From assembly GCA_018819305.1 (NCBI GenBank), contig JAHJQO010000043.1, forward strand, positions 1 to 45,490: a DNA stretch of 45,490 bases, in the 5' to 3' direction. Origin of the DNA: Nanobdellota archaeon (GTDB lineage Archaea > Nanobdellota > Nanobdellia > Woesearchaeales > SM23-78). Below are positions 1 through 45,490 of the stretch, piece by piece (position 1 is the stretch's first letter; each line of letters opens with the position of its first letter). The notes under the pieces were generated by a model that did no database searches, was not told the origin of the DNA, and worked only from the letters and a program-made list of their open reading frames with translations. The position numbers and the translations under genes are program-made.

Positions 1-199
1 CAAGAAAGAAGCAATTTTGTTGCTTTTTCTAGCAGTATTATGTTTCTTATCGATTCTATTGTGGGATTGAGCCGAATATTTGGCTTGCCCATATTTTTCT
101 TTTAGAAAAACAGCATTTATTTATTTTTTGGATGGAGCCGGGTTTTTCAGAGGATAATTCATAAGGCTTTTAATTAAATCTATCTTCCCTCATCTCAAA
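1..199. other. Window edge, no assigned gene
   Basis: No complete gene is visible. Two plus-strand frames are open from the edge: one gives a short hydrophobic tail ending at the TGA at 68-70, the other stays open to the TAG at 112-114. Either could be the C-terminal end of a membrane protein that starts outside the window, and I cannot choose between them. A small stem-loop lies at 9-25 (AAGCAA, loop TTTTG, TTGCTT) and is followed by T residues. The rest is AT-rich leader of the glycosyltransferase gene. Confidence 0.3.
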
Positions 200-907
200 A
201 TGCTGCTTGATACCACACTTAGTGCAATTGTCAGGGATGAAATCATGAATCCTGCCGGAGGAATCTATGATTTTATTGAGACACAGGTTCCTTTTTTTGA
301 AGAAACAAGAATTATTGATACTGGTTCAAAAGACGGCACAAGAGAAGCTTTAGAAGAACTTCAAGCCCAATATCCCAACCTAAAGGTTTTGGACAGAGCA
401 TTTGATGATTATGCTTCTTGCAGAAATTATGGACTCCAAGATGCAAGAACAAAATGGATTTTTACACTGGATGCTGATGAGAGACTGACAAGAAAAAATT
501 ATGAAGACATAAATAGTGCTATGCTGAAATATCCTAATAAGATTGGTTTTAACATACATACTAAATGGATATGTCAAAAACCTGAAGATGATATGGTTAG
601 TATTGGTATTAATCCAAGGCTGTTTCAGTTATCAGATAAAGTTCACTATAAAAATAAAGGAGACAATTATTTGGAGTTTCTTTATACTGGTTTTGGTATT
701 GTAATAATGTATCATAGCCTCAGAGTTAAGCACTTGAATGTTTTTATTAATCATTTCTGCGTAGATCAGAATGCCGCGCGCCTAAAAAAGCATCTTTGGT
801 ATGAAAAAATTGTTAGTAGAGGTTCGGGCTCCAGTATTGCTCCTTCTCAGGTGCCAGAATCAAAGCTTTGGAAACAATTCAACAAGCGTAGACTAGAGTA
901 TATATAG
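200..907 (+). CDS. Family 2-like glycosyltransferase
   Basis: Probable GT-A fold glycosyltransferase that moves a sugar from a nucleotide-sugar donor to a glycan or lipid acceptor at the cytoplasmic face of the membrane. Visible motifs are an N-terminal beta strand (LSAIVRDE), the donor-binding segment DTGSKDGTRE near residues 40-50, and the metal-binding DADE near residues 91-94, preceded by the FTL strand typical of GT2 proteins. At 235 aa it is a minimal catalytic domain without C-terminal membrane helices. The last third has no recognisable features. It stands alone, with no other glycan gene beside it, so the acceptor is unknown. The family call is good; the specificity is open. Confidence 0.8.
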   Translation: MLLDTTLSAIVRDEIMNPAGGIYDFIETQVPFFEETRIIDTGSKDGTREALEELQAQYPNLKVLDRAFDDYASCRNYGLQDARTKWIFTLDADERLTRKNYEDINSAMLKYPNKIGFNIHTKWICQKPEDDMVSIGINPRLFQLSDKVHYKNKGDNYLEFLYTGFGIVIMYHSLRVKHLNVFINHFCVDQNAARLKKHLWYEKIVSRGSGSSIAPSQVPESKLWKQFNKRRLEYI

Positions 908-925
908 CTGACACATAACAAAAAA

Positions 926-935
926 ATATTTAAAC
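926..935 (+). promoter_or_regulatory. TATA-like element of the 102-aa gene
   Basis: An ATATTTAAAC tract lies about 40 nt before the TTG start at 971. It is followed by an AAGGGGG ribosome binding site just ahead of the start, which suggests a short leadered transcript. Confidence 0.4.
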
Positions 936-970
936 ATCATTACGCCTCCTAATAGGTTAAAAAGGGGGTT

Positions 971-1279
971 TTGGCAGTGATTGAGCTAGGTGGGAACATT
1001 ACTCTTGCAGGCTTTAAGGAGATTGAAAAAGCTGAGCTTGTAGTTGTGAAAAAAATCGTTGGCAGTTATGCCAGAAAGATGAGTGATAGTGTTTCTGGGT
1101 TTGAAAACATTACTGTGACTTTAAAGATAGTTCATAAGACAGAAGGCAGTGAAAAATATGAACTACAGTGCAAGGTCATGGTCAATGGAAAACCATTGAA
1201 TTCAGAAATTACAGAAAGAAACTTGTTTATGGGATTAGATACTGTTCTAAAGAAAGTTCTGGCATTAGCTAGTAAATGA
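971..1279 (+). CDS. Small HPF/RaiA-like protein (S30AE-like fold)
   Basis: A 102-aa protein read from a TTG start with a strong AAGGGGG ribosome binding site directly upstream. Its pattern of strands and helices resembles ribosome hibernation-promoting factors: an initial strand (VIELGGNITL), a helix with a conserved-looking YARKM, two strands (NITVTLKIVHK and YELQCKVMVNGK), and a final amphipathic helix LFMGLDTVLKKVLAL. That helix matches the place of the 'Y.AID.l..kl..ql' helix of HPF. No name can be given from sequence alone. If the call is right, it would bind the 30S decoding region in stressed cells. It converges on the eL31 gene, with 26 bp between the stop codons. Confidence 0.5.
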   Translation: MAVIELGGNITLAGFKEIEKAELVVVKKIVGSYARKMSDSVSGFENITVTLKIVHKTEGSEKYELQCKVMVNGKPLNSEITERNLFMGLDTVLKKVLALASK

Positions 1280-1305
1280 TTAACAAAAAAAGAATCAGAT
1301 TATAA

Positions 1306-1848
1306 TTAAGCTTTCTTAGGTTCTTTAGTAGCAGTTGCTGGTTTTGCTGCTGGCTTCTTATTATTAATTTCAGGTTTAGACTCTGACTTTTTTTCAGGCT
1401 CTGCAGGTTTTTCTTCTTGCTTCACTTCAACTTTAGGAACATCTTTTTCATCTTCTTTCTTTTTCTCAGCAGCTACTGCTTTATCATCCACACCAAGCTT
1501 TTTAGCCAGCTTTTCCTTCATTGAAGCAGGTTCTTTAGATTTCTTTTCTGCTCTTACAGCTTCTTTGAATTCAAAGCCATGAAGCTCTGCTCTTACTTCA
1601 TCACCTTCTTTAATAACATGAACTTTAACATGATGAGGCGGATTTTTAATGCCGTGCTTCCATAGATGATCATTCAAATGCATACCCAATCTGACTTTGT
1701 CTGATTTCATATGTTTAAGCAGGAATTCTCTAACTGCTCTCACAGCTTTAGGAGTTTTCTTATGTTTTGCAACATTAACAAATCTTCTTCTAAGAGGAAT
1801 ATTATAATCACGTTCAAGTATTTCTTTTTTTTCTTTTTTCTTAGCCAT
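1306..1848 (-). CDS. rpl31e: Large ribosomal subunit protein eL31 with long charged tail
   Basis: Archaeal/eukaryal ribosomal protein eL31, located near the peptide exit tunnel. Residues 1-95 carry the family core, with YNIPLRR near the start, KAVRAVREFL, VRLGMHLNDHLWKHGI and a last strand VRAELHGFEF. About 85 more residues follow, rich in Lys, Glu, Pro and Ala, which is roughly as long as the core and unusual for this family. An in-frame TTG exists two codons earlier, but the GTGAT ribosome binding site fits the ATG at 1848. It is the last gene of the eS19-eL39-eL31 operon and begins 21 bp after eL39 stops. Confidence 0.92.
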   Translation of the reverse strand: MAKKKEKKEILERDYNIPLRRRFVNVAKHKKTPKAVRAVREFLLKHMKSDKVRLGMHLNDHLWKHGIKNPPHHVKVHVIKEGDEVRAELHGFEFKEAVRAEKKSKEPASMKEKLAKKLGVDDKAVAAEKKKEDEKDVPKVEVKQEEKPAEPEKKSESKPEINNKKPAAKPATATKEPKKA

Positions 1849-1869
1849 TTTCAATCACAGTCATTATCA

Positions 1870-2043
1870 TCAAGCTTGTATCTTGGTTCTTCTCCAGTGC
1901 CTTTTAACAACAGTATGTCTGCCTGGATGAACTCTCCTGTTTTTACCATAAATCTTTGGAACTGTCCAAAAAGGAGCCCATTTAGTCTGCGTATTCTTTT
2001 TAATCAGTCTTTTTTTCTTTGCTCTTGGTTTATACCTTGACAT
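1870..2043 (-). CDS. rpl39e: Large ribosomal subunit protein eL39
   Basis: A 57-aa, strongly basic protein of the large subunit that lines the exit tunnel in archaea and eukaryotes. The family signature is clear: an N-terminal KPRAKKKRL, a central TKWAPFWT and the C-terminal R-x-W-R-R-T-K. The start ATG at 2043 overlaps the end of eS19 by 14 bp, so the two genes are probably translationally coupled. A longer reading frame continues upstream but is only the out-of-frame Lys/Pro-rich tail of eS19, so the short start is the right one. Confidence 0.93.
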   Translation of the reverse strand: MSRYKPRAKKKRLIKKNTQTKWAPFWTVPKIYGKNRRVHPGRHTVVKRHWRRTKIQA

Positions 2044-2692
2044 TTTGATCCTCAACTTTAGTATCTGCTTTTTTAGCATCAGGTTGTTTAGTATTAGGTT
2101 GCTTTTTAGTATCAGGTTGTTTAACTTCCTGTTTAGCTTCAACCTTAGACTCAGCCTTAACTTCAGGCTTAACCTCAGATTTAGGTTTAACTTCTGGCTT
2201 AGCATCAAGCTTAGGCTCAGGTTTTTCTTGAACAGGTTTAAACTCATGTTTTGGAGCTATGCTTGGCTTATCAACTTTTGGCCTTGCTTTATCCAATTTT
2301 TTATGAGTCTGAGCAATTAATGAATATGCTTTAGGAGTAAGAACTCTGCCTTTATGCTTGCCTTTAGTCTCTTGTTTGAGCAAACCAACTTGTTCAAGCT
2401 GCTGAAGCAGTTTCCTGATAATATTTCCAGAACCTCTAAAGAACTTTCCAGGTCTTACACCTCTGTTTTTTCTGCTGCCATACTTGGTTCTAAGTTTAGA
2501 AACCCCTATAGGACCTAATCTGTTAGTTTTAAGCAGTATGCTAGCGCCTCTTGCAAACCACCAATTTTCATCGGCAGGTGGTCTTTGCTTGGATACTCCT
2601 GTCTTTACAAAATCAGCCCAATCCGGCTTCTGCAATATTGGCTTGAGCTCATTGGCCAGGCCATCAACCATTTCTTGTTTTGAAACACTCAT
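2030..2692 (-). CDS. rps19e: Small ribosomal subunit protein eS19 with long Lys/Pro/Glu tail
   Basis: Ribosomal protein eS19 of the archaeal small-subunit head, a winged-helix RNA-binding protein. Core features are the tryptophan-rich PADENWWFARGASILLK, the basic segment GSRKNRGVRPGKFFRGSG and the wing helix IRKLLQQLEQVGLL...RVLTPKA. The core ends near residue 137. About 80 further residues are a quasi-repetitive Lys-Pro-Glu-Val tail, clearly disordered. The start chosen (ATG at 2692) follows a GAGGAT ribosome binding site; an in-frame ATG eight codons upstream lacks one. It is the first gene of the eS19-eL39-eL31 operon. Confidence 0.93.
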   Translation of the reverse strand: MSVSKQEMVDGLANELKPILQKPDWADFVKTGVSKQRPPADENWWFARGASILLKTNRLGPIGVSKLRTKYGSRKNRGVRPGKFFRGSGNIIRKLLQQLEQVGLLKQETKGKHKGRVLTPKAYSLIAQTHKKLDKARPKVDKPSIAPKHEFKPVQEKPEPKLDAKPEVKPKSEVKPEVKAESKVEAKQEVKQPDTKKQPNTKQPDAKKADTKVEDQNVKV

Positions 2693-2830
2693 GATAATCC
2701 TCTCAATTATAGTCATATAAGTATGATGTTTTTCCTACAGAACCTCTAAACCATAAGTGAGGACAAACTTAGGGTTTATAAATTTTATTGTTTTGAAAAG
2801 ATGAATTTTAACAATTTTTTCAGTAAGTTT

Positions 2831-2838
2831 TATAAAGG
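2831..2838 (+). promoter_or_regulatory. TATA box of rpoL
   Basis: TTTATAAA lies 24-31 nt before the rpoL ATG at 2862, so transcription should begin at or near the start codon (leaderless mRNA). The 2693-2861 interval is the shared upstream region of the divergent ribosomal operon and rpoL. Confidence 0.6.
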
Positions 2839-2861
2839 CTAAATTTTTCTATTATTTAAAA

Positions 2862-3137
2862 ATGGAGCTTAAAGTAATTGAGAATACAAAGAAGAGAATG
2901 ATTTTTGAGCTTAAAGGCGCAGACCACTCATTCTGTAATGCTCTTAAGAAGGAATTATGGGCTGACAGCACCATCCGAGCTGCTGCTTACAAGATTGCTC
3001 ACCCACTCATAGGCGTTCCTAAGTTCATAGTTGAAACCAATGGCCAGAAAGACGCCCAATCTGTTCTCAAAGCTGCGGCTGCAAGACTGAAAAAAACCAA
3101 CAAAGAGTTCTTGACCTTGTTTAATAAAGCTAAATAA
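2862..3137 (+). CDS. rpoL: DNA-directed RNA polymerase subunit L (Rpo11)
   Basis: Archaeal counterpart of eukaryotic RPB11/AC19. It pairs with subunit D to form the assembly platform of RNA polymerase. The family hallmark is the segment ADHSFCNALKKEL (DHT/SLxNxL in relatives), followed by AAYKIAHPLIGVPKFIVET, the usual Y-x-x-x-HP element. The length of 91 aa is normal. The C-terminal helix contains KAAAARLKK. It is transcribed alone from its own TATA box and followed by the AMMECR1 gene 64 bp downstream. Confidence 0.95.
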   Translation: MELKVIENTKKRMIFELKGADHSFCNALKKELWADSTIRAAAYKIAHPLIGVPKFIVETNGQKDAQSVLKAAAARLKKTNKEFLTLFNKAK

Positions 3138-3201
3138 ATTCCATAAATCTCAAATTTGGGATTCAAATAATAAATTATTAAAACAAGCTTTTCTTTCTTA
3201 T

Positions 3202-3768
3202 ATGAAAATGGAAAAATCAGATAAAAAACTTCTCTTAGAACTTGCACGTGAATCTATTAAAACATATTTCCAGAAGAAAAAACCCAATATGAGCAAAGTT
3301 AAACATCTTGGTGAAAAACAAGGCGTATTTGTGACTCTGCACAAAAACAATGATCTCAGAGGGTGCATTGGTTTTCCAATGCCTGTTTATCCTCTTAACA
3401 TGGCTATTGTTGAATCTGCGCGCAGTGCTGCTTTTCATGACCCAAGGTTTCCGCCAGTCACAGAAAAAGAATTAAAAGATATTGAGATTGAGATTTCTGT
3501 TCTCACAGTTCCTGAGGAAATAAAAGTAAGCCATCCTTCTGATTACAAGAAAAAAATTAAGATTGGCAGAGACGGCTTAATAATCAATGGAGCTTTTGGT
3601 TCAGGACTTCTTCTTCCTCAGGTTGCAACTGAGAACAACTTTAATGTTGAAGCTTTTCTCAACTGCCTTTGCCAAAAAGCAGGCATGAGTTTTAACTGCT
3701 GGAAAGAACTTGACAATAAGATAGAAAAGTTTGAAGCAATTATTTTTAATGAAGGAGAAATTGAGTGA
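3202..3768 (+). CDS. AMMECR1-domain protein
   Basis: Member of the AMMECR1 family (also known as TIGR00296), found in archaea, some bacteria and eukaryotes. Its biochemical function is not established. The hallmark LRGCIGFP is present near residues 50-57, followed by ARSAAFHDPRFPPVTEKEL and the IEISVLT strand. GLLLPQVA and the C-terminal FLNCLCQKAG complete the fold. Its 188 aa match the usual size. The start could be the first or the third codon (both ATG); neither has a strong ribosome binding site. Confidence 0.92.
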   Translation: MKMEKSDKKLLLELARESIKTYFQKKKPNMSKVKHLGEKQGVFVTLHKNNDLRGCIGFPMPVYPLNMAIVESARSAAFHDPRFPPVTEKELKDIEIEISVLTVPEEIKVSHPSDYKKKIKIGRDGLIINGAFGSGLLLPQVATENNFNVEAFLNCLCQKAGMSFNCWKELDNKIEKFEAIIFNEGEIE

Positions 3769-3803
3769 ACACTTAATGTATCCTTATTAAATAGAGGGTA
3801 AAA

Positions 3804-4262
3804 ATGAATCGTGATATTCGCGTATCAGTTCTGTTATTTCAACAAAATAAATTATTAGTTGTTAATATGAAAAGAAAAAATTCAAATATACATGTATTAC
3901 CTGGTGGGGGATTGGAAAAAGGAGAATCTATTTTTGAAGCAGGTATCCGCGAAGTAAAAGAAGAAACAAATCTAAAGATTTCTATTTCCAAAATTGCATA
4001 CATAAAAGAGTTGTATAATGATACTATTGAGGCTATCGATATAATTCTATTAGGAGAAATAATTGATGGAAATTTACAGAAAGGTCATGATCCAGAACAT
4101 GAAAAGGACCAAGTTTTACATAAAGTCAAATGGATTGAAGTAGAAAAGCTTTCATTATTGGATTTTCATCCAAAACAATTAATTGAACAGTTACCAGAAG
4201 ATCTAAAAAATAAATTTAGTTCAGATATCATTCATTTAGGTCGATATAACTATCCTGAATAG
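3804..4262 (+). CDS. Nudix hydrolase
   Basis: A 152-aa single-domain Nudix pyrophosphohydrolase. The Nudix box is intact: GGGLEKGESIFEAGIREVKEE, with the catalytic REVKEE glutamates that bind Mg2+. Upstream strands (IRVSVLLFQQNKLLVVNM) form the usual fold. Substrates in this family are nucleoside diphosphates linked to another group; none can be assigned here. An in-frame GAGGG site precedes the ATG. It follows the AMMECR1 gene by 35 bp and converges with uppS. Confidence 0.9.
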   Translation: MNRDIRVSVLLFQQNKLLVVNMKRKNSNIHVLPGGGLEKGESIFEAGIREVKEETNLKISISKIAYIKELYNDTIEAIDIILLGEIIDGNLQKGHDPEHEKDQVLHKVKWIEVEKLSLLDFHPKQLIEQLPEDLKNKFSSDIIHLGRYNYPE

Positions 4263-4294
4263 AAAAATTGCATAATCACATATTTAATGAATAA

Positions 4295-5002
4295 TCACTT
4301 CCCAAACCGTCTCTTTCTCTCAGCATATTCATCAAGACATTTTTTTAAATCTTCTTTGGTGAATTCAGGCCAGAACTTATCTTTGAGAAAGATGATTTCA
4401 CTATATATACCCTGCCATGGCAATAAACCACTGAGTCTTTGCTCGCTTGTTCTGATAATTAAGTCTGGTTCGCTGTCAAGAGCCAGGTGTTTTTGAAAGG
4501 TTTCAGAATCAATATTATCAACATTAATTTTCCCAGCCACTGCTTCTCTTGCAATGCTTTTTGCAGCCTGAATGATTTCCCATCTGCCGCCGTAGTTAAC
4601 AAGCAGGTTAAGCTTGTAATCAGAATAATCTTTTGTAATCTCTTTAATTTTTTTCATCTTCTCAACAAGTTCTGCTGGCAGCTGTTCAAGGTTTCCAATA
4701 AATCTAATCCTTGCCTTGTCTTTGATTTTTCCTTTATGATGGTCAGTTAAATATCTGTTGCAGAACTTATCAAACAATCCAATTAGAAAATCAACTTCCT
4801 GTTTATCCCTAGAAACATTCTCTGTGCTCGCAGCCCAAAAAGTAATTTCTTTAATACCTTCTTCTTTGCACCATTCAAGAAAGTTCTCAAAAACCTTTGC
4901 TCCTTCTTCATGGCCTTTCCAGGCAAGCTTTCCTTTGCTCTTTGCAAATCTTCTGTTGCCGTCAGGAATAACTGCTATGTGTATTGGCTTGTCACTAGTC
5001 AT
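4295..5002 (-). CDS. uppS: cis-Prenyltransferase (polyprenyl diphosphate synthase)
   Basis: Makes long-chain cis-polyprenyl diphosphate, the precursor of the lipid carrier used in archaeal glycan assembly, by adding isopentenyl diphosphate units to an allylic primer. Visible motifs are HIAVIPDGNRRFAK with the catalytic Asp14, GHEEGAK, and the region III signature ITFWAASTENVSRDKQEV. Also present are the NYGGRWEI segment and the C-terminal RTSEQRLSGLLPWQ...YSEIIF, with the conserved Arg and Ser that bind the isopentenyl substrate. The length of 235 aa is normal. A TATAAATA element about 26 nt upstream suggests a leaderless message. Confidence 0.95.
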   Translation of the reverse strand: MTSDKPIHIAVIPDGNRRFAKSKGKLAWKGHEEGAKVFENFLEWCKEEGIKEITFWAASTENVSRDKQEVDFLIGLFDKFCNRYLTDHHKGKIKDKARIRFIGNLEQLPAELVEKMKKIKEITKDYSDYKLNLLVNYGGRWEIIQAAKSIAREAVAGKINVDNIDSETFQKHLALDSEPDLIIRTSEQRLSGLLPWQGIYSEIIFLKDKFWPEFTKEDLKKCLDEYAERKRRFGK

Positions 5003-5055
5003 TCTAAGTTTTTAGTTAGATTATTATTTATATAGTTTGTGAATTAATAAAGAAA

Positions 5056-5607
5056 TCATATAGTATCTATGCATTGAGAACAAACTTTTTGACCATTGCC
5101 TGCTTCCTGAATGTCATCTGAGTAATTACCGCAAATCTCGCATACTCCTTCGTCATCTCCTCCGCCAAAAACAGGCTTTCTTGATTCTTCTTTTAATTCA
5201 AACTTCTCAACAATCAGTTCAAATAATTGCGGTTGTATCTTTAGAATGTCTTTGATAGTTAAGAAACCAACAAATTTTCCTTTTTCAATAACAGGAAGAT
5301 GCCTGATGTTATAATCGCGCATTTTTGTAAGAGCATCAAAGATGTCTTTGTCTGGAGCAATTGTCATTAGTTCAGTTTCCATTATTTCCTTTACTGTAGT
5401 TTTTGCAGGGTCAAGGAGTTTTGCCATTGCTTTTCTAACCATATCCTGCTCTGTAATAATTCCAGAAATCTTGCCATCATCTTTTACCAAAAGGCTTCCA
5501 ACATGTTTTTTATCCATTATCTCTGCGCATTCTTTCAGAGATATATCTGCAGTTACTGTTATTGGATTAATAGTCATTGCATCTCCTACTTTATATCCTG
5601 TTTTCAT
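5056..5607 (-). CDS. CBS-pair protein with C-terminal zinc ribbon
   Basis: Two CBS domains in tandem (about residues 9-65 and 73-130). Each has the usual start (VGDAMTINPITV, VKEIMETELMTI) and a strand-helix close (ISGIITEQDMV, FVGFLTIKDIL). Such pairs bind adenosine nucleotides and act as energy sensors. A C-terminal ribbon with CEIC and CSQC (about residues 155-177) should bind one zinc ion. No catalytic domain is fused, so it probably regulates a partner. The neighbours give no clue to which one. Confidence 0.85.
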   Translation of the reverse strand: MKTGYKVGDAMTINPITVTADISLKECAEIMDKKHVGSLLVKDDGKISGIITEQDMVRKAMAKLLDPAKTTVKEIMETELMTIAPDKDIFDALTKMRDYNIRHLPVIEKGKFVGFLTIKDILKIQPQLFELIVEKFELKEESRKPVFGGGDDEGVCEICGNYSDDIQEAGNGQKVCSQCIDTI

Positions 5608-5811
5608 GTTATTCCTCTAACTTAAAGAAAAACATTTGTATTTAAAAAGTTGATGATAAACTATAGAATGGTGTATATTTTAAGCCTGTGCCCGCATGAG
5701 CACCAAAATTAAATAAAACTAAATAGTAAAAAAGAAACAAAAAAGATAAAAGAAAAAAGTATAATTAAAAGGAAAAAATAAAATTTGGTCCTGCGGACGG
5801 CAAATAAAAAT
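5608..5811. other. Intergenic stretch with a small stem-loop
   Basis: No gene is visible. On the minus strand the 625-aa gene ends at 5812, and a short stem-loop follows at 5788-5798 (GTCC, loop TGC, GGAC) with T-rich sequence after it when read on that strand. This is a plausible transcription terminator. The remainder is purine-rich spacer and the promoter region of the CBS gene. Confidence 0.4.
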
Positions 5812-7689
5812 CTAATAATTAACCAATATCTCAACATCCTTTCCGAATAAGCTCTTCAGGTCGTCAAAGATTGGCTGCTTGATAAACACTCTTTCAGGCA
5901 TTTCCACACCTGTGAGTGCTTTTTCATATTCTTCTAATGAGCTGGCTTTGATGTTTTTTAATGAGCCGTCTGGTGCAATGTCTGCTCTTGAGAGATTTTT
6001 ATCTTCATTGTCAATGTCATGGATGATGAATGCTTTGGTTCCTAAAAGAACAACTTCTCCGAATTTCTTGCCATGCTTGACTCGTATCCTTGTTTTCTCC
6101 AGTTCAATTCCTCTTTTTCGCTGTATATATTCAACAAGGAATCTTATGAGCTCTCTGGAATCTTTTTGCACAGAGTTAATTTCTGCTTTTGTAAGCTTTT
6201 TTGCATCATAGTCTTTTTTAGCTTTTTCAATTTCTTTAAGCATTCTCAGGAATTTCTGCGGTATAAGTCCTTTTTGCACAACTTCTGTTTCAAAAATCTT
6301 TATTATTTCTGTGTCTTTGATTTTTTCCACACCTTCCATTCTTAGAATGTCCCTGACTATGGTTACAATATTTTCATAGCTATGCAAAACACTTTCTTCT
6401 TCTTTTTTCTTTGCAATTGCCTCAAAAAGCTTGTTAAGTCTTTTTAGAAATTTATCTGCGCCTTTTAGCAGGACATCAATTTCTGCTCCTGAAATGGATT
6501 TTTTTATGCCATGCTCAAGGTCTTTTCTGACTTCAAGATTTTTTCTTAAAATATCTATGTATTCTTTTTCAAGCAGTTTTTCTTTTTTCACAAAAATATC
6601 AGTCATGACATCAGGTGTTTCCTTTGGTGTTGGCGGTGGTATGCCATACATCATAAGAGCTGCCTGGCTGGGTGTTAAAATAGATAAAAAGATTTCATCC
6701 ATTCCCATATCTTTTAGCTTGTATTTAACTCTTTCAAGCATCTGCTCTCCTGAATGCATAAACATGTCAATTGCTTCTGGACTTGGCTTTATTCTTCCCA
6801 TCTGCAACAACAGCTTCCATGGCATGAAAACTCCTCTGTCATAAAATGGAATTCCATCTCTCAGGAATGTAAAGTATACTGGATTGGCTTCTTTTATTCC
6901 TTCCCAGAAATCTGTCAAAATCCAGACCTGAATATTTATCTTGTTTTCAATGCCAGTCATCTTGCCAGCACTAAAACCCATGTCAATGATTATGGCTCTG
7001 AGCTTGTCTCTCAACTCTGCTCTGGTCATTTTCTTGACATCTGTATCATCAACAATAATACATACATCAATATCACTAGTTGGAGTTGCTTTTCCCTGAA
7101 CCAGGCTTCCTGCAAGAACATAAGACACAATGTATTTTTCAAATTTCTTTAGAACCATGCTCTTGTGTATCTCTGATATTTTGATAGCTGCAATCATTCC
7201 TGTGTCATAAACAGGCGCACTCATTGCAATCATCTGAAGAATATCGTATTTTGCATCATAGCATGACTGCCAGACTTCTGTTAATATAATTGTCTGAGGA
7301 GCAAGGTTTTCATCAATCTCAAGAGCCATTTTCTCAATAATGCCTGAGAGCTTGTCTCTGAGCTCTTCTTTGCTCATCTTCTGGGAATCAGAATCATCAA
7401 CCAAAACCAAGACATTGATTTTTTTCTTGTTCTCATCCTCTTTGTCAGGAGGCAGAAGCGCAATCCCCATTATATACCCTTCAAACTTGCCGACAACTTT
7501 TTCCTTGAATTTGTCAAGCTTGTCTTTTATTTCTTCAAGTCTTTTTTTAGCTTCATCAGGTATTTGCTCAGCCATTTTATCAAGCTGCCTGCTAATAGCA
7601 TTAGCCTGTTCTTTCTGCTTCACAGAAGCATCATCTTTTTCTGCATTTTTAGCAGTTGTCACTTTTTTAGCGTTCATTTTTTTTGCCAA
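5812..7689 (-). CDS. Large nucleotidyltransferase-domain protein with HEPN-like region
   Basis: A 625-aa soluble protein. Residues 60-165 look like a degenerate nucleotidyltransferase unit: INVLVLVDDSDSQKMSKEELRDKL is kept but the Gly-Ser motif is lost. Residues 180-290 hold a complete one, with AGSLVQGKATPTSDIDVCI giving G194-S195 and the metal-binding D207 and D209, followed by a parallel DDTDVKKMTRAELRDKL. Residues 300-420 are helical, with a HEPN-like SQAALMMYGIPPPTPKE and a possible RX4H (R388-H393). The C-terminal third has no known features. The TTG start at 7689 is set by a well-placed GAGGTGAT site. Family membership is firm; the reaction is unknown, perhaps nucleotidyl transfer to RNA or protein. 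Confidence 0.75.
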   Translation of the reverse strand: MAKKMNAKKVTTAKNAEKDDASVKQKEQANAISRQLDKMAEQIPDEAKKRLEEIKDKLDKFKEKVVGKFEGYIMGIALLPPDKEDENKKKINVLVLVDDSDSQKMSKEELRDKLSGIIEKMALEIDENLAPQTIILTEVWQSCYDAKYDILQMIAMSAPVYDTGMIAAIKISEIHKSMVLKKFEKYIVSYVLAGSLVQGKATPTSDIDVCIIVDDTDVKKMTRAELRDKLRAIIIDMGFSAGKMTGIENKINIQVWILTDFWEGIKEANPVYFTFLRDGIPFYDRGVFMPWKLLLQMGRIKPSPEAIDMFMHSGEQMLERVKYKLKDMGMDEIFLSILTPSQAALMMYGIPPPTPKETPDVMTDIFVKKEKLLEKEYIDILRKNLEVRKDLEHGIKKSISGAEIDVLLKGADKFLKRLNKLFEAIAKKKEEESVLHSYENIVTIVRDILRMEGVEKIKDTEIIKIFETEVVQKGLIPQKFLRMLKEIEKAKKDYDAKKLTKAEINSVQKDSRELIRFLVEYIQRKRGIELEKTRIRVKHGKKFGEVVLLGTKAFIIHDIDNEDKNLSRADIAPDGSLKNIKASSLEEYEKALTGVEMPERVFIKQPIFDDLKSLFGKDVEILVNY

Positions 7690-7871
7690 GAAAAATCACC
7701 TCTATTGTTATTTTTATTATTATTTATATATTGTTTATTATTAATTATTATGAGCTTTAGGGAGTAAAGAGTGTTTATATAGTTTGTGCTTAAAAATAAG
7801 AAGAAATTAAGAATAAAAAGAGAAAAAAAAGAAAAAAGATAAAAAAAAGTTAAATAATTTTATAATTTACC
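7690..7871. other. Intergenic, AT-rich; no gene seen
   Basis: It holds the GAGGTGAT ribosome binding site and AT-rich promoter of the 625-aa gene, and a purine-rich spacer after the stop of the 213-aa gene. I see no RNA gene or strong repeat. Confidence 0.4.
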
Positions 7872-8513
7872 TTACGGCATGATAATTCTTCTTCTTGGTT
7901 TTAAGAAAGGCTTATGTTGTCTTTCCAGTCTATCCAAGTAGTTTGGTGTAATCATATGGTTTCTCTCATGCTCATTGAGTATACTTGTCAAATCTCTTAC
8001 TTTGTCTAACTTGGTGACATCAAAGAGATTTGAACTGTCGGTATAATCAATAACTGCTTCTGCATCTACAGATTTGATTAGGTTTGTTGGTATTGCACCA
8101 ATTGCTTTCTTTTTTGTATCAAGTGCTTGTGCAAATACCTGACTTGCCAAGTCAAATGTCGTTCTATCTTCATATTGGTCAACAACATCATTAAAATCAT
8201 CAATTCCAAAGCCATATGTTCCGCTGAAAATTCTTGACTGTTGAAAAACATCAAGAGTTGCTCCTGCACCATGGCCTGTAGCATTAAAAGCATATGGTAG
8301 TGCTTTTTGTTTAAATGCAAACTTATAAGCATCTTTGCCTGCTTCTGTCTTTAGAAGTTTATAATCAAGTAAACCATTAGTATAAATTGATTCTTCTGCA
8401 GCGTTTAGAGCTGATCTGTATTTATGATCCAGAGTGTCTTGTTCTAGCGTTGCTTGTTTGTTTTTTTCAACATAATCATTTACTCTTGCTTTAGATTCAT
8501 TTGATGGTGCCAT
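7872..8513 (-). CDS. Unknown soluble protein, paralogue of the next gene upstream
   Basis: I do not recognise this family. The 213-aa protein is mostly alpha-helical with no signal peptide or membrane segment. It shares a pattern with the 238-aa protein at 8679-9395: a DHKYRSALN motif near residue 28 (DHHHRAAYE in the other), GLLDYKLLK (GLINYDWLK), a central LDVF element, and a late DKVRDLTSILNEH (LTVRDAVKLLRTH) followed by a Leu-Asp pair. The C-terminus is basic and carries PRRR. A GGGGGAG ribosome binding site lies 7 nt before the ATG. The two genes probably arose by duplication and then diverged widely. Confidence 0.6.
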   Translation of the reverse strand: MAPSNESKARVNDYVEKNKQATLEQDTLDHKYRSALNAAEESIYTNGLLDYKLLKTEAGKDAYKFAFKQKALPYAFNATGHGAGATLDVFQQSRIFSGTYGFGIDDFNDVVDQYEDRTTFDLASQVFAQALDTKKKAIGAIPTNLIKSVDAEAVIDYTDSSNLFDVTKLDKVRDLTSILNEHERNHMITPNYLDRLERQHKPFLKPRRRIIMP

Positions 8514-8550
8514 TTTATATCTCCCCCTTGTTAATTAAAATAAATTCACT

Positions 8551-8574
8551 CAATAGTGGTTACAATAGTGATTA
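8551..8574. repeat. Two tandem 12-bp repeats beside the TATA box
   Basis: CAATAGTGGTTA at 8551-8562 is followed directly by CAATAGTGATTA at 8563-8574. On the minus strand they sit immediately downstream of the TATA box of the 213-aa gene, at the expected transcription start, a good place for a repressor to bind. The function is inferred. Confidence 0.5.
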
Positions 8575-8577
8575 TCA

Positions 8578-8607
8578 TTTATAAAGTTTTCGCTTTTTAG
8601 GCGAAAA
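8578..8607 (-). promoter_or_regulatory. TATA box and upstream inverted repeat of the 213-aa gene
   Basis: On the minus strand CTTTATAAA (8578-8586) is the likely TATA box. Directly upstream lies a perfect 7-bp inverted repeat, TTTTCGC at 8587-8593 and GCGAAAA at 8601-8607 with a 7-nt spacer, covering the BRE position. The paralogous gene has a related imperfect repeat in its upstream region. Confidence 0.5.
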
Positions 8608-8678
8608 TTCAAAAATTTCATTTTTGTTAGTTCTGTTTTTAATATACACAAAACACCACTAGAAAAAAGGAATACGCG

Positions 8679-9395
8679 CTACTTTTTATCTTTATCGTCT
8701 TTCTTCTTCACAGGATCAGGCTTAACATCATAATCAGAACGGAACGGCTCCTTAACCGCATACTCACTAATAATTTTATCTAATCCGGTTTTCGGTAGAG
8801 CTCCTTTATTCTCATAATGAGTTCTTAGCAACTTAACAGCATCTCTAACAGTGAGCAACTTCTTTTCAACCATGTCACCAACACCAGTATGTTTAATAAT
8901 ATCATCAATATTATCTTTTGTGAAATGAGCCATGGAAGCAGCAGATAGCTGTTTTTTCAAATCATCCATCATCTCGTCTTTATGACGGAAAAAATTCGTA
9001 TAAGTGAAATTTTCCTGATAGTGATGAATTAAGTCTCCAATCTGCTGACTTGTCGTATTAGCATAAGCTTTCATCAACCTTTCTTTTTTGAAAACATCAA
9101 GTTTCTTATCATCAGAAAGCTTTTCACCGGGCTTTTTAAAACCAAAATGCTCCAAAGATCTGTCTAAATAGAAATCAGACATAGAATTTTTAAGAGCCAG
9201 CTGCCTTTCCTCTTTTTTCAGCCAATCATAGTTAATCAAACCGTCCTTATCAGTTAAAACGTCAGCAATACTAGTTTCATAAGCAGCCCTATGATGATGG
9301 TCAGCAGTATCTATAAGTTTTTTCTCCTTCTCCATATTCTTATGATACTCAGTAATATGTTTAGGAGGAACATACTCAGCCTTATCCTTAGCCAT
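8679..9395 (-). CDS. Unknown soluble protein, paralogue of the next gene downstream
   Basis: Unknown family, 238 aa, helical and highly charged, with a Lys/Asp-rich C-terminal tail. It matches the 213-aa neighbour in order of motifs: DHHHRAAYE near residue 32, GLINYDWLK, KLDVFKKER, IGDLIHHYQENFTY, then LLTVRDAVKLLRTHYE and GLDKIISEYAVKEPF near the end. A TTTATATA element about 28 nt before the ATG suggests a leaderless message, unlike its paralogue, which has a strong ribosome binding site. Separate promoters suggest that the pair are not simply one operon. Confidence 0.6.
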   Translation of the reverse strand: MAKDKAEYVPPKHITEYHKNMEKEKKLIDTADHHHRAAYETSIADVLTDKDGLINYDWLKKEERQLALKNSMSDFYLDRSLEHFGFKKPGEKLSDDKKLDVFKKERLMKAYANTTSQQIGDLIHHYQENFTYTNFFRHKDEMMDDLKKQLSAASMAHFTKDNIDDIIKHTGVGDMVEKKLLTVRDAVKLLRTHYENKGALPKTGLDKIISEYAVKEPFRSDYDVKPDPVKKKDDKDKK

Positions 9396-9442
9396 AGATT
9401 AAATTTTGGAATTAGAATTATATAAATCTTTTGTTTTTAACC

Positions 9443-9527
9443 TTTTCCGCTTCGCGCAAAACGTTAGCGAAAATCAGGTGACTTCAAAAATCAAAAATTT
9501 TTGAGCATTCAAATCAAAAATTTGAAT
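9443..9527. repeat. Cluster of inverted repeats upstream of the 238-aa gene
   Basis: Three elements lie in this spacer. TTTTCCGC (9443-9450) and GCGAAAA (9467-9473) form an imperfect inverted repeat. TCAAAAATTTTTGA (9491-9504) is a perfect 14-bp palindrome. ATTCAAAT (9507-9514) and ATTTGAAT (9520-9527) form an 8-bp stem with a 5-nt loop. They may act as terminators for the upstream transcript or as binding sites. The whole 9396-9572 interval has no gene. Confidence 0.5.
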
Positions 9528-9572
9528 ATTCCTAGCTTTCAGCCGGAATCCCATAAAAGAAGAGAAATTTAT

Positions 9573-10772
9573 TCAACCTTGGTTTTCAAGCTCTTGTCTT
9601 AGCAATTCAATCTCTTTCATGTTATTGCATGCCTGCTGGCTCTGAGGGTCAGTAATCTTGTCGCAAACAGTATATTCACCCTGCAAAAAGAAAGGATAAT
9701 AACATTCATCCTTATCATCCACTCCTTGAATCATGTCGCAATAGATTTTCTGCATACTCTTATGAGCAACATTCTTCAGACACAGATCTTTTTCCTCTTG
9801 ATTATCAGTGATTTGCTGAACACAAATATTCTTAGCTCCTTCAGGGTCTGTCACTGCAAGATTAGCAGCTTCAATTTTAATTGCAGCAAAGCTCTTGCCT
9901 AGTGTTGGAATAACTTGCTTTTGTTGTGAATGACAGGAATTATCATACCAATAACCACCACAAACACCACCACAATCAACACCAACTTCATCTTGATTCA
10001 TTGTGTTATCATTGCAAGAAGCCTGAATTACACTAGTGCCTCCACCATCATCACTCTTAGGCTCTGCATGGCAGGCACCATCATACCAATAACCACCACA
10101 AACACCACCACAATCAGGGCCTGTTTCATCCTGATTCTGAACTCTATCAACACAAGTCGCAGTAACAGCCACCACTCTTTCCAATACATCAAAAGAAAAA
10201 GATGAAGTTGCAATTTTATCTTCATAATTAGCAAAAACTTTCATAACATAAGTGCCGGGCCTTATACTGGTGGGAAGAGTCACACTTCTATGATGACTCA
10301 TGGTTGTGCTGATAGCCACAGTCTCTTCCTTGCTAGCAATAGAATTATCTCGTGAATCTAAAACTCTGTAAAGAAGAGTAATATCAAACCTATCAGCAGA
10401 GCCCATGTTGCTTACTTCCAAATCAAAGCCAACTTCTTCTCCAGGATAAAAAGAAAGCTTGTCCTGCTCAACACTAATATCTAGCAAAGCTTCTTTAGGG
10501 CTTACCAAGGCAGGTAGATAAACAACACCTGCAATAATCAAACCAATAAATACAACTAGAAGAATAATCTTAGGAAAAACAGTTTTCTCATGACTGACAC
10601 CTAAAGGAGAACTAACTGAAACAGCTGCTGCTCTTCTCTGCATAACAGACTCCATCACTCCCTCAACAAGAGCTGGACTATAGCCCTCTCTAAGCATCTG
10701 CTGCTTAACAGTTGCAGGACTAATTCCTTTTGCAAGATTATCTTCTGCAAATTTAAATAAAGTGTCAACCAA
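9573..10772 (-). CDS. Membrane-anchored surface protein with two Cys-rich repeats
   Basis: A 399-aa protein. Residues 1-48 form a cytoplasmic helical domain resembling a small UBA-like bundle. One membrane helix follows at about 66-90. Residues 96-200 are a beta-sandwich of CARDB/Ig type (YPGEEVGFDLEVSNMGSADRF). Two Cys-rich repeats come next, at 207-235 and 253-281, each with the pattern C-x-D...NQDE-x-G-x-DCGGVCGGYWYD...C-H and five cysteines. The C-terminal part is helical with further cysteines. The start is TTG, supported by GAGGGAT. The extracellular side is inferred from the membrane helix and the cysteines. It is the last gene of the surface cluster. Confidence 0.65.
   Translation of the reverse strand: MVDTLFKFAEDNLAKGISPATVKQQMLREGYSPALVEGVMESVMQRRAAAVSVSSPLGVSHEKTVFPKIILLVVFIGLIIAGVVYLPALVSPKEALLDISVEQDKLSFYPGEEVGFDLEVSNMGSADRFDITLLYRVLDSRDNSIASKEETVAISTTMSHHRSVTLPTSIRPGTYVMKVFANYEDKIATSSFSFDVLERVVAVTATCVDRVQNQDETGPDCGGVCGGYWYDGACHAEPKSDDGGGTSVIQASCNDNTMNQDEVGVDCGGVCGGYWYDNSCHSQQKQVIPTLGKSFAAIKIEAANLAVTDPEGAKNICVQQITDNQEEKDLCLKNVAHKSMQKIYCDMIQGVDDKDECYYPFFLQGEYTVCDKITDPQSQQACNNMKEIELLRQELENQG
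9942..10116. repeat. Two identical 37-bp segments within the Cys-repeat gene
   Basis: The 37 bases at 9942-9978 recur without change at 10080-10116. They encode the D-C-G-G-V-C-G-G-Y-W-Y-D core of both protein repeats. Identity at DNA level, third codon positions included, points to recent duplication or gene conversion. Confidence 0.8.
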
Positions 10773-10799
10773 TTAAAATCCCTCATTTATTTTTAGTTA

Positions 10800-13127
10800 T
10801 TATTTGAAAACAGGCCATATATCTGATTTAAACATAACAGAATAATCACTAACATTATTCATCTCTCCAAGATTATGCAAGCATCCTCCTGGAGGAGTTG
10901 TTTTTTGCAAGTCTGGAAGCTTAAGCACTCTAAATTCAAGTCCATTATTATTATCAAGGTCATCCGCAGTTATCTTGAAAACACCTGTCGCAGGGTCACC
11001 ACCAAGAACCATTTCTTTAATCTGCAAACCCCCCCATGGCGCAGGAGTCATGTTAATCTCTTCAGAAGGTATATATTCAAAATCCAAACATATAAGAACA
11101 TTTGCTTTACAGAATCTTGAACAATTAGCAGAAATCATAATTCCATTGTAATCAATCAGTTGACCTGTGATTTCATAATCTCCAGGAACCAGTTTGATAG
11201 TGCTTTTTTCTACACCCTCTTTTCCAAAGATTAGAGTATTTGAAACAGGGTTAACACCAGCGTCAAAACCAATCTGAGTAATAGAGAGAATTACTTGCTC
11301 TGAATCAGAATCAATATCCTGAAGACCAGATATTGTTGCAAGATCACTCATCCAGTCCCAATCCTCACGATATATGTTCTTTAAAACCTCGACTTTCTTA
11401 AGAGTAGCATTGATTTCTCTAATCTTGTGAATCTTCTGAGTTGGAATAATAATATTTCTATTTTCTTCTGTGCTCAACTGTATTGATTTAGAACCATAAC
11501 CTTCTTTTGTAATTGATAAATATCCTCCTTGACAAATAGGAAGAGTGCTACTCCATTCTGCAAACTGGCCATTATGCACTAATTCTGTTGTGCCGGCCCA
11601 ACACTCATCATAATTTCCGCAACCATATGTGACAATTGCACCATCAAGCGGCACATTGCCATCAACATCAACAACTCTTATACTGACATTACCAGAAATC
11701 CAAGTATCTTCATCGCAGAACAAACTTTTAGTGATTATTCTTGGCTTTACATCAATAGGGTTGCCTGATGAATCTGTATAACTTCCAGCAGGATAAGAAA
11801 GAGTTGTATTAATATAAGAGTCATCCCATTCAACAGTACCCATACCTAGCTGCCATGCAAGAGCAGGCTTATTCTCAATTAAGTTGCTTTCAAGAGCAAA
11901 CATAAAACTATATTCAGGAATCTCTGTTGTGGGTTCTAAACCTCTTATCTCAACAAACAAAGGATAAGCAACATCATAAGAAAACCTGTACGTATTGAAC
12001 ACGCTATCAGGCACATACTGGTTGCCTTTTTGCATTTCCACACTTGGTCTGATAATATCCCCTTTAGAAGGCTGAACATACATATCTAAACTGTTATCAA
12101 CATAATAGAAATTAATTGCTATGTCAGATAAATCTGGAACAGAAGTATTCAAAACATCCATTGTCAGACTGTTATAAAAAGCATCTTCAATCTGAACTCC
12201 AGAGGGTTCAATTAGTTCAAAACCTCTTGTATCTTTCACTTGAAGAGCAGGAATATTACTTAACAGTAATCCATTCATATCTAGTTTTGCTTTTGACTTA
12301 CTCCAAGTCATGATATATGGCAATTCAGTGTATTCGAGAACAGGCGGTAGCATGTTAATATCCATGCCAGAATAATAATTAATCAAACTGATTGTAAAGC
12401 TTTCTGAGAACTGGCTTAAAAATTCTGCCATTAACATAGTAAGAGCCAGATCATGATATTTTTTATAAGGAAACTTCAAAACATCTGTGTATTTAGTGAT
12501 AGTTGTCTTGGTAGTGCCTTTAGTCACTTCAATCTCATACCTAACAAAGAACTCTATCTCATCCTCTCTGATAAAAGAACTTGTTATAATATTATCATTA
12601 TCAGCAACAACATCATAACTCTCTTCTAGAGAATCAAAACCTCCAACACAATCAGGAAGGTTTCTGCTGATATACATATTTAACTGAAATTCCATGCTTT
12701 CAATGCTTGGAGCTAATGACTTATAGTCAAAATTCAAATAATCAGATTTTCCTGGAACATGCAAATAATAAGGAACAGCATCTTCTGGTTCGCCTGTCAA
12801 AGAAACCAATTCATAATGAGTAGGACTCAAAACACTAAACCGCATTTGTAAAGGTGTGAGAAATGGATCTAACGGATCAATATATCCTCCATGAGCACCC
12901 ATTAATTTAATTGCTTCAATACCAACCTGATGTATGCATCCTTCAACATAATCTCTTACTGGCTTGAATTCTTCTGGAACTGCTTCTTCTTTAAACTCGT
13001 CACCAATAGAAGCAGGTTTTTTTAACACAAAGTAGAGTATAGCAACAACTATTAATATCACTAATGCCAGAATAACAAATAAAGTAATCTGTGCTTTCCT
13101 GTCACCTCTTTTTAACAATTTTTTCAC
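10800..13127 (-). CDS. Large membrane-anchored surface protein
   Basis: A 775-aa protein with a short basic N-terminus and a single strong membrane helix (residues about 13-34, QITLFVILALVILIVVAI), then a long beta-rich extracytoplasmic part. The N-terminus resembles the class III/type IV pilin-like leaders seen on DPANN surface proteins, but no clear cleavage motif is visible. Residues 480-560 look like a carboxypeptidase-regulatory or Ig-like domain with paired cysteines. The GTG at 13127 is the longest start; a TTG at 13118, spaced correctly from AAAGGTGA, may be the true one. It lies between the 272-aa and 399-aa cluster members. Function unknown. Confidence 0.6.
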   Translation of the reverse strand: MKKLLKRGDRKAQITLFVILALVILIVVAILYFVLKKPASIGDEFKEEAVPEEFKPVRDYVEGCIHQVGIEAIKLMGAHGGYIDPLDPFLTPLQMRFSVLSPTHYELVSLTGEPEDAVPYYLHVPGKSDYLNFDYKSLAPSIESMEFQLNMYISRNLPDCVGGFDSLEESYDVVADNDNIITSSFIREDEIEFFVRYEIEVTKGTTKTTITKYTDVLKFPYKKYHDLALTMLMAEFLSQFSESFTISLINYYSGMDINMLPPVLEYTELPYIMTWSKSKAKLDMNGLLLSNIPALQVKDTRGFELIEPSGVQIEDAFYNSLTMDVLNTSVPDLSDIAINFYYVDNSLDMYVQPSKGDIIRPSVEMQKGNQYVPDSVFNTYRFSYDVAYPLFVEIRGLEPTTEIPEYSFMFALESNLIENKPALAWQLGMGTVEWDDSYINTTLSYPAGSYTDSSGNPIDVKPRIITKSLFCDEDTWISGNVSIRVVDVDGNVPLDGAIVTYGCGNYDECWAGTTELVHNGQFAEWSSTLPICQGGYLSITKEGYGSKSIQLSTEENRNIIIPTQKIHKIREINATLKKVEVLKNIYREDWDWMSDLATISGLQDIDSDSEQVILSITQIGFDAGVNPVSNTLIFGKEGVEKSTIKLVPGDYEITGQLIDYNGIMISANCSRFCKANVLICLDFEYIPSEEINMTPAPWGGLQIKEMVLGGDPATGVFKITADDLDNNNGLEFRVLKLPDLQKTTPPGGCLHNLGEMNNVSDYSVMFKSDIWPVFK

Positions 13128-13150
13128 CTTTAATTTTTCTTATTAATTTA

Positions 13151-13969
13151 TTAATATTGGATATGCTTAGTTAGTTCAATAATATAATTTCTTGTCCAGC
13201 CAACAAAAATCAGGATAAATATAACTGTTAATATTCCAAATAACACCAGGATATTCACCAATAATCCTAATATGTAAATTATAATAATGCCAAAAATAAC
13301 AGCAGCAATAATATAAAATATAAACCAGTAAATCTTTACACCTATCCTGAAAAAGTCAGAGATAATCTTTCCAATAGATTTTTTCTCGTCATAAATGCTT
13401 CTGCGCATAGGGTCAAGATAAAGGAATAATAGGATTTCTATTAATAAAATGACTGCCGCAACTGAAGTTACAAATATGTTTGCTGTTAACAAAAATATGA
13501 TAAACCACGCAACAAACCAGATGATGTTAAGTAAAAATATTTTCCAGGAAAACTTTTTTTTCAGGTTTTTTTTCAAAGCAATATCCCATGCTCTATGGTA
13601 TAAAAATGATATTGCCAACATTATTAACAAAAATGCAAAAACTACAATGATAAATGATATCCAAAGTACTTTTGCCACCCTTGGAGTCAAATCAGCAACT
13701 GCTTCTTGCATAGCCGCAGTATCTTCGCTTTGAGCTGAAGCATAAACAGTCAATAATTCGGGAAGAACTTCAGCACTTATCCTGTTAACCATCAATAAAG
13801 CAAGATTAAGAATAATTATGATTGCTAAAAATGTAAGAAGGTCAAATACTGCTGATTTCAGGAACTCTTTTGTGCCAATCCTTTTATAACTATTAATAAA
13901 CGCACTGCTTTGAGTATTCCAATAAACAGACTTTTCTTTAATTTTCTTTTTTACTTTTTTCTTTATCAT
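13151..13969 (-). CDS. Polytopic membrane protein of the surface cluster
   Basis: A 272-aa integral membrane protein with about six hydrophobic helices: near residues 40-63, 98-120, 145-165, 167-187, 210-235 and 238-262. The N-terminus is lysine-rich and presumably cytoplasmic. No transporter motif is recognised. It lies between single-pass and secreted proteins in one transcription unit, so it could be the membrane platform or export component of that system. That role is inferred from context only. Confidence 0.6.
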   Translation of the reverse strand: MIKKKVKKKIKEKSVYWNTQSSAFINSYKRIGTKEFLKSAVFDLLTFLAIIIILNLALLMVNRISAEVLPELLTVYASAQSEDTAAMQEAVADLTPRVAKVLWISFIIVVFAFLLIMLAISFLYHRAWDIALKKNLKKKFSWKIFLLNIIWFVAWFIIFLLTANIFVTSVAAVILLIEILLFLYLDPMRRSIYDEKKSIGKIISDFFRIGVKIYWFIFYIIAAVIFGIIIIYILGLLVNILVLFGILTVIFILIFVGWTRNYIIELTKHIQY

Positions 13970-13975
13970 TTTTTA

Positions 13976-14647
13976 TCAAGGAGTTTTCTTATCAACAACA
14001 CTAACAACCATTTCCTGAATATTATCACTGCCATAATTCTTATACTCTAAAATAACTTGTTCATATTTTATATCCATATATCTTGCTTCATAACCACTAT
14101 CACCAACCTGCATATAGGCTTCTGAAAAGTCATCGTCATCATCGCCTTTTTTACCTTCAAAATATTCTTTTTCAATTCCTTTTTTTAAATAAACCCTATA
14201 AAGCGCGTCATCAATATAAGGCATGATATACCATGAAACCTCATAGAGCCAAGTATTGTTAAATCCTCTTTCTCTTGTTGCAGACACAGTAAGAGTTGTA
14301 GTGTAAATAGTGGTTTCTCCAAGAGTCGTATCTTCAACCACGTTTCTTATCTGCCTGACATCAGTGCTAAGGTCTAACAAACATACTTCACGCTCCCAAT
14401 TAGCAAGACCGAAAAAAGTGTTATTATACCAACCGTAAACATCAGCATTTGAATAAGGGTCGACCTGGTTCTTATCAGGAATAAAAGGATTTAGTGAATG
14501 CCAAAAATTATGCAATATACCTGATTGATTAGCACTGTAATCTTTGAGCCATCCTGGCTTGTAATCATCAACAGTAGCACCAAAAACAAAGATAACATTA
14601 ACTAGGACAATCAATACTAGAATTAATAATAATTTTTTCTTAAACAC
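13976..14647 (-). CDS. Small secreted or membrane-anchored protein of the surface cluster
   Basis: A 223-aa protein when read from the GTG at 14647, which overlaps the stop of the 1257-aa gene by 8 bp and has GGAG upstream. The longer frame starts inside the previous gene and is unlikely. Residues 1-25 form a hydrophobic signal (KKKLLLILVLIVLVNVIFVFGA). The mature part is rich in aromatic residues and strands (NNTFFGLANWEREVCLLDL, TTIYTTTLTVSATRERGFNNTW). It has an acidic Asp run (GDDDDDF) and no known domain. Overlap with its neighbours suggests coupled expression. Confidence 0.6.
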   Translation of the reverse strand: MFKKKLLLILVLIVLVNVIFVFGATVDDYKPGWLKDYSANQSGILHNFWHSLNPFIPDKNQVDPYSNADVYGWYNNTFFGLANWEREVCLLDLSTDVRQIRNVVEDTTLGETTIYTTTLTVSATRERGFNNTWLYEVSWYIMPYIDDALYRVYLKKGIEKEYFEGKKGDDDDDFSEAYMQVGDSGYEARYMDIKYEQVILEYKNYGSDNIQEMVVSVVDKKTP

Positions 14648-17600
14648 TATAATCAACTCCAACGCAAAAATCAGGACTTCCTGCCGGAATATCCACAGGC
14701 ACATCACTCTTTAAAGCATTGTAAGGATTCTTCATGAAAGATATGAGTTCCCTCAGGCTAAAAAGGGCACCAATAGTACCACAAGCAGTGCCTCTCCAAC
14801 CAGTGGTGTAAACCTCAGAATCAAAAAGTTGTCCTCCCTCACCATGATAATGAGCACAACCAGGCCAGAAATACAAGTAACCTATTATTAGCCCCGTGCC
14901 TAACAAATTACTCAAGAACACTTTACCAACACTTTCCATAACTTTTCCAAAGGTAGCAGCTCCATCAATCTTATACCTTGCACTCTCAACATATACGCAC
15001 ATATCAAGGTTGTATTCAAACTCGCAAGCTTCCAACGGACCGCCAATTTTCGCCATTTCTTCCAAACACCCAAGACGCTTGCAAAGCAGCTGCCTCTCTT
15101 TCCTGTCATTAAACATTATAGCAGGAGCACACATGCCATCATAATGCTTGCTCTTATAAGGATTATAAATCCAAGAGCCGTCATCACCAAGAAAAGCATC
15201 CACAGCATTCTGCATCCTAACCTCTGTATCAAACATCTGATAAGATACAGGAGAAAATGGCTTGAATAATTTATCAGCTGTACCTGGACTTATAATAGCT
15301 TCACCAGTGATTGAATTTGAAGCAACAACATTTCCAGTTAATGGTGCAAAATATAAACCATTTGATTTCAACATAGTAAGACTATTCTTATTATATCTAT
15401 ATAATATTCCTTTATACATAATATCTGTGTAATCACGAAAATTAGTAATTATCTTTCCATTACCAAGTATATTACGTATATTATTTTCTAATTGTGCTGT
15501 TTTAGGCGAAGCAGGTCCAATAGATGCTGTAATCGCTGGTATTGGTCTTATTTTAGAAATAGCTGGATCCTTAAAAGCATCACTAATAAGTGGATTTGCT
15601 GCTACAGCACTATCATGACAACTTACTAATTCATTTGGTATTGATGCCTGAATATTCGTTAATTTATTTTTATCTATTCCAACATCAAGTGGTGGAGGTA
15701 AAACAGGATCATTTTTAGTTGCTACTAATAAATCATTATACTCACCTTTTGGCTCAGTAATCTTAGTTTCAGTAAGCGTTTCCTCTTCGATAGTTGCAAT
15801 GATATTTGCAGGATCTCTCCCCAATGCAGCCACTAGTTCTGCAGCCTCTTTTGCAGCCGCCGTAGCCACCTGTGCTTTAATAATTTGTTTTATATCATGC
15901 TGCTGGACAAAGTAGGTTGTATAGCTCATACCAATGTCCACATATGTATTAAAATCATATAATTTGCAGGTGTAGACTGAACAAGTTAGTTTGATAACAA
16001 GGCCTGGTAGATTGCCTGGGAATGGAACTCCGCATGCAGGTGGTGGACCAACAACGCATGGTGCGAATGGAGGTATCGGTACCCAGCCTTGGGGCCATAT
16101 GGTGCTGTCAACAAATGATTGAAAGGTTCCTATAACTCCTTGTCCTGAGGCCCATATGGCTTCTCCAACTATTGGAATAGCTAAGGAAATTCCGTAAAGA
16201 ACTGTTTTGACTGCTTGAAGTAATGAATTGACTTTTCCAAGACTTTCTGCAAGGCTACATATGGCTCCCAGCACCTTATAGACTTTTTCACGTTTCGCAA
16301 TTTGTTTGTCTAAACTTATTATTTGTTTTTTAATCTCAGTAGTTTTCTTTTTGAAGTTCTTGTCAATGCCTCCGAGTGGCTGGTTGTAGACATCAAGTTT
16401 TGCACTTATGGTTTCGATTTCTCTTTGAGTGTAAATCTTTAATCCATGTTTTATTTTGAACTCCTGAGTGCAGTTGACTTCTACTTTGTCTTCTTCATCC
16501 CAGTCTTCACCGCAGGAAGCATAATATTTCAATGGAAGAATCATCATTGGTTTTAAGGTTAATTCATTTACAAGATATGCCTGGCCATTAATGCATGCTG
16601 TTGCTGAGCAATCAACTATGCTTCTTTCAAGAATCTCAACATCATTAGATTTCTTAACAATCTCTAATCCTATTGGAACTTCAAGTGTTATCTTGCTTGC
16701 TGTTTTTCTGTCAATCTTTGGAAGTGTTCCTCTTGTTTTTATTTTTTCAATTAAATCAGGCACTTCATCAACATTAACACAGATTTTCACTGGCACTGAA
16801 GCACTCATTTTATTGCCGACATAATCTTCTGCTCCAACTTGTATGTTTGTAGATATGCCTCTTGACTTCAAAGCTCCAACTGTCAAAACACAGTTCCAAT
16901 ATCCTTCTATTTGTGTACATGTTGCTCTGGTTTCATTATCATCACTTATAGACAAAGTATTTGCCCACGCGGTTACTTCTGGGCTTTGGGCATCAGTAAC
17001 ATTAAATTCAATAACCAGACTTTCACTGGCTGTTGGGCAGACAGGAGTTGTATTAATTTCTCCTATAAGTTGAGGAGGTGCACCATCAACAATATATGTG
17101 CCTGTTGACTGACCTGATATGCTGTTGCCCAAATCATCAAAACCAGATAAAGTAAATGTTGCACTGCTCACACTCATGTTTACTGCGCACAGCCATTTGC
17201 CTGATGAAGGAGTGCATTTGGTTTGCGCTCCGTTAATTTTTACTTCACTGTTATTATATGTGCTCTGAGTACTTATATCAGCAGTAACTTCAGCAAGCCC
17301 TCCTTTCATATAACAGGTGCTTCCTGAACACTTGGTGCCTTTGGGCTCAATCTTGATTACTTCACCTGCATCATTAACAACTGTAAACCTTGCAGAAAGT
17401 GACTGATTTGCTGTGTTGCCAACCTGGTCTGTTGCAGTTACAACAAAATTAAGACTTGCATCTGCAGGCATTAACTTGATATTTGAGAATTTGCAAGTAT
17501 AAGTTTTATTCCATCCTTGTCTTTGGCAGGATGCAGCAATATTCTTCTGAGATGTTGGGCTTGTCCTGTCAAAGCTTGAGAAATCTCCAAACACACTGTT

Positions 17601-18413
17601 GCTTGGAGCAATTGCATCATCTTCAACTTCAACAATAACATCTGCTTTTATTTCCCTTGTACTCTGAGTTGAAACTTTTTCTATCTCTGATTCAGTTCCT
17701 ATTTTATATACAGTAGCAGTTGTCATGATTGTCGGAGCAACATTATCAATAAACACTTGTGTTCCTGTTTTGTTTGCACTTAAATCCAAGTAATCATAAA
17801 CCACTATGCTTATGTTGACTTTACCTACAAAATTAGGTATTGTTCCTTTCAACACCCCATTAACATTGCAATCCCCAACATCATGGCTTGTGCTATTCAC
17901 TAGCTGCTGATTAAGATAAAGCTCAACTTTTTTTACTCCAGAACAAACATTTGGAAAATATGTGCTGGCTTGATCAACAATAGTGTAAGTTGTTTGCACA
18001 TCCTTGCCAGTGCTTGATGTTGCAAATGTGCTAATAACAGGAGGCCTGTTATCAACATATGCTTCTACTGTTTTTGTATCACCTGATGTGGCCTCTTTAA
18101 CAGTTGCTGTTATTTTGCCTGTGACATTGTTAATGCTTTGTGTGTATGCACAACTAATAGGTGTGGCTATTGTGTCACAATTCATCTGAACAAATGAATT
18201 GTTTGTGAACAAAGCACTTACAGACACAGGCATAACAGACTCTGTACGTATTACTAAATTGTCTTCAGAACGAATTATTCCCGGAACCTCATCCTGACCA
18301 AAGGCTTCTGCCTTATATATAGTAGCAAACACAAATGCTGTAGCAAACATTAGAGAAATGATTAGATAAATCATAAATAATGCAATAAGCTTCTTTACCC
18401 TCACCTTAATCAT
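14640..18413 (-). CDS. Giant secreted surface protein with Ig-like repeats
   Basis: A 1257-aa protein with an N-terminal signal (about residues 7-37). Residues 45-560 hold several beta-sandwich repeats of Ig/cadherin-like type, each with a 'DNRPPVI', 'DNVAPTI' or 'DGAPPQL' linker that marks a domain boundary. A helical, coiled-coil-like segment follows (about 690-740), then a hydrophobic helix, a Pro/Cys-rich region (PPFAPCVVGPPPACGVP) and an Ala-rich helix. A GNVVASNSITGEAI element lies near 1025, and the C-terminal part is cysteine-rich with another hydrophobic stretch. It is the first gene of the cluster, preceded by a TTTATATATT box about 25 nt upstream. It is a likely S-layer-associated or adhesin-like protein; the function is not known. 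Confidence 0.65.
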   Translation of the reverse strand: MIKVRVKKLIALFMIYLIISLMFATAFVFATIYKAEAFGQDEVPGIIRSEDNLVIRTESVMPVSVSALFTNNSFVQMNCDTIATPISCAYTQSINNVTGKITATVKEATSGDTKTVEAYVDNRPPVISTFATSSTGKDVQTTYTIVDQASTYFPNVCSGVKKVELYLNQQLVNSTSHDVGDCNVNGVLKGTIPNFVGKVNISIVVYDYLDLSANKTGTQVFIDNVAPTIMTTATVYKIGTESEIEKVSTQSTREIKADVIVEVEDDAIAPSNSVFGDFSSFDRTSPTSQKNIAASCQRQGWNKTYTCKFSNIKLMPADASLNFVVTATDQVGNTANQSLSARFTVVNDAGEVIKIEPKGTKCSGSTCYMKGGLAEVTADISTQSTYNNSEVKINGAQTKCTPSSGKWLCAVNMSVSSATFTLSGFDDLGNSISGQSTGTYIVDGAPPQLIGEINTTPVCPTASESLVIEFNVTDAQSPEVTAWANTLSISDDNETRATCTQIEGYWNCVLTVGALKSRGISTNIQVGAEDYVGNKMSASVPVKICVNVDEVPDLIEKIKTRGTLPKIDRKTASKITLEVPIGLEIVKKSNDVEILERSIVDCSATACINGQAYLVNELTLKPMMILPLKYYASCGEDWDEEDKVEVNCTQEFKIKHGLKIYTQREIETISAKLDVYNQPLGGIDKNFKKKTTEIKKQIISLDKQIAKREKVYKVLGAICSLAESLGKVNSLLQAVKTVLYGISLAIPIVGEAIWASGQGVIGTFQSFVDSTIWPQGWVPIPPFAPCVVGPPPACGVPFPGNLPGLVIKLTCSVYTCKLYDFNTYVDIGMSYTTYFVQQHDIKQIIKAQVATAAAKEAAELVAALGRDPANIIATIEEETLTETKITEPKGEYNDLLVATKNDPVLPPPLDVGIDKNKLTNIQASIPNELVSCHDSAVAANPLISDAFKDPAISKIRPIPAITASIGPASPKTAQLENNIRNILGNGKIITNFRDYTDIMYKGILYRYNKNSLTMLKSNGLYFAPLTGNVVASNSITGEAIISPGTADKLFKPFSPVSYQMFDTEVRMQNAVDAFLGDDGSWIYNPYKSKHYDGMCAPAIMFNDRKERQLLCKRLGCLEEMAKIGGPLEACEFEYNLDMCVYVESARYKIDGAATFGKVMESVGKVFLSNLLGTGLIIGYLYFWPGCAHYHGEGGQLFDSEVYTTGWRGTACGTIGALFSLRELISFMKNPYNALKSDVPVDIPAGSPDFCVGVDYSV

Positions 18414-18506
18414 TAGTTTTGAGAATTATAATATATAAATGTTACGCTTAATAATATGTTCATATTAAATATATTGAAAATAAACAACATCTAAGAATAA
18501 AACTAT

Positions 18507-18548
18507 GGAGTAAACGCCTAAGCTGGTTGTCCCAGGAGCATTTACTCC
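18507..18548. repeat. Strong 42-nt stem-loop between two genes
   Basis: GGAGTAAACGC (18507-18517) pairs with GCATTTACTCC (18538-18548) with one C-A mismatch. A second stem, CTGG with CCAG, lies inside. It follows the stop of the NYN gene on the minus strand and precedes the promoter of the 1257-aa gene, so it may terminate the NYN transcript. It could also be a small structured RNA. The rest of 18414-18577 holds only AT-rich promoter sequence. Confidence 0.55.
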
Positions 18549-18577
18549 GTTATAAACATTAAATAAACAGAGTATTT

Positions 18578-19132
18578 TTATTTATTTAAATCTTTCGAAT
18601 TCTTGGCCTTATATCTGTGTAAAGAATCTATTTTTCCTACAAAAAGAACATTATCTGCACATTCTCTTAATTTTTGCGATGTACAACATTCGTAAGATAA
18701 AACCCAAACCTTTTTTCCTTTTGATTTTACTAATTCAATAAGAGCCTCATAATCTCCATCACCACTACAAATAATTGCTATATCATAAGCATTTTCATAT
18801 GCCAAACTTATCATATCAGATGTAAGATATATATCAACTCCTTTTTGAGAATGATTGTGTTTATTAAAATCTATTTCTTTAAGTCTAAGAGTTATTCCCC
18901 ATTGTCTTAATAATCTAAAAAACTTTTTTCTATCTTCAGAAAGTTGACTGCTATGAGGTGCACCATCATAATAATACCCTCTTATAATATGAAATTGTCT
19001 GCTAAAGTAATCCATTATTTCTCGATACCCAAAATTAGAAAAATAACCTTTTTCTCTAAATGTTTCTTGTCCTTTTATTAAATTCCTAGCATCAAAAAAT
19101 ATGACTGCTCTCTCTTGATTAATCATAGCCAT
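18578..19132 (-). CDS. NYN (PIN-like) domain protein
   Basis: A PIN-fold protein of the NYN/LabA group (DUF88), probable metal-dependent ribonucleases. The first acidic motif is IFFDARNLI near the N-terminus. The second, KGVDIYLTSDMI, and third, IAIICSGDGDYEALIELVKSKGKKVWVLS, carry the clustered aspartates of the active site. About 184 aa, single domain. The chosen start (ATG at 19132) has a GGAG site 9 nt upstream; a TTG five codons earlier lies before that site. No partner gene points to its target RNA. Confidence 0.85.
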   Translation of the reverse strand: MAMINQERAVIFFDARNLIKGQETFREKGYFSNFGYREIMDYFSRQFHIIRGYYYDGAPHSSQLSEDRKKFFRLLRQWGITLRLKEIDFNKHNHSQKGVDIYLTSDMISLAYENAYDIAIICSGDGDYEALIELVKSKGKKVWVLSYECCTSQKLRECADNVLFVGKIDSLHRYKAKNSKDLNK

Positions 19133-19265
19133 GAACGTGTTCTCCAAATATTATCTTCATTTAACTTTTTGAATTAATTCTATTTTTTTAAAGAAATAAT
19201 ATTTAAATACCTTACGTCAAGATGTCCAGTGCAGCACGCAAGTTTTCCGAAAAACAAAAAAAATA

Positions 19266-19808
19266 TTACTTTTTAACATTTATACTTCCATTAAGGACAT
19301 AACCATTCAATATGTTATTCATCAATTCATTTGAAAGAGAACGGATTTTAGGTTCAAACAAAAGATTAATTTTTCTGCTTAAAATCTTTTCATATTTGGC
19401 AATGCTTAAGTTAGTTTTTTTTGCCTCAACAAATATATCTATATCGCTGCGTTCTGTAAAAGTTCCTTTTGCACAGCTTCCAAACAACACAATACTTGAA
19501 GCCAGACATTTATTCTGCAAAAACTCTATGAATCCAGAAGCATTAATCTGAAAAATAATATAATTTCTTTTATAGAATTTATATTTATCATTCTCAACAT
19601 TTGCATAATAAGTCGGGTACAATCCTTTATTGTTTTTTCTAATGAGGGCCAAGCCCAATAAATCATCTATGTACTCAATTACAGTAGCATGGCTAAAGCC
19701 CAAATCTCTGGCAATGCCTCGAATGGAAAAGTCTTTGTTTGGATGTGCAATAAATAATTCCAAAATCAAATATGCCTTGTTCTTAAAAATATTATCCACA
19801 TCAATCAC
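19266..19808 (-). CDS. HTH-nucleotidyltransferase fusion (antitoxin-like)
   Basis: A 180-aa protein. Residues 10-65 form a winged helix-turn-helix (SIRGIARDLGFSHATVIEYIDDLLGLALI). Residues 95-180 form a minimal nucleotidyltransferase with IVLFGSCAKGTFTERSDIDIFVE, which includes the Gly-Ser pair and two metal-binding aspartates. Minimal nucleotidyltransferases of this kind often neutralise a HEPN toxin by adding AMP, but no HEPN gene lies beside it. The likely start is a GTG inside an AGGTGAT sequence, so the exact N-terminus is uncertain. A palindromic operator overlaps its promoter, which suggests self-repression. Confidence 0.8.
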   Translation of the reverse strand: MIDVDNIFKNKAYLILELFIAHPNKDFSIRGIARDLGFSHATVIEYIDDLLGLALIRKNNKGLYPTYYANVENDKYKFYKRNYIIFQINASGFIEFLQNKCLASSIVLFGSCAKGTFTERSDIDIFVEAKKTNLSIAKYEKILSRKINLLFEPKIRSLSNELMNNILNGYVLNGSINVKK

Positions 19809-19813
19809 CTGTT

Positions 19814-19866
19814 AAGTGGTTAAAAAAACAACCACTTGGTTAAAATAATGACCACAAGTTTATAAA
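19814..19866 (-). promoter_or_regulatory. Promoter with palindromic operator of the HTH-nucleotidyltransferase gene
   Basis: AAGTGGTT (19814-19821) and AACCACTT (19830-19837) form a perfect 8-bp inverted repeat with an 8-nt spacer. A weaker third half site, ACCACAAG, follows at about 19850. A TATA-like TTTATAAA lies next to it, so the palindrome covers the expected transcription start. Confidence 0.65.
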
Positions 19867-19906
19867 TCTTACGAATTTTTGCAAAAGAAAAGAAATGTAA
19901 AAAAAC

Positions 19907-20131
19907 TTATTTTTCAAAACGACTATCAATTGTAGGATAGGCCGGAGTCAAATCTTGGTGAGTTTCTTGCAGGATTGCTTTTTCTTGTTGCTTTCTCAGA
20001 TAATCTTCTCGAATTTCTTCTTTAAGATTCTTTCTAAGAAATTTAGGATTCTTATAAAATCCATAATAAACCATGCCAGCTCCACCACCGACAATTGCCG
20101 TATATGCCATTGCTAAAATAACACCCACCAT
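19907..20131 (-). CDS. Small membrane protein downstream of metG
   Basis: A 74-aa protein with one N-terminal membrane helix (residues 2-25, including GGGAGMVYYGF), then a charged amphipathic helix (LRKNLKEEIREDYLRKQQEKA). GAGGTGAAAG precedes its ATG and overlaps the end of the methionyl-tRNA synthetase gene, 9 bp away, so the two are likely co-transcribed. I do not recognise the family. Confidence 0.55.
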   Translation of the reverse strand: MVGVILAMAYTAIVGGGAGMVYYGFYKNPKFLRKNLKEEIREDYLRKQQEKAILQETHQDLTPAYPTIDSRFEK

Positions 20132-20140
20132 TCTTTCACC

Positions 20141-22324
20141 TCACTTAATCTTGCCACTAACATCTTTTTCAACAAATAATTCTTCTTCACCTGCTTTCAT
20201 AACCTTGTCATCGCCAAAAGCTTTGCCGTCTTTGGCTCTGAGCTTTATTGTCTTGAAATCATCAATAGAAATAATGTCATCATTTGGTTTTGAGCCATCA
20301 ACCAGTACTTGCGTGCCTGGCTCTGCTTTTTTTGCAGTGACCAATCCAAGCTTGTCTCCCTGCATGCATGCCAAAAGCATTCCATTAGACTTAACACCTC
20401 GCAGTTCTGCAGGCTGAAGATTTGTCACAACAATTATTTTTTTTCCTTTGAGCACTTCTTTTGAATAAAATTCCTTAATGCCAGCAACAATTTGTCTTTG
20501 TTCTTTGCCAAGGTCAAGCTTGATAATAACAAGCTTGTCTGCTTTTGGATGGTCTTCAACTTCCTTTACAAGCGCAACTTTGAGATTCAATAAGTCAAAA
20601 CCTTTTTTCTCATCAGCCTTAGTATTTTCATCAGTACACTCATCAGATTCTGCTTGTTTTTTCTTTCCAGCACCGCTGAACTTTTCTTTAAGTTTTTTCT
20701 TATCTTCCTCAACAAGCTTTGAAAACAAAACCTCTGCACTTCCAATCTTATGACCGTTTTCAACACTCAAAACACCAACATCATCCCACTGCTTTGCATC
20801 AATGTTCAGCTGATTAAAGATTTTCTCAGATGAAAATGGGAGGTACGGCTCGCAAAGAATTGCAATATCTTTTACCAAATTAGCAAGCACATACATTGCA
20901 TTGTCTGCTTTTTTCTTGTTCTCTTTAATATTTTTCCATGGCTGAGCATCCTGAAAAAACTTGTTGCCATGAGAGCAAAGAGCCATTAATTCTTTAATTG
21001 ATTCTTTTAGTTTGACTTTGTCAAGCAAAGCAGTTATTTTATCCTTGCTCTCTCTAATCAAATTAACAAAATCTTTTTCTTCTTTGCCAAGGTCTGGCTC
21101 CGGAATTATTGAATCATAATATTTATTCAGGAAAACAACTGTCCTGTTCACCAGATTTCCAAGATTGCCAATTAATTCATGATTTTGCTTGTCCTGAAAA
21201 TCATCCCAGCTAAAAACAGTATCTGCTCTTTCAGGCCTGTTAACTAGCAAATAATACCTGAATGCATCAGCAGGAATTCCTAGCTGCATAGCATCATCGC
21301 CAAAAACACCAACATTCCTGCTCTTGCTGAATTTGCCGTCTTCATAATTAAGATACTCAGTTGTATTGATATGATAGAGCATTGTATATTTTTCTTTTGT
21401 GCCCATTAGAGAACCTGGAAAAATAATTGTGTGAAAAGGCACATTGTCTTTGCCCATGAACTGGTAAAGATTAACATGCTCTGGATTTTTCCACCAGTCT
21501 TTCCAGTCATTGAACTTGTGAGCAGTAATTGATATATATCCTATTGGCGCGTCAAACCAGACATAAAACACCATATTTTCAAAACCTTTCAGAGGAATAG
21601 GAATCCCCCATTTAAGCTGCCTTGAGATGCATCTTTTTTTCAGGCCTTCTTTAAGCCATGCATTTGTATACGTGATTGTGTTTTCTGACCAGAATCCATC
21701 TTTGCTTTGTTTTGCAATCCATTTCTCAAGCTCTGGCTGAAGCTTTACTAAATCAAGAAACAAATGTTTGGTGCTTTTTTTTGTAGGTGCTTCATTACAA
21801 ATCTTGCATTTAGGATTTTTCAATTCAATTGCATTGATAAGTTTGCCGCATTTATCGCACTGGTCGCCTCTTGCGCCTTCAAATTCGCAAAAAGGGCAGG
21901 TTCCTTCAACAAACCTGTCTGCCAAACTTTTTTTGCATTTCTCGCAATAAAGTTCTTCTAAGAAATCTTCAATAATATAATCATTTTCTTTAAGCTTAAG
22001 AAAAATTTCCTGTGTAATTTTTTTATGAGTTTCTGTGCTGGTCTTTCCAAAAGCATCAAACTTAATCCCAAACCACTCATATATATCTTTATGAATCTTA
22101 TAATATTTGTCGCAAACCTGCTGAGGAGTCAGACCTTCTTCCAAAGCTTTGGCTTCAGTAGTTGTGCCGTGCTCATCAGAACCACAAATGTATCGAGTAT
22201 TCCAGCCTCTACTCTTGCAATACCTTGCAAAAACATCCGCAGAAAGCACACAGCCAATAATATTGCCCAGGTGAGGCACATTATTTACATACGGCAGTGC
22301 ACTTGTTATTAGTATTTTCTTCAT
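20141..22324 (-). CDS. metG: Methionyl-tRNA synthetase with C-terminal tRNA-binding domain
   Basis: Class I synthetase that charges initiator and elongator tRNA-Met. The chosen start gives MKKILITSALPYVNNVPHLGN, with the HIGH-type motif HLGN. A zinc-binding insert with four CxxC pairs follows (CEKCKKS, CPFC, CDKCGK, CKIC), typical of the archaeal form. The KMSKS loop reads KFSKS (DGKFSKSRNVGVFGDD). The anticodon-binding helices come next, then a Lys/Glu-rich linker. The last 110 residues are an EMAP-II/Arc1p-like tRNA-binding OB fold (VEDHPKADKLVIIKLDLG). The length of 727 aa fits. A TATTTAAATG box about 28 nt upstream predicts a leaderless transcript. Confidence 0.96.
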   Translation of the reverse strand: MKKILITSALPYVNNVPHLGNIIGCVLSADVFARYCKSRGWNTRYICGSDEHGTTTEAKALEEGLTPQQVCDKYYKIHKDIYEWFGIKFDAFGKTSTETHKKITQEIFLKLKENDYIIEDFLEELYCEKCKKSLADRFVEGTCPFCEFEGARGDQCDKCGKLINAIELKNPKCKICNEAPTKKSTKHLFLDLVKLQPELEKWIAKQSKDGFWSENTITYTNAWLKEGLKKRCISRQLKWGIPIPLKGFENMVFYVWFDAPIGYISITAHKFNDWKDWWKNPEHVNLYQFMGKDNVPFHTIIFPGSLMGTKEKYTMLYHINTTEYLNYEDGKFSKSRNVGVFGDDAMQLGIPADAFRYYLLVNRPERADTVFSWDDFQDKQNHELIGNLGNLVNRTVVFLNKYYDSIIPEPDLGKEEKDFVNLIRESKDKITALLDKVKLKESIKELMALCSHGNKFFQDAQPWKNIKENKKKADNAMYVLANLVKDIAILCEPYLPFSSEKIFNQLNIDAKQWDDVGVLSVENGHKIGSAEVLFSKLVEEDKKKLKEKFSGAGKKKQAESDECTDENTKADEKKGFDLLNLKVALVKEVEDHPKADKLVIIKLDLGKEQRQIVAGIKEFYSKEVLKGKKIIVVTNLQPAELRGVKSNGMLLACMQGDKLGLVTAKKAEPGTQVLVDGSKPNDDIISIDDFKTIKLRAKDGKAFGDDKVMKAGEEELFVEKDVSGKIK

Positions 22325-22450
22325 AGTGAAAAAGCTAATCAGACGAGTATTTAAATGTTTTTTGGAGAAAAGAAACATGCACCGAAAGTTTTTCAGATTT
22401 AAAGATAACTTAAAGATAAGTTTATATATCTAATTTTATTCCTATTTCTT

Positions 22451-23113
22451 ATGAAGAAATGTAATATTCAAAAAATATATGCCACGCCTGAACAGATAAT
22501 CCAATATAATGTTAGCAGACAAATTATTCTCGGAGTTAATTATGAAGAAAAAAATGACACTGTTTATGCTCCAAGAGCAGTAAGTTCAATACCTTTAGAG
22601 TTAAGAAAAAAATTTTTAGATGAAGAATACAATAAATTCATAAAAGTTTTGGAAAGAGTTCCTTTAAACGTAAGGCTTCCTGTTGAATTAAAAGGAACAA
22701 ATCCAAATGAAGTTAACCGACTTAATCACAAAAATTTATATGAATCTAAACTAATTATTCCTTTTAACTATCTCACACCTGAAAGAGAAGGAGCTTCTGA
22801 TGGAAAAGGATGGGAAATGGGATTTTCATATGGAACCAAACTTCTGATTCTTGTTTGTTACCGTGGCGGAAAAATTAATCCACCTACACAGCGTCTCGAT
22901 TTTCAGCTTCCCATAATAATAGACAATATTGAAAAAGACGGAAAAACTCTTGAAGAATTTCTTAGAAATATAAAAGACTTTGAAATAGGCACAGGAGTTT
23001 GCTCTGAACATGGCGACACGCTTATTGGCACACATGATTTACAAGAATATACCTGTCTCAAAGGTTTTGCAGAAAAATATTTTGAATTGGTAAAAACAAA
23101 AGATTTCTCATGA
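22451..23113 (+). CDS. Nucleoside 2-deoxyribosyltransferase-like protein
   Basis: A 220-aa soluble protein. The only clue is the segment SKLIIPFNYLTPEREGASDGKGWEMGFSYGTKLLILVCYRG, which resembles the nucleoside 2-deoxyribosyltransferase/LOG-like pattern of a strand, a D-G-x-G-W-E-x-G motif with the possible catalytic Glu, and a final strand. The first hundred residues do not match anything I know. Activity on nucleosides is therefore only suggested. It is a lone plus-strand gene between two minus-strand operons, with an AT-rich promoter in front. Confidence 0.45.
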   Translation: MKKCNIQKIYATPEQIIQYNVSRQIILGVNYEEKNDTVYAPRAVSSIPLELRKKFLDEEYNKFIKVLERVPLNVRLPVELKGTNPNEVNRLNHKNLYESKLIIPFNYLTPEREGASDGKGWEMGFSYGTKLLILVCYRGGKINPPTQRLDFQLPIIIDNIEKDGKTLEEFLRNIKDFEIGTGVCSEHGDTLIGTHDLQEYTCLKGFAEKYFELVKTKDFS

Positions 23114-23128
23114 TTTATTTGTTTACTT

Positions 23129-23536
23129 TTATTTCTTCTTTTTTGCTTCCTTCATCTTCTTGGTAATGCCTATCTTTTTGCCGCAGCCTCCGCACTCAAA
23201 AACATAAGCTTTTACTCCTTCCCAAGACACTCTCTTGTACTGCGTGGTTGCTTCACCGCTGTGGCCGCAGAACTGGCAGGTATATAGTATCTCAACATTA
23301 AGGCTTTCTTCGTGCTCTTTTTGAGACTCAGAATATTTGCAGGCAGGGCATTCATAAAAATCTGCTCTGATTTTTGGCCTGCCTGTTTTCTCATCAAGAG
23401 GCTTGCCCATTTTCTCACCGCATTGAGGGCAGGTCTTTTTGCAAACCCATGCAATAATCTTTCCATTGTTAGTGTCAAACTTTCTTCGTGTAAAATAAAT
23501 ACATTCATCCATTGATTCTGGCATTTTAATTGTCAT
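23129..23536 (-). CDS. Multi-zinc-ribbon protein
   Basis: A 135-aa protein with four CxxC pairs: CPQC (about residue 36), CPAC (about 64), CQFC (about 87) and CGGC (about 113). These should form two zinc ribbons. The first half resembles a topoisomerase-type ribbon (KKTCPQCGEKMG...GRP), the second a transcription-factor S-like ribbon. The C-terminus is a lysine-rich helix. It probably binds nucleic acid or a protein of the information machinery. AGGTGA precedes the start. Confidence 0.65.
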   Translation of the reverse strand: MTIKMPESMDECIYFTRRKFDTNNGKIIAWVCKKTCPQCGEKMGKPLDEKTGRPKIRADFYECPACKYSESQKEHEESLNVEILYTCQFCGHSGEATTQYKRVSWEGVKAYVFECGGCGKKIGITKKMKEAKKKK

Positions 23537-23595
23537 TTTTTATTCACCTTTTATTTTTCTTCAATTAGTTACCTTATTTATATTTTTTCATTCGT

Positions 23596-24060
23596 TTAAT
23601 CAGTAATGCAAAGGAAAAACATTGTAATTGTCAGTATCGGTATAAAAACAATAATTGTTTTCACCAGTTCAGGCAAAGGAAGAAAAGGAACCAGCAGGAT
23701 GAACTTGATAAAACCTATAACTGCATAAATCCATCTCAATACGTTCTGACCGCGAGCCAGGATAAAAAACACAACTGCAGAAACAACAGCAAAGATGATT
23801 AATAAATTAGGATTGATGACAAAAAAGACAACAGCTAATAAATCAAGTACGATGCCAATAGGCATTTTCCATGAATCTTTTATGAAGTCAACAAAAAGAG
23901 CAACACAAAAGAATATTATGGCCGGCAGAATAATAAACACTATCGGCACAAGAAGCGGGTTGGACACAAAAAGTTCTGCAAAAAATGAACCTTGGCCAAA
24001 AATGCTTATAATGGTAGGAGACAATTGTTCTGCTAAAAACTCAGATACTGCTTGAATCAT
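23596..24060 (-). CDS. Small polytopic membrane protein
   Basis: A 154-aa protein with about four hydrophobic helices, at roughly residues 35-55, 65-85, 85-105 and 110-150, and a Pro-rich turn (LLVPFLPLPEL). The ATG at 24060 is preceded by GAGGAGG at proper spacing; the longer frame begins at a GTG overlapping that site and is less likely. No family is recognised. It starts 40 bp after the PLP-fold gene and may share its transcript. Confidence 0.55.
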   Translation of the reverse strand: MIQAVSEFLAEQLSPTIISIFGQGSFFAELFVSNPLLVPIVFIILPAIIFFCVALFVDFIKDSWKMPIGIVLDLLAVVFFVINPNLLIIFAVVSAVVFFILARGQNVLRWIYAVIGFIKFILLVPFLPLPELVKTIIVFIPILTITMFFLCITD

Positions 24061-24100
24061 TAAGCTCAACCTCCTCACTTAGTTTTTTCCTGTTTGTAAG

Positions 24101-24892
24101 CTAAAGTCGTTTTACTTCAATTGAAACAGCATTCTCCATTACCCTTATCTCTCTTGGGCAAAGAGTATACTCTAAGTTTTCTTTATCACAGTAGTTTATT
24201 AATTTTTCTTTTTCTTGTTCTGACCTGAATTTAACAATAACATTGATTCCATACTTGTCCTTATGAATGATGTCATAATCTTTTAAATCAGACAATACTT
24301 TTTCTCTGACCTGCTTGTAAATCTCCAAATGTTTATCTAAACCATTTAGTTTTTCCAGCAAATAATTAAAATCAATTTCATAATCCGGATTTTTCTCTTC
24401 AAAAAAAGACAAAAACTCTTTGTTGTCTGTTGCGATAAATCCTCCATTGCCCAAGTTAACTGGCTTGGCACTGCCAAAACTTCCCAACACAATATCTCCA
24501 AAAAAAGCTTGTTTTGTTCCAATGCTTCCTGTAATGTCATTAATTAACAAAATATTTTTTTCCTTGCAAATCTTTGCAACTTCTTCCATTTCCTGCAAAG
24601 CAAAATAACCCGGCAATGAGTTGATTAAAAGAACACAATCAGAATAATTATCCAGAGCTTCAGGACTAAAAATTCCATAGTCTGTCTTTAGTTCAATAAT
24701 TTCAAGTTTTTCTTTGTCACCAAACTGCTTAAAAGTAAGCCAGCCGCCCTGATCCTGAAGCAAAGCTTTGTCATGGCCAAGTTTTCTTGCAAACTTAAGA
24801 GCCATTCTAATGGCAACATTGCCTCTCTTGACAAACAAAATGTTCTGCTTTCCAGTTAAATTCTCTAATATTTCTCTGCAATCGCTCTTCAT
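24101..24892 (-). CDS. PLP-dependent aminotransferase-fold protein (DegT-like)
   Basis: A 263-aa protein with the layout of a fold-type I PLP enzyme: an N-terminal turn (LFVKRGNVAIRMALKFARKLG) that would grip the phosphate, a strand with CVLLINSLPG, NILLINDITGSIG with the Asp that contacts the pyridine ring, and GSFGSAKPVNLGNGGFIA with the likely Schiff-base Lys. It is shorter than typical DegT/DnrJ enzymes (about 370 aa). The short C-terminal domain is a ferredoxin-like remnant. Substrate unknown. The ATG at 24892 begins MKSDCREIL. Confidence 0.7.
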   Translation of the reverse strand: MKSDCREILENLTGKQNILFVKRGNVAIRMALKFARKLGHDKALLQDQGGWLTFKQFGDKEKLEIIELKTDYGIFSPEALDNYSDCVLLINSLPGYFALQEMEEVAKICKEKNILLINDITGSIGTKQAFFGDIVLGSFGSAKPVNLGNGGFIATDNKEFLSFFEEKNPDYEIDFNYLLEKLNGLDKHLEIYKQVREKVLSDLKDYDIIHKDKYGINVIVKFRSEQEKEKLINYCDKENLEYTLCPREIRVMENAVSIEVKRL

Positions 24893-24957
24893 AACACACA
24901 GTAAACAAGTTAATTTTAAAAAACTATTTAAACCACTCAGCAATCATCAAGAATCAT

Positions 24958-25029
24958 GCCTCTGTGGCTTAGTGGTATAGCACTGCCTTGGTAAGGCAGA
25001 GATCGCGAGTTCGACTCTCGCCAGAGGCT
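24958..25029 (+). tRNA. tRNA-Thr (anticodon GGT)
   Basis: Full cloverleaf: acceptor GCCTCTG pairs with CAGAGGC. The anticodon stem CTGCC/GGCAG encloses loop TTGGTAA, which gives anticodon GGT (Thr). The T-arm is GCGAG, TTCGACT, CTCGC. The discriminator is T, as expected for archaeal tRNA-Thr. No intron, and CCA is not encoded. A TATTTAAA box lies about 30 nt upstream. Confidence 0.97.
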
Positions 25030-25090
25030 TATTTTTCTATTCAAAACATTTAAAAACCATGAATACAAATAAATAATCGAGGTACAAAAA

Positions 25091-25399
25091 ATGACTATGG
25101 TTAAAATAAAAAAAGTCGGCATTCTGTCATTTGCAAAAATCAATGCGCTTGTAATGGCTGCCATGGGATTGATAGTGGCAGTAATATATCTTCTGATTTT
25201 CCTGCCTTTCCTTATGCTGGCTTCAGGAGCAGCCAAAGGTGTAATCAGTATAGGCCTCGGAGTAGCAATTCCAATTGCACTGATCGGCATACCTGTATTC
25301 TATGGAATAATTGGATTTATCTTCGGTGCACTTGGCGCCTGGCTTTACAACATAATTGCAGGCTGGATTGGCGGATTAGAAATGAACTTGGAAAAATAA
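25091..25399 (+). CDS. DUF3566-like small membrane protein
   Basis: A 102-aa protein with two or three hydrophobic helices (residues about 18-45, 52-70 and 72-92). The N-terminal KIKKVGILSFAKINALVMA and the C-terminal GIIGFIFGALGAWLYNIIAGWIGGLEMNLE fit the DUF3566 pattern, common in DPANN archaea. Function is unknown; such proteins are thought to sit in the cytoplasmic membrane. It follows tRNA-Thr by 61 bp. Confidence 0.65.
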   Translation: MTMVKIKKVGILSFAKINALVMAAMGLIVAVIYLLIFLPFLMLASGAAKGVISIGLGVAIPIALIGIPVFYGIIGFIFGALGAWLYNIIAGWIGGLEMNLEK

Positions 25400-25402
25400 T
25401 TT

Positions 25403-26506
25403 TTATTTTTTATGTTTTTTTATTTCTTTGGTCCAATATGCATCAGGAAACTTATTAAATAATTCTTGCCTAAATTCTTCAGCACTTTCCTTCTGCGAGG
25501 TGTTTTTTCCCAACATATATGAATAATAAAGAATACTATCATAATTTCTCCTATAAACCTCGGATGTTTCTGATAGGTTCAGTTCATTAAAACTGATCCT
25601 CACCTGATCTAATTTATCATTATCCTTTAGTTTGTATGACAAGTAACTCATAAATGATATGTGTTCAACCTTCTTAGGTATATCTTCCTCCTTAGCCACT
25701 AATTTAAGATACATATCATAACTAGTTTGAAAGTCATATATTGATGCAAAAAATTTAGCATTCAATTCCTGTGCATCTTTAGGTATGTGGAAACCTTTTT
25801 CACCTTCCAATTCACCGTCATTATCATAGAATGTTGTATCAATATGACTTAATATTATTTTTTCAGGTGTTAAAATTATTATACTATTCCAATCGTGAAG
25901 TTGGGTCAATCCTCCTTCCTCATTGTTAGAAAGATATACATTGCAAGAGTTTTGATTAACTTTTTTTAGTTCATTGAATACTGCAATCGTAGCAGAAGCA
26001 TATTTATCACAGTCCCCCTGCCCCAGATCCAGATATTTTTCAATTGGCAGAAATTCTCCATATTTAGCTATGAAATTCTTATCATGATCCACCAGAAAGT
26101 AATTTAATCGGTTGGATACGATGTCAACTGCCAGCAGTATAAGTTCCTTTGCATTCATATTCTTAATTTTTTCTGCAGTCAAAGATAACTTATTAGTTTC
26201 TTCAAAAACAATATTTTCCAGTAATGCTGGATTATTAACATGAGGCTGAGCAAATGCACGATTTAAGTCAGATGGAAGATATAATGCATCTTTAGGAATA
26301 TTTTCAAATTCAATTTCTGAGAAATTTTGGTATATGATGTTATCCCCATATATCTGGCTTGTTTTTTTATTGGTTATTTTATACATGAGACTTTGTATTT
26401 TTGTAGGCTCATGATTTTTTTGACCTATAGTAGGAGAATTACAACCACTAAGCAAAGCCGTTATGCTCAATCCCGCAATCAACACCAATCTAGATAATTT
26501 TTTCAT
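25403..26506 (-). CDS. Lipoprotein with transglutaminase-like domain
   Basis: A 367-aa predicted lipoprotein. The N-terminus MKKLSRLVLIAGLSITALLSGC has a lipobox, with Cys22 as the lipid-modified residue. The central region (about 145-255) has the layout of a transglutaminase-like papain fold: LGQGDCDKYASATIAVF with the nucleophilic Cys, QLHDWNSIII with the His, and SHIDTTFYDND with an Asp. The C-terminal 120 residues are helical and TPR-like. It may be a peptidase or crosslinking enzyme on the cell surface. The first in-frame ATG is 13 codons further upstream, but only the chosen one gives a proper signal peptide. No partner is evident. Confidence 0.7.
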   Translation of the reverse strand: MKKLSRLVLIAGLSITALLSGCNSPTIGQKNHEPTKIQSLMYKITNKKTSQIYGDNIIYQNFSEIEFENIPKDALYLPSDLNRAFAQPHVNNPALLENIVFEETNKLSLTAEKIKNMNAKELILLAVDIVSNRLNYFLVDHDKNFIAKYGEFLPIEKYLDLGQGDCDKYASATIAVFNELKKVNQNSCNVYLSNNEEGGLTQLHDWNSIIILTPEKIILSHIDTTFYDNDGELEGEKGFHIPKDAQELNAKFFASIYDFQTSYDMYLKLVAKEEDIPKKVEHISFMSYLSYKLKDNDKLDQVRISFNELNLSETSEVYRRNYDSILYYSYMLGKNTSQKESAEEFRQELFNKFPDAYWTKEIKKHKK

Positions 26507-26676
26507 ACAAAAAGGGTTTGATTTTTCATTTAAAAATGTTTTCAAATTAACAACTCATAAGTAGTTATTATTATTAATATGTTATAATAAAGCCAATATT
26601 GAAAAAAGCCATTCCCCCATCTCTGCTTAGAAAAGTTTATAAAATCAAAAAATTATATTAACACAAGAGGTGGGAA

Positions 26677-27006
26677 ATGGACATAGATAATGAGAAAATA
26701 TATCTAGAACTTCTTAAAATAAAAAAACTTATGCAGCAGAGTCTTGATTTACAGAGAGAGCTCACTACAATTGGAGAAGAAATCAAGATATTTGAAGGCA
26801 GGCAGGCCCAAGATGAACACAAGATTGCAGAAGCAATAAAGAAAAAGAAATTCAGAACAATCCTTGACTGGAAAAGAGCCATCTGGGACTCATGCAGTGC
26901 AAAGAATGAGCATGTAAATCCTTCTACAATAACTTTTTTCTGCAGAATACTAAACGCCCCGTGCAGATTTGAAACCTGCCCAAAGAATATTTTTGATGAA
27001 GATTAA
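26677..27006 (+). CDS. Small coiled-coil protein with Cys-rich C-terminus
   Basis: A 109-aa protein. Residues 3-55 form a coiled coil (LLKIKKLMQQSLDLQRELTT). The rest has four cysteines spaced C...C...C....C in SCSAK, FFCRIL, APCRFETCP, which might bind a metal. GAGGTGGGAA is a strong ribosome binding site before the ATG. Unknown family. Confidence 0.5.
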   Translation: MDIDNEKIYLELLKIKKLMQQSLDLQRELTTIGEEIKIFEGRQAQDEHKIAEAIKKKKFRTILDWKRAIWDSCSAKNEHVNPSTITFFCRILNAPCRFETCPKNIFDED

Positions 27007-27046
27007 CCCTAAAGTCTTATTCTAACATCATTCTAAAGAAAAACAC

Positions 27047-27053
27047 TTATAAA
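27047..27053 (+). promoter_or_regulatory. TATA box of the tRNA-Leu locus
   Basis: TTATAAA is centred 30 nt before the first of two copies of the tRNA 5' end at 27080, so transcription should begin at that first copy rather than at the tRNA proper. Confidence 0.6.
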
Positions 27054-27075
27054 CAATAACTTGTTCTATTCATAT

Positions 27076-27162
27076 CAATGCGGGGGTGCCGGCAAACAAA
27101 AATCAAAACAAGATTTTTGAGCCGACACTGAGCATAAACAAAAACCAATGCGGGGGTGCCGG
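27076..27162 (+). repeat. 17-bp duplication of the tRNA-Leu 5' end with hairpin between
   Basis: The 17 bp at 27076-27092 (CAATG, GCGGGGGTGCCGG overlapping) recur exactly at 27146-27162, 70 bp further on. Between them, CAAAAATC (27096-27103) pairs with GATTTTTG (27112-27119). The flanking GTGCCGGC and GCCGACAC extend the stem with one mismatch. It could be a duplication, an insertion that duplicated its target, or an intron in the D-arm. Confidence 0.7.
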
Positions 27163-27346
27163 AGTCTGGAAAACGGGCAGGACTTAAGCCTCTATGAGGA
27201 AGAAATCCTGTGGCTTAGTGCCTACGAGGGTTCAAAACAGATTTTTAGGAAAAATCTGGTAAAAACTAATTAAGTACGACACAAGCAAAGCTTGGTCGTA
27301 CGAATTGCCAAAAACCTAAAAGTTTGGGAAATTCCCTTCCCTCGCA
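27150..27346 (+). tRNA. tRNA-Leu (anticodon TAA), interrupted at the anticodon and T-loops
   Basis: Class II cloverleaf. Acceptor GCGGGGG (27150-27156) pairs with CCCTCGC (27339-27345) with one G-T pair; A73 is at 27346. The anticodon stem CAGGA/TCCTG encloses CTTAAG, a hairpin segment (CCTC-TAT-GAGG) and AAGAAA. Removing 16 nt gives a normal seven-base loop with anticodon TAA. The long variable arm of leucine tRNAs is present (27211-27225). T-stem GAGGG (27226-27230) pairs with CCCTT (27334-27338), but the T-loop contains about 96 extra nucleotides. Seven Ts directly follow the 3' end, as expected of a terminator. Whether the T-loop insertion is spliced, or the gene is dead, is not shown. 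Confidence 0.75.
27238..27301 (+). repeat. Two strong stem-loops inside the T-loop insertion
   Basis: CAGATTTTT (27238-27246) and AAAAATCTG (27250-27258) form a perfect 9-bp stem with a 3-nt loop. GTACGAC plus CAAGC (27274-27286) pair with GCTTG plus GTCGTAC (27290-27301) around an AAA loop, with one bulged A. The structure is likely stable in the transcript. Confidence 0.75.
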
Positions 27347-27371
27347 TTTTTTTATTTAAAATAGAAAAAAA
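27347..27371 (+). terminator. T-run after tRNA-Leu
   Basis: TTTTTTTATTT immediately follows the discriminator base, a typical archaeal termination signal. Confidence 0.55.
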
Positions 27372-27497
27372 CTATTCAGAAAACTCAAAATCAGATAGTC
27401 TCCCTTTTTTTATGTCATCAAAAGATTTTAGCATAGATTTTAATAATTCGTTCTGTTCTATTAATTCTTGTTTTGTTTTTTGTTTTGGATTGTTCAT
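27372..27497 (-). CDS. 41-aa protein downstream of the RelE-type toxin
   Basis: A complete ATG-to-TAG frame coding for MNNPKQKTKQELIEQNELL followed by a helix that ends in DDIKKGRLSDFEF. The pattern of a charged helix plus 'DIKKGR' near the C-terminus is typical of short archaeal antitoxins or their fragments. It begins 4 bp after the preceding 35-aa gene stops. The size makes the call uncertain. Confidence 0.45.
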   Translation of the reverse strand: MNNPKQKTKQELIEQNELLKSMLKSFDDIKKGRLSDFEFSE

Positions 27498-27501
27498 TTT
27501 C

Positions 27502-27609
27502 TTATCGGCGAATGTTTATTTCACCCTTTTCAAATCTTATTAGTTCATTCTGCAATCTTTCTAGGAGTTCATGCTGCTCTTTCTTCAGTTTATAAATTTC
27601 TTTGTCCAT
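27502..27609 (-). CDS. 35-aa protein directly behind the RelE-type toxin
   Basis: An ATG-to-TAA frame of 35 codons (MDKEIYKLKKEQHELLERLQ, then a tail FEKGEINIRR). It forms a charged helix with a short basic tail and sits 24 bp after the toxin stop. It resembles the next 41-aa frame in size and layout. It could be a C-terminal antitoxin piece or a complete mini-antitoxin. Confidence 0.45.
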   Translation of the reverse strand: MDKEIYKLKKEQHELLERLQNELIRFEKGEINIRR

Positions 27610-27633
27610 TGTAAATTAATAAGAGTTTACCAT

Positions 27634-27954
27634 TTATAATTCTTTCTTTTCTTTAACAAAACTTTCGAATAATTTCCGGTTTTTCTTTATAAAATTTATA
27701 ACATATCTCTGTGTTTTCTTATCTGAAATTGTTACTAATAACACTATTACTTCTTGTTCATAAACAAGATAATATGCTCTGTAAATATTATTTTTCAGTT
27801 CTCTAAACCATTTGTAGCCTAATGGTTTTCCTGTAGAAAATGGATTTTCTAATATTCGTCTGAATTGTATTTCAAATCTTTTCTTAATATCAGCAGGAAG
27901 TTTATTGAAGTTTCTTTTAAATTCTTTAGTTTCTTTAATCAAATAAGTCGTCAT
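27634..27954 (-). CDS. RelE/ParE-superfamily toxin
   Basis: A 106-aa protein with the RelE/ParE layout: an N-terminal strand and helix (YLIKETKEFKRNFNKLPADIKKRFEIQFRRILENP), then GKPLGYKWFRELKNNIYRAYYLVYEQEVIVLLVTISDKKTQRYVINFIKK. The strand pairs and conserved-looking R and Y (NNIYRAYYLVY) are those of the ribosome-dependent mRNA interferases. The toxin is the first gene, with two tiny frames downstream instead of the usual upstream antitoxin. An inverted repeat lies in the upstream region. mRNA cleavage is inferred from the family. Confidence 0.8.
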   Translation of the reverse strand: MTTYLIKETKEFKRNFNKLPADIKKRFEIQFRRILENPFSTGKPLGYKWFRELKNNIYRAYYLVYEQEVIVLLVTISDKKTQRYVINFIKKNRKLFESFVKEKKEL

Positions 27955-28002
27955 TTATTTTTTATCATTGAAATAACTCATTCATATAGCTATCGCAGAT
28001 AA

Positions 28003-28030
28003 TTTCGGAGAAAAATAATTAATTCCGAAA
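28003..28030. promoter_or_regulatory. Inverted repeat upstream of the toxin
   Basis: TTTCGGA (28003-28009) and TCCGAAA (28024-28030) form a perfect 7-bp inverted repeat with a 14-nt AT-rich spacer, 49-76 nt before the toxin start. It may be a toxin-antitoxin operator. Confidence 0.45.
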
Positions 28031-28154
28031 AAAATACGGGAAAAATAACCTTTAATCCTGACAAAGTAAATGCCAATAATGAACTTAAAATAACACACGA
28101 GAAAATCAGGAAATTTCACAACCTTTTTAAATAACCTAAAATATTCTGGCTTGT

Positions 28155-28526
28155 ATGGAAAAAATGAAAAAAGAGCCTAAAATCAAGGAAATAATTGATC
28201 CTAAAGAGGACCATATAAAGGTCAAGACCAAAAGTATTCTCATCATGGGGCTTGAACGCAAAAGTGATGAAGATTTCAAGAGCGTGGCAGTTAGATGTTT
28301 TGAAGTTAATAATCCTCATAAAAAACAAGGTGTCTTTCCAACAAAGGTATATAAATTCAGCAATATAGAAAAAGTTAGAATTAGAAGAATGAATGTTTCC
28401 TACTACATTGAAGGCGAAGACATAGTTGTTAATGACTTAGAAGAAATATACCTAATACGCGAAGGTACCAAGCTTATGCTCAAAGGGTATCAATATGAAG
28501 TGGAAAAAAGAGAAAAAGACGAATAA
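28155..28526 (+). CDS. Unknown protein, 123 aa
   Basis: No known family. The protein is beta-rich and strongly charged, with no signal or membrane segment. Visible elements are an N-terminal Lys/Glu helix, a strand HIKVKTKSILIMGL, a segment FKSVAVRCFEVNN and two likely strands IEKVRIRRMNVSYYI and DIVVNDLEEIYLI. It stands alone on the plus strand and converges with the 71-aa gene, 2 bp between the stops. Confidence 0.5.
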   Translation: MEKMKKEPKIKEIIDPKEDHIKVKTKSILIMGLERKSDEDFKSVAVRCFEVNNPHKKQGVFPTKVYKFSNIEKVRIRRMNVSYYIEGEDIVVNDLEEIYLIREGTKLMLKGYQYEVEKREKDE

Positions 28527-28528
28527 AA

Positions 28529-28744
28529 CTATTTTCTCCTGTTCTTATTTTTGCTTTCTTCAATTAATCTAAAATGTTCTGCTTTATACCGGGCAATTAA
28601 TCTTTTCATCTCTGCATCATATTTTTCTTTAAACTGAGGAATCTTCTCTTTATCCTTATTAATGCCATCTAAGAAGTCCTGTTCTAGTCTTTGTTTTTCA
28701 AAATCATACCATTCTTCAATTTCATCTTCTGTGTTAAATGCCAT
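28529..28744 (-). CDS. Small coiled-coil protein, 71 aa
   Basis: The start is set by a GAGGAT site before the ATG at 28744, which gives 71 aa. The protein is a long charged helix (EIEEWYDFEKQRLEQDFL and YKAEHFRLIEESKNKN), without cysteines or membrane segments. The longer frame runs upstream without a ribosome binding site. Function unknown. Confidence 0.5.
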   Translation of the reverse strand: MAFNTEDEIEEWYDFEKQRLEQDFLDGINKDKEKIPQFKEKYDAEMKRLIARYKAEHFRLIEESKNKNRRK

Positions 28745-28939
28745 GTTTATATCCTCATTCAAAAAAGAAACTCTGACCGTCTGTGCCGTCAAATGCAACT
28801 CAAAAGCTTTTTTGCTTTTGTTGTGCATGGCCAGATGGAGTTTTGCGAATATTTTTGTGAGCAAAACGGAATAGGGCAGAGTTTCGCCTAAAGTTAACTG
28901 TGGTTTCCATCATATTTAAATATTATTGAATAAATCATT

Positions 28940-29296
28940 ATGTTTATGACTTTTGAATACAAACAGGCAATCCTTGTAAGGCAGGATTTAAAGCTGCCAA
29001 AAGGAAAAATGGCAGCGCAGGCTGCTCATGCAAGTGTAGAAGCAACTCTAAGAAGCGATAAAAGCAAAGTCAAAGAGTGGCGTAATGAAGGCATGGCCAA
29101 GATTGTGCTCAAGGTTGCTGATGAAAAAGAACTTCTCAAATACAATCAGATAGCCAAGGATTCTGGCCTGACAACAGCTGTCATCACAGACGCAGGCCAC
29201 ACAGTTGTAGAGCCAGGCACAAGAACCTGCATAGCAATTGGACCAGACACAGAAGAAAAAATAGATGCTGTTATTTCTGAGCTAAAGTTGATGTGA
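28940..29296 (+). CDS. pth2: Peptidyl-tRNA hydrolase, archaeal type
   Basis: Releases tRNA from peptidyl-tRNA that drops off the ribosome. The Pth2 signature is complete: KQAILVRQDLKLPKGKMAAQAAHASVEA with the catalytic-site Lys and His, KIVLKVADEKEL, LTTAVITDAGHTVVEPGTRTCIAIGPD and a final helix. The length of 118 aa is typical. An ATATTTAAATATT box about 30 nt upstream suggests a leaderless message. Confidence 0.96.
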   Translation: MFMTFEYKQAILVRQDLKLPKGKMAAQAAHASVEATLRSDKSKVKEWRNEGMAKIVLKVADEKELLKYNQIAKDSGLTTAVITDAGHTVVEPGTRTCIAIGPDTEEKIDAVISELKLM

Positions 29297-29359
29297 ACAG
29301 TCTGCGCATTTCATACTAATCTTTCTGTAGACGATAAAAGAGATTTATGATTTTTTCAT

Positions 29360-29389
29360 TGTTTCGAAACATGAAAACATTTATATATT
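29360..29389 (+). promoter_or_regulatory. Palindrome and TATA box of the ArsR-ATPase operon
   Basis: TGTTTCGAAACA (29360-29371) is a perfect 12-bp palindrome. The TATA box TTTATATATT follows at 29380-29389, 22-31 nt before the ArsR ATG. The palindrome covers the BRE side of the promoter and may be the ArsR binding site. Confidence 0.6.
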
Positions 29390-29410
29390 GTGTGCCTTAT
29401 AAACTAGATT

Positions 29411-29689
29411 ATGCCTGATGAAAAATTAGCAAGAGCATTAGGATCAAAAGTACGAAGAGATATATTTCATATGCTTTTAAAAAAAGAGATGCCAGTTCAT
29501 GAAATTGCAGACAAAGTCAGAGTATCTGAAGTTAATGCTTCAAAGCACTTGAAAAAGCTTTATGATCTTGGGTTTCTAAATTCAAAAACAGAAGGAAGAG
29601 AGAGATATTATTCAATTAAAATAATGGAAATAAAAGACCTTATCAAGAAGTATGATATAGTTGCTCAAAAGCTAGGCGAAAATAAATAA
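29411..29689 (+). CDS. ArsR-type winged-helix regulator
   Basis: A 92-aa single-domain transcription regulator. The helix-turn-helix is in residues 20-60 (VHEIADKVRVSEVNASKHLKKLYDLGFL), and the wing is GRERYYSIK. It lacks cysteines, so it is not a thiol metal sensor of the classical kind. It is the first gene of an ATPase/CBS/antiporter operon and probably controls it. Confidence 0.85.
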   Translation: MPDEKLARALGSKVRRDIFHMLLKKEMPVHEIADKVRVSEVNASKHLKKLYDLGFLNSKTEGRERYYSIKIMEIKDLIKKYDIVAQKLGENK

Positions 29690-29697
29690 TATTTAAA

Positions 29698-29732
29698 AGT
29701 ATAAAATAGGTGAACAGTATAAAATAAGTGAA
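29698..29732 (+). repeat. Tandem 17-bp repeat in the ArsR-ATPase spacer
   Basis: AGTATAAAATAGGTGAA (29698-29714) and AGTATAAAATAAGTGAA (29716-29732) differ by one base and lie directly before the ATPase ATG at 29741. Each contains a TATA-like core and a GTGAA site. A second promoter or translational control is possible. Confidence 0.55.
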
Positions 29733-29740
29733 AAATTAAA

Positions 29741-32452
29741 ATGACTGATTATTCTACTTTAAAAATATGTGAAGCGGTTAAATCATTAAAAAGCTCTGAA
29801 ACTGGCTTGAATGAAGAGGAAGCTAAAAAAAGATTAGATGAATTTGGTTACAATGAACTGCCCAAAGAAAAAAAGTTTACTGCCTTAATCATGTTTATTG
29901 ACCAGTTTAAAGACCCCCTTATATTATTGTTAATATTTGCTGGCCTTTTGTCATTATTTCTACACGAAATTGTTGAATCAATAGCAATCTTTGCAATAGT
30001 ACTGTTAAATGCTCTGCTCGGATTTTTTCAAGAATATCGAGCTGAAAAAGCCATAGAGGCTTTGGAAAACATATCTGCTCCCACTGCCAGAGTTCTCCGT
30101 AATGGAAAAGAACAAAAAATACCTGCTAGGGAAGTAGTTCCTGGCGATATCTTATTATTAGAAGCTGGAGATATTGTTTCAGCAGATTCAAGATTGTTAG
30201 AAGTTTCTAGTTTGCAGATAGATGAGGCGTCCTTAACAGGAGAATCGGTTCCATCAAAAAAAGTTATTGAACCATATAAATTAGGAACCCCGCTATCAGA
30301 TCAAGAAAACATGGCTTTTAGAGGTACAATAGTTACATATGGAAAAGGAAAAAGCATAGTAACTAATACAGGAATAAAAACAGAATTTGGAAAAATTGCA
30401 TCAGCACTCAAAACCACTAAGAGATCTGAAACGCCATTGCAGATTAAATTTACAAAACTCGCCAAACAAATAGGCATTATATGTGTTTTTTTGGTAATTA
30501 TTGTAATGATTACAGGAGTATTAAGAGAAATGCCCTTTGCAAAACTGATTCTGTTTTCTTTGGCTTTAACTGTTTCCACTATTCCTAATTCTTTGCCTTT
30601 GGTTGTTACTGTAGGGCTGTCTATGGGAACAAAAGAACTTGCCAAAAAAAAAATGTTGATAAAGAAACTTCCAGCAGCAGAAGGCCTGGGCTCTGCCACC
30701 ATAATTTGCTCTGATAAAACAGGCACAATCACTAAAAATCAAATGACAGTAACAGAAATCTTTCATAACGATGAAATAATAGATGTAACAGGCACAGGTT
30801 ATGAGCCAAAAGGCGACTTTTTCAAGGATAAAAAACAAATAAACCCGTCAAAATTAGAATTATTATTTCGTATAGGTTATCTTTGCAACAATGCAAAGCT
30901 GTCAGAAAAAGACGGTAAATATGAAATTATTGGAGATCCTACTGAAGGTTCTTTAACAGTTTTAGGAAAAAAAGGAAAACTTGAAGATGAAGAATTACAG
31001 AAACATTTTTCTTTTGTTGAAGAGCTGCCTTTTGACTCTGATAGAAAACGAATGTCTGTCATATTTAAAAATGAAAAAAATGAAAAAAATGAAGCGTATG
31101 CTAAAGGAGCCCCTGATCTTCTTTTGAAAGTATGTGACAGGATAATTGAAAATGGCAGGATAAGAAACCTTACAGAGAAAGACAGAAAAAAAATTCTGAA
31201 AATAAATGATTCTTTTGCAGAAAAGGCATTAAGGGTTCTCGCTCTTGCGTACAAGGAACTGCCTGATTCTAAAACATATGAAATTGAAAAGGTGGAAAAA
31301 AACCTTATTTTTGTAGGGCTTGTTGGCATGATTGATCCTCCAAGAGAGGAAGTTAAAGGTGCAATCGAACGTTGTACAAAAGCAGGAATAAGAGTTATGA
31401 TTATTACTGGAGATCAGGCCATAACTACAAAAGCAGTAGCAAGCAAAGTTGGATTATTCAAAAAAGGAGATATTGTCTTGACCGGAGAGGATATTGAAAA
31501 AATGAGTGATTCAGAACTAGATGAAAAAATCGAACATATTAGGATTATTGCAAGAGCAATGCCTATCCAAAAATTAAGAGTGGTCGAAGCCCTACAAAGA
31601 AAAGGTCATATAGTAGCTATGACTGGCGATGGGGTAAATGACGCGCCAGCATTAAAAAAAGCAAATATTGGAATTGCTATGGGAATCACAGGCACTGACG
31701 TTGCCAAAGAAGTTTCTGAAGCAATTCTTGTTGATGATAATTTTGCAACGATTGTGAATGCCATAGAGATAGGAAGGAATATTTATGATAAACTAATCAA
31801 ATCAGCAAAATTCTTTTTATCATGCAATTTTGGTGAAATAATAGCCGTCTTAACAGCCATACTTATGGGATTTCCGCTTCCTTTACTCCCTCTCCAGATT
31901 TTACTCATGAACATGCTCACAGATAATTTTCCAGCCTTGGGTTTAGGATTTGAATCAAGCGAAGAAGGAATTATGGACCGACCGCCAAGAAATCCTAAGG
32001 AAAGTCCCTTAACAAAAAAGACTATGTCTTTAATAGTTGCGTTTGGGTTGATTATGGGAATTGGAACTCTCTTAATGTTTATGAACTATAAAAATATAGA
32101 TTTGAGTAAAGCTCAGACAGTTGCTTTTACTACACTTGTAATGTTCCAGATGTTTGCTGTAATGAGCAGCAGAACCTTGTATCCTTCATTAAAACACCTT
32201 AATCCATTCTCAAATATGTGGTTATTTGGAGCTGTTTGTCTTTCAATTTTAATACAAGTAAGTGTAATTTATTGGCAACCACTTCAAACAATATTTGGAA
32301 CTGTTTCATTATCACATTTGGATTGGTTAAAGATTTTAGGTGTTTCCTCTTTAGGATTCATTTTAATGGAATTAAGCAAGTTTCTGATGAAAACAGACGT
32401 AATGAAAATAATATTAGGTGTAAGCCATGATGGTATTAAAAAAACAAATTGA
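29741..32452 (+). CDS. P-type (P2-like) cation-transporting ATPase
   Basis: A 903-aa cation pump with all P-type motifs: TGES in the actuator (about 166-169), the phosphorylation motif SDKTGTITKNQ with D325, a nucleotide-binding KGAP, MITGD, and TGDGVNDAPAL. The layout is N-terminal domain, two helices, actuator, two helices, P/N domains, then six helices. In helix 4 the SERCA motif I-P-E-G-L-P is I-P-N-S-L-P (residues 281-286), so the calcium-site Glu is Asn. Helices 5 and 6 keep NFGE and NMLTD. Ca2+ is the usual cargo for this group; here the cargo is uncertain. Co-transcribed with the ArsR, CBS and antiporter genes. Confidence 0.92.
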   Translation: MTDYSTLKICEAVKSLKSSETGLNEEEAKKRLDEFGYNELPKEKKFTALIMFIDQFKDPLILLLIFAGLLSLFLHEIVESIAIFAIVLLNALLGFFQEYRAEKAIEALENISAPTARVLRNGKEQKIPAREVVPGDILLLEAGDIVSADSRLLEVSSLQIDEASLTGESVPSKKVIEPYKLGTPLSDQENMAFRGTIVTYGKGKSIVTNTGIKTEFGKIASALKTTKRSETPLQIKFTKLAKQIGIICVFLVIIVMITGVLREMPFAKLILFSLALTVSTIPNSLPLVVTVGLSMGTKELAKKKMLIKKLPAAEGLGSATIICSDKTGTITKNQMTVTEIFHNDEIIDVTGTGYEPKGDFFKDKKQINPSKLELLFRIGYLCNNAKLSEKDGKYEIIGDPTEGSLTVLGKKGKLEDEELQKHFSFVEELPFDSDRKRMSVIFKNEKNEKNEAYAKGAPDLLLKVCDRIIENGRIRNLTEKDRKKILKINDSFAEKALRVLALAYKELPDSKTYEIEKVEKNLIFVGLVGMIDPPREEVKGAIERCTKAGIRVMIITGDQAITTKAVASKVGLFKKGDIVLTGEDIEKMSDSELDEKIEHIRIIARAMPIQKLRVVEALQRKGHIVAMTGDGVNDAPALKKANIGIAMGITGTDVAKEVSEAILVDDNFATIVNAIEIGRNIYDKLIKSAKFFLSCNFGEIIAVLTAILMGFPLPLLPLQILLMNMLTDNFPALGLGFESSEEGIMDRPPRNPKESPLTKKTMSLIVAFGLIMGIGTLLMFMNYKNIDLSKAQTVAFTTLVMFQMFAVMSSRTLYPSLKHLNPFSNMWLFGAVCLSILIQVSVIYWQPLQTIFGTVSLSHLDWLKILGVSSLGFILMELSKFLMKTDVMKIILGVSHDGIKKTN

Positions 32453-32927
32453 TTTACTAAGGGAGCAGCAATCTGATTTTTTATCACAAGAGCATGAAAT
32501 TAAAAGATTGTGTGCAAAGGATGCTATGATTAGGCCTGTATTTATTTATCAAGATGATAATGCAGACAAAATAATAAAGAAATTAAAGAGAGAGGATACA
32601 AATGTTTGTATAGTGGTTACAGATGATAAAAGATTTGTAGGGGAAATCAGTGATGAAGACTTAATTAAACTATTTTTGCACCAAGTAAAATATGAACCCC
32701 TCACGAAAATATTAAATGTCGGTTATAACAGAAAGTTTCTATATATGAAAGCTAAAGAATTAATAAATAAGCATAAATCCACAGTAAGCCCTGATGCTCC
32801 GATTAACAAAGTAATAGAATTAGTTTATAAAGAAGGTTTTGATTATATTCCTGTTCTGGATAAAAACAAGAGAGTTATAGGTGTGGTAACACCAAGCAGT
32901 CTGATTGATTTATTGCAAAAGAATTAA
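32427..32927 (+). CDS. CBS-pair protein overlapping the ATPase gene
   Basis: A 166-aa protein with an N-terminal helix, then two CBS domains: AKDAMIRPVFIYQDDNADKII...FVGEISDEDLI and KSTVSPDAPINKVIELVYKEGFDYIPVLDKNKRVIGVVTPSSLIDLL. It starts inside the last 26 bp of the ATPase gene (two adjacent ATGs are possible) and ends 14 bp before the antiporter gene. It may sense adenine nucleotides and adjust one of the two transporters. Confidence 0.85.
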   Translation: MMVLKKQIDLLREQQSDFLSQEHEIKRLCAKDAMIRPVFIYQDDNADKIIKKLKREDTNVCIVVTDDKRFVGEISDEDLIKLFLHQVKYEPLTKILNVGYNRKFLYMKAKELINKHKSTVSPDAPINKVIELVYKEGFDYIPVLDKNKRVIGVVTPSSLIDLLQKN

Positions 32928-32941
32928 CAAAGAGAAGAAAG

Positions 32942-34663
32942 ATGAGTATAAACATATTTGTTGAATTAAGCATCATCATCATCATTGCAGTAGTTATTAC
33001 AGGTATAATGAGATTGTTAAAACAGCCGCTCATTATAGGCTACATTCTAACTGGTATCATAGTAAGCCCTTATCTTCTTAATATAGTTCAATCTACAGAT
33101 GCTATTGCAACATTTGCGCACATAGGTATTGCATTGCTTCTTTTTATTGTGGGTTTAAGTTTAAATCCAAAAGTTATCAAAGAAGTTGGCAAGATTTCCT
33201 TGATTACAGGTGTTGGCCAGGTCATATTCACGTCTCTAATTGGTTTTTTTATATGCAGGCTTTTAGGTTTCTCCATGATAGTGTCATTATACATTGCTAT
33301 TGCTTTGACATTTAGCAGTACTATAATTATCATGAAACTTCTATCAGACAAAGGGGATACACAAACCCTGTATGGAAGAATTGCTATTGGATTTTTAATT
33401 GTTCAGGATTTAATTGTAATAATCATCTTAATGGTGATTTCGTCAATTCCAACAGGCGGATTCAATTTCACTACTTTGCTTCTTGGAACAATTTTAATGG
33501 GATTTGGTTTGTTAGTGTTATTATTTTTAATAGGTATTTACATATTACCCTATATAACCAAAGCCATTGCAAAATCCCAGGAATTTTTATTATTGTTTTC
33601 AATTGGATGGTGCCTGGCACTGGCCTCTTTTTTTCATTATTTGAACCTCTCAATGGAAATAGGAGCTCTAATAGCAGGCATTACCCTTTCTTTATCTCCT
33701 TATCGCTTTGAAATCAGCTCTAAAATGAAGCCATTGCGTGATTTTTTTATTGTCCTCTTTTTCATATTGCTGGGATCTCAAATGATTTTTACAGACATAA
33801 TCCAGTACATCATCCCGATAATACTTCTTTCATTATTTATATTAATTGGAAACCCCATAATAGTAATGTTATTAATGGGATTGTTTGGCTACACCAAACG
33901 GAATAGTTTTTTAGCAGGGTTGACTGTAGCTCAAATAAGCGAATTTTCTCTAATTCTTATTGTCTTAGGGGTTAAAGTAGGGCATCTAACAAATGAAATA
34001 TTATCTTTGGTAACTGCTATTGGTTTAATAACCATTGCAGGTTCTTCTTACATGATACTTTATGCAAACAAGATATACCCTCTCTTATCCAAGTATCTGA
34101 AAATATTTGAAAGAAAAGGCAAAAAAATCGATGAACACAAGTACCACGAACATGAAGATCATGATGTTATTCTTTTTGGATGCAACCGCATCGGGTATGA
34201 CTTGCTAGAATCTCTTAAAAAAATAAAAAAGAAGTTTTTGGTGGTGGATTATAATCCGGAAACAATAATTGGTTTGGCAAAAGAAGGAATAGATTGCAGA
34301 TATGGTGATGCCGGCGACTCTGAGCTGTTAAATGAATTAAATTTTTCAAATGCAAAAATGATAATTTCAACAGTCTCTGAATTTGATACAAATCTTTTGT
34401 TAATCAATAAAATCAGGGAGTCTAATGAAAAAGCAGTTATAATTGTTGTTTCACACCAAATTGATGAAGCAATAGGACTATATGATAAAGGCGCGACTTA
34501 TGTGATTATGCCTCATTTTCTAGGAGGGCACCATGCTTCTACATTGATTGAAAGGCACGGCTTTGATTTGGATAAATTTATGAAAGAGAAAGTGGACCAT
34601 ATTGAACATATAAAAAACAGAAAAAAGGCAGGTCATGAACATCCAAGACATAATAAGTATTAA
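32942..34663 (+). CDS. Kef-type K+/H+ antiporter with TrkA-N domain
   Basis: A 573-aa CPA2-family transporter. Residues 1-385 carry about twelve membrane helices with LLKQPLIIGYILTGIIVSP at the start and conserved GLSLNP. Residues 400-530 are a TrkA-N/RCK Rossmann domain that binds a nucleotide (VILFGCNRIGYDLLE with the glycine loop, VVDYNPE with the acidic residue, YGDAGDSELL). The linker is His-rich (HKYHEHEDHD) and the tail is also His-rich (HIEHIK...HEHPRH), which may reflect metal binding. It exports K+ or Na+ in exchange for protons. It is the last gene of the operon. Confidence 0.92.
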   Translation: MSINIFVELSIIIIIAVVITGIMRLLKQPLIIGYILTGIIVSPYLLNIVQSTDAIATFAHIGIALLLFIVGLSLNPKVIKEVGKISLITGVGQVIFTSLIGFFICRLLGFSMIVSLYIAIALTFSSTIIIMKLLSDKGDTQTLYGRIAIGFLIVQDLIVIIILMVISSIPTGGFNFTTLLLGTILMGFGLLVLLFLIGIYILPYITKAIAKSQEFLLLFSIGWCLALASFFHYLNLSMEIGALIAGITLSLSPYRFEISSKMKPLRDFFIVLFFILLGSQMIFTDIIQYIIPIILLSLFILIGNPIIVMLLMGLFGYTKRNSFLAGLTVAQISEFSLILIVLGVKVGHLTNEILSLVTAIGLITIAGSSYMILYANKIYPLLSKYLKIFERKGKKIDEHKYHEHEDHDVILFGCNRIGYDLLESLKKIKKKFLVVDYNPETIIGLAKEGIDCRYGDAGDSELLNELNFSNAKMIISTVSEFDTNLLLINKIRESNEKAVIIVVSHQIDEAIGLYDKGATYVIMPHFLGGHHASTLIERHGFDLDKFMKEKVDHIEHIKNRKKAGHEHPRHNKY

Positions 34664-34820
34664 ATTGAATTTGATAAATTTCTAGTGGCAGAAGAATAAT
34701 TTCTTTTTTGCATAAGTTATGCCTAAATAGGAAAAAACTAGCACTTCCCGGTCGGCGCATTCTTTTTTTTTATTCACAATTCAAACTCATCTATTAGTTT
34801 ATCCAGCTTATTTTGAAATT
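34664..34820. other. Intergenic, converging gene ends
   Basis: No gene is visible. It holds a short hairpin (GCATAA and TTATGC at 34710-34722) and a GC-rich patch at 34747-34762 (CCCGGTCGGCGCATTC), followed by a T-run that could end the plus-strand transcript. Confidence 0.4.
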
Positions 34821-36005
34821 TTAAGAGAATTTTGGCAAGATATCAATATGCGGGCGTTCTGGATCATTTAACCTATACTCAAGATGATAAAGTGGATCAC
34901 TAACTTTTACAGCACCTGCTTTTAGATGAAATTCATATGCCCCAGGATTATCTATACTAAGCATGACGCCAATTTTTTCAATGTTTGGGTAAGCTAATTT
35001 ACATATGTCTCCTGCTATTCTCTCCAAAGCCTTGCCAACACCCCTTTTTCTGTAATCTTGCACTACCCACAGGGCATCTGCTTCTGGCCAAGTTTGTCTT
35101 ATGCGATTTGCTCTTTCAATATCAAACTGGCATTTTTCACCCAGATATTTGTTAATGGTTTCAGGGATTGCAGAAGGAAAATCTCTTACAGCATTCTCAT
35201 TTAATGCAAAATCACAGTTAGGTGGAACAAGAATATCATTGTACCCAACAAGAGAACCAGTACTTGAATCATATACATCTATTTTAAATGCATCTTCATT
35301 AAATTTTTTACGTTGACCAGTTGTTAAAGTGAAAACAAATTCTTGTTCTTCCAGTTTATAAGATGTCCAGCCTTTTTTTACTAAATTAATAATATTGAAT
35401 TCAAACAAATCTTCTAGTTCAGAATAGTATTCACTTTCTTTTTCTGGTAATCTGCTGAAATATTCTTCATGAGTTAATTCAATTTGTGGTTCTGTTATTT
35501 TTTGTTTTTCAGGTTTGGCATTAGAAGTATGACAATATTTTTTAGGCCCTCCACTAAATCCACCAACCTGAGCAAAATTAAGCTCTTCAAAAACTTTTTC
35601 TGCTTCTGAATTATTGGTGTCAACCTGAAATAATTGTTCTCCTTTCAGATTTAGGAGTGTTTTGGCCACCAATGCAACTGGTAAATCTTTCTGAGCTTCT
35701 TTACTTACAGCAAGGTATTTAATTGCAGTCACATATTCATCTCTACCATCATATGGAACCTCAACATAATTTTCATAGATTGTTCTCTTGATACCAAGAG
35801 CACCTTTAATCTGAACATCTCTGAAAACAAAATACGTTGTCTCATCCAACTTTTTTTTATTTTCTTGGGAAAAATTTACCAATACATTTTCCAAGCCCAG
35901 AATCTTCTCAAAATCATCTGGTTTTGCAAGACTAACCACGACATCTCTGCACTTTTCTTCTAAAAATGATATTCTTTCATCTAGTTTAGTTCCTTTTCTT
36001 ACCAT
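34821..36005 (-). CDS. GNAT-type acetyltransferase, possible double domain
   Basis: A 394-aa protein. The C-terminal half has a clear GNAT motif A (LWVVQDYRKRGVGKALERIAGDICK, residues about 312-335) with the R-x-x-G-x-G/A acetyl-CoA loop, then IGVMLSIDNPGAYEFHLKAGAVKV, the usual N-P-x-A-x-x-F-x-x-x-G element. The first half also looks GNAT-like (YLAVSKEAQKDLPVALVAKTLL... NSEAEKVFEELNFAQVG) but lacks a good acetyl-CoA loop. It could be a GNAT with a degenerate N-terminal copy. Substrate unknown; a lone gene with its own upstream region. Confidence 0.75.
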   Translation of the reverse strand: MVRKGTKLDERISFLEEKCRDVVVSLAKPDDFEKILGLENVLVNFSQENKKKLDETTYFVFRDVQIKGALGIKRTIYENYVEVPYDGRDEYVTAIKYLAVSKEAQKDLPVALVAKTLLNLKGEQLFQVDTNNSEAEKVFEELNFAQVGGFSGGPKKYCHTSNAKPEKQKITEPQIELTHEEYFSRLPEKESEYYSELEDLFEFNIINLVKKGWTSYKLEEQEFVFTLTTGQRKKFNEDAFKIDVYDSSTGSLVGYNDILVPPNCDFALNENAVRDFPSAIPETINKYLGEKCQFDIERANRIRQTWPEADALWVVQDYRKRGVGKALERIAGDICKLAYPNIEKIGVMLSIDNPGAYEFHLKAGAVKVSDPLYHLEYRLNDPERPHIDILPKFS

Positions 36006-36075
36006 TTTTTTCCTCCTTTTATAAGGTGGTTTGAAATCCTGTCAAGAGTTCATCTAAACAAGAATTTCACTGCAC

Positions 36076-37332
36076 TCAAGGAAAAATTCCTCTAATCCTG
36101 GCTGCATCTGCGACCCTGCTAATGGCTATCATATAAGCAGCAGTCCTCATATCTACTTTTTCTTCTCTTGCCAGGTCACTGACTGCTCTGTAGGCAGGCA
36201 TCATCTTTTCTTCAAGCTTTGAAACAATTCGATCATACGGCCATTGTTCTCTCTGGATGTTCTGCACCCATTCAAAATAGCTTACAGTTACGCCGCCGGC
36301 ATTAGCCAGGATGCCCGGAACAATAGTTATGCCCTTATCATACAGAATCCTGTCTGCTTCAGGAGTTGTTGGACCATTAGCTCCTTCAACAATTAATCTG
36401 GCTTTTATACGATCAGCATTCTCTGAAGTAATCTGATTTTCTAATGCAGCAGGCACTAGAATATCAGTCGGCATCTCAAGAATTCTTTCTTTGGGTGAAA
36501 TCTCTTCTGCTTTATTGTATCCTTCAAGAAGCTTGTTTGTGCTATTCTTAATATATGTATCAATTTCTTTTAGGTCAAGCCCGTTAGGGTCATATATTGC
36601 CTTTGATATATCACTTATTCCTATTACCTTCACTCCCTTTTCACTGAGCAGTCTTGCAGAATGGCTTCCAACATTACCATATCCCTGAACAATAGCAGTC
36701 AAATCCTTTGGATTTAAATTAAGGTCTTTAACAGCTTCCATGGCAGTTATCATTACTCCTCTGCCAGTTGCTTCATTTCTCCCGTGGCTTCCTCCCAGAA
36801 ACAAGGGTTTTCCTGTCACAACTCCAAAGACATCGCATCTCTTACCCATACTATAGGTATCAACAATCCATGCCATCACCTGCTCATTGGTATTAACATC
36901 AGGCGCCGGAATATCAGTATCAGGACCAATTATATCACTGATTTCATAAGTGAATCTTCTTGTAAGTCTTTCAAGTTCACCCATGGACATTTTTGAAGGG
37001 TCGCACAAAACGCCTCCTTTTGCCCCCCCATAAGGAAGATTCAAAAGAGCTGTCTTCCAAGTCATCCATACAGCCAGGGCTTTTACTTCATCAAGATTAA
37101 CCTCTGGGCTGTACCTTATTCCGCCTTTATATGGTCCTCTCATATCATTATGTTGAACTCTGTAGCCTGTAAACATCCTGATTGTCCCGTCATCCATTTT
37201 TACAGGAAAATCCACAGATACATTTCTCTTTGGTGTTCTTAGCATATCTTTAATCCATTTTTCAAGTCCCATCTTATCTGCTACCTTGTCAAACTGCATC
37301 TGCGCTATTTTATATGGGTTTAAGTTTTCCAT
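36076..37332 (-). CDS. gdhA: Glutamate dehydrogenase (Glu/Leu/Phe/Val family)
   Basis: Converts glutamate to 2-oxoglutarate and ammonium, or the reverse, with NAD(P). Visible are GYRVQHNDMRGPYKGGIRYSP, LLNLPYGGAKGGV with the catalytic Lys, DIPAPDVNT with the catalytic Asp, the Rossmann loop VQGYGNVGSHSARLL, GISDISKAI with an Asp that may favour NAD, and the C-terminal LANAGGVTVSYFEWVQN. The start at 37332 has GGAGTGAT upstream and gives 418 aa; longer frames enter the previous gene. It is the third gene of a methyltransferase-like/small Cys protein/GDH operon. Confidence 0.94.
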   Translation of the reverse strand: MENLNPYKIAQMQFDKVADKMGLEKWIKDMLRTPKRNVSVDFPVKMDDGTIRMFTGYRVQHNDMRGPYKGGIRYSPEVNLDEVKALAVWMTWKTALLNLPYGGAKGGVLCDPSKMSMGELERLTRRFTYEISDIIGPDTDIPAPDVNTNEQVMAWIVDTYSMGKRCDVFGVVTGKPLFLGGSHGRNEATGRGVMITAMEAVKDLNLNPKDLTAIVQGYGNVGSHSARLLSEKGVKVIGISDISKAIYDPNGLDLKEIDTYIKNSTNKLLEGYNKAEEISPKERILEMPTDILVPAALENQITSENADRIKARLIVEGANGPTTPEADRILYDKGITIVPGILANAGGVTVSYFEWVQNIQREQWPYDRIVSKLEEKMMPAYRAVSDLAREEKVDMRTAAYMIAISRVADAARIRGIFP

Positions 37333-37345
37333 TTTTATCACTCCA

Positions 37346-37540
37346 TTAGTTTTTATTTTCATCTTTGCAATATTCTCCTGGCTTGAAATAGATACAATCA
37401 ACATCATAACCATCGCAAAGTTTGCATTCCCGCCCCATTAGGATGAGTGGAAGTTTTGTTGTATCTTCCGGGTCTATCTCTTCCAAGGGTATTTGTTCTA
37501 ACATTGATTTCGAGATGCATATCACTATGTCATCTTTCAT
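37346..37540 (-). CDS. Small Cys-rich protein upstream of glutamate dehydrogenase
   Basis: A 64-aa protein. Cysteines in ECKLCDGYDVDCIYFKPGEYC form a CxxC pair and two more cysteines, a likely zinc or iron-sulphur site. GAGGTGTG precedes its ATG, which lies 1 bp after the methyltransferase-like gene. The N-terminal part is acidic. It is probably expressed with GDH; the function is not recognised. Confidence 0.6.
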   Translation of the reverse strand: MKDDIVICISKSMLEQIPLEEIDPEDTTKLPLILMGRECKLCDGYDVDCIYFKPGEYCKDENKN

Positions 37541-37541
37541 T

Positions 37542-38102
37542 TCACACCTCCTCGAGTTTGTCTCTCAGATTAAGAGAATCAAACTGTTCTGCTTTTTGAT
37601 AGATAACATAAGGAGGATGGGATGAAGAAATTGTACTTGCAAAATTCTCAAAGGGAGGATTGTCAGCAATTTTCTTAGAGCCGATAAATACTCCCTTGCG
37701 ACTTATATCCCTGAGGGATAGGACAAACTTTTCCAGGTTTGAATTATTGAAGCGGAATAATTGTGATCTGTCCTTAGAATCAATCCATTCTATATTTTCC
37801 CCGCCATAATATATATTTGGGTGCAGCGCAACAACATAGTCAAAGCTTTTTGGCTTTATGACAAGCTGATAATAATCTGCGCACATTACTTTTCTTTTTT
37901 TCTCTGCATATGTTTTAAGAACATCAATATTATTTTCTACTATTGTCACATCAGGAAAATAATCACTTATACTATGTCGCCCAGGACCTAGTTCAAGAAA
38001 AGAAAACCCTGGTAACATGACTTCTTTAATTATTCTTAGGTAATACTTAAACTCATATTCCACAAGGTCTGAGTTCAGTTTAGGTTTTTTGAAATCCAAC
38101 AT
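37542..38102 (-). CDS. Methyltransferase-like protein
   Basis: A 186-aa protein with a class I SAM-dependent layout: FLELGPGRHSISDYFP at the SAM-binding loop, VTIVENNIDVLKTYAEKKRKVMCADYYQL, and SFDYVVALHPN. The loop is ELGPGRH rather than the usual G-x-G-x-G, so activity is not certain. It is the first gene of the GDH operon and divergent from the duplicated HTH regulator. Confidence 0.7.
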   Translation of the reverse strand: MLDFKKPKLNSDLVEYEFKYYLRIIKEVMLPGFSFLELGPGRHSISDYFPDVTIVENNIDVLKTYAEKKRKVMCADYYQLVIKPKSFDYVVALHPNIYYGGENIEWIDSKDRSQLFRFNNSNLEKFVLSLRDISRKGVFIGSKKIADNPPFENFASTISSSHPPYVIYQKAEQFDSLNLRDKLEEV

Positions 38103-38350
38103 TTTATCTTAGTTGAAATTTGTCCAACTATGACATACAGTAAGTCAGAAAACTATTTAAAGTATATTTACACAATTTTGCCAAAAAGTATTCAAATATG
38201 TTAAAATATTTGGTCAGTATATGATAATAAGATATAATTATGGGGAAAAATTGTAAAAAATTGCCATGATAAAAATTATTTAAAAAATTAGCATAAACGA
38301 CACTCTAAAAATGGAAAAATATTTAAATATGACAATATTTATTTAAAAAT
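38103..38350. promoter_or_regulatory. Divergent promoter region of the GDH operon and HTH regulator
   Basis: A 248-bp AT-rich gap holding both promoters. TATTTAAATA at about 38327 precedes the regulator ATG at 38351 and suggests a leaderless message. An AT-rich TATTTAAAG tract at about 38154 may serve the minus-strand operon. No gene is seen. Confidence 0.5.
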
Positions 38351-39439
38351 ATGCGAAGATTGCTAAGAGATGAGTATAACCTTAAGATTCTAAAAGCAAT
38401 ATGCAGCGGAGTAGGAGTATCTGTTAACCTAAGTTACTTATCAAGAAACCTAAAAAAACACAGGAACACTATAAAAACAAGAGTTGAAGAACTTTTCAAA
38501 CACAAAATAATAAATCATCCAATATATCCTTTTTTTGGGCAATACAGGGAACACCCTTTGCTAGTCTTGAGTTTTGCAGATCTCCCACACACACCAGAAA
38601 CTCTCGAATGGATGGAAAAGGATAAACATATATTTGCTGCATTTAAGATTAGAAAAGGACAATACAATACATTAGTCATAATGTTTCATAGAGATATCCT
38701 GAATTATCAATTATGGAGGGAGCACTTAACAGAAACTGGGAAAATTCCCCCAAGAGATATAAGGACTCCTTCAAAAAATCATTTCTTTTCAAACCAACTA
38801 ATAATAAAGTATGAACCAAGTGAAGGTATAATAATCCTAAAATCACAGATAGAAAAAAATGGTTTTATTACCTTAAATAATCACAAGATTAACGATTCGC
38901 ACATCAAGATTCTTGAATTGCTGCTGAATGGTAAGGGAATAAGAGTTAATGATAGTGTTTTAGCAAAAAAACTAAACATGCATAAAAAGACAATCAGAAG
39001 AAGAATAAATCTAATGCTAAAAAACAATTTGATTCTAAATCCTGTATGCAGATTCCCTAGCTTTTTTGTGCCGCCAGGGTGTGTACTTCAAATTACAAAA
39101 GTAGAAATAAACAAGAACAAGAAAGAAGTGCTGAAATTCTTAAAAACAGACCCGCACATACCCTTGGCCCTTCACATCTGTGAAGGCAGATTCAATTATC
39201 TGTTATTTGAAATTTTCTTTAGTTTAGAAGAGCATGTTGAATGGAGCAGTCATGTAAGGGAAAAATTCATAGATTGTATTGGCACAACAGACACCACTGT
39301 TTTAATGGAAAAAAACACATTCCATATTGACCAGCAAAAAGTCAGCCTGGGTGCGATTGATGACTGCATGAAAGCATTAAAGCAAAAAAAAGAGGATTAT
39401 TTCAAATATATAGAGCCTGGTTATCTATTGTTTGAGTAA
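38351..39439 (+). CDS. Internally duplicated HTH transcription regulator
   Basis: A 362-aa protein made of two similar halves. Each has an Lrp/AsnC-like helix-turn-helix, at about residues 10-55 (NLKILKAICSGVGVSVNLSYLSRNLKKHRNTIKTRVEEL) and 180-230 (HIKILELLLNGKGIRVNDSVLAKKLNMHKKTIRRRINLM). A ligand-binding-like part with HIFAAFKIRKGQYN / HIPLALHICEGRFN follows each. Both halves share KIL, GxG-V-x-V/L-S, HxxTIxxR and GxFN. The layout suggests a fused dimer that controls nitrogen metabolism, since it is divergent from the GDH operon; that role is inference. Confidence 0.75.
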   Translation: MRRLLRDEYNLKILKAICSGVGVSVNLSYLSRNLKKHRNTIKTRVEELFKHKIINHPIYPFFGQYREHPLLVLSFADLPHTPETLEWMEKDKHIFAAFKIRKGQYNTLVIMFHRDILNYQLWREHLTETGKIPPRDIRTPSKNHFFSNQLIIKYEPSEGIIILKSQIEKNGFITLNNHKINDSHIKILELLLNGKGIRVNDSVLAKKLNMHKKTIRRRINLMLKNNLILNPVCRFPSFFVPPGCVLQITKVEINKNKKEVLKFLKTDPHIPLALHICEGRFNYLLFEIFFSLEEHVEWSSHVREKFIDCIGTTDTTVLMEKNTFHIDQQKVSLGAIDDCMKALKQKKEDYFKYIEPGYLLFE

Positions 39440-39567
39440 AATAAAGTAAATCAACAGATGCGTCTTCATGTTAACTTTCTTTTTTTTCCGGCAGGCGCGG
39501 CATTCAATTCTTTATTTTAATTTTTTAAAACGATGCATATTTAAATTTATGATATTAACCAAGGAAT
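39440..39567. other. Intergenic with T-run and GC-rich patch
   Basis: The stop of the regulator gene is followed by a T-run (39479-39487) that could terminate its transcript, and by a GC-rich patch at 39488-39505 similar to that at 34747-34762. A TATTTAAAT box precedes the DUF2062 gene. Confidence 0.4.
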
Positions 39568-40011
39568 ATGTATAAAAAACTCAAAGACAAGATTAAGCAT
39601 CATTTCCAAGAAGTTATGCATGTAAAGACCTCTCCTAATTCTATTGCTTTGGGTTTTGCTATTGGTGCTTTTATTGCAATTCTTCCCACTTTTGGGTTTG
39701 GCTTGTTAATTGGATTGTTAGTTATCCTGATTTTTCAGAAAGTTAATAAGTTTTCCATGATAATTGCTTTTGCTGTTTTTAATCCATTGATGCTAACGCC
39801 AATATATTTATTGAGTTACAAGCTCGGATATTTGCTCTTTGGTAATGCATCTGTTGTTAGTTTTAATATAGTTTTACTTGACCAGATTTATCATTTCTCA
39901 CGAAGATTTCTTGTAGGTAATTTAATAATTGCGATTATAATTTCTATTCCATGTTACTTCTTAATCAGATATTTGGTCTGGTTGTATAGAAAGGTCAAAC
40001 AAAAAAAATAG
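39568..40011 (+). CDS. DUF2062 membrane protein
   Basis: A 147-aa protein with about four hydrophobic helices. The DUF2062 signature is seen: SPNSIALGFAIGAFIAILPTFGFG near the N-terminus and FNPLMLTPIYLLSYKLG in the middle. The C-terminus is lysine-rich and cytoplasmic. Its function has not been established; in bacteria the family is sometimes linked to envelope or glycan genes. No partner is adjacent. Confidence 0.85.
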   Translation: MYKKLKDKIKHHFQEVMHVKTSPNSIALGFAIGAFIAILPTFGFGLLIGLLVILIFQKVNKFSMIIAFAVFNPLMLTPIYLLSYKLGYLLFGNASVVSFNIVLLDQIYHFSRRFLVGNLIIAIIISIPCYFLIRYLVWLYRKVKQKK

Positions 40012-40157
40012 TGAAAATCATTTGCCTGAGCCTGGGAACTAATAAAATTGAAACATCCTGAAGAATATTTCATAGATATTTCATGAATGATGGATATTAT
40101 ACCTACTTCAATAAAACCCACCCAGCACAATAAAATCAGAATTTTTTAATAATTTAA

Positions 40158-41948
40158 TTATAATCTTTTCTTGTTTCTGTTCTTCGCTAATGCGATAACA
40201 ATAAATAACAATGCCAGCGCAAAAATTACGAGCAAAAAGATGCTTGTCGCCAAGGTCGTCATTGGTATGCCAAAGAGTTGTACTTCTTTGTATAGAAATT
40301 CACCGATGACGAGCGGGTTATGCTGGCTTAATAGTCTTGCAAATCCAGGCATTGCCTCTAATGGTGCTAATGCATTACTGAATAAGAATAATATTAGTGC
40401 GGTGAATGTTGTTATTAATATTGATATTTGTATTGTCCGGAACAAATATGCAAAAAGCATACCTAACAAAATAAAAATAGATATTAACAAAAGGCTTATT
40501 AAGCTAATCTGCCAAAAGATTTGGCTTATCATTATTCCTAGTTTAGTCTGAGCAACAATGAAAAGCACCAGTATTTGGAAGAAAACTATTACAACCCATG
40601 TGAACAGCATTCCAATAACATAAACTGTATCGTTCAAAGGTGCGATTAGATTCCTCTGATAAGCTTTATTATTTATTTCCATTAATGTTGATGTATTTGA
40701 GAATAACAAGGAAATAAACATAATTATCATGGCTAAGAGCTGAGGAAAAGATAATTGGATGTTTGTTGCGTTTTTCAATAATTTGTTATAATCTGATATG
40801 ATTGGTTTTATAAGTTTCTTGGCTGTTTCTGGATTAAGCTTGTTTAATTGGTTTAACTTATCATCCAGTTCTGTTGTGACCTCATCAATTCTTACAATAC
40901 TCTTATTAATTTTAGTCACATACGCATTGTTTCTTTCTATCTCTTCATCCAGGAAATTCTTTATTGTATCTATCTGGCTGATGGTATCATCAATCATAGA
41001 TATTCCTGAGTGAAATTTGGCGTTCGTCACATTTATTAAATCTGAGAGTTCAAGAAGTTGTTTGGTCAGATTATTAAACAACTCATTTAAGTGCATATTA
41101 AACAGGACGTTATATGTAATGTTATCTGCGGCGCCATTCGTGACTTCATCAGTCATATCATCTGTTTGGTTGATTAATCCTTCTGAGGAAATATTAATTG
41201 TGATGTTACTAACTTCTTTCAGACTTATAATCACTGTATCTATTGTTGTTGTCAACTTCTCTGTTGCAGAATCCAATTCTGATGAATAATTATGCAATTT
41301 ATTCTGAAGGTCCTTGATTAACATATATTTGGGAATAAAATCCTCCCTCACACTCTCAAGTTTCTCATTTCTTTCTATTAGTTGTCTCTCTATACTGATG
41401 GACTCTTCACGTATTTGAATAATATCATTTTTTCTTTCATTAATAAATCCAATAAGGCTTTGTATGTTTTCAATTATATTTTCTGTGCTTTCAATACTTA
41501 TCTGCTCTGATTTTAAGCCAAAGAAATCTTGTATGTTCTGCACCATAATGAGCGCAACTTTTTTTCGGGTGTTATCATAATAATATGTTACTTTTCCAGA
41601 TGGAATGTTTTCGAATCCTGAAATCATAATTTTTTCTTCTAATATCAAACCTTCTAAATTAATACATATATGGATTTTTTGCAGAGCCATCTCCACAAGA
41701 CATGCATCAATTGTATCAAATTCCTGAATTATGGCATAAGCACTGACGTCATTTATTAGCGGAGTAATGTTAATTCCTTCTTGAGAAACAACACCAATTG
41801 ATGTGCCTGTTATTTCATCGCTGCTAAATGCATAACCTATGAGCAGGATTAAGATAACAGGAACAATGACCAGCAGAAACAGAGAAGTCCAATTCCTAAA
41901 TAGGATTTTTATATTCTTTTTAAACTCATTAAACAATAATTTTATCAT
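40158..41948 (-). CDS. ABC-2 exporter permease with large extracytoplasmic domain
   Basis: A 596-aa permease. One membrane helix at residues 20-42 (SLFLLVIVPVILILLIGYAF) is followed by about 350 extracytoplasmic residues. These contain coiled-coil segments (for example 180-240 and 320-360), many Asn-x-Ser/Thr sites, and little else. Residues 405-590 hold about five membrane helices with the ABC-2 pattern (LLAMIIMFISLLFSNTSTLMEINN...RNLIAPLND). It pairs with the ATPase gene 12 bp upstream. The cargo is unknown. Confidence 0.85.
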   Translation of the reverse strand: MIKLLFNEFKKNIKILFRNWTSLFLLVIVPVILILLIGYAFSSDEITGTSIGVVSQEGINITPLINDVSAYAIIQEFDTIDACLVEMALQKIHICINLEGLILEEKIMISGFENIPSGKVTYYYDNTRKKVALIMVQNIQDFFGLKSEQISIESTENIIENIQSLIGFINERKNDIIQIREESISIERQLIERNEKLESVREDFIPKYMLIKDLQNKLHNYSSELDSATEKLTTTIDTVIISLKEVSNITINISSEGLINQTDDMTDEVTNGAADNITYNVLFNMHLNELFNNLTKQLLELSDLINVTNAKFHSGISMIDDTISQIDTIKNFLDEEIERNNAYVTKINKSIVRIDEVTTELDDKLNQLNKLNPETAKKLIKPIISDYNKLLKNATNIQLSFPQLLAMIIMFISLLFSNTSTLMEINNKAYQRNLIAPLNDTVYVIGMLFTWVVIVFFQILVLFIVAQTKLGIMISQIFWQISLISLLLISIFILLGMLFAYLFRTIQISILITTFTALILFLFSNALAPLEAMPGFARLLSQHNPLVIGEFLYKEVQLFGIPMTTLATSIFLLVIFALALLFIVIALAKNRNKKRL

Positions 41949-41960
41949 TTTCCTTTGCTC

Positions 41961-42671
41961 TTAATGCATTACCAGCCTTCTAAACTTCTTTTCCAATCCT
42001 TTTATCTCCTTTCTGTCAAGAATGGCCTTGACAATTCCATCCTTAATAATCACAACTTTTGTACAATGCTTTTCTATTTCCGGGAGTATGTGTGAAGATA
42101 CAATCACTATTTTATTATTCTGAGAAGCCACATCTTTTACGATTTTCCAAAACTGACTAACAAGCAGAGGGTCAAGCCCTGTTGTTGGCTCATCAAGCAC
42201 AAGCACAGAAGGATTGTGAATAAGAGATATTGCAAAATCCAGTCTTCTCTTCATCCCGCCAGAAAGATTTTCAGCAAGAACATGTTTCTGTTTAGACAAC
42301 GCCACAGCTTCCAGGAGATCATTAATGCGTTTTTCTTTATCTGCGAAAGGAATCCTGTAAAGGTTTGCGTAATAATTCATGTTTTCAATAACTAAGAGTT
42401 TCTCGTAAAAAGCATTCTCCTGACTCGTATATCCTACAGTTTTTCGTAGGTTCATAACGTCTTTGGAGACATTCTTATTGTTAAGAAAAACATTTCCGGT
42501 GTCTGGCTTGTAGTAGCCCACAAGAATTTTCAAGAGAGTAGATTTTCCGCAACCACTTTCTCCGATAACACCAATAATATCAGAAGCATTTGCTTCAAAT
42601 GATATATCAATTAGGACAGGTTTCTTCCTGAAAGTTTTTCCAATACTACATACTTTTAGGGTTACGACCAT
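41961..42671 (-). CDS. ABC transporter ATP-binding protein
   Basis: A 236-aa ATPase of an ABC-2 exporter. Walker A is GESGCGKST, the Q-loop region YTSQENAF, the signature LSGGMKRRLDFA, Walker B VLVLDEPTTGLDP and the switch His SSHIL. It starts about 68 nt after an AT-rich promoter region and is followed by its permease. Specificity unknown. Confidence 0.93.
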   Translation of the reverse strand: MVVTLKVCSIGKTFRKKPVLIDISFEANASDIIGVIGESGCGKSTLLKILVGYYKPDTGNVFLNNKNVSKDVMNLRKTVGYTSQENAFYEKLLVIENMNYYANLYRIPFADKEKRINDLLEAVALSKQKHVLAENLSGGMKRRLDFAISLIHNPSVLVLDEPTTGLDPLLVSQFWKIVKDVASQNNKIVIVSSHILPEIEKHCTKVVIIKDGIVKAILDRKEIKGLEKKFRRLVMH

Positions 42672-42719
42672 TCTTATAGTATATTCTTGTTAATTTAAAT
42701 ATGTTACTAAGTTCACACT

Positions 42720-42896
42720 TTAAGAATGCAATACACTAATTTTTTGTTTTGCTAATTCAAATTCCTCTTGAATTATACAAACATCTAATTGAAGAGTTGA
42801 AACATGAATTACAGAATCTTTTGAAACTTTTTCCTCTGCAAAAATTCCAATGCCGTGAGTTTGGCTCGGCCTAATACTGATTTTTATTTTGAACAT
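42720..42896 (-). CDS. Truncated SET-domain protein, 58 aa
   Basis: A complete small frame, ATG at 42896 to TAA at 42720. Its first half reads MFKIKISIRPSQTHGIGIFA then EEKVSKDSVIHVS, the N-terminal strand pair of SET lysine methyltransferases ('THGxGxFAxxxIxxxxxI'). The rest (about 70 residues of the catalytic core, including the N-H motif) is missing: a short non-matching tail leads to a stop. It is probably a gene remnant, or a minimal SET-derived protein. Confidence 0.55.
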   Translation of the reverse strand: MFKIKISIRPSQTHGIGIFAEEKVSKDSVIHVSTLQLDVCIIQEEFELAKQKISVLHS

Positions 42897-42963
42897 GATT
42901 TAAGTGAGTGTGAAGTCATTTAAATAAATAACTGAAATATAGTTGATGTGAGAAATTACTAAC

Positions 42964-43734
42964 TTAAGAATCTTCTTTGATTACTTTTACTGGAAAGCTC
43001 TGTTTTAGAAAACTTTTGAAGCTATCTTTCATACCTTCTTTTAAGAATAACTCTTGTATTGAATCTGACAGTCCCCCTATTATTGAATTAAATATTTTAT
43101 CTCCATGCCTTCTTTCAAGATATTCACTTACTGCTTCTGCTTTTAAACTGCCTTCAGAAAATTTTGCATCTGCTCCTTCTCCATGTATAGCATTATTTAT
43201 TATAAGCAAATTGTTATTTATCCAGTAATCAACTATGCTTCTGGCTAATGGACTGTTTTCTTGGGCTAAAATACCGTTTATGGATGCTTCTAAGTATGCA
43301 CTGTGAAACTCATTTTCTTGATATTTGATTTCAAGCTTTAGATCCAGATGAGATAGACATGCTTCTTCTTTTGGCCTTAATAAAAAGTATTTGTTTTGAG
43401 TATATATGACATTTTGCTGCCTAAGGCCGCACATCCCGCTTTTTTGTTTAAAGCTTTGCTCAAATATCTCATATTCTTCAGATAATTTTTTATCCAGGGA
43501 ATTTTCTTTTGCTGTTAATTCATCTACTGTTTTAAAATCCAGAATTTTTGGTTTTGAATATCTGTTTATTACTCCAATAGGAACATACTCAATAATTTTA
43601 ACAGATGGCAAGGGCATTCTTATCATACTACCCATCCTTGATTCTAGTTTTATTGCAATCACAGGTTGTTCTAGTACTTTTTTTTCTAAGTCAATTCTGT
43701 ACCTGTATGCTCCTGCTTCAATAACCCTTTCCAT
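42964..43734 (-). CDS. Unknown protein, 256 aa
   Basis: No known family. The first half is beta-rich (RYRIDLEKKVLEQPVIAIKLESRMGSMIRMPLPSVKIIEYVPIG); the second half is helical. CGLRQ and EEACLSHLDL carry the few cysteines. There is no membrane helix or signal. A TTTATAAA box lies about 24 nt before the ATG (leaderless). The genes next to it give no clue. Confidence 0.5.
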   Translation of the reverse strand: MERVIEAGAYRYRIDLEKKVLEQPVIAIKLESRMGSMIRMPLPSVKIIEYVPIGVINRYSKPKILDFKTVDELTAKENSLDKKLSEEYEIFEQSFKQKSGMCGLRQQNVIYTQNKYFLLRPKEEACLSHLDLKLEIKYQENEFHSAYLEASINGILAQENSPLARSIVDYWINNNLLIINNAIHGEGADAKFSEGSLKAEAVSEYLERRHGDKIFNSIIGGLSDSIQELFLKEGMKDSFKSFLKQSFPVKVIKEDS

Positions 43735-43866
43735 GTTTTGTTATTACTATTGAGTAGTTTATAAATCTTTTGTTTTGATAATTAAAAATGCAAATTCAAA
43801 ATTACAAGTTTTTCTATTTTTAAACAACAACATTTAAAAACAAAGCTTTCTGCTCCTATCCATAAG

Positions 43867-45420
43867 ATGGATACTGAAACTAGAATCTTAAATGAAAGAA
43901 AAGAAAAGCTTGAGGAATTAAGAAAAGCAGGCATTAATCCTTATGCATACAGGTTTGAGAAGAATGCCATGGCTGCTGAGATTAAGCAGGTTTATGATAA
44001 GCTGCAAAAAGAAGAAAAAGACACCAAGCGCAATGCAGTCAGGGTAGCTGGCAGAATAGTTGCCAGAAGAATCATGGGAAAAGCTTCTTTTGCTCAGCTT
44101 CTGGATGAGTCTGGACAGATTCAATTATATTTCAAGCAGGATGATGTTGGTGCTGATGCATATGCATTATTCAAAAAACTTGACATCGGAGACATCATTG
44201 GTGTTGAAGGTGTTACTTTCAAAACTCATACAGGAGAAATCACTGTTAATGTCAATAAATTTGAACTCTTAACAAAATCAATAAGACCTTTGCCTGAAAA
44301 ATTCCATGGCTTAAAAGACACTGAAATAAGATTCAGACAGAGATATGTTGACTTAATTGTAAACCCTGATGTCAGAAAAACCTTTGTTATCAGAACAAAG
44401 TTGATGCAGGCAATCAGAGAGTTTCTTTTAGGCGAAGGATACTTAGAAGTTGAGACTCCAACATTGCAGCCTGTTTATGGAGGAGCAAGTGCAAAGCCAT
44501 TTGTTACTCATCACAATGCTCTTGACATGCCTCTTTACATGAGAGTGTCTGATGAGATGTATCTAAAGAGACTTATTGTTGGTGGCTTTGAAAAAGTATT
44601 TGAGTTTTGCAAAGATTTCCGTAACGAAGGAATTGACACAACACATAATCCTGAGTTCACTCAGATGGAAACCATGACTGCTTATGATGATTATACTGAC
44701 AGCATGGACAGAACTGAGAGAATGTTTGAGTATGTTGCTAAAAAAGTTCTTGGCACTACAGAGCTTGAGTTTGACGGCAAAAAAATCAGCCTTAAAGCTC
44801 CTTTCAAAAGAATTAAAATGGCTGATGCTGTTAAAGAAATTACTGGTGTTGATTTCAGTGATTTAAAGAATTTTGATATTGGACAAGCAAGAGAAGTTGC
44901 CAGAGAACACAGAGTAGAGATTGATGAGGACATGAGTGTTGGTTTTATTCTTGCAGAACTTTGCGGAGAACTTGCAGAACCAAAATTCATCCAGCCTACT
45001 TTTATTACTGATTATCCAAAAGATGTAAGTCCTTTGGCAAAACCTGTGAAAGAAAATCCTGATTTTACAGAACGGTTTGAGCTTTTGATTGCAGGCATGG
45101 AGTTTGGCAACATGTATTCTGAGCTTAATGACCCTGCTCTTCTGAGAGAGAACTGGGAGCAGCAGGAAGACAGGCTAAGCAAAGGAGATGAAGAAGCCCA
45201 GAGAACTGATGAAGACTTTATCAGGGCAATGGAATATGGAATGCCTCCAACCAGCGGCATTGGAATTGGCATTGACAGGGTTGCAATGCTTTTCACTAAC
45301 AACACATCTATAAGAGAAGTTATATTTTTCCCAACATTAAGACCTGAAAAAAATGAACCTCCTCGCCTTAAGGCGAGGTATCCTTTTAAAAAAAAACAAA
45401 GTTTAAGCAACGAAAGTTGA
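43867..45420 (+). CDS. lysS: Lysyl-tRNA synthetase, class II, with palindrome-encoded tail
   Basis: Charges tRNA-Lys. The N-terminal OB fold (VRVAGRIVARRIMGKASFAQLLDESGQIQLYFK) recognises the anticodon. Class II motifs follow: motif 1 FLLGEGYLEVETPTLQPVYGGA, motif 2 FEFCKDFRNEGIDTTHNPEFTQMET, motif 3 GMPPTSGIGIGIDRVAML. Archaea often use the class I enzyme, but several DPANN groups carry this form. The usual end is near FPTLRPEK. About 22 extra residues (NEPPRLKARYPFKKKQSLSN...) follow, encoded by palindromic DNA, so the tail was probably gained by insertion of a repeat. The tail may be harmless. Confidence 0.95.
   Translation: MDTETRILNERKEKLEELRKAGINPYAYRFEKNAMAAEIKQVYDKLQKEEKDTKRNAVRVAGRIVARRIMGKASFAQLLDESGQIQLYFKQDDVGADAYALFKKLDIGDIIGVEGVTFKTHTGEITVNVNKFELLTKSIRPLPEKFHGLKDTEIRFRQRYVDLIVNPDVRKTFVIRTKLMQAIREFLLGEGYLEVETPTLQPVYGGASAKPFVTHHNALDMPLYMRVSDEMYLKRLIVGGFEKVFEFCKDFRNEGIDTTHNPEFTQMETMTAYDDYTDSMDRTERMFEYVAKKVLGTTELEFDGKKISLKAPFKRIKMADAVKEITGVDFSDLKNFDIGQAREVAREHRVEIDEDMSVGFILAELCGELAEPKFIQPTFITDYPKDVSPLAKPVKENPDFTERFELLIAGMEFGNMYSELNDPALLRENWEQQEDRLSKGDEEAQRTDEDFIRAMEYGMPPTSGIGIGIDRVAMLFTNNTSIREVIFFPTLRPEKNEPPRLKARYPFKKKQSLSNES
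45361..45378. repeat. Perfect 18-bp palindrome inside the lysS tail
   Basis: CCTCGCCTTAAGGCGAGG reads the same on both strands. It encodes the start of the extra C-terminal tail of LysRS and looks like a REP-type element. Confidence 0.8.
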
Positions 45421-45434
45421 AAGCTTTCGTTGCT
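45406..45434. repeat. 11-bp stem-loop spanning the lysS stop codon
   Basis: AGCAACGAAAG (45406-45416) and CTTTCGTTGCT (45424-45434) form a perfect inverted repeat with a 7-nt loop. The stop TGA (45418-45420) lies in the loop. It may end or stabilise the lysS transcript; there is no T-run after it. The remaining bases to 45490 show no gene. Confidence 0.75.
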
Positions 45435-45490
45435 GGTAGTAGGACGGAAGGTTGCTAAAATTAGTTTTCCAGCTTCCTTGGCTGTAACGA

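Follow-up and report, generated by a model that had tools for sequence, protein, structure and literature searches.

What do two adjacent, similar genes of no recognised family do in an archaeal genome, and with which neighbour do they belong? The question arises from the window analysed here, a stretch of 45,490 nucleotides from a Nanobdellota archaeon (contig JAHJQO010000043.1 of assembly GCA_018819305.1), in which an initial annotation made from the sequence had proposed a paralogous pair of proteins. Gene A encodes 238 aa (8679..9395) and gene B 213 aa (7872..8513); these coordinates agree with the annotation, and both genes lie on the minus strand. On this strand A is followed by B and then by a nucleotidyltransferase gene of 625 aa, referred to here as NT (5812..7689, minus strand), whose listed start is a TTG with an in-frame ATG 12 bases further in. 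The linkage of the pair to NT had not been seen in the initial annotation. As described below, A and B stem from an ancient duplication within a fast-evolving, all-alpha family that is most often found beside NT, a highly conserved protein combining minimal-nucleotidyltransferase (MNT) and HEPN domains.

A and B belong to one unrecognised family

All of the motifs from which the paralogy had been proposed are present in the same order in the two proteins: DHKYRSA in B and DHHHRAA in A, GLLDYKLLK and GLINYDWLK, LDVF in both, VRDLTSILNEH and VRDAVKLLRTH, and a late LD. The similarity exceeds chance, as a two-sequence BLASTP comparison gave E = 4e-9 (24% identity over 174 columns) and the Smith-Waterman score of 119 lies far above the scores of 2000 shuffles (mean 36.2, sd 6.1, maximum 71). 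A and B are homologues and members of one protein family, of which the assembly of the window's own genome (81.7% complete) contains exactly these two copies.

Searches of Pfam, NCBIfam, PHROGs and PDB sequences returned no informative match to A or B, which bears out the description of the family as unrecognised. The best E values were 0.3 in Pfam, 0.026 in NCBIfam and, for B, 0.05 in PHROGs, with 0.012 as the best for any of the six members of set A1. One of the 16 members of set A3 matched RnlA_toxin_N (2.2e-4); no second member did, and this assignment was rejected. Neither A nor B has a match in PADLOC. An origin from viruses or phages was likewise rejected, given that tblastn found no match in phage records; no relative of A was found in viral contigs. 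In the open-access literature searched, a cluster resembling NT was found and the partner family was not mentioned.

A first search with A matched three of 59 genomes, the window's own among them. The profile search that the initial annotation had proposed revealed a real family in which tandem pairs are frequent: a six-row profile found it in 52 of the 352 genomes of the order, and an iterated profile gathered 77 ORFs at E <= 1e-5 across 54 loci, comprising the window and 53 stretches around matched places in relatives. All 38 matching genomes in a phylum sample of 279 belong to the same order, and none of them is among the genomes of the same class and other orders (G352-G464).

The family domain also forms the C-terminal end of long proteins in L057 (743-3523), L073 (1075-5406) and L051 (2-1009, truncated by the contig end), which come from three genomes of one family (G345, G346, G348). 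Two of these fusions, of 926 and 1443 aa, look coiled-coil-like by eye. The L057 protein contains repeated H-x-H...H-x-H stretches, which we take to resemble phage tail-fibre repeats. In L003 (1342-2094), a member begins with a hydrophobic segment, unlike the other members.

The family is predicted to be helical and its conserved positions look structural

The AlphaFold2 model of A is predicted to be all-helical (pLDDT 89.6, pTM 0.79; 16 sequences). Foldseek found no match to it at E <= 0.001 in the PDB or BFVD (best 1.6 and 0.18, respectively). The best VIA-align rows were designed helical bundles with Z scores of 6.3 (rmsd 3.8 over 109) and 6.2 (rmsd 6.5 over 135), which may reflect only a common arrangement. 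In a family alignment of 75 rows, the conserved columns are occupied by glycine, by small and by hydrophobic residues and, where helices begin, by aspartate, and no invariant catalytic set was found. The conserved positions look structural, not catalytic.

Several more specific identities were considered and rejected. The R-x4-6-H pair expected of a HEPN domain does not occur among the conserved columns of the 75 rows. By hhalign the family scored at most 1.6% against the HEPN-like parts of NT, and profile comparison linked neither A nor B to these parts or to the MNT parts. The rows listed in the fold searches with the A model contain no HEPN chain, a result that does not count against a HEPN fold. 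The stretch T-D-K-D-G-L-I-N in A is reminiscent of an EF-hand loop, and G52 and the I/V/L at position 54 are conserved in the family. However, a twelve-residue EF-hand loop is acidic at positions 1, 3, 5 and 12, and the first and last of these are occupied by L47 and W58 in A and for the most part by L/I and K/R/L across the family, so that the calcium ligands are missing. An internal repeat was not found by hhalign (0.6%).

A different explanation is that the family is structural: its members would be helical proteins, abundant in the cell body or envelope, whose common neighbourhood with NT is due to inheritance only. Cysteine is nearly absent from the family (0.06% of residues, compared with 1.2% in the other conserved ORFs of the loci and 0.21% in NT) and lysine and histidine are high, a composition that would suit such a role, as would the C-terminal position of the domain in the long, partly coiled-coil-like proteins of G345, G346 and G348. 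On the other hand, neither A nor B has an apparent signal peptide by eye. We regard this explanation as rather doubtful, and the gene neighbourhood discussed below bears on it further.

NT is a core gene with an intact nucleotidyltransferase site

NT matches Pfam NTP_transf_2 (3.7e-7, 30.9 bits with a cut-off of 21). Its layout comprises a degenerate and an intact MNT domain, two HEPN-like helical domains and a C-terminal beta domain. The nucleotidyltransferase domain is preceded by a degenerate tandem copy of itself (hhalign 99.1%), and the GS and the aspartates are retained in the second copy only: the Gly, the Ser, the paired Asp and the later Asp are each present in 46 of 46 rows, which gives NT the full MNT active-site pattern of GS, paired Asp and third Asp.

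In the AlphaFold2 model of NT (pLDDT 82.3, pTM 0.45; numbering as in the ORF minus 14), the domains are readable and their relative placement is unsure. Residues ~148-310 are best matched in structure by MNT antitoxins and aminoglycoside nucleotidyltransferases. Residues 307-410 match the HEPN protein 2hsb (Z 11.2, below the caution level of 13 for helical bundles; rmsd 2.5 over 101), and residues 411-510 match the HEPN-type 2q00 (Z 9.7, rmsd 2.4 over 95), which the available text of PMC3710099 places in the HEPN family. An R-x4-H motif at 374-379 (ORF 388-393), with the Arg and the His each in 45 of 46 rows, lies at the end of helix 361-378. Judged from the model, NT combines two features of HEPN RNases, namely the HEPN fold and an R-x4-6-H that closes helix 3. 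According to the same available text (PMC3710099), this motif is usually lost from HEPN domains that are fused.

NT was found in 345 of the 352 genomes of the order and in 278 of the 279 of the phylum sample, a few of them matched only by a weak second type, and is a core gene of the order and the class. In most genomes of the order the NT profile also picks up another, weaker match (when seen alone, at about E 1e-31 to 1e-48), which suggests a distant nucleotidyltransferase paralogue. The NT gene also occurs in L110, titled Methanosarcinales archaeon, and L166, titled Candidatus Aminicenantes bacterium; these records are probably mis-binned contigs.

By description, NT is probably the published orphan cls.004259/NEQ050, given as 'MNT fused to HEPN' and described, in the accessible part of PMC6393860, as specific to DPANN and unusually well conserved, with unknown role and importance. 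Like the orphan, NT joins MNT and HEPN-like domains in a single chain and is near-universal, not patchy. It differs in the tandem of pseudo-MNT and MNT seen here, and the accessible part of PMC6393860 mentions no variable helical partner pair for the cluster. NT also resembles the type VII toxin-antitoxin system MntA-HepT, as its MNT domain aligns with the MNT antitoxins 8xeo_B (Z 10.2, rmsd 2.9 over 100) and 7bxo_A (Z 10.8, rmsd 3.8 over 118) and its residues 307-410 with 2hsb. However, the MNT and HEPN-like parts are fused in one core protein in NT, and A and B show no similarity by profile to either part. The near-universal distribution of NT does not fit the patchy two-gene toxin/antitoxin modules of type VII.

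The family is linked to NT and occupies a variable slot

An NT-type ORF lies within 3.5 kb on 34 of the 54 family loci. Six loci lack NT despite at least 3.5 kb on both sides (L037, L043, L055, L064, L080 and L082), and the other 14 loci without NT have a short flank on one or both sides. Among the 29 loci scored for orientation by a motif rule, 23 are divergent, six co-directional and none convergent with respect to NT. The orientation varies even inside the window's genus, as the window is co-directional and L088 divergent, and the adjacency is kept.

The six relatives from this genus show how differently the genes of the locus have changed. NT is 68-81% identical, the CBS protein 62-74% and UppS 62-70% (UppS in five of the six), and the flanking 399-aa and 775-aa genes are 47-57% identical in the four genus loci where they were found. 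For A and B, BLASTP gave no match at 1e-3 in the six relatives. A profile search recovered a diverged pair in L169 (taken as L098) and one diverged copy in L088, and in L170, L171 and L172 the slot beside NT is occupied by a single ORF of 250-279 aa.

A second slot family, with 14 members, is found beside NT in the named loci and includes the slot ORFs of L091 and L093 (taken as L172 and L170). Compared with the A/B family by hhalign, it scored 26% or 70% depending on the profile, with controls peaking at 7.8% (220 of 420 clusters run) and a smaller seed of the second family at 50%. These values are suggestive, though not proof, of a remote relationship between the two families. In L097 the A/B family lies next to NT and the second slot family beyond it. 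The 80 named NT loci divide into 13 with the A/B family in the slot, 13 with the second slot family only and 43 with neither; ten have too little flank and one was unscored. Since NT is near-universal and the A/B family occurs in a minority of genomes, NT needs no recognisable member of it.

The 399-aa neighbour (9573-10772 of the window) has two Cys-rich DCGGVCGGYWYD repeats after a membrane segment and adjoins the variable slot in genus relatives too. It is followed at 10800-14707 by a run of membrane- or surface-type genes, of which the 775-aa one has a pilin-like N-terminus by eye. Beside the family, the 775-aa surface-type gene and the CBS protein recur in ten loci each. As these other neighbours recur, the linkage of the family to NT may also be inherited synteny, and the membrane- or surface-like genes upstream of A, of a type that recurs beside the family, would suit a structural role. 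Two observations weaken that explanation: the orientation to NT flips within one genus with the adjacency kept, and the bridging neighbours are not retained in most loci.

The hypervariability of the partner slot could also be accounted for if A, B and NT formed a module for defence or a toxin-antitoxin system, akin to type VII, in which A or B would be a toxin, an antitoxin or a trigger sensor and the fast change would come from conflict with viruses. Such a module would be in keeping with the MNT and HEPN-like domains of NT and with the retention, in a fused protein, of both residues of an R-x4-H motif that such fusions usually lose. It is at odds with the core status of NT, which is unlike that of patchy toxin-antitoxin systems, with the lack of both a PADLOC match and conserved catalytic residues in A and B, and with the failure to find an A relative in phage records or viral contigs. 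We consider it quite unlikely.

The pair goes back to an old duplication

In 13 loci used for labelling, each with two copies and NT, the copy adjoining NT was labelled B and the further copy A. A maximum-likelihood tree of 69 rows was built without the near-duplicate locus L066, the N-terminal parts of the long fusions, and ORFs outside 180-320 aa (pair members excepted), with singletons kept unlabelled. The tree requires three label changes, compared with shuffled means of 9.0 and 8.9, and none of 500 shuffles was as low. The window's B sits in a starred set of 17 rows that holds nine of the 13 B copies and no A, and its A in a starred set of four A rows. The split is imperfect, with all four copies of L078 and L079 in one clade, the B copies of L038 and L039 and the A copy of L073 unplaced, several long branches and a bootstrap that had not settled. 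The pairs that lie away from NT, in L037, L049 and L084, look like products of local duplication. Taken together, the separation of the labels and these local pairs indicate that the window's pair stems from an old duplication, not a recent one, and that some lineages duplicated again later.

Tandem pairs kept over such long times, some of them with no NT nearby (L037, L043, L055), raise the question of whether A and B simply make up a heterodimer that functions by itself, NT being irrelevant. The occurrence of just one copy beside NT in several loci speaks against this arrangement, and we find it improbable.

A and B differ in their start signals

The initial annotation had ascribed different translation signals to the two genes, and the difference is real and recurs in relatives. 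B is preceded by the ribosome-binding site GGGGGAG (8521..8527, minus strand), and A by a putative TATA-like box, TTTATATA (9419..9426, minus strand), recognised by its spacing of 31 bases upstream of the ATG, from which the A transcript is predicted to be leaderless. With start codons assigned by eye, Shine-Dalgarno matches of 4 nt or longer were found in nine of 13 B genes compared with one of 13 A genes. In eight of the 13 A genes, a TATA-like box precedes the start by 30-32 bases, the spacing that leaderless transcripts would show. The B genes of L042 and L044 are exceptions that look leaderless; the B gene of L048, with a GTG start and a GGTG visible upstream, was unscored in the Shine-Dalgarno count.

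Inverted repeats had also been said to be shared by the two upstream regions. This holds for B, where an exact repeat TTTTCGC-N7-GCGAAAA (8587..8607) lies upstream, between A and B; the region upstream of A has a single TTTTCGC arm (9467-9473, minus strand) with no exact partner. No exact repeat is expected by chance, and this one is single in the 1.53-Mb assembly, which led us to reject a secondary mobile hairpin. The TTTTCGC 7-mer is unenriched in the window (6 compared with 4.6 expected). One arm of the repeat (minus-strand GCGAAAAC) abuts the TATA-like CTTTATAAA, and the two may be the BRE and TATA elements of a B promoter.

A and B as candidate partners of NT

The reading that we favour, at a probability of roughly 45%, is that A and B serve NT as partners that evolve fast and have no catalytic role of their own. 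It draws on gene adjacency, together with the lack of convergent loci, the separation of A and B on the tree, the asymmetry of their start signals, the hypervariability of the slot and the similarity of the second slot family; the confident helical fold of A and the lack of a conserved catalytic set point the same way. The six long-flank family loci without NT count against it, as do the wide occurrence of NT in genomes with no recognisable family member, the many NT loci with neither family in the slot and the recurrence of other neighbours beside the family.

We infer from these observations that the partnership would be physical, with A and B binding NT, each other or both. They could either offer up the target for nucleotidylation by NT or determine how specific and how active NT is. 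The enzyme itself would work via its intact nucleotidyltransferase site and possibly also via the R-x4-H of its HEPN-like domain, and whatever it modifies or cleaves, the variable partners would adapt from strain to strain and the enzyme would stay fixed.

A bolder version, which we hold to be unlikely if worth entertaining, is that the slot adjoining NT serves as a hypervariable locus of specificity. NT would then be a core, still-active nucleotidyltransferase-RNase that chooses its target via replaceable helical pairs, drawn from the A/B family, from remote relatives of it and perhaps also from proteins unrelated to it, in a domesticated MNT-HEPN system with interchangeable adaptors.

If A and B are partners of NT, their conserved position, combined with a sequence changed almost beyond recognition within one genus, would offer a lead to the target of NT. 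The locus would also serve as a test case for recognising the partners of core enzymes by their position when sequence similarity fails.

Follow-up and report, generated by a model that had tools for sequence, protein, structure and literature searches.

A tRNA-Leu(UAA) gene of a Woesearchaeales archaeon with a predicted bulge–helix–bulge intron in its T-loop, and the family of small structured elements to which that intron belongs

Introduction

Archaeal tRNA genes are known to harbour non-canonical introns with bulge–helix–bulge (BHB) junctions at positions 53/54, 56/57, 59/60 and others (PMC4090602, PMC4033280), and in the Thermoproteales such introns have been described as transposing between tRNAs (Fujishima 2010, doi 10.1093/molbev/msq111, as described in PMC4090602 and PMC4033280). 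In Caldiarchaeum subterraneum, a tRNA-Thr gene is disrupted by a 1.8-kb recombinase-encoding element, and a mobile-element origin has been proposed (PMC3293823), while group I introns occur in archaeal RNA genes, including those of Woesearchaeota (PMC6125680). The non-canonical intron models of tRNAscan-SE 2.0 were built from Crenarchaeota, Euryarchaeota and Thaumarchaeota (PMC8450103). Miniature elements of the MITE type and those derived from IS200/IS605 are short, palindromic, multicopy and non-coding, as are the elements discussed here.

The window studied – a 45,490-nucleotide stretch of contig JAHJQO010000043.1 from a Nanobdellota archaeon of the order Woesearchaeales – contains a tRNA-Leu(UAA) gene whose T-loop insertion shares with the non-canonical archaeal tRNA introns the 59/60 position, the 3-nt bulges, the EndA-type junctions and the presence of a 37/38 intron alongside, but differs from them in belonging to a T-loop-specific, two-hairpin sequence family of ~70–130 nt, with an alternative pairing of the 5′ arm and a DPANN host. 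As in the Thermoproteales, where the mechanism is likewise unknown, near-identical introns are found across tRNAs and the gain appears recent; unlike in the Thermoproteales, the family extends across a DPANN order, and related cores are found away from tRNAs as well, set between long direct repeats. The Caldiarchaeum case is similar in that tRNA fragments are repeated beside the insertion and an intron was gained along with it, yet its 1.8-kb element contrasts with a 68-nt core devoid of coding capacity and found at many unrelated targets. With archaeal group I introns the family shares its residence in archaeal RNA genes; it differs from them in having BHB junctions and no ribozyme similarity. 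From MITE and IS200/IS605 types it is set apart by the lack of co-occurrence with a Y1 transposase and by direct repeats of up to 62 bp; to our knowledge, target duplications of that length have not been recorded in either type.

Intron position, type of splicing and intron transposition are thus already known in archaea, namely from the Thermoproteales. We found no paper on this intron family, or on T-loop introns of Woesearchaeota, in the open-access literature (subscription papers lay outside the search), and as far as that literature shows, the element-like behaviour, the bistable fold and the occurrence in this lineage are likely to be undescribed.

A tRNA gene with two interruptions

Read base by base, positions 27150–27346 form a tRNA-Leu(UAA) with two insertions, one of 16 nt at position 37/38 and one of 96 nt in the T-loop (Table 1), and the cloverleaf closes only once both are taken out. 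Acceptor, anticodon and T stems are all present, as are a long variable arm and A73 (27346), directly followed by a T-run starting at 27347; the long variable arm and A73 fit the assignment to class II tRNA-Leu. An earlier note, made by a model that saw only the sequence, had described the gene in these terms, and this part of it held: the isotype, the 16-nt anticodon-loop intron, the 96-nt insertion, the pairing of acceptor and T-stem with one G·T each and the T-run immediately downstream are all confirmed by direct reading and position mapping. Standard tools do not see the gene, as both ARAGORN and Rfam miss it and find only the neighbouring tRNA-Thr.

The 37/38 intron forms a BHB with the central helix CTTA:GAAG (A·G at the inner pair) and the bulges AGC and AAA. 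Upstream of the gene lies a partial copy of the tRNA 5′ end, whose CAATGCGGGGGTGCCGG is identical over 17 nt to 27146–27162 (the tRNA 5′ end with its leader) at a distance of 70 bp, and which is followed by a strong hairpin (z = −5.8 for 27080–27140). The motif listed in Table 1 as a probable TATA box also stands ahead of the tRNA in congeners. At this locus the box precedes the partial copy of the tRNA 5′ end, and comparable upstream copies are found at the tRNA-Leu genes of G002, G003, G004 (two copies) and G006.

Table 1. Features of the tRNA-Leu(UAA) locus (coordinates within the window)
Feature	Position	Strand	Basis
Probable TATA box (CTTATAAAC)	27046..27054	+	Direct reading; ~27 bp ahead of the upstream partial copy
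Upstream partial copy of the tRNA 5′ end (CAATGCGGGGGTGCCGG), then strong hairpin and spacer	27076..27145	+	Folding, similarity
Acceptor stem 5′ strand GCGGGGG	27150..27156	+	7/7 pairs with 27339–27345, one G·T
Anticodon stem 5′ strand CAGGA	27178..27182	+	Partner TCCTG at 27206–27210
Anticodon TAA (Leu UUA codon)	27185..27187	+	Position mapping
Canonical 37/38 intron, 16 nt	27189..27204	+	Direct reading; same-site intron in 7 related tRNA-Leu(UAA) loci
T-stem 5′ strand GAGGG	27226..27230	+	Position mapping; 5/5 pairs with CCCTT at 27334–27338, one G·T
Exon side of T-loop BHB central helix, TTCA (positions 54–57)	27231..27234	+	Base 57 covaries with the intron 3′ tetramer
96-nt T-loop intron, position 59/60	27237..27332	+	R1 model match; 96% identical copy in tRNA-Ala
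5′ arm CAGATTTTTAGG	27238..27249	+	Can pair with 27250–27258 (hairpin 1) or 27315–27326 (inner BHB helix)
Internal arm AAAAATCTG (hairpin 1 partner), then GTAAAAA	27250..27258	+	Alignment, covariation
Hairpin 2, GTACGAC-A-CAAGC/GCTTG-GTCGTAC with bulged A	27274..27301	+	Family covariation
Terminal arm CCTAAAAGTTTG (inner BHB helix)	27315..27326	+	Covariation, MFE fold
Intron 3′ tetramer GGAA (central helix) and 3′ bulge ATT	27327..27333	+	Recurrence in other genomes
T-stem 3′ strand, acceptor 3′ strand and discriminator A73	27334..27346	+	Direct reading and mapping

The T-loop junction

The order of parts at the T-loop junction, from 5′ to 3′, is GAGGG, TTCA, bulge AAA, CAGATTTTTAGG ... CCTAAAAGTTTG, GGAA, bulge ATT and CCCTT – that is, a central helix TTCA:GGAA with 3-nt bulges AAA/ATT and a 12-bp inner helix, for which the 5′ arm pairs with the terminal arm in the MFE fold. 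Cutting after the second nucleotide of each 3-nt bulge takes out exactly the 96 nt from 27237 to 27332 and leaves TTCAAAT, which is also the T-loop of the intron-less orthologues in G002, G003 and G005. For the T-arm including the insertion, the folding energy is −38.0 kcal/mol, compared with −17.8 ± 2.9 in shuffles (z = −7.1), and in a search of its own genome the stretch 27226–27338 matches the family covariance model R1 with 107.5 bits (E 1.8e-22).

The earlier note had found no convincing BHB at this site and had called the insertion far larger than usual archaeal T-loop introns. Neither statement survives comparison with the family: a BHB is there, if slightly degenerate, and a length of ~70–130 nt is the norm among the Woesearchaeales relatives found. 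In the tRNA-Leu(UAA) copy the central helix consists of only three Watson–Crick pairs plus an A·G, with the 3-nt bulge geometry present, and we regard it as very likely that the junction is a BHB, a point largely settled by comparison, while splicing in the cell is inferred only. The A·G is probably no strong argument against function, because five of the seven related tRNA-Leu(UAA) loci have, in their 37/38 introns, a G facing A35, and because GGAA opposite TTCA recurs in two other genomes, in the tRNA-Glu of G002 (L054) and in G238 (L194).

Covariation across the family

Fifteen T-loop insertions, found by BLAST and a DNA pattern before any model was built, were aligned with MAFFT; the 3′ end of the tRNA-Leu(UAA) row is off by one column in this alignment, the other rows being unaffected. 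Exon base 57 faces the first base of the intron’s last tetramer as A–U in eight sequences, G–C in four, G–U in one and otherwise in two, the tRNA-Leu(UAA) copy being one of these unpaired two. The structure-wide covariation of the alignment was reached by none of 500 shuffles, and slid controls were all far lower; in hairpin 2, both sides change at 10 of the 12 pairs across the family.

The same pattern is seen in a set of 79 candidate T-loop introns, in which the exon/tetramer combinations TTCA/TGAA and TTCG/CGAA occur 30 times each and the crossed TTCA/CGAA once. All four central pairs form in 66 of the 79, against 3.3% expected at random intron positions, and the 3′ bulge is AGT in 59. Many of these candidates come from a model in which the covarying pair is built in, and the set lacks phylogenetic independence, but the first 15 sequences, which predate the model, give the same base-57 pattern. 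The simple T-loop-intron finder yields many false positives in AT-rich DNA; the 79 are a filtered subset in which a few remain (six with none or one of the central pairs). Because base 57 covaries with the 3′ tetramer, and because the inner helix covaries too, it is very likely that the T-loop insertion is a BHB intron selected for splicing – an inference from sequence alone, without RNA data.

The 5′ arm has two partners. Across 64 introns, it pairs with its own terminal arm at −11.2 kcal/mol versus −4.5 with swapped partners, and with its own internal arm at −7.1 versus −5.2 with the arms of others (0/5000 permutations in both cases), while no preference for the own partner is seen with the middle segment (1531/5000). 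The internal and terminal pairings are mutually exclusive, and 42 of the 64 introns are able to form both. This dual pairing might be a functional switch, or it might be the trace of growth from a one-hairpin intron like that of L066; both remain possible, and the choice is not decided.

Spread and recent gain

Similarity searches of the same genome reveal a 96% identical copy of the insertion in the T-loop of tRNA-Ala(GGC) and an 87% match in that of tRNA-Val, and related insertions are also present in its tRNA-Leu(GAG) and tRNA-Ile. In other genera, related copies reside in Leu, Ile, Glu, Gly, Ala and Val tRNAs. R1 detects the family in 126 of the 353 genomes of Woesearchaeales, and its matches in the rest of the phylum are few and weaker. 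Records with the same motif are mostly from Woesearchaeota, with some labelled Nanoarchaeota, Euryarchaeota or Aenigmatarchaeota, and the hairpin-1 pattern was not found in viral contigs.

The same tRNA in relatives, a comparison that the first reading had proposed, is without the insertion. Five congeners (G001, G003, G004, G005 and G006) have tRNA-Leu(UAA) beside an orthologue of the gene at 26677–27006 (tblastn E 6e-49 to 2e-34), and in all six congeners – these five and G002, whose neighbouring gene was unchecked – the 37/38 intron is present and the T-loop uninterrupted. Since the congeners’ genes lack the insertion and tRNA-Ala of the same genome holds a copy with 96% identity, the T-loop intron is very likely a recent arrival, again judging from sequence alone. 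Near-identical introns in different isotypes and empty orthologous sites are both criteria of transposed tRNA introns, and both are met.

Copies outside T-loops

Some R1 matches span only the part from hairpin 1 to hairpin 2. A second model restricted to this core (R2, 68 positions, cut-off E ≤ 1e-4) has matches in 62 of 338 genomes, and a single genome can hold as many as 13. Significant direct repeats flank 29 of the 59 copies without T-loop context (19 of these strong), against 2–4 of 59 significant and 0–1 strong in control windows shifted by 90–120 nt. The repeats are 13–62 bp long, and mostly stop 0–7 nt ahead of hairpin 1 to resume shortly past hairpin 2. The targets include tRNA 5′ ends, tRNA 3′ ends, where the element is in antisense orientation, and the beginnings of protein genes (L229, L240, L287 and L299). 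Where clear cases were examined, the copy downstream of the element is the intact gene and the one upstream is truncated. Repeats of 38–62 bp abut the copies at L226, L229, L240, L241, L279, L290, L297, L299, L305 and L306.

The arrangement of these copies resembles that left by insertion with a long target duplication. The step from a free element to a T-loop intron can only be inferred, because no such direct repeats were found around T-loop copies, and the way in which the element moves is likewise a matter of inference. One locus, L029 (G079), where direct reading shows a complete tRNA-Leu, then the element, then a second copy of the 3′ end starting in the T-loop, is suggestive of an intermediate, although no more than a possible one.

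Two candidate mobilisers were considered and rejected, as the presence of neither reverse transcriptase (RVT_1; odds ratio 1.24) nor Y1 transposase (Y1_Tnp; odds ratio 1.03) depends on whether a genome is R2-positive. This co-occurrence test is weak, and partners that act in trans or have since been lost are not excluded.

A bolder reading would make the T-loop introns the splice-out form of a new Woesearchaeales miniature mobile element: a module of 68 nt with two hairpins, which integrates next to tRNA ends and gene starts, generates target duplications of 13–62 bp and survives in essential tRNAs because its ends form a BHB with TTCR, a near-universal motif. In this reading the 5′ arm alternates between a hairpin, with the intron retained, and the BHB helix, with splicing as the outcome. 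Taken as one joint claim, it is compatible with the evidence but somewhat less likely than not.

Function of the gene

The explanation that we favour is that the tRNA-Leu(UAA) gene is functional and spliced, which is very likely even though splicing itself is inferred, without RNA data. The precursor would lose two BHB introns, in an order that can again only be inferred. In the T-loop, exon TTCA would pair with the last four paired bases of the intron and the 12-base 5′ arm with the terminal arm, thereby placing both junctions in 3-nt bulges, where EndA would cut and RtcB would join the ends to give TTCAAAT. The intron would have transposed recently and would belong to a family of small structured elements found throughout Woesearchaeales; it would suit the T-loop because TTCR occurs in nearly every tRNA.

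One EndA gene and one RtcB gene were found in the genome, and no second EndA subunit. The EndA resembles the catalytic subunit of N. equitans (best PDB match 3iey_A), and in alignment it appears to be without the loop tied to relaxed specificity (PMC6379350). Because that loop is seemingly absent and no second subunit was found, the tolerance of a degenerate BHB is uncertain.

The locus is likely to be the sole tRNA-Leu(UAA) gene of the genome. No other was found by similarity search, although only the stretches around matches were inspected and the assembly (1.53 Mb in 57 contigs) is 82% complete, such that one could be missing; the other Leu matches read from the sequences have the anticodons TAG, CAA and GAG. 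The 9-mer GGACTTAAG, tried as a probe for a second gene, proved unspecific, and the similarity search was used in its place.

Alternative explanations

The rival that survives best, albeit as a very unlikely one, is a pseudogene: a mobile element broke the tRNA, whose task falls to a second tRNA-Leu(UAA) or to wobble reading. In its favour, the insertion is recent, the 3′ junction is degenerate compared with the tRNA-Ala copy (GGAA in place of TGAA), the genome is incomplete, and it also contains orphan tRNA 3′ halves that bear insertions of this kind. Against it, all stems are intact, and neither T-stem nor acceptor has lost its pairing around the insertion; the similarity search brought up no other tRNA-Leu(UAA); and dozens of tRNAs and genomes tolerate such insertions with the splice geometry conserved. 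The earlier note had left open whether the gene works, and had held that a second intact tRNA-Leu(UAA), with no spliced RNA from this locus, would make it a pseudogene; none was found in the 82% complete assembly, and comparison largely settles the matter in favour of function, with splicing in the cell inferred only.

A self-splicing or other ribozyme insertion (group I, group II or a small ribozyme) is all but excluded. The secondary structure is indeed strong and conserved, but the ribozyme and intron families of Rfam 15 gave no match at E up to 10 beyond chance level (guide RNAs included), the length is only ~96 nt, and the junctions are of BHB type and covary with the exon. Hardly more can be said for a retained insertion, with the tRNA working with an enlarged T-arm: T-stem and acceptor are able to close around it, but the BHB covariation would be left unexplained. 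Retention would also cost the T-loop/D-loop contact. An assembly or binning artefact, for which the 57 contigs and 82% completeness might speak, is practically ruled out, since many independent genomes carry members of the family at the homologous positions of the T-loop, with model matches in 126 of 353.

Other loci of the genome and its relatives

Several further loci are worth recording in their own right. In tRNA-Lys(UUU) at L015 (G000:C46), Rfam aligns a variable-loop insertion that is better read as an 86-nt T-loop intron with a decoy T-arm. At L220 (G000:C29:73300-76800), an ORF of 253 aa for a LAGLIDADG_3 homing endonuclease (Pfam E 2e-12) is flanked on one side by a complete tRNA-Leu(CAA) and on the other by the orphan 3′ half of a different tRNA-Leu, which carries a variable-arm insertion and a T-loop intron of the same family. 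A second orphan 3′ half (T-arm and acceptor 3′ strand) with a family T-loop intron, at L222 (G000:C40:8000-10000, match 8833-8988), adjoins a LAGLIDADG-like ORF that seems, by eye, to be frameshifted; no 5′ half lies nearby, and the locus may be a split tRNA or a remnant.

Variable-arm insertions in tRNA-Leu genes are found at L084, L085, L087, L089 and L220, in several isoacceptors and congeners, and several of them share a second sequence family (ACAAGGC...GTCTTGGAGTA). Complete tRNAs at L006 (G000:C57:24099) and L032 (G092:C7) have, within ~100 nt downstream, another copy of their own T-arm or 3′ end around a different insert. At L075 (G037:C73), the CAGATTTTT...GATCTGG hairpin is also found inside an apparent anticodon-loop intron of another tRNA. 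The RtcB gene (L313, G000:C51) lies in a 985-aa frame with its domain split into two matches, as for an intein-like insertion.

Implications

As standard tRNA finders miss the tRNA-Leu(UAA) gene and misplace others, the tRNA sets of Woesearchaeales may be undercounted, which would also affect inferences on completeness and codon reading. The covariation between exon and intron offers a clean test of EndA requirements, and the conserved alternative pairing makes regulated tRNA splicing a possibility. The family also ties tRNA introns to small elements still present outside tRNAs, and a comparison of copies that have the terminal arm with copies that lack it makes it possible to test how archaeal tRNA introns move.
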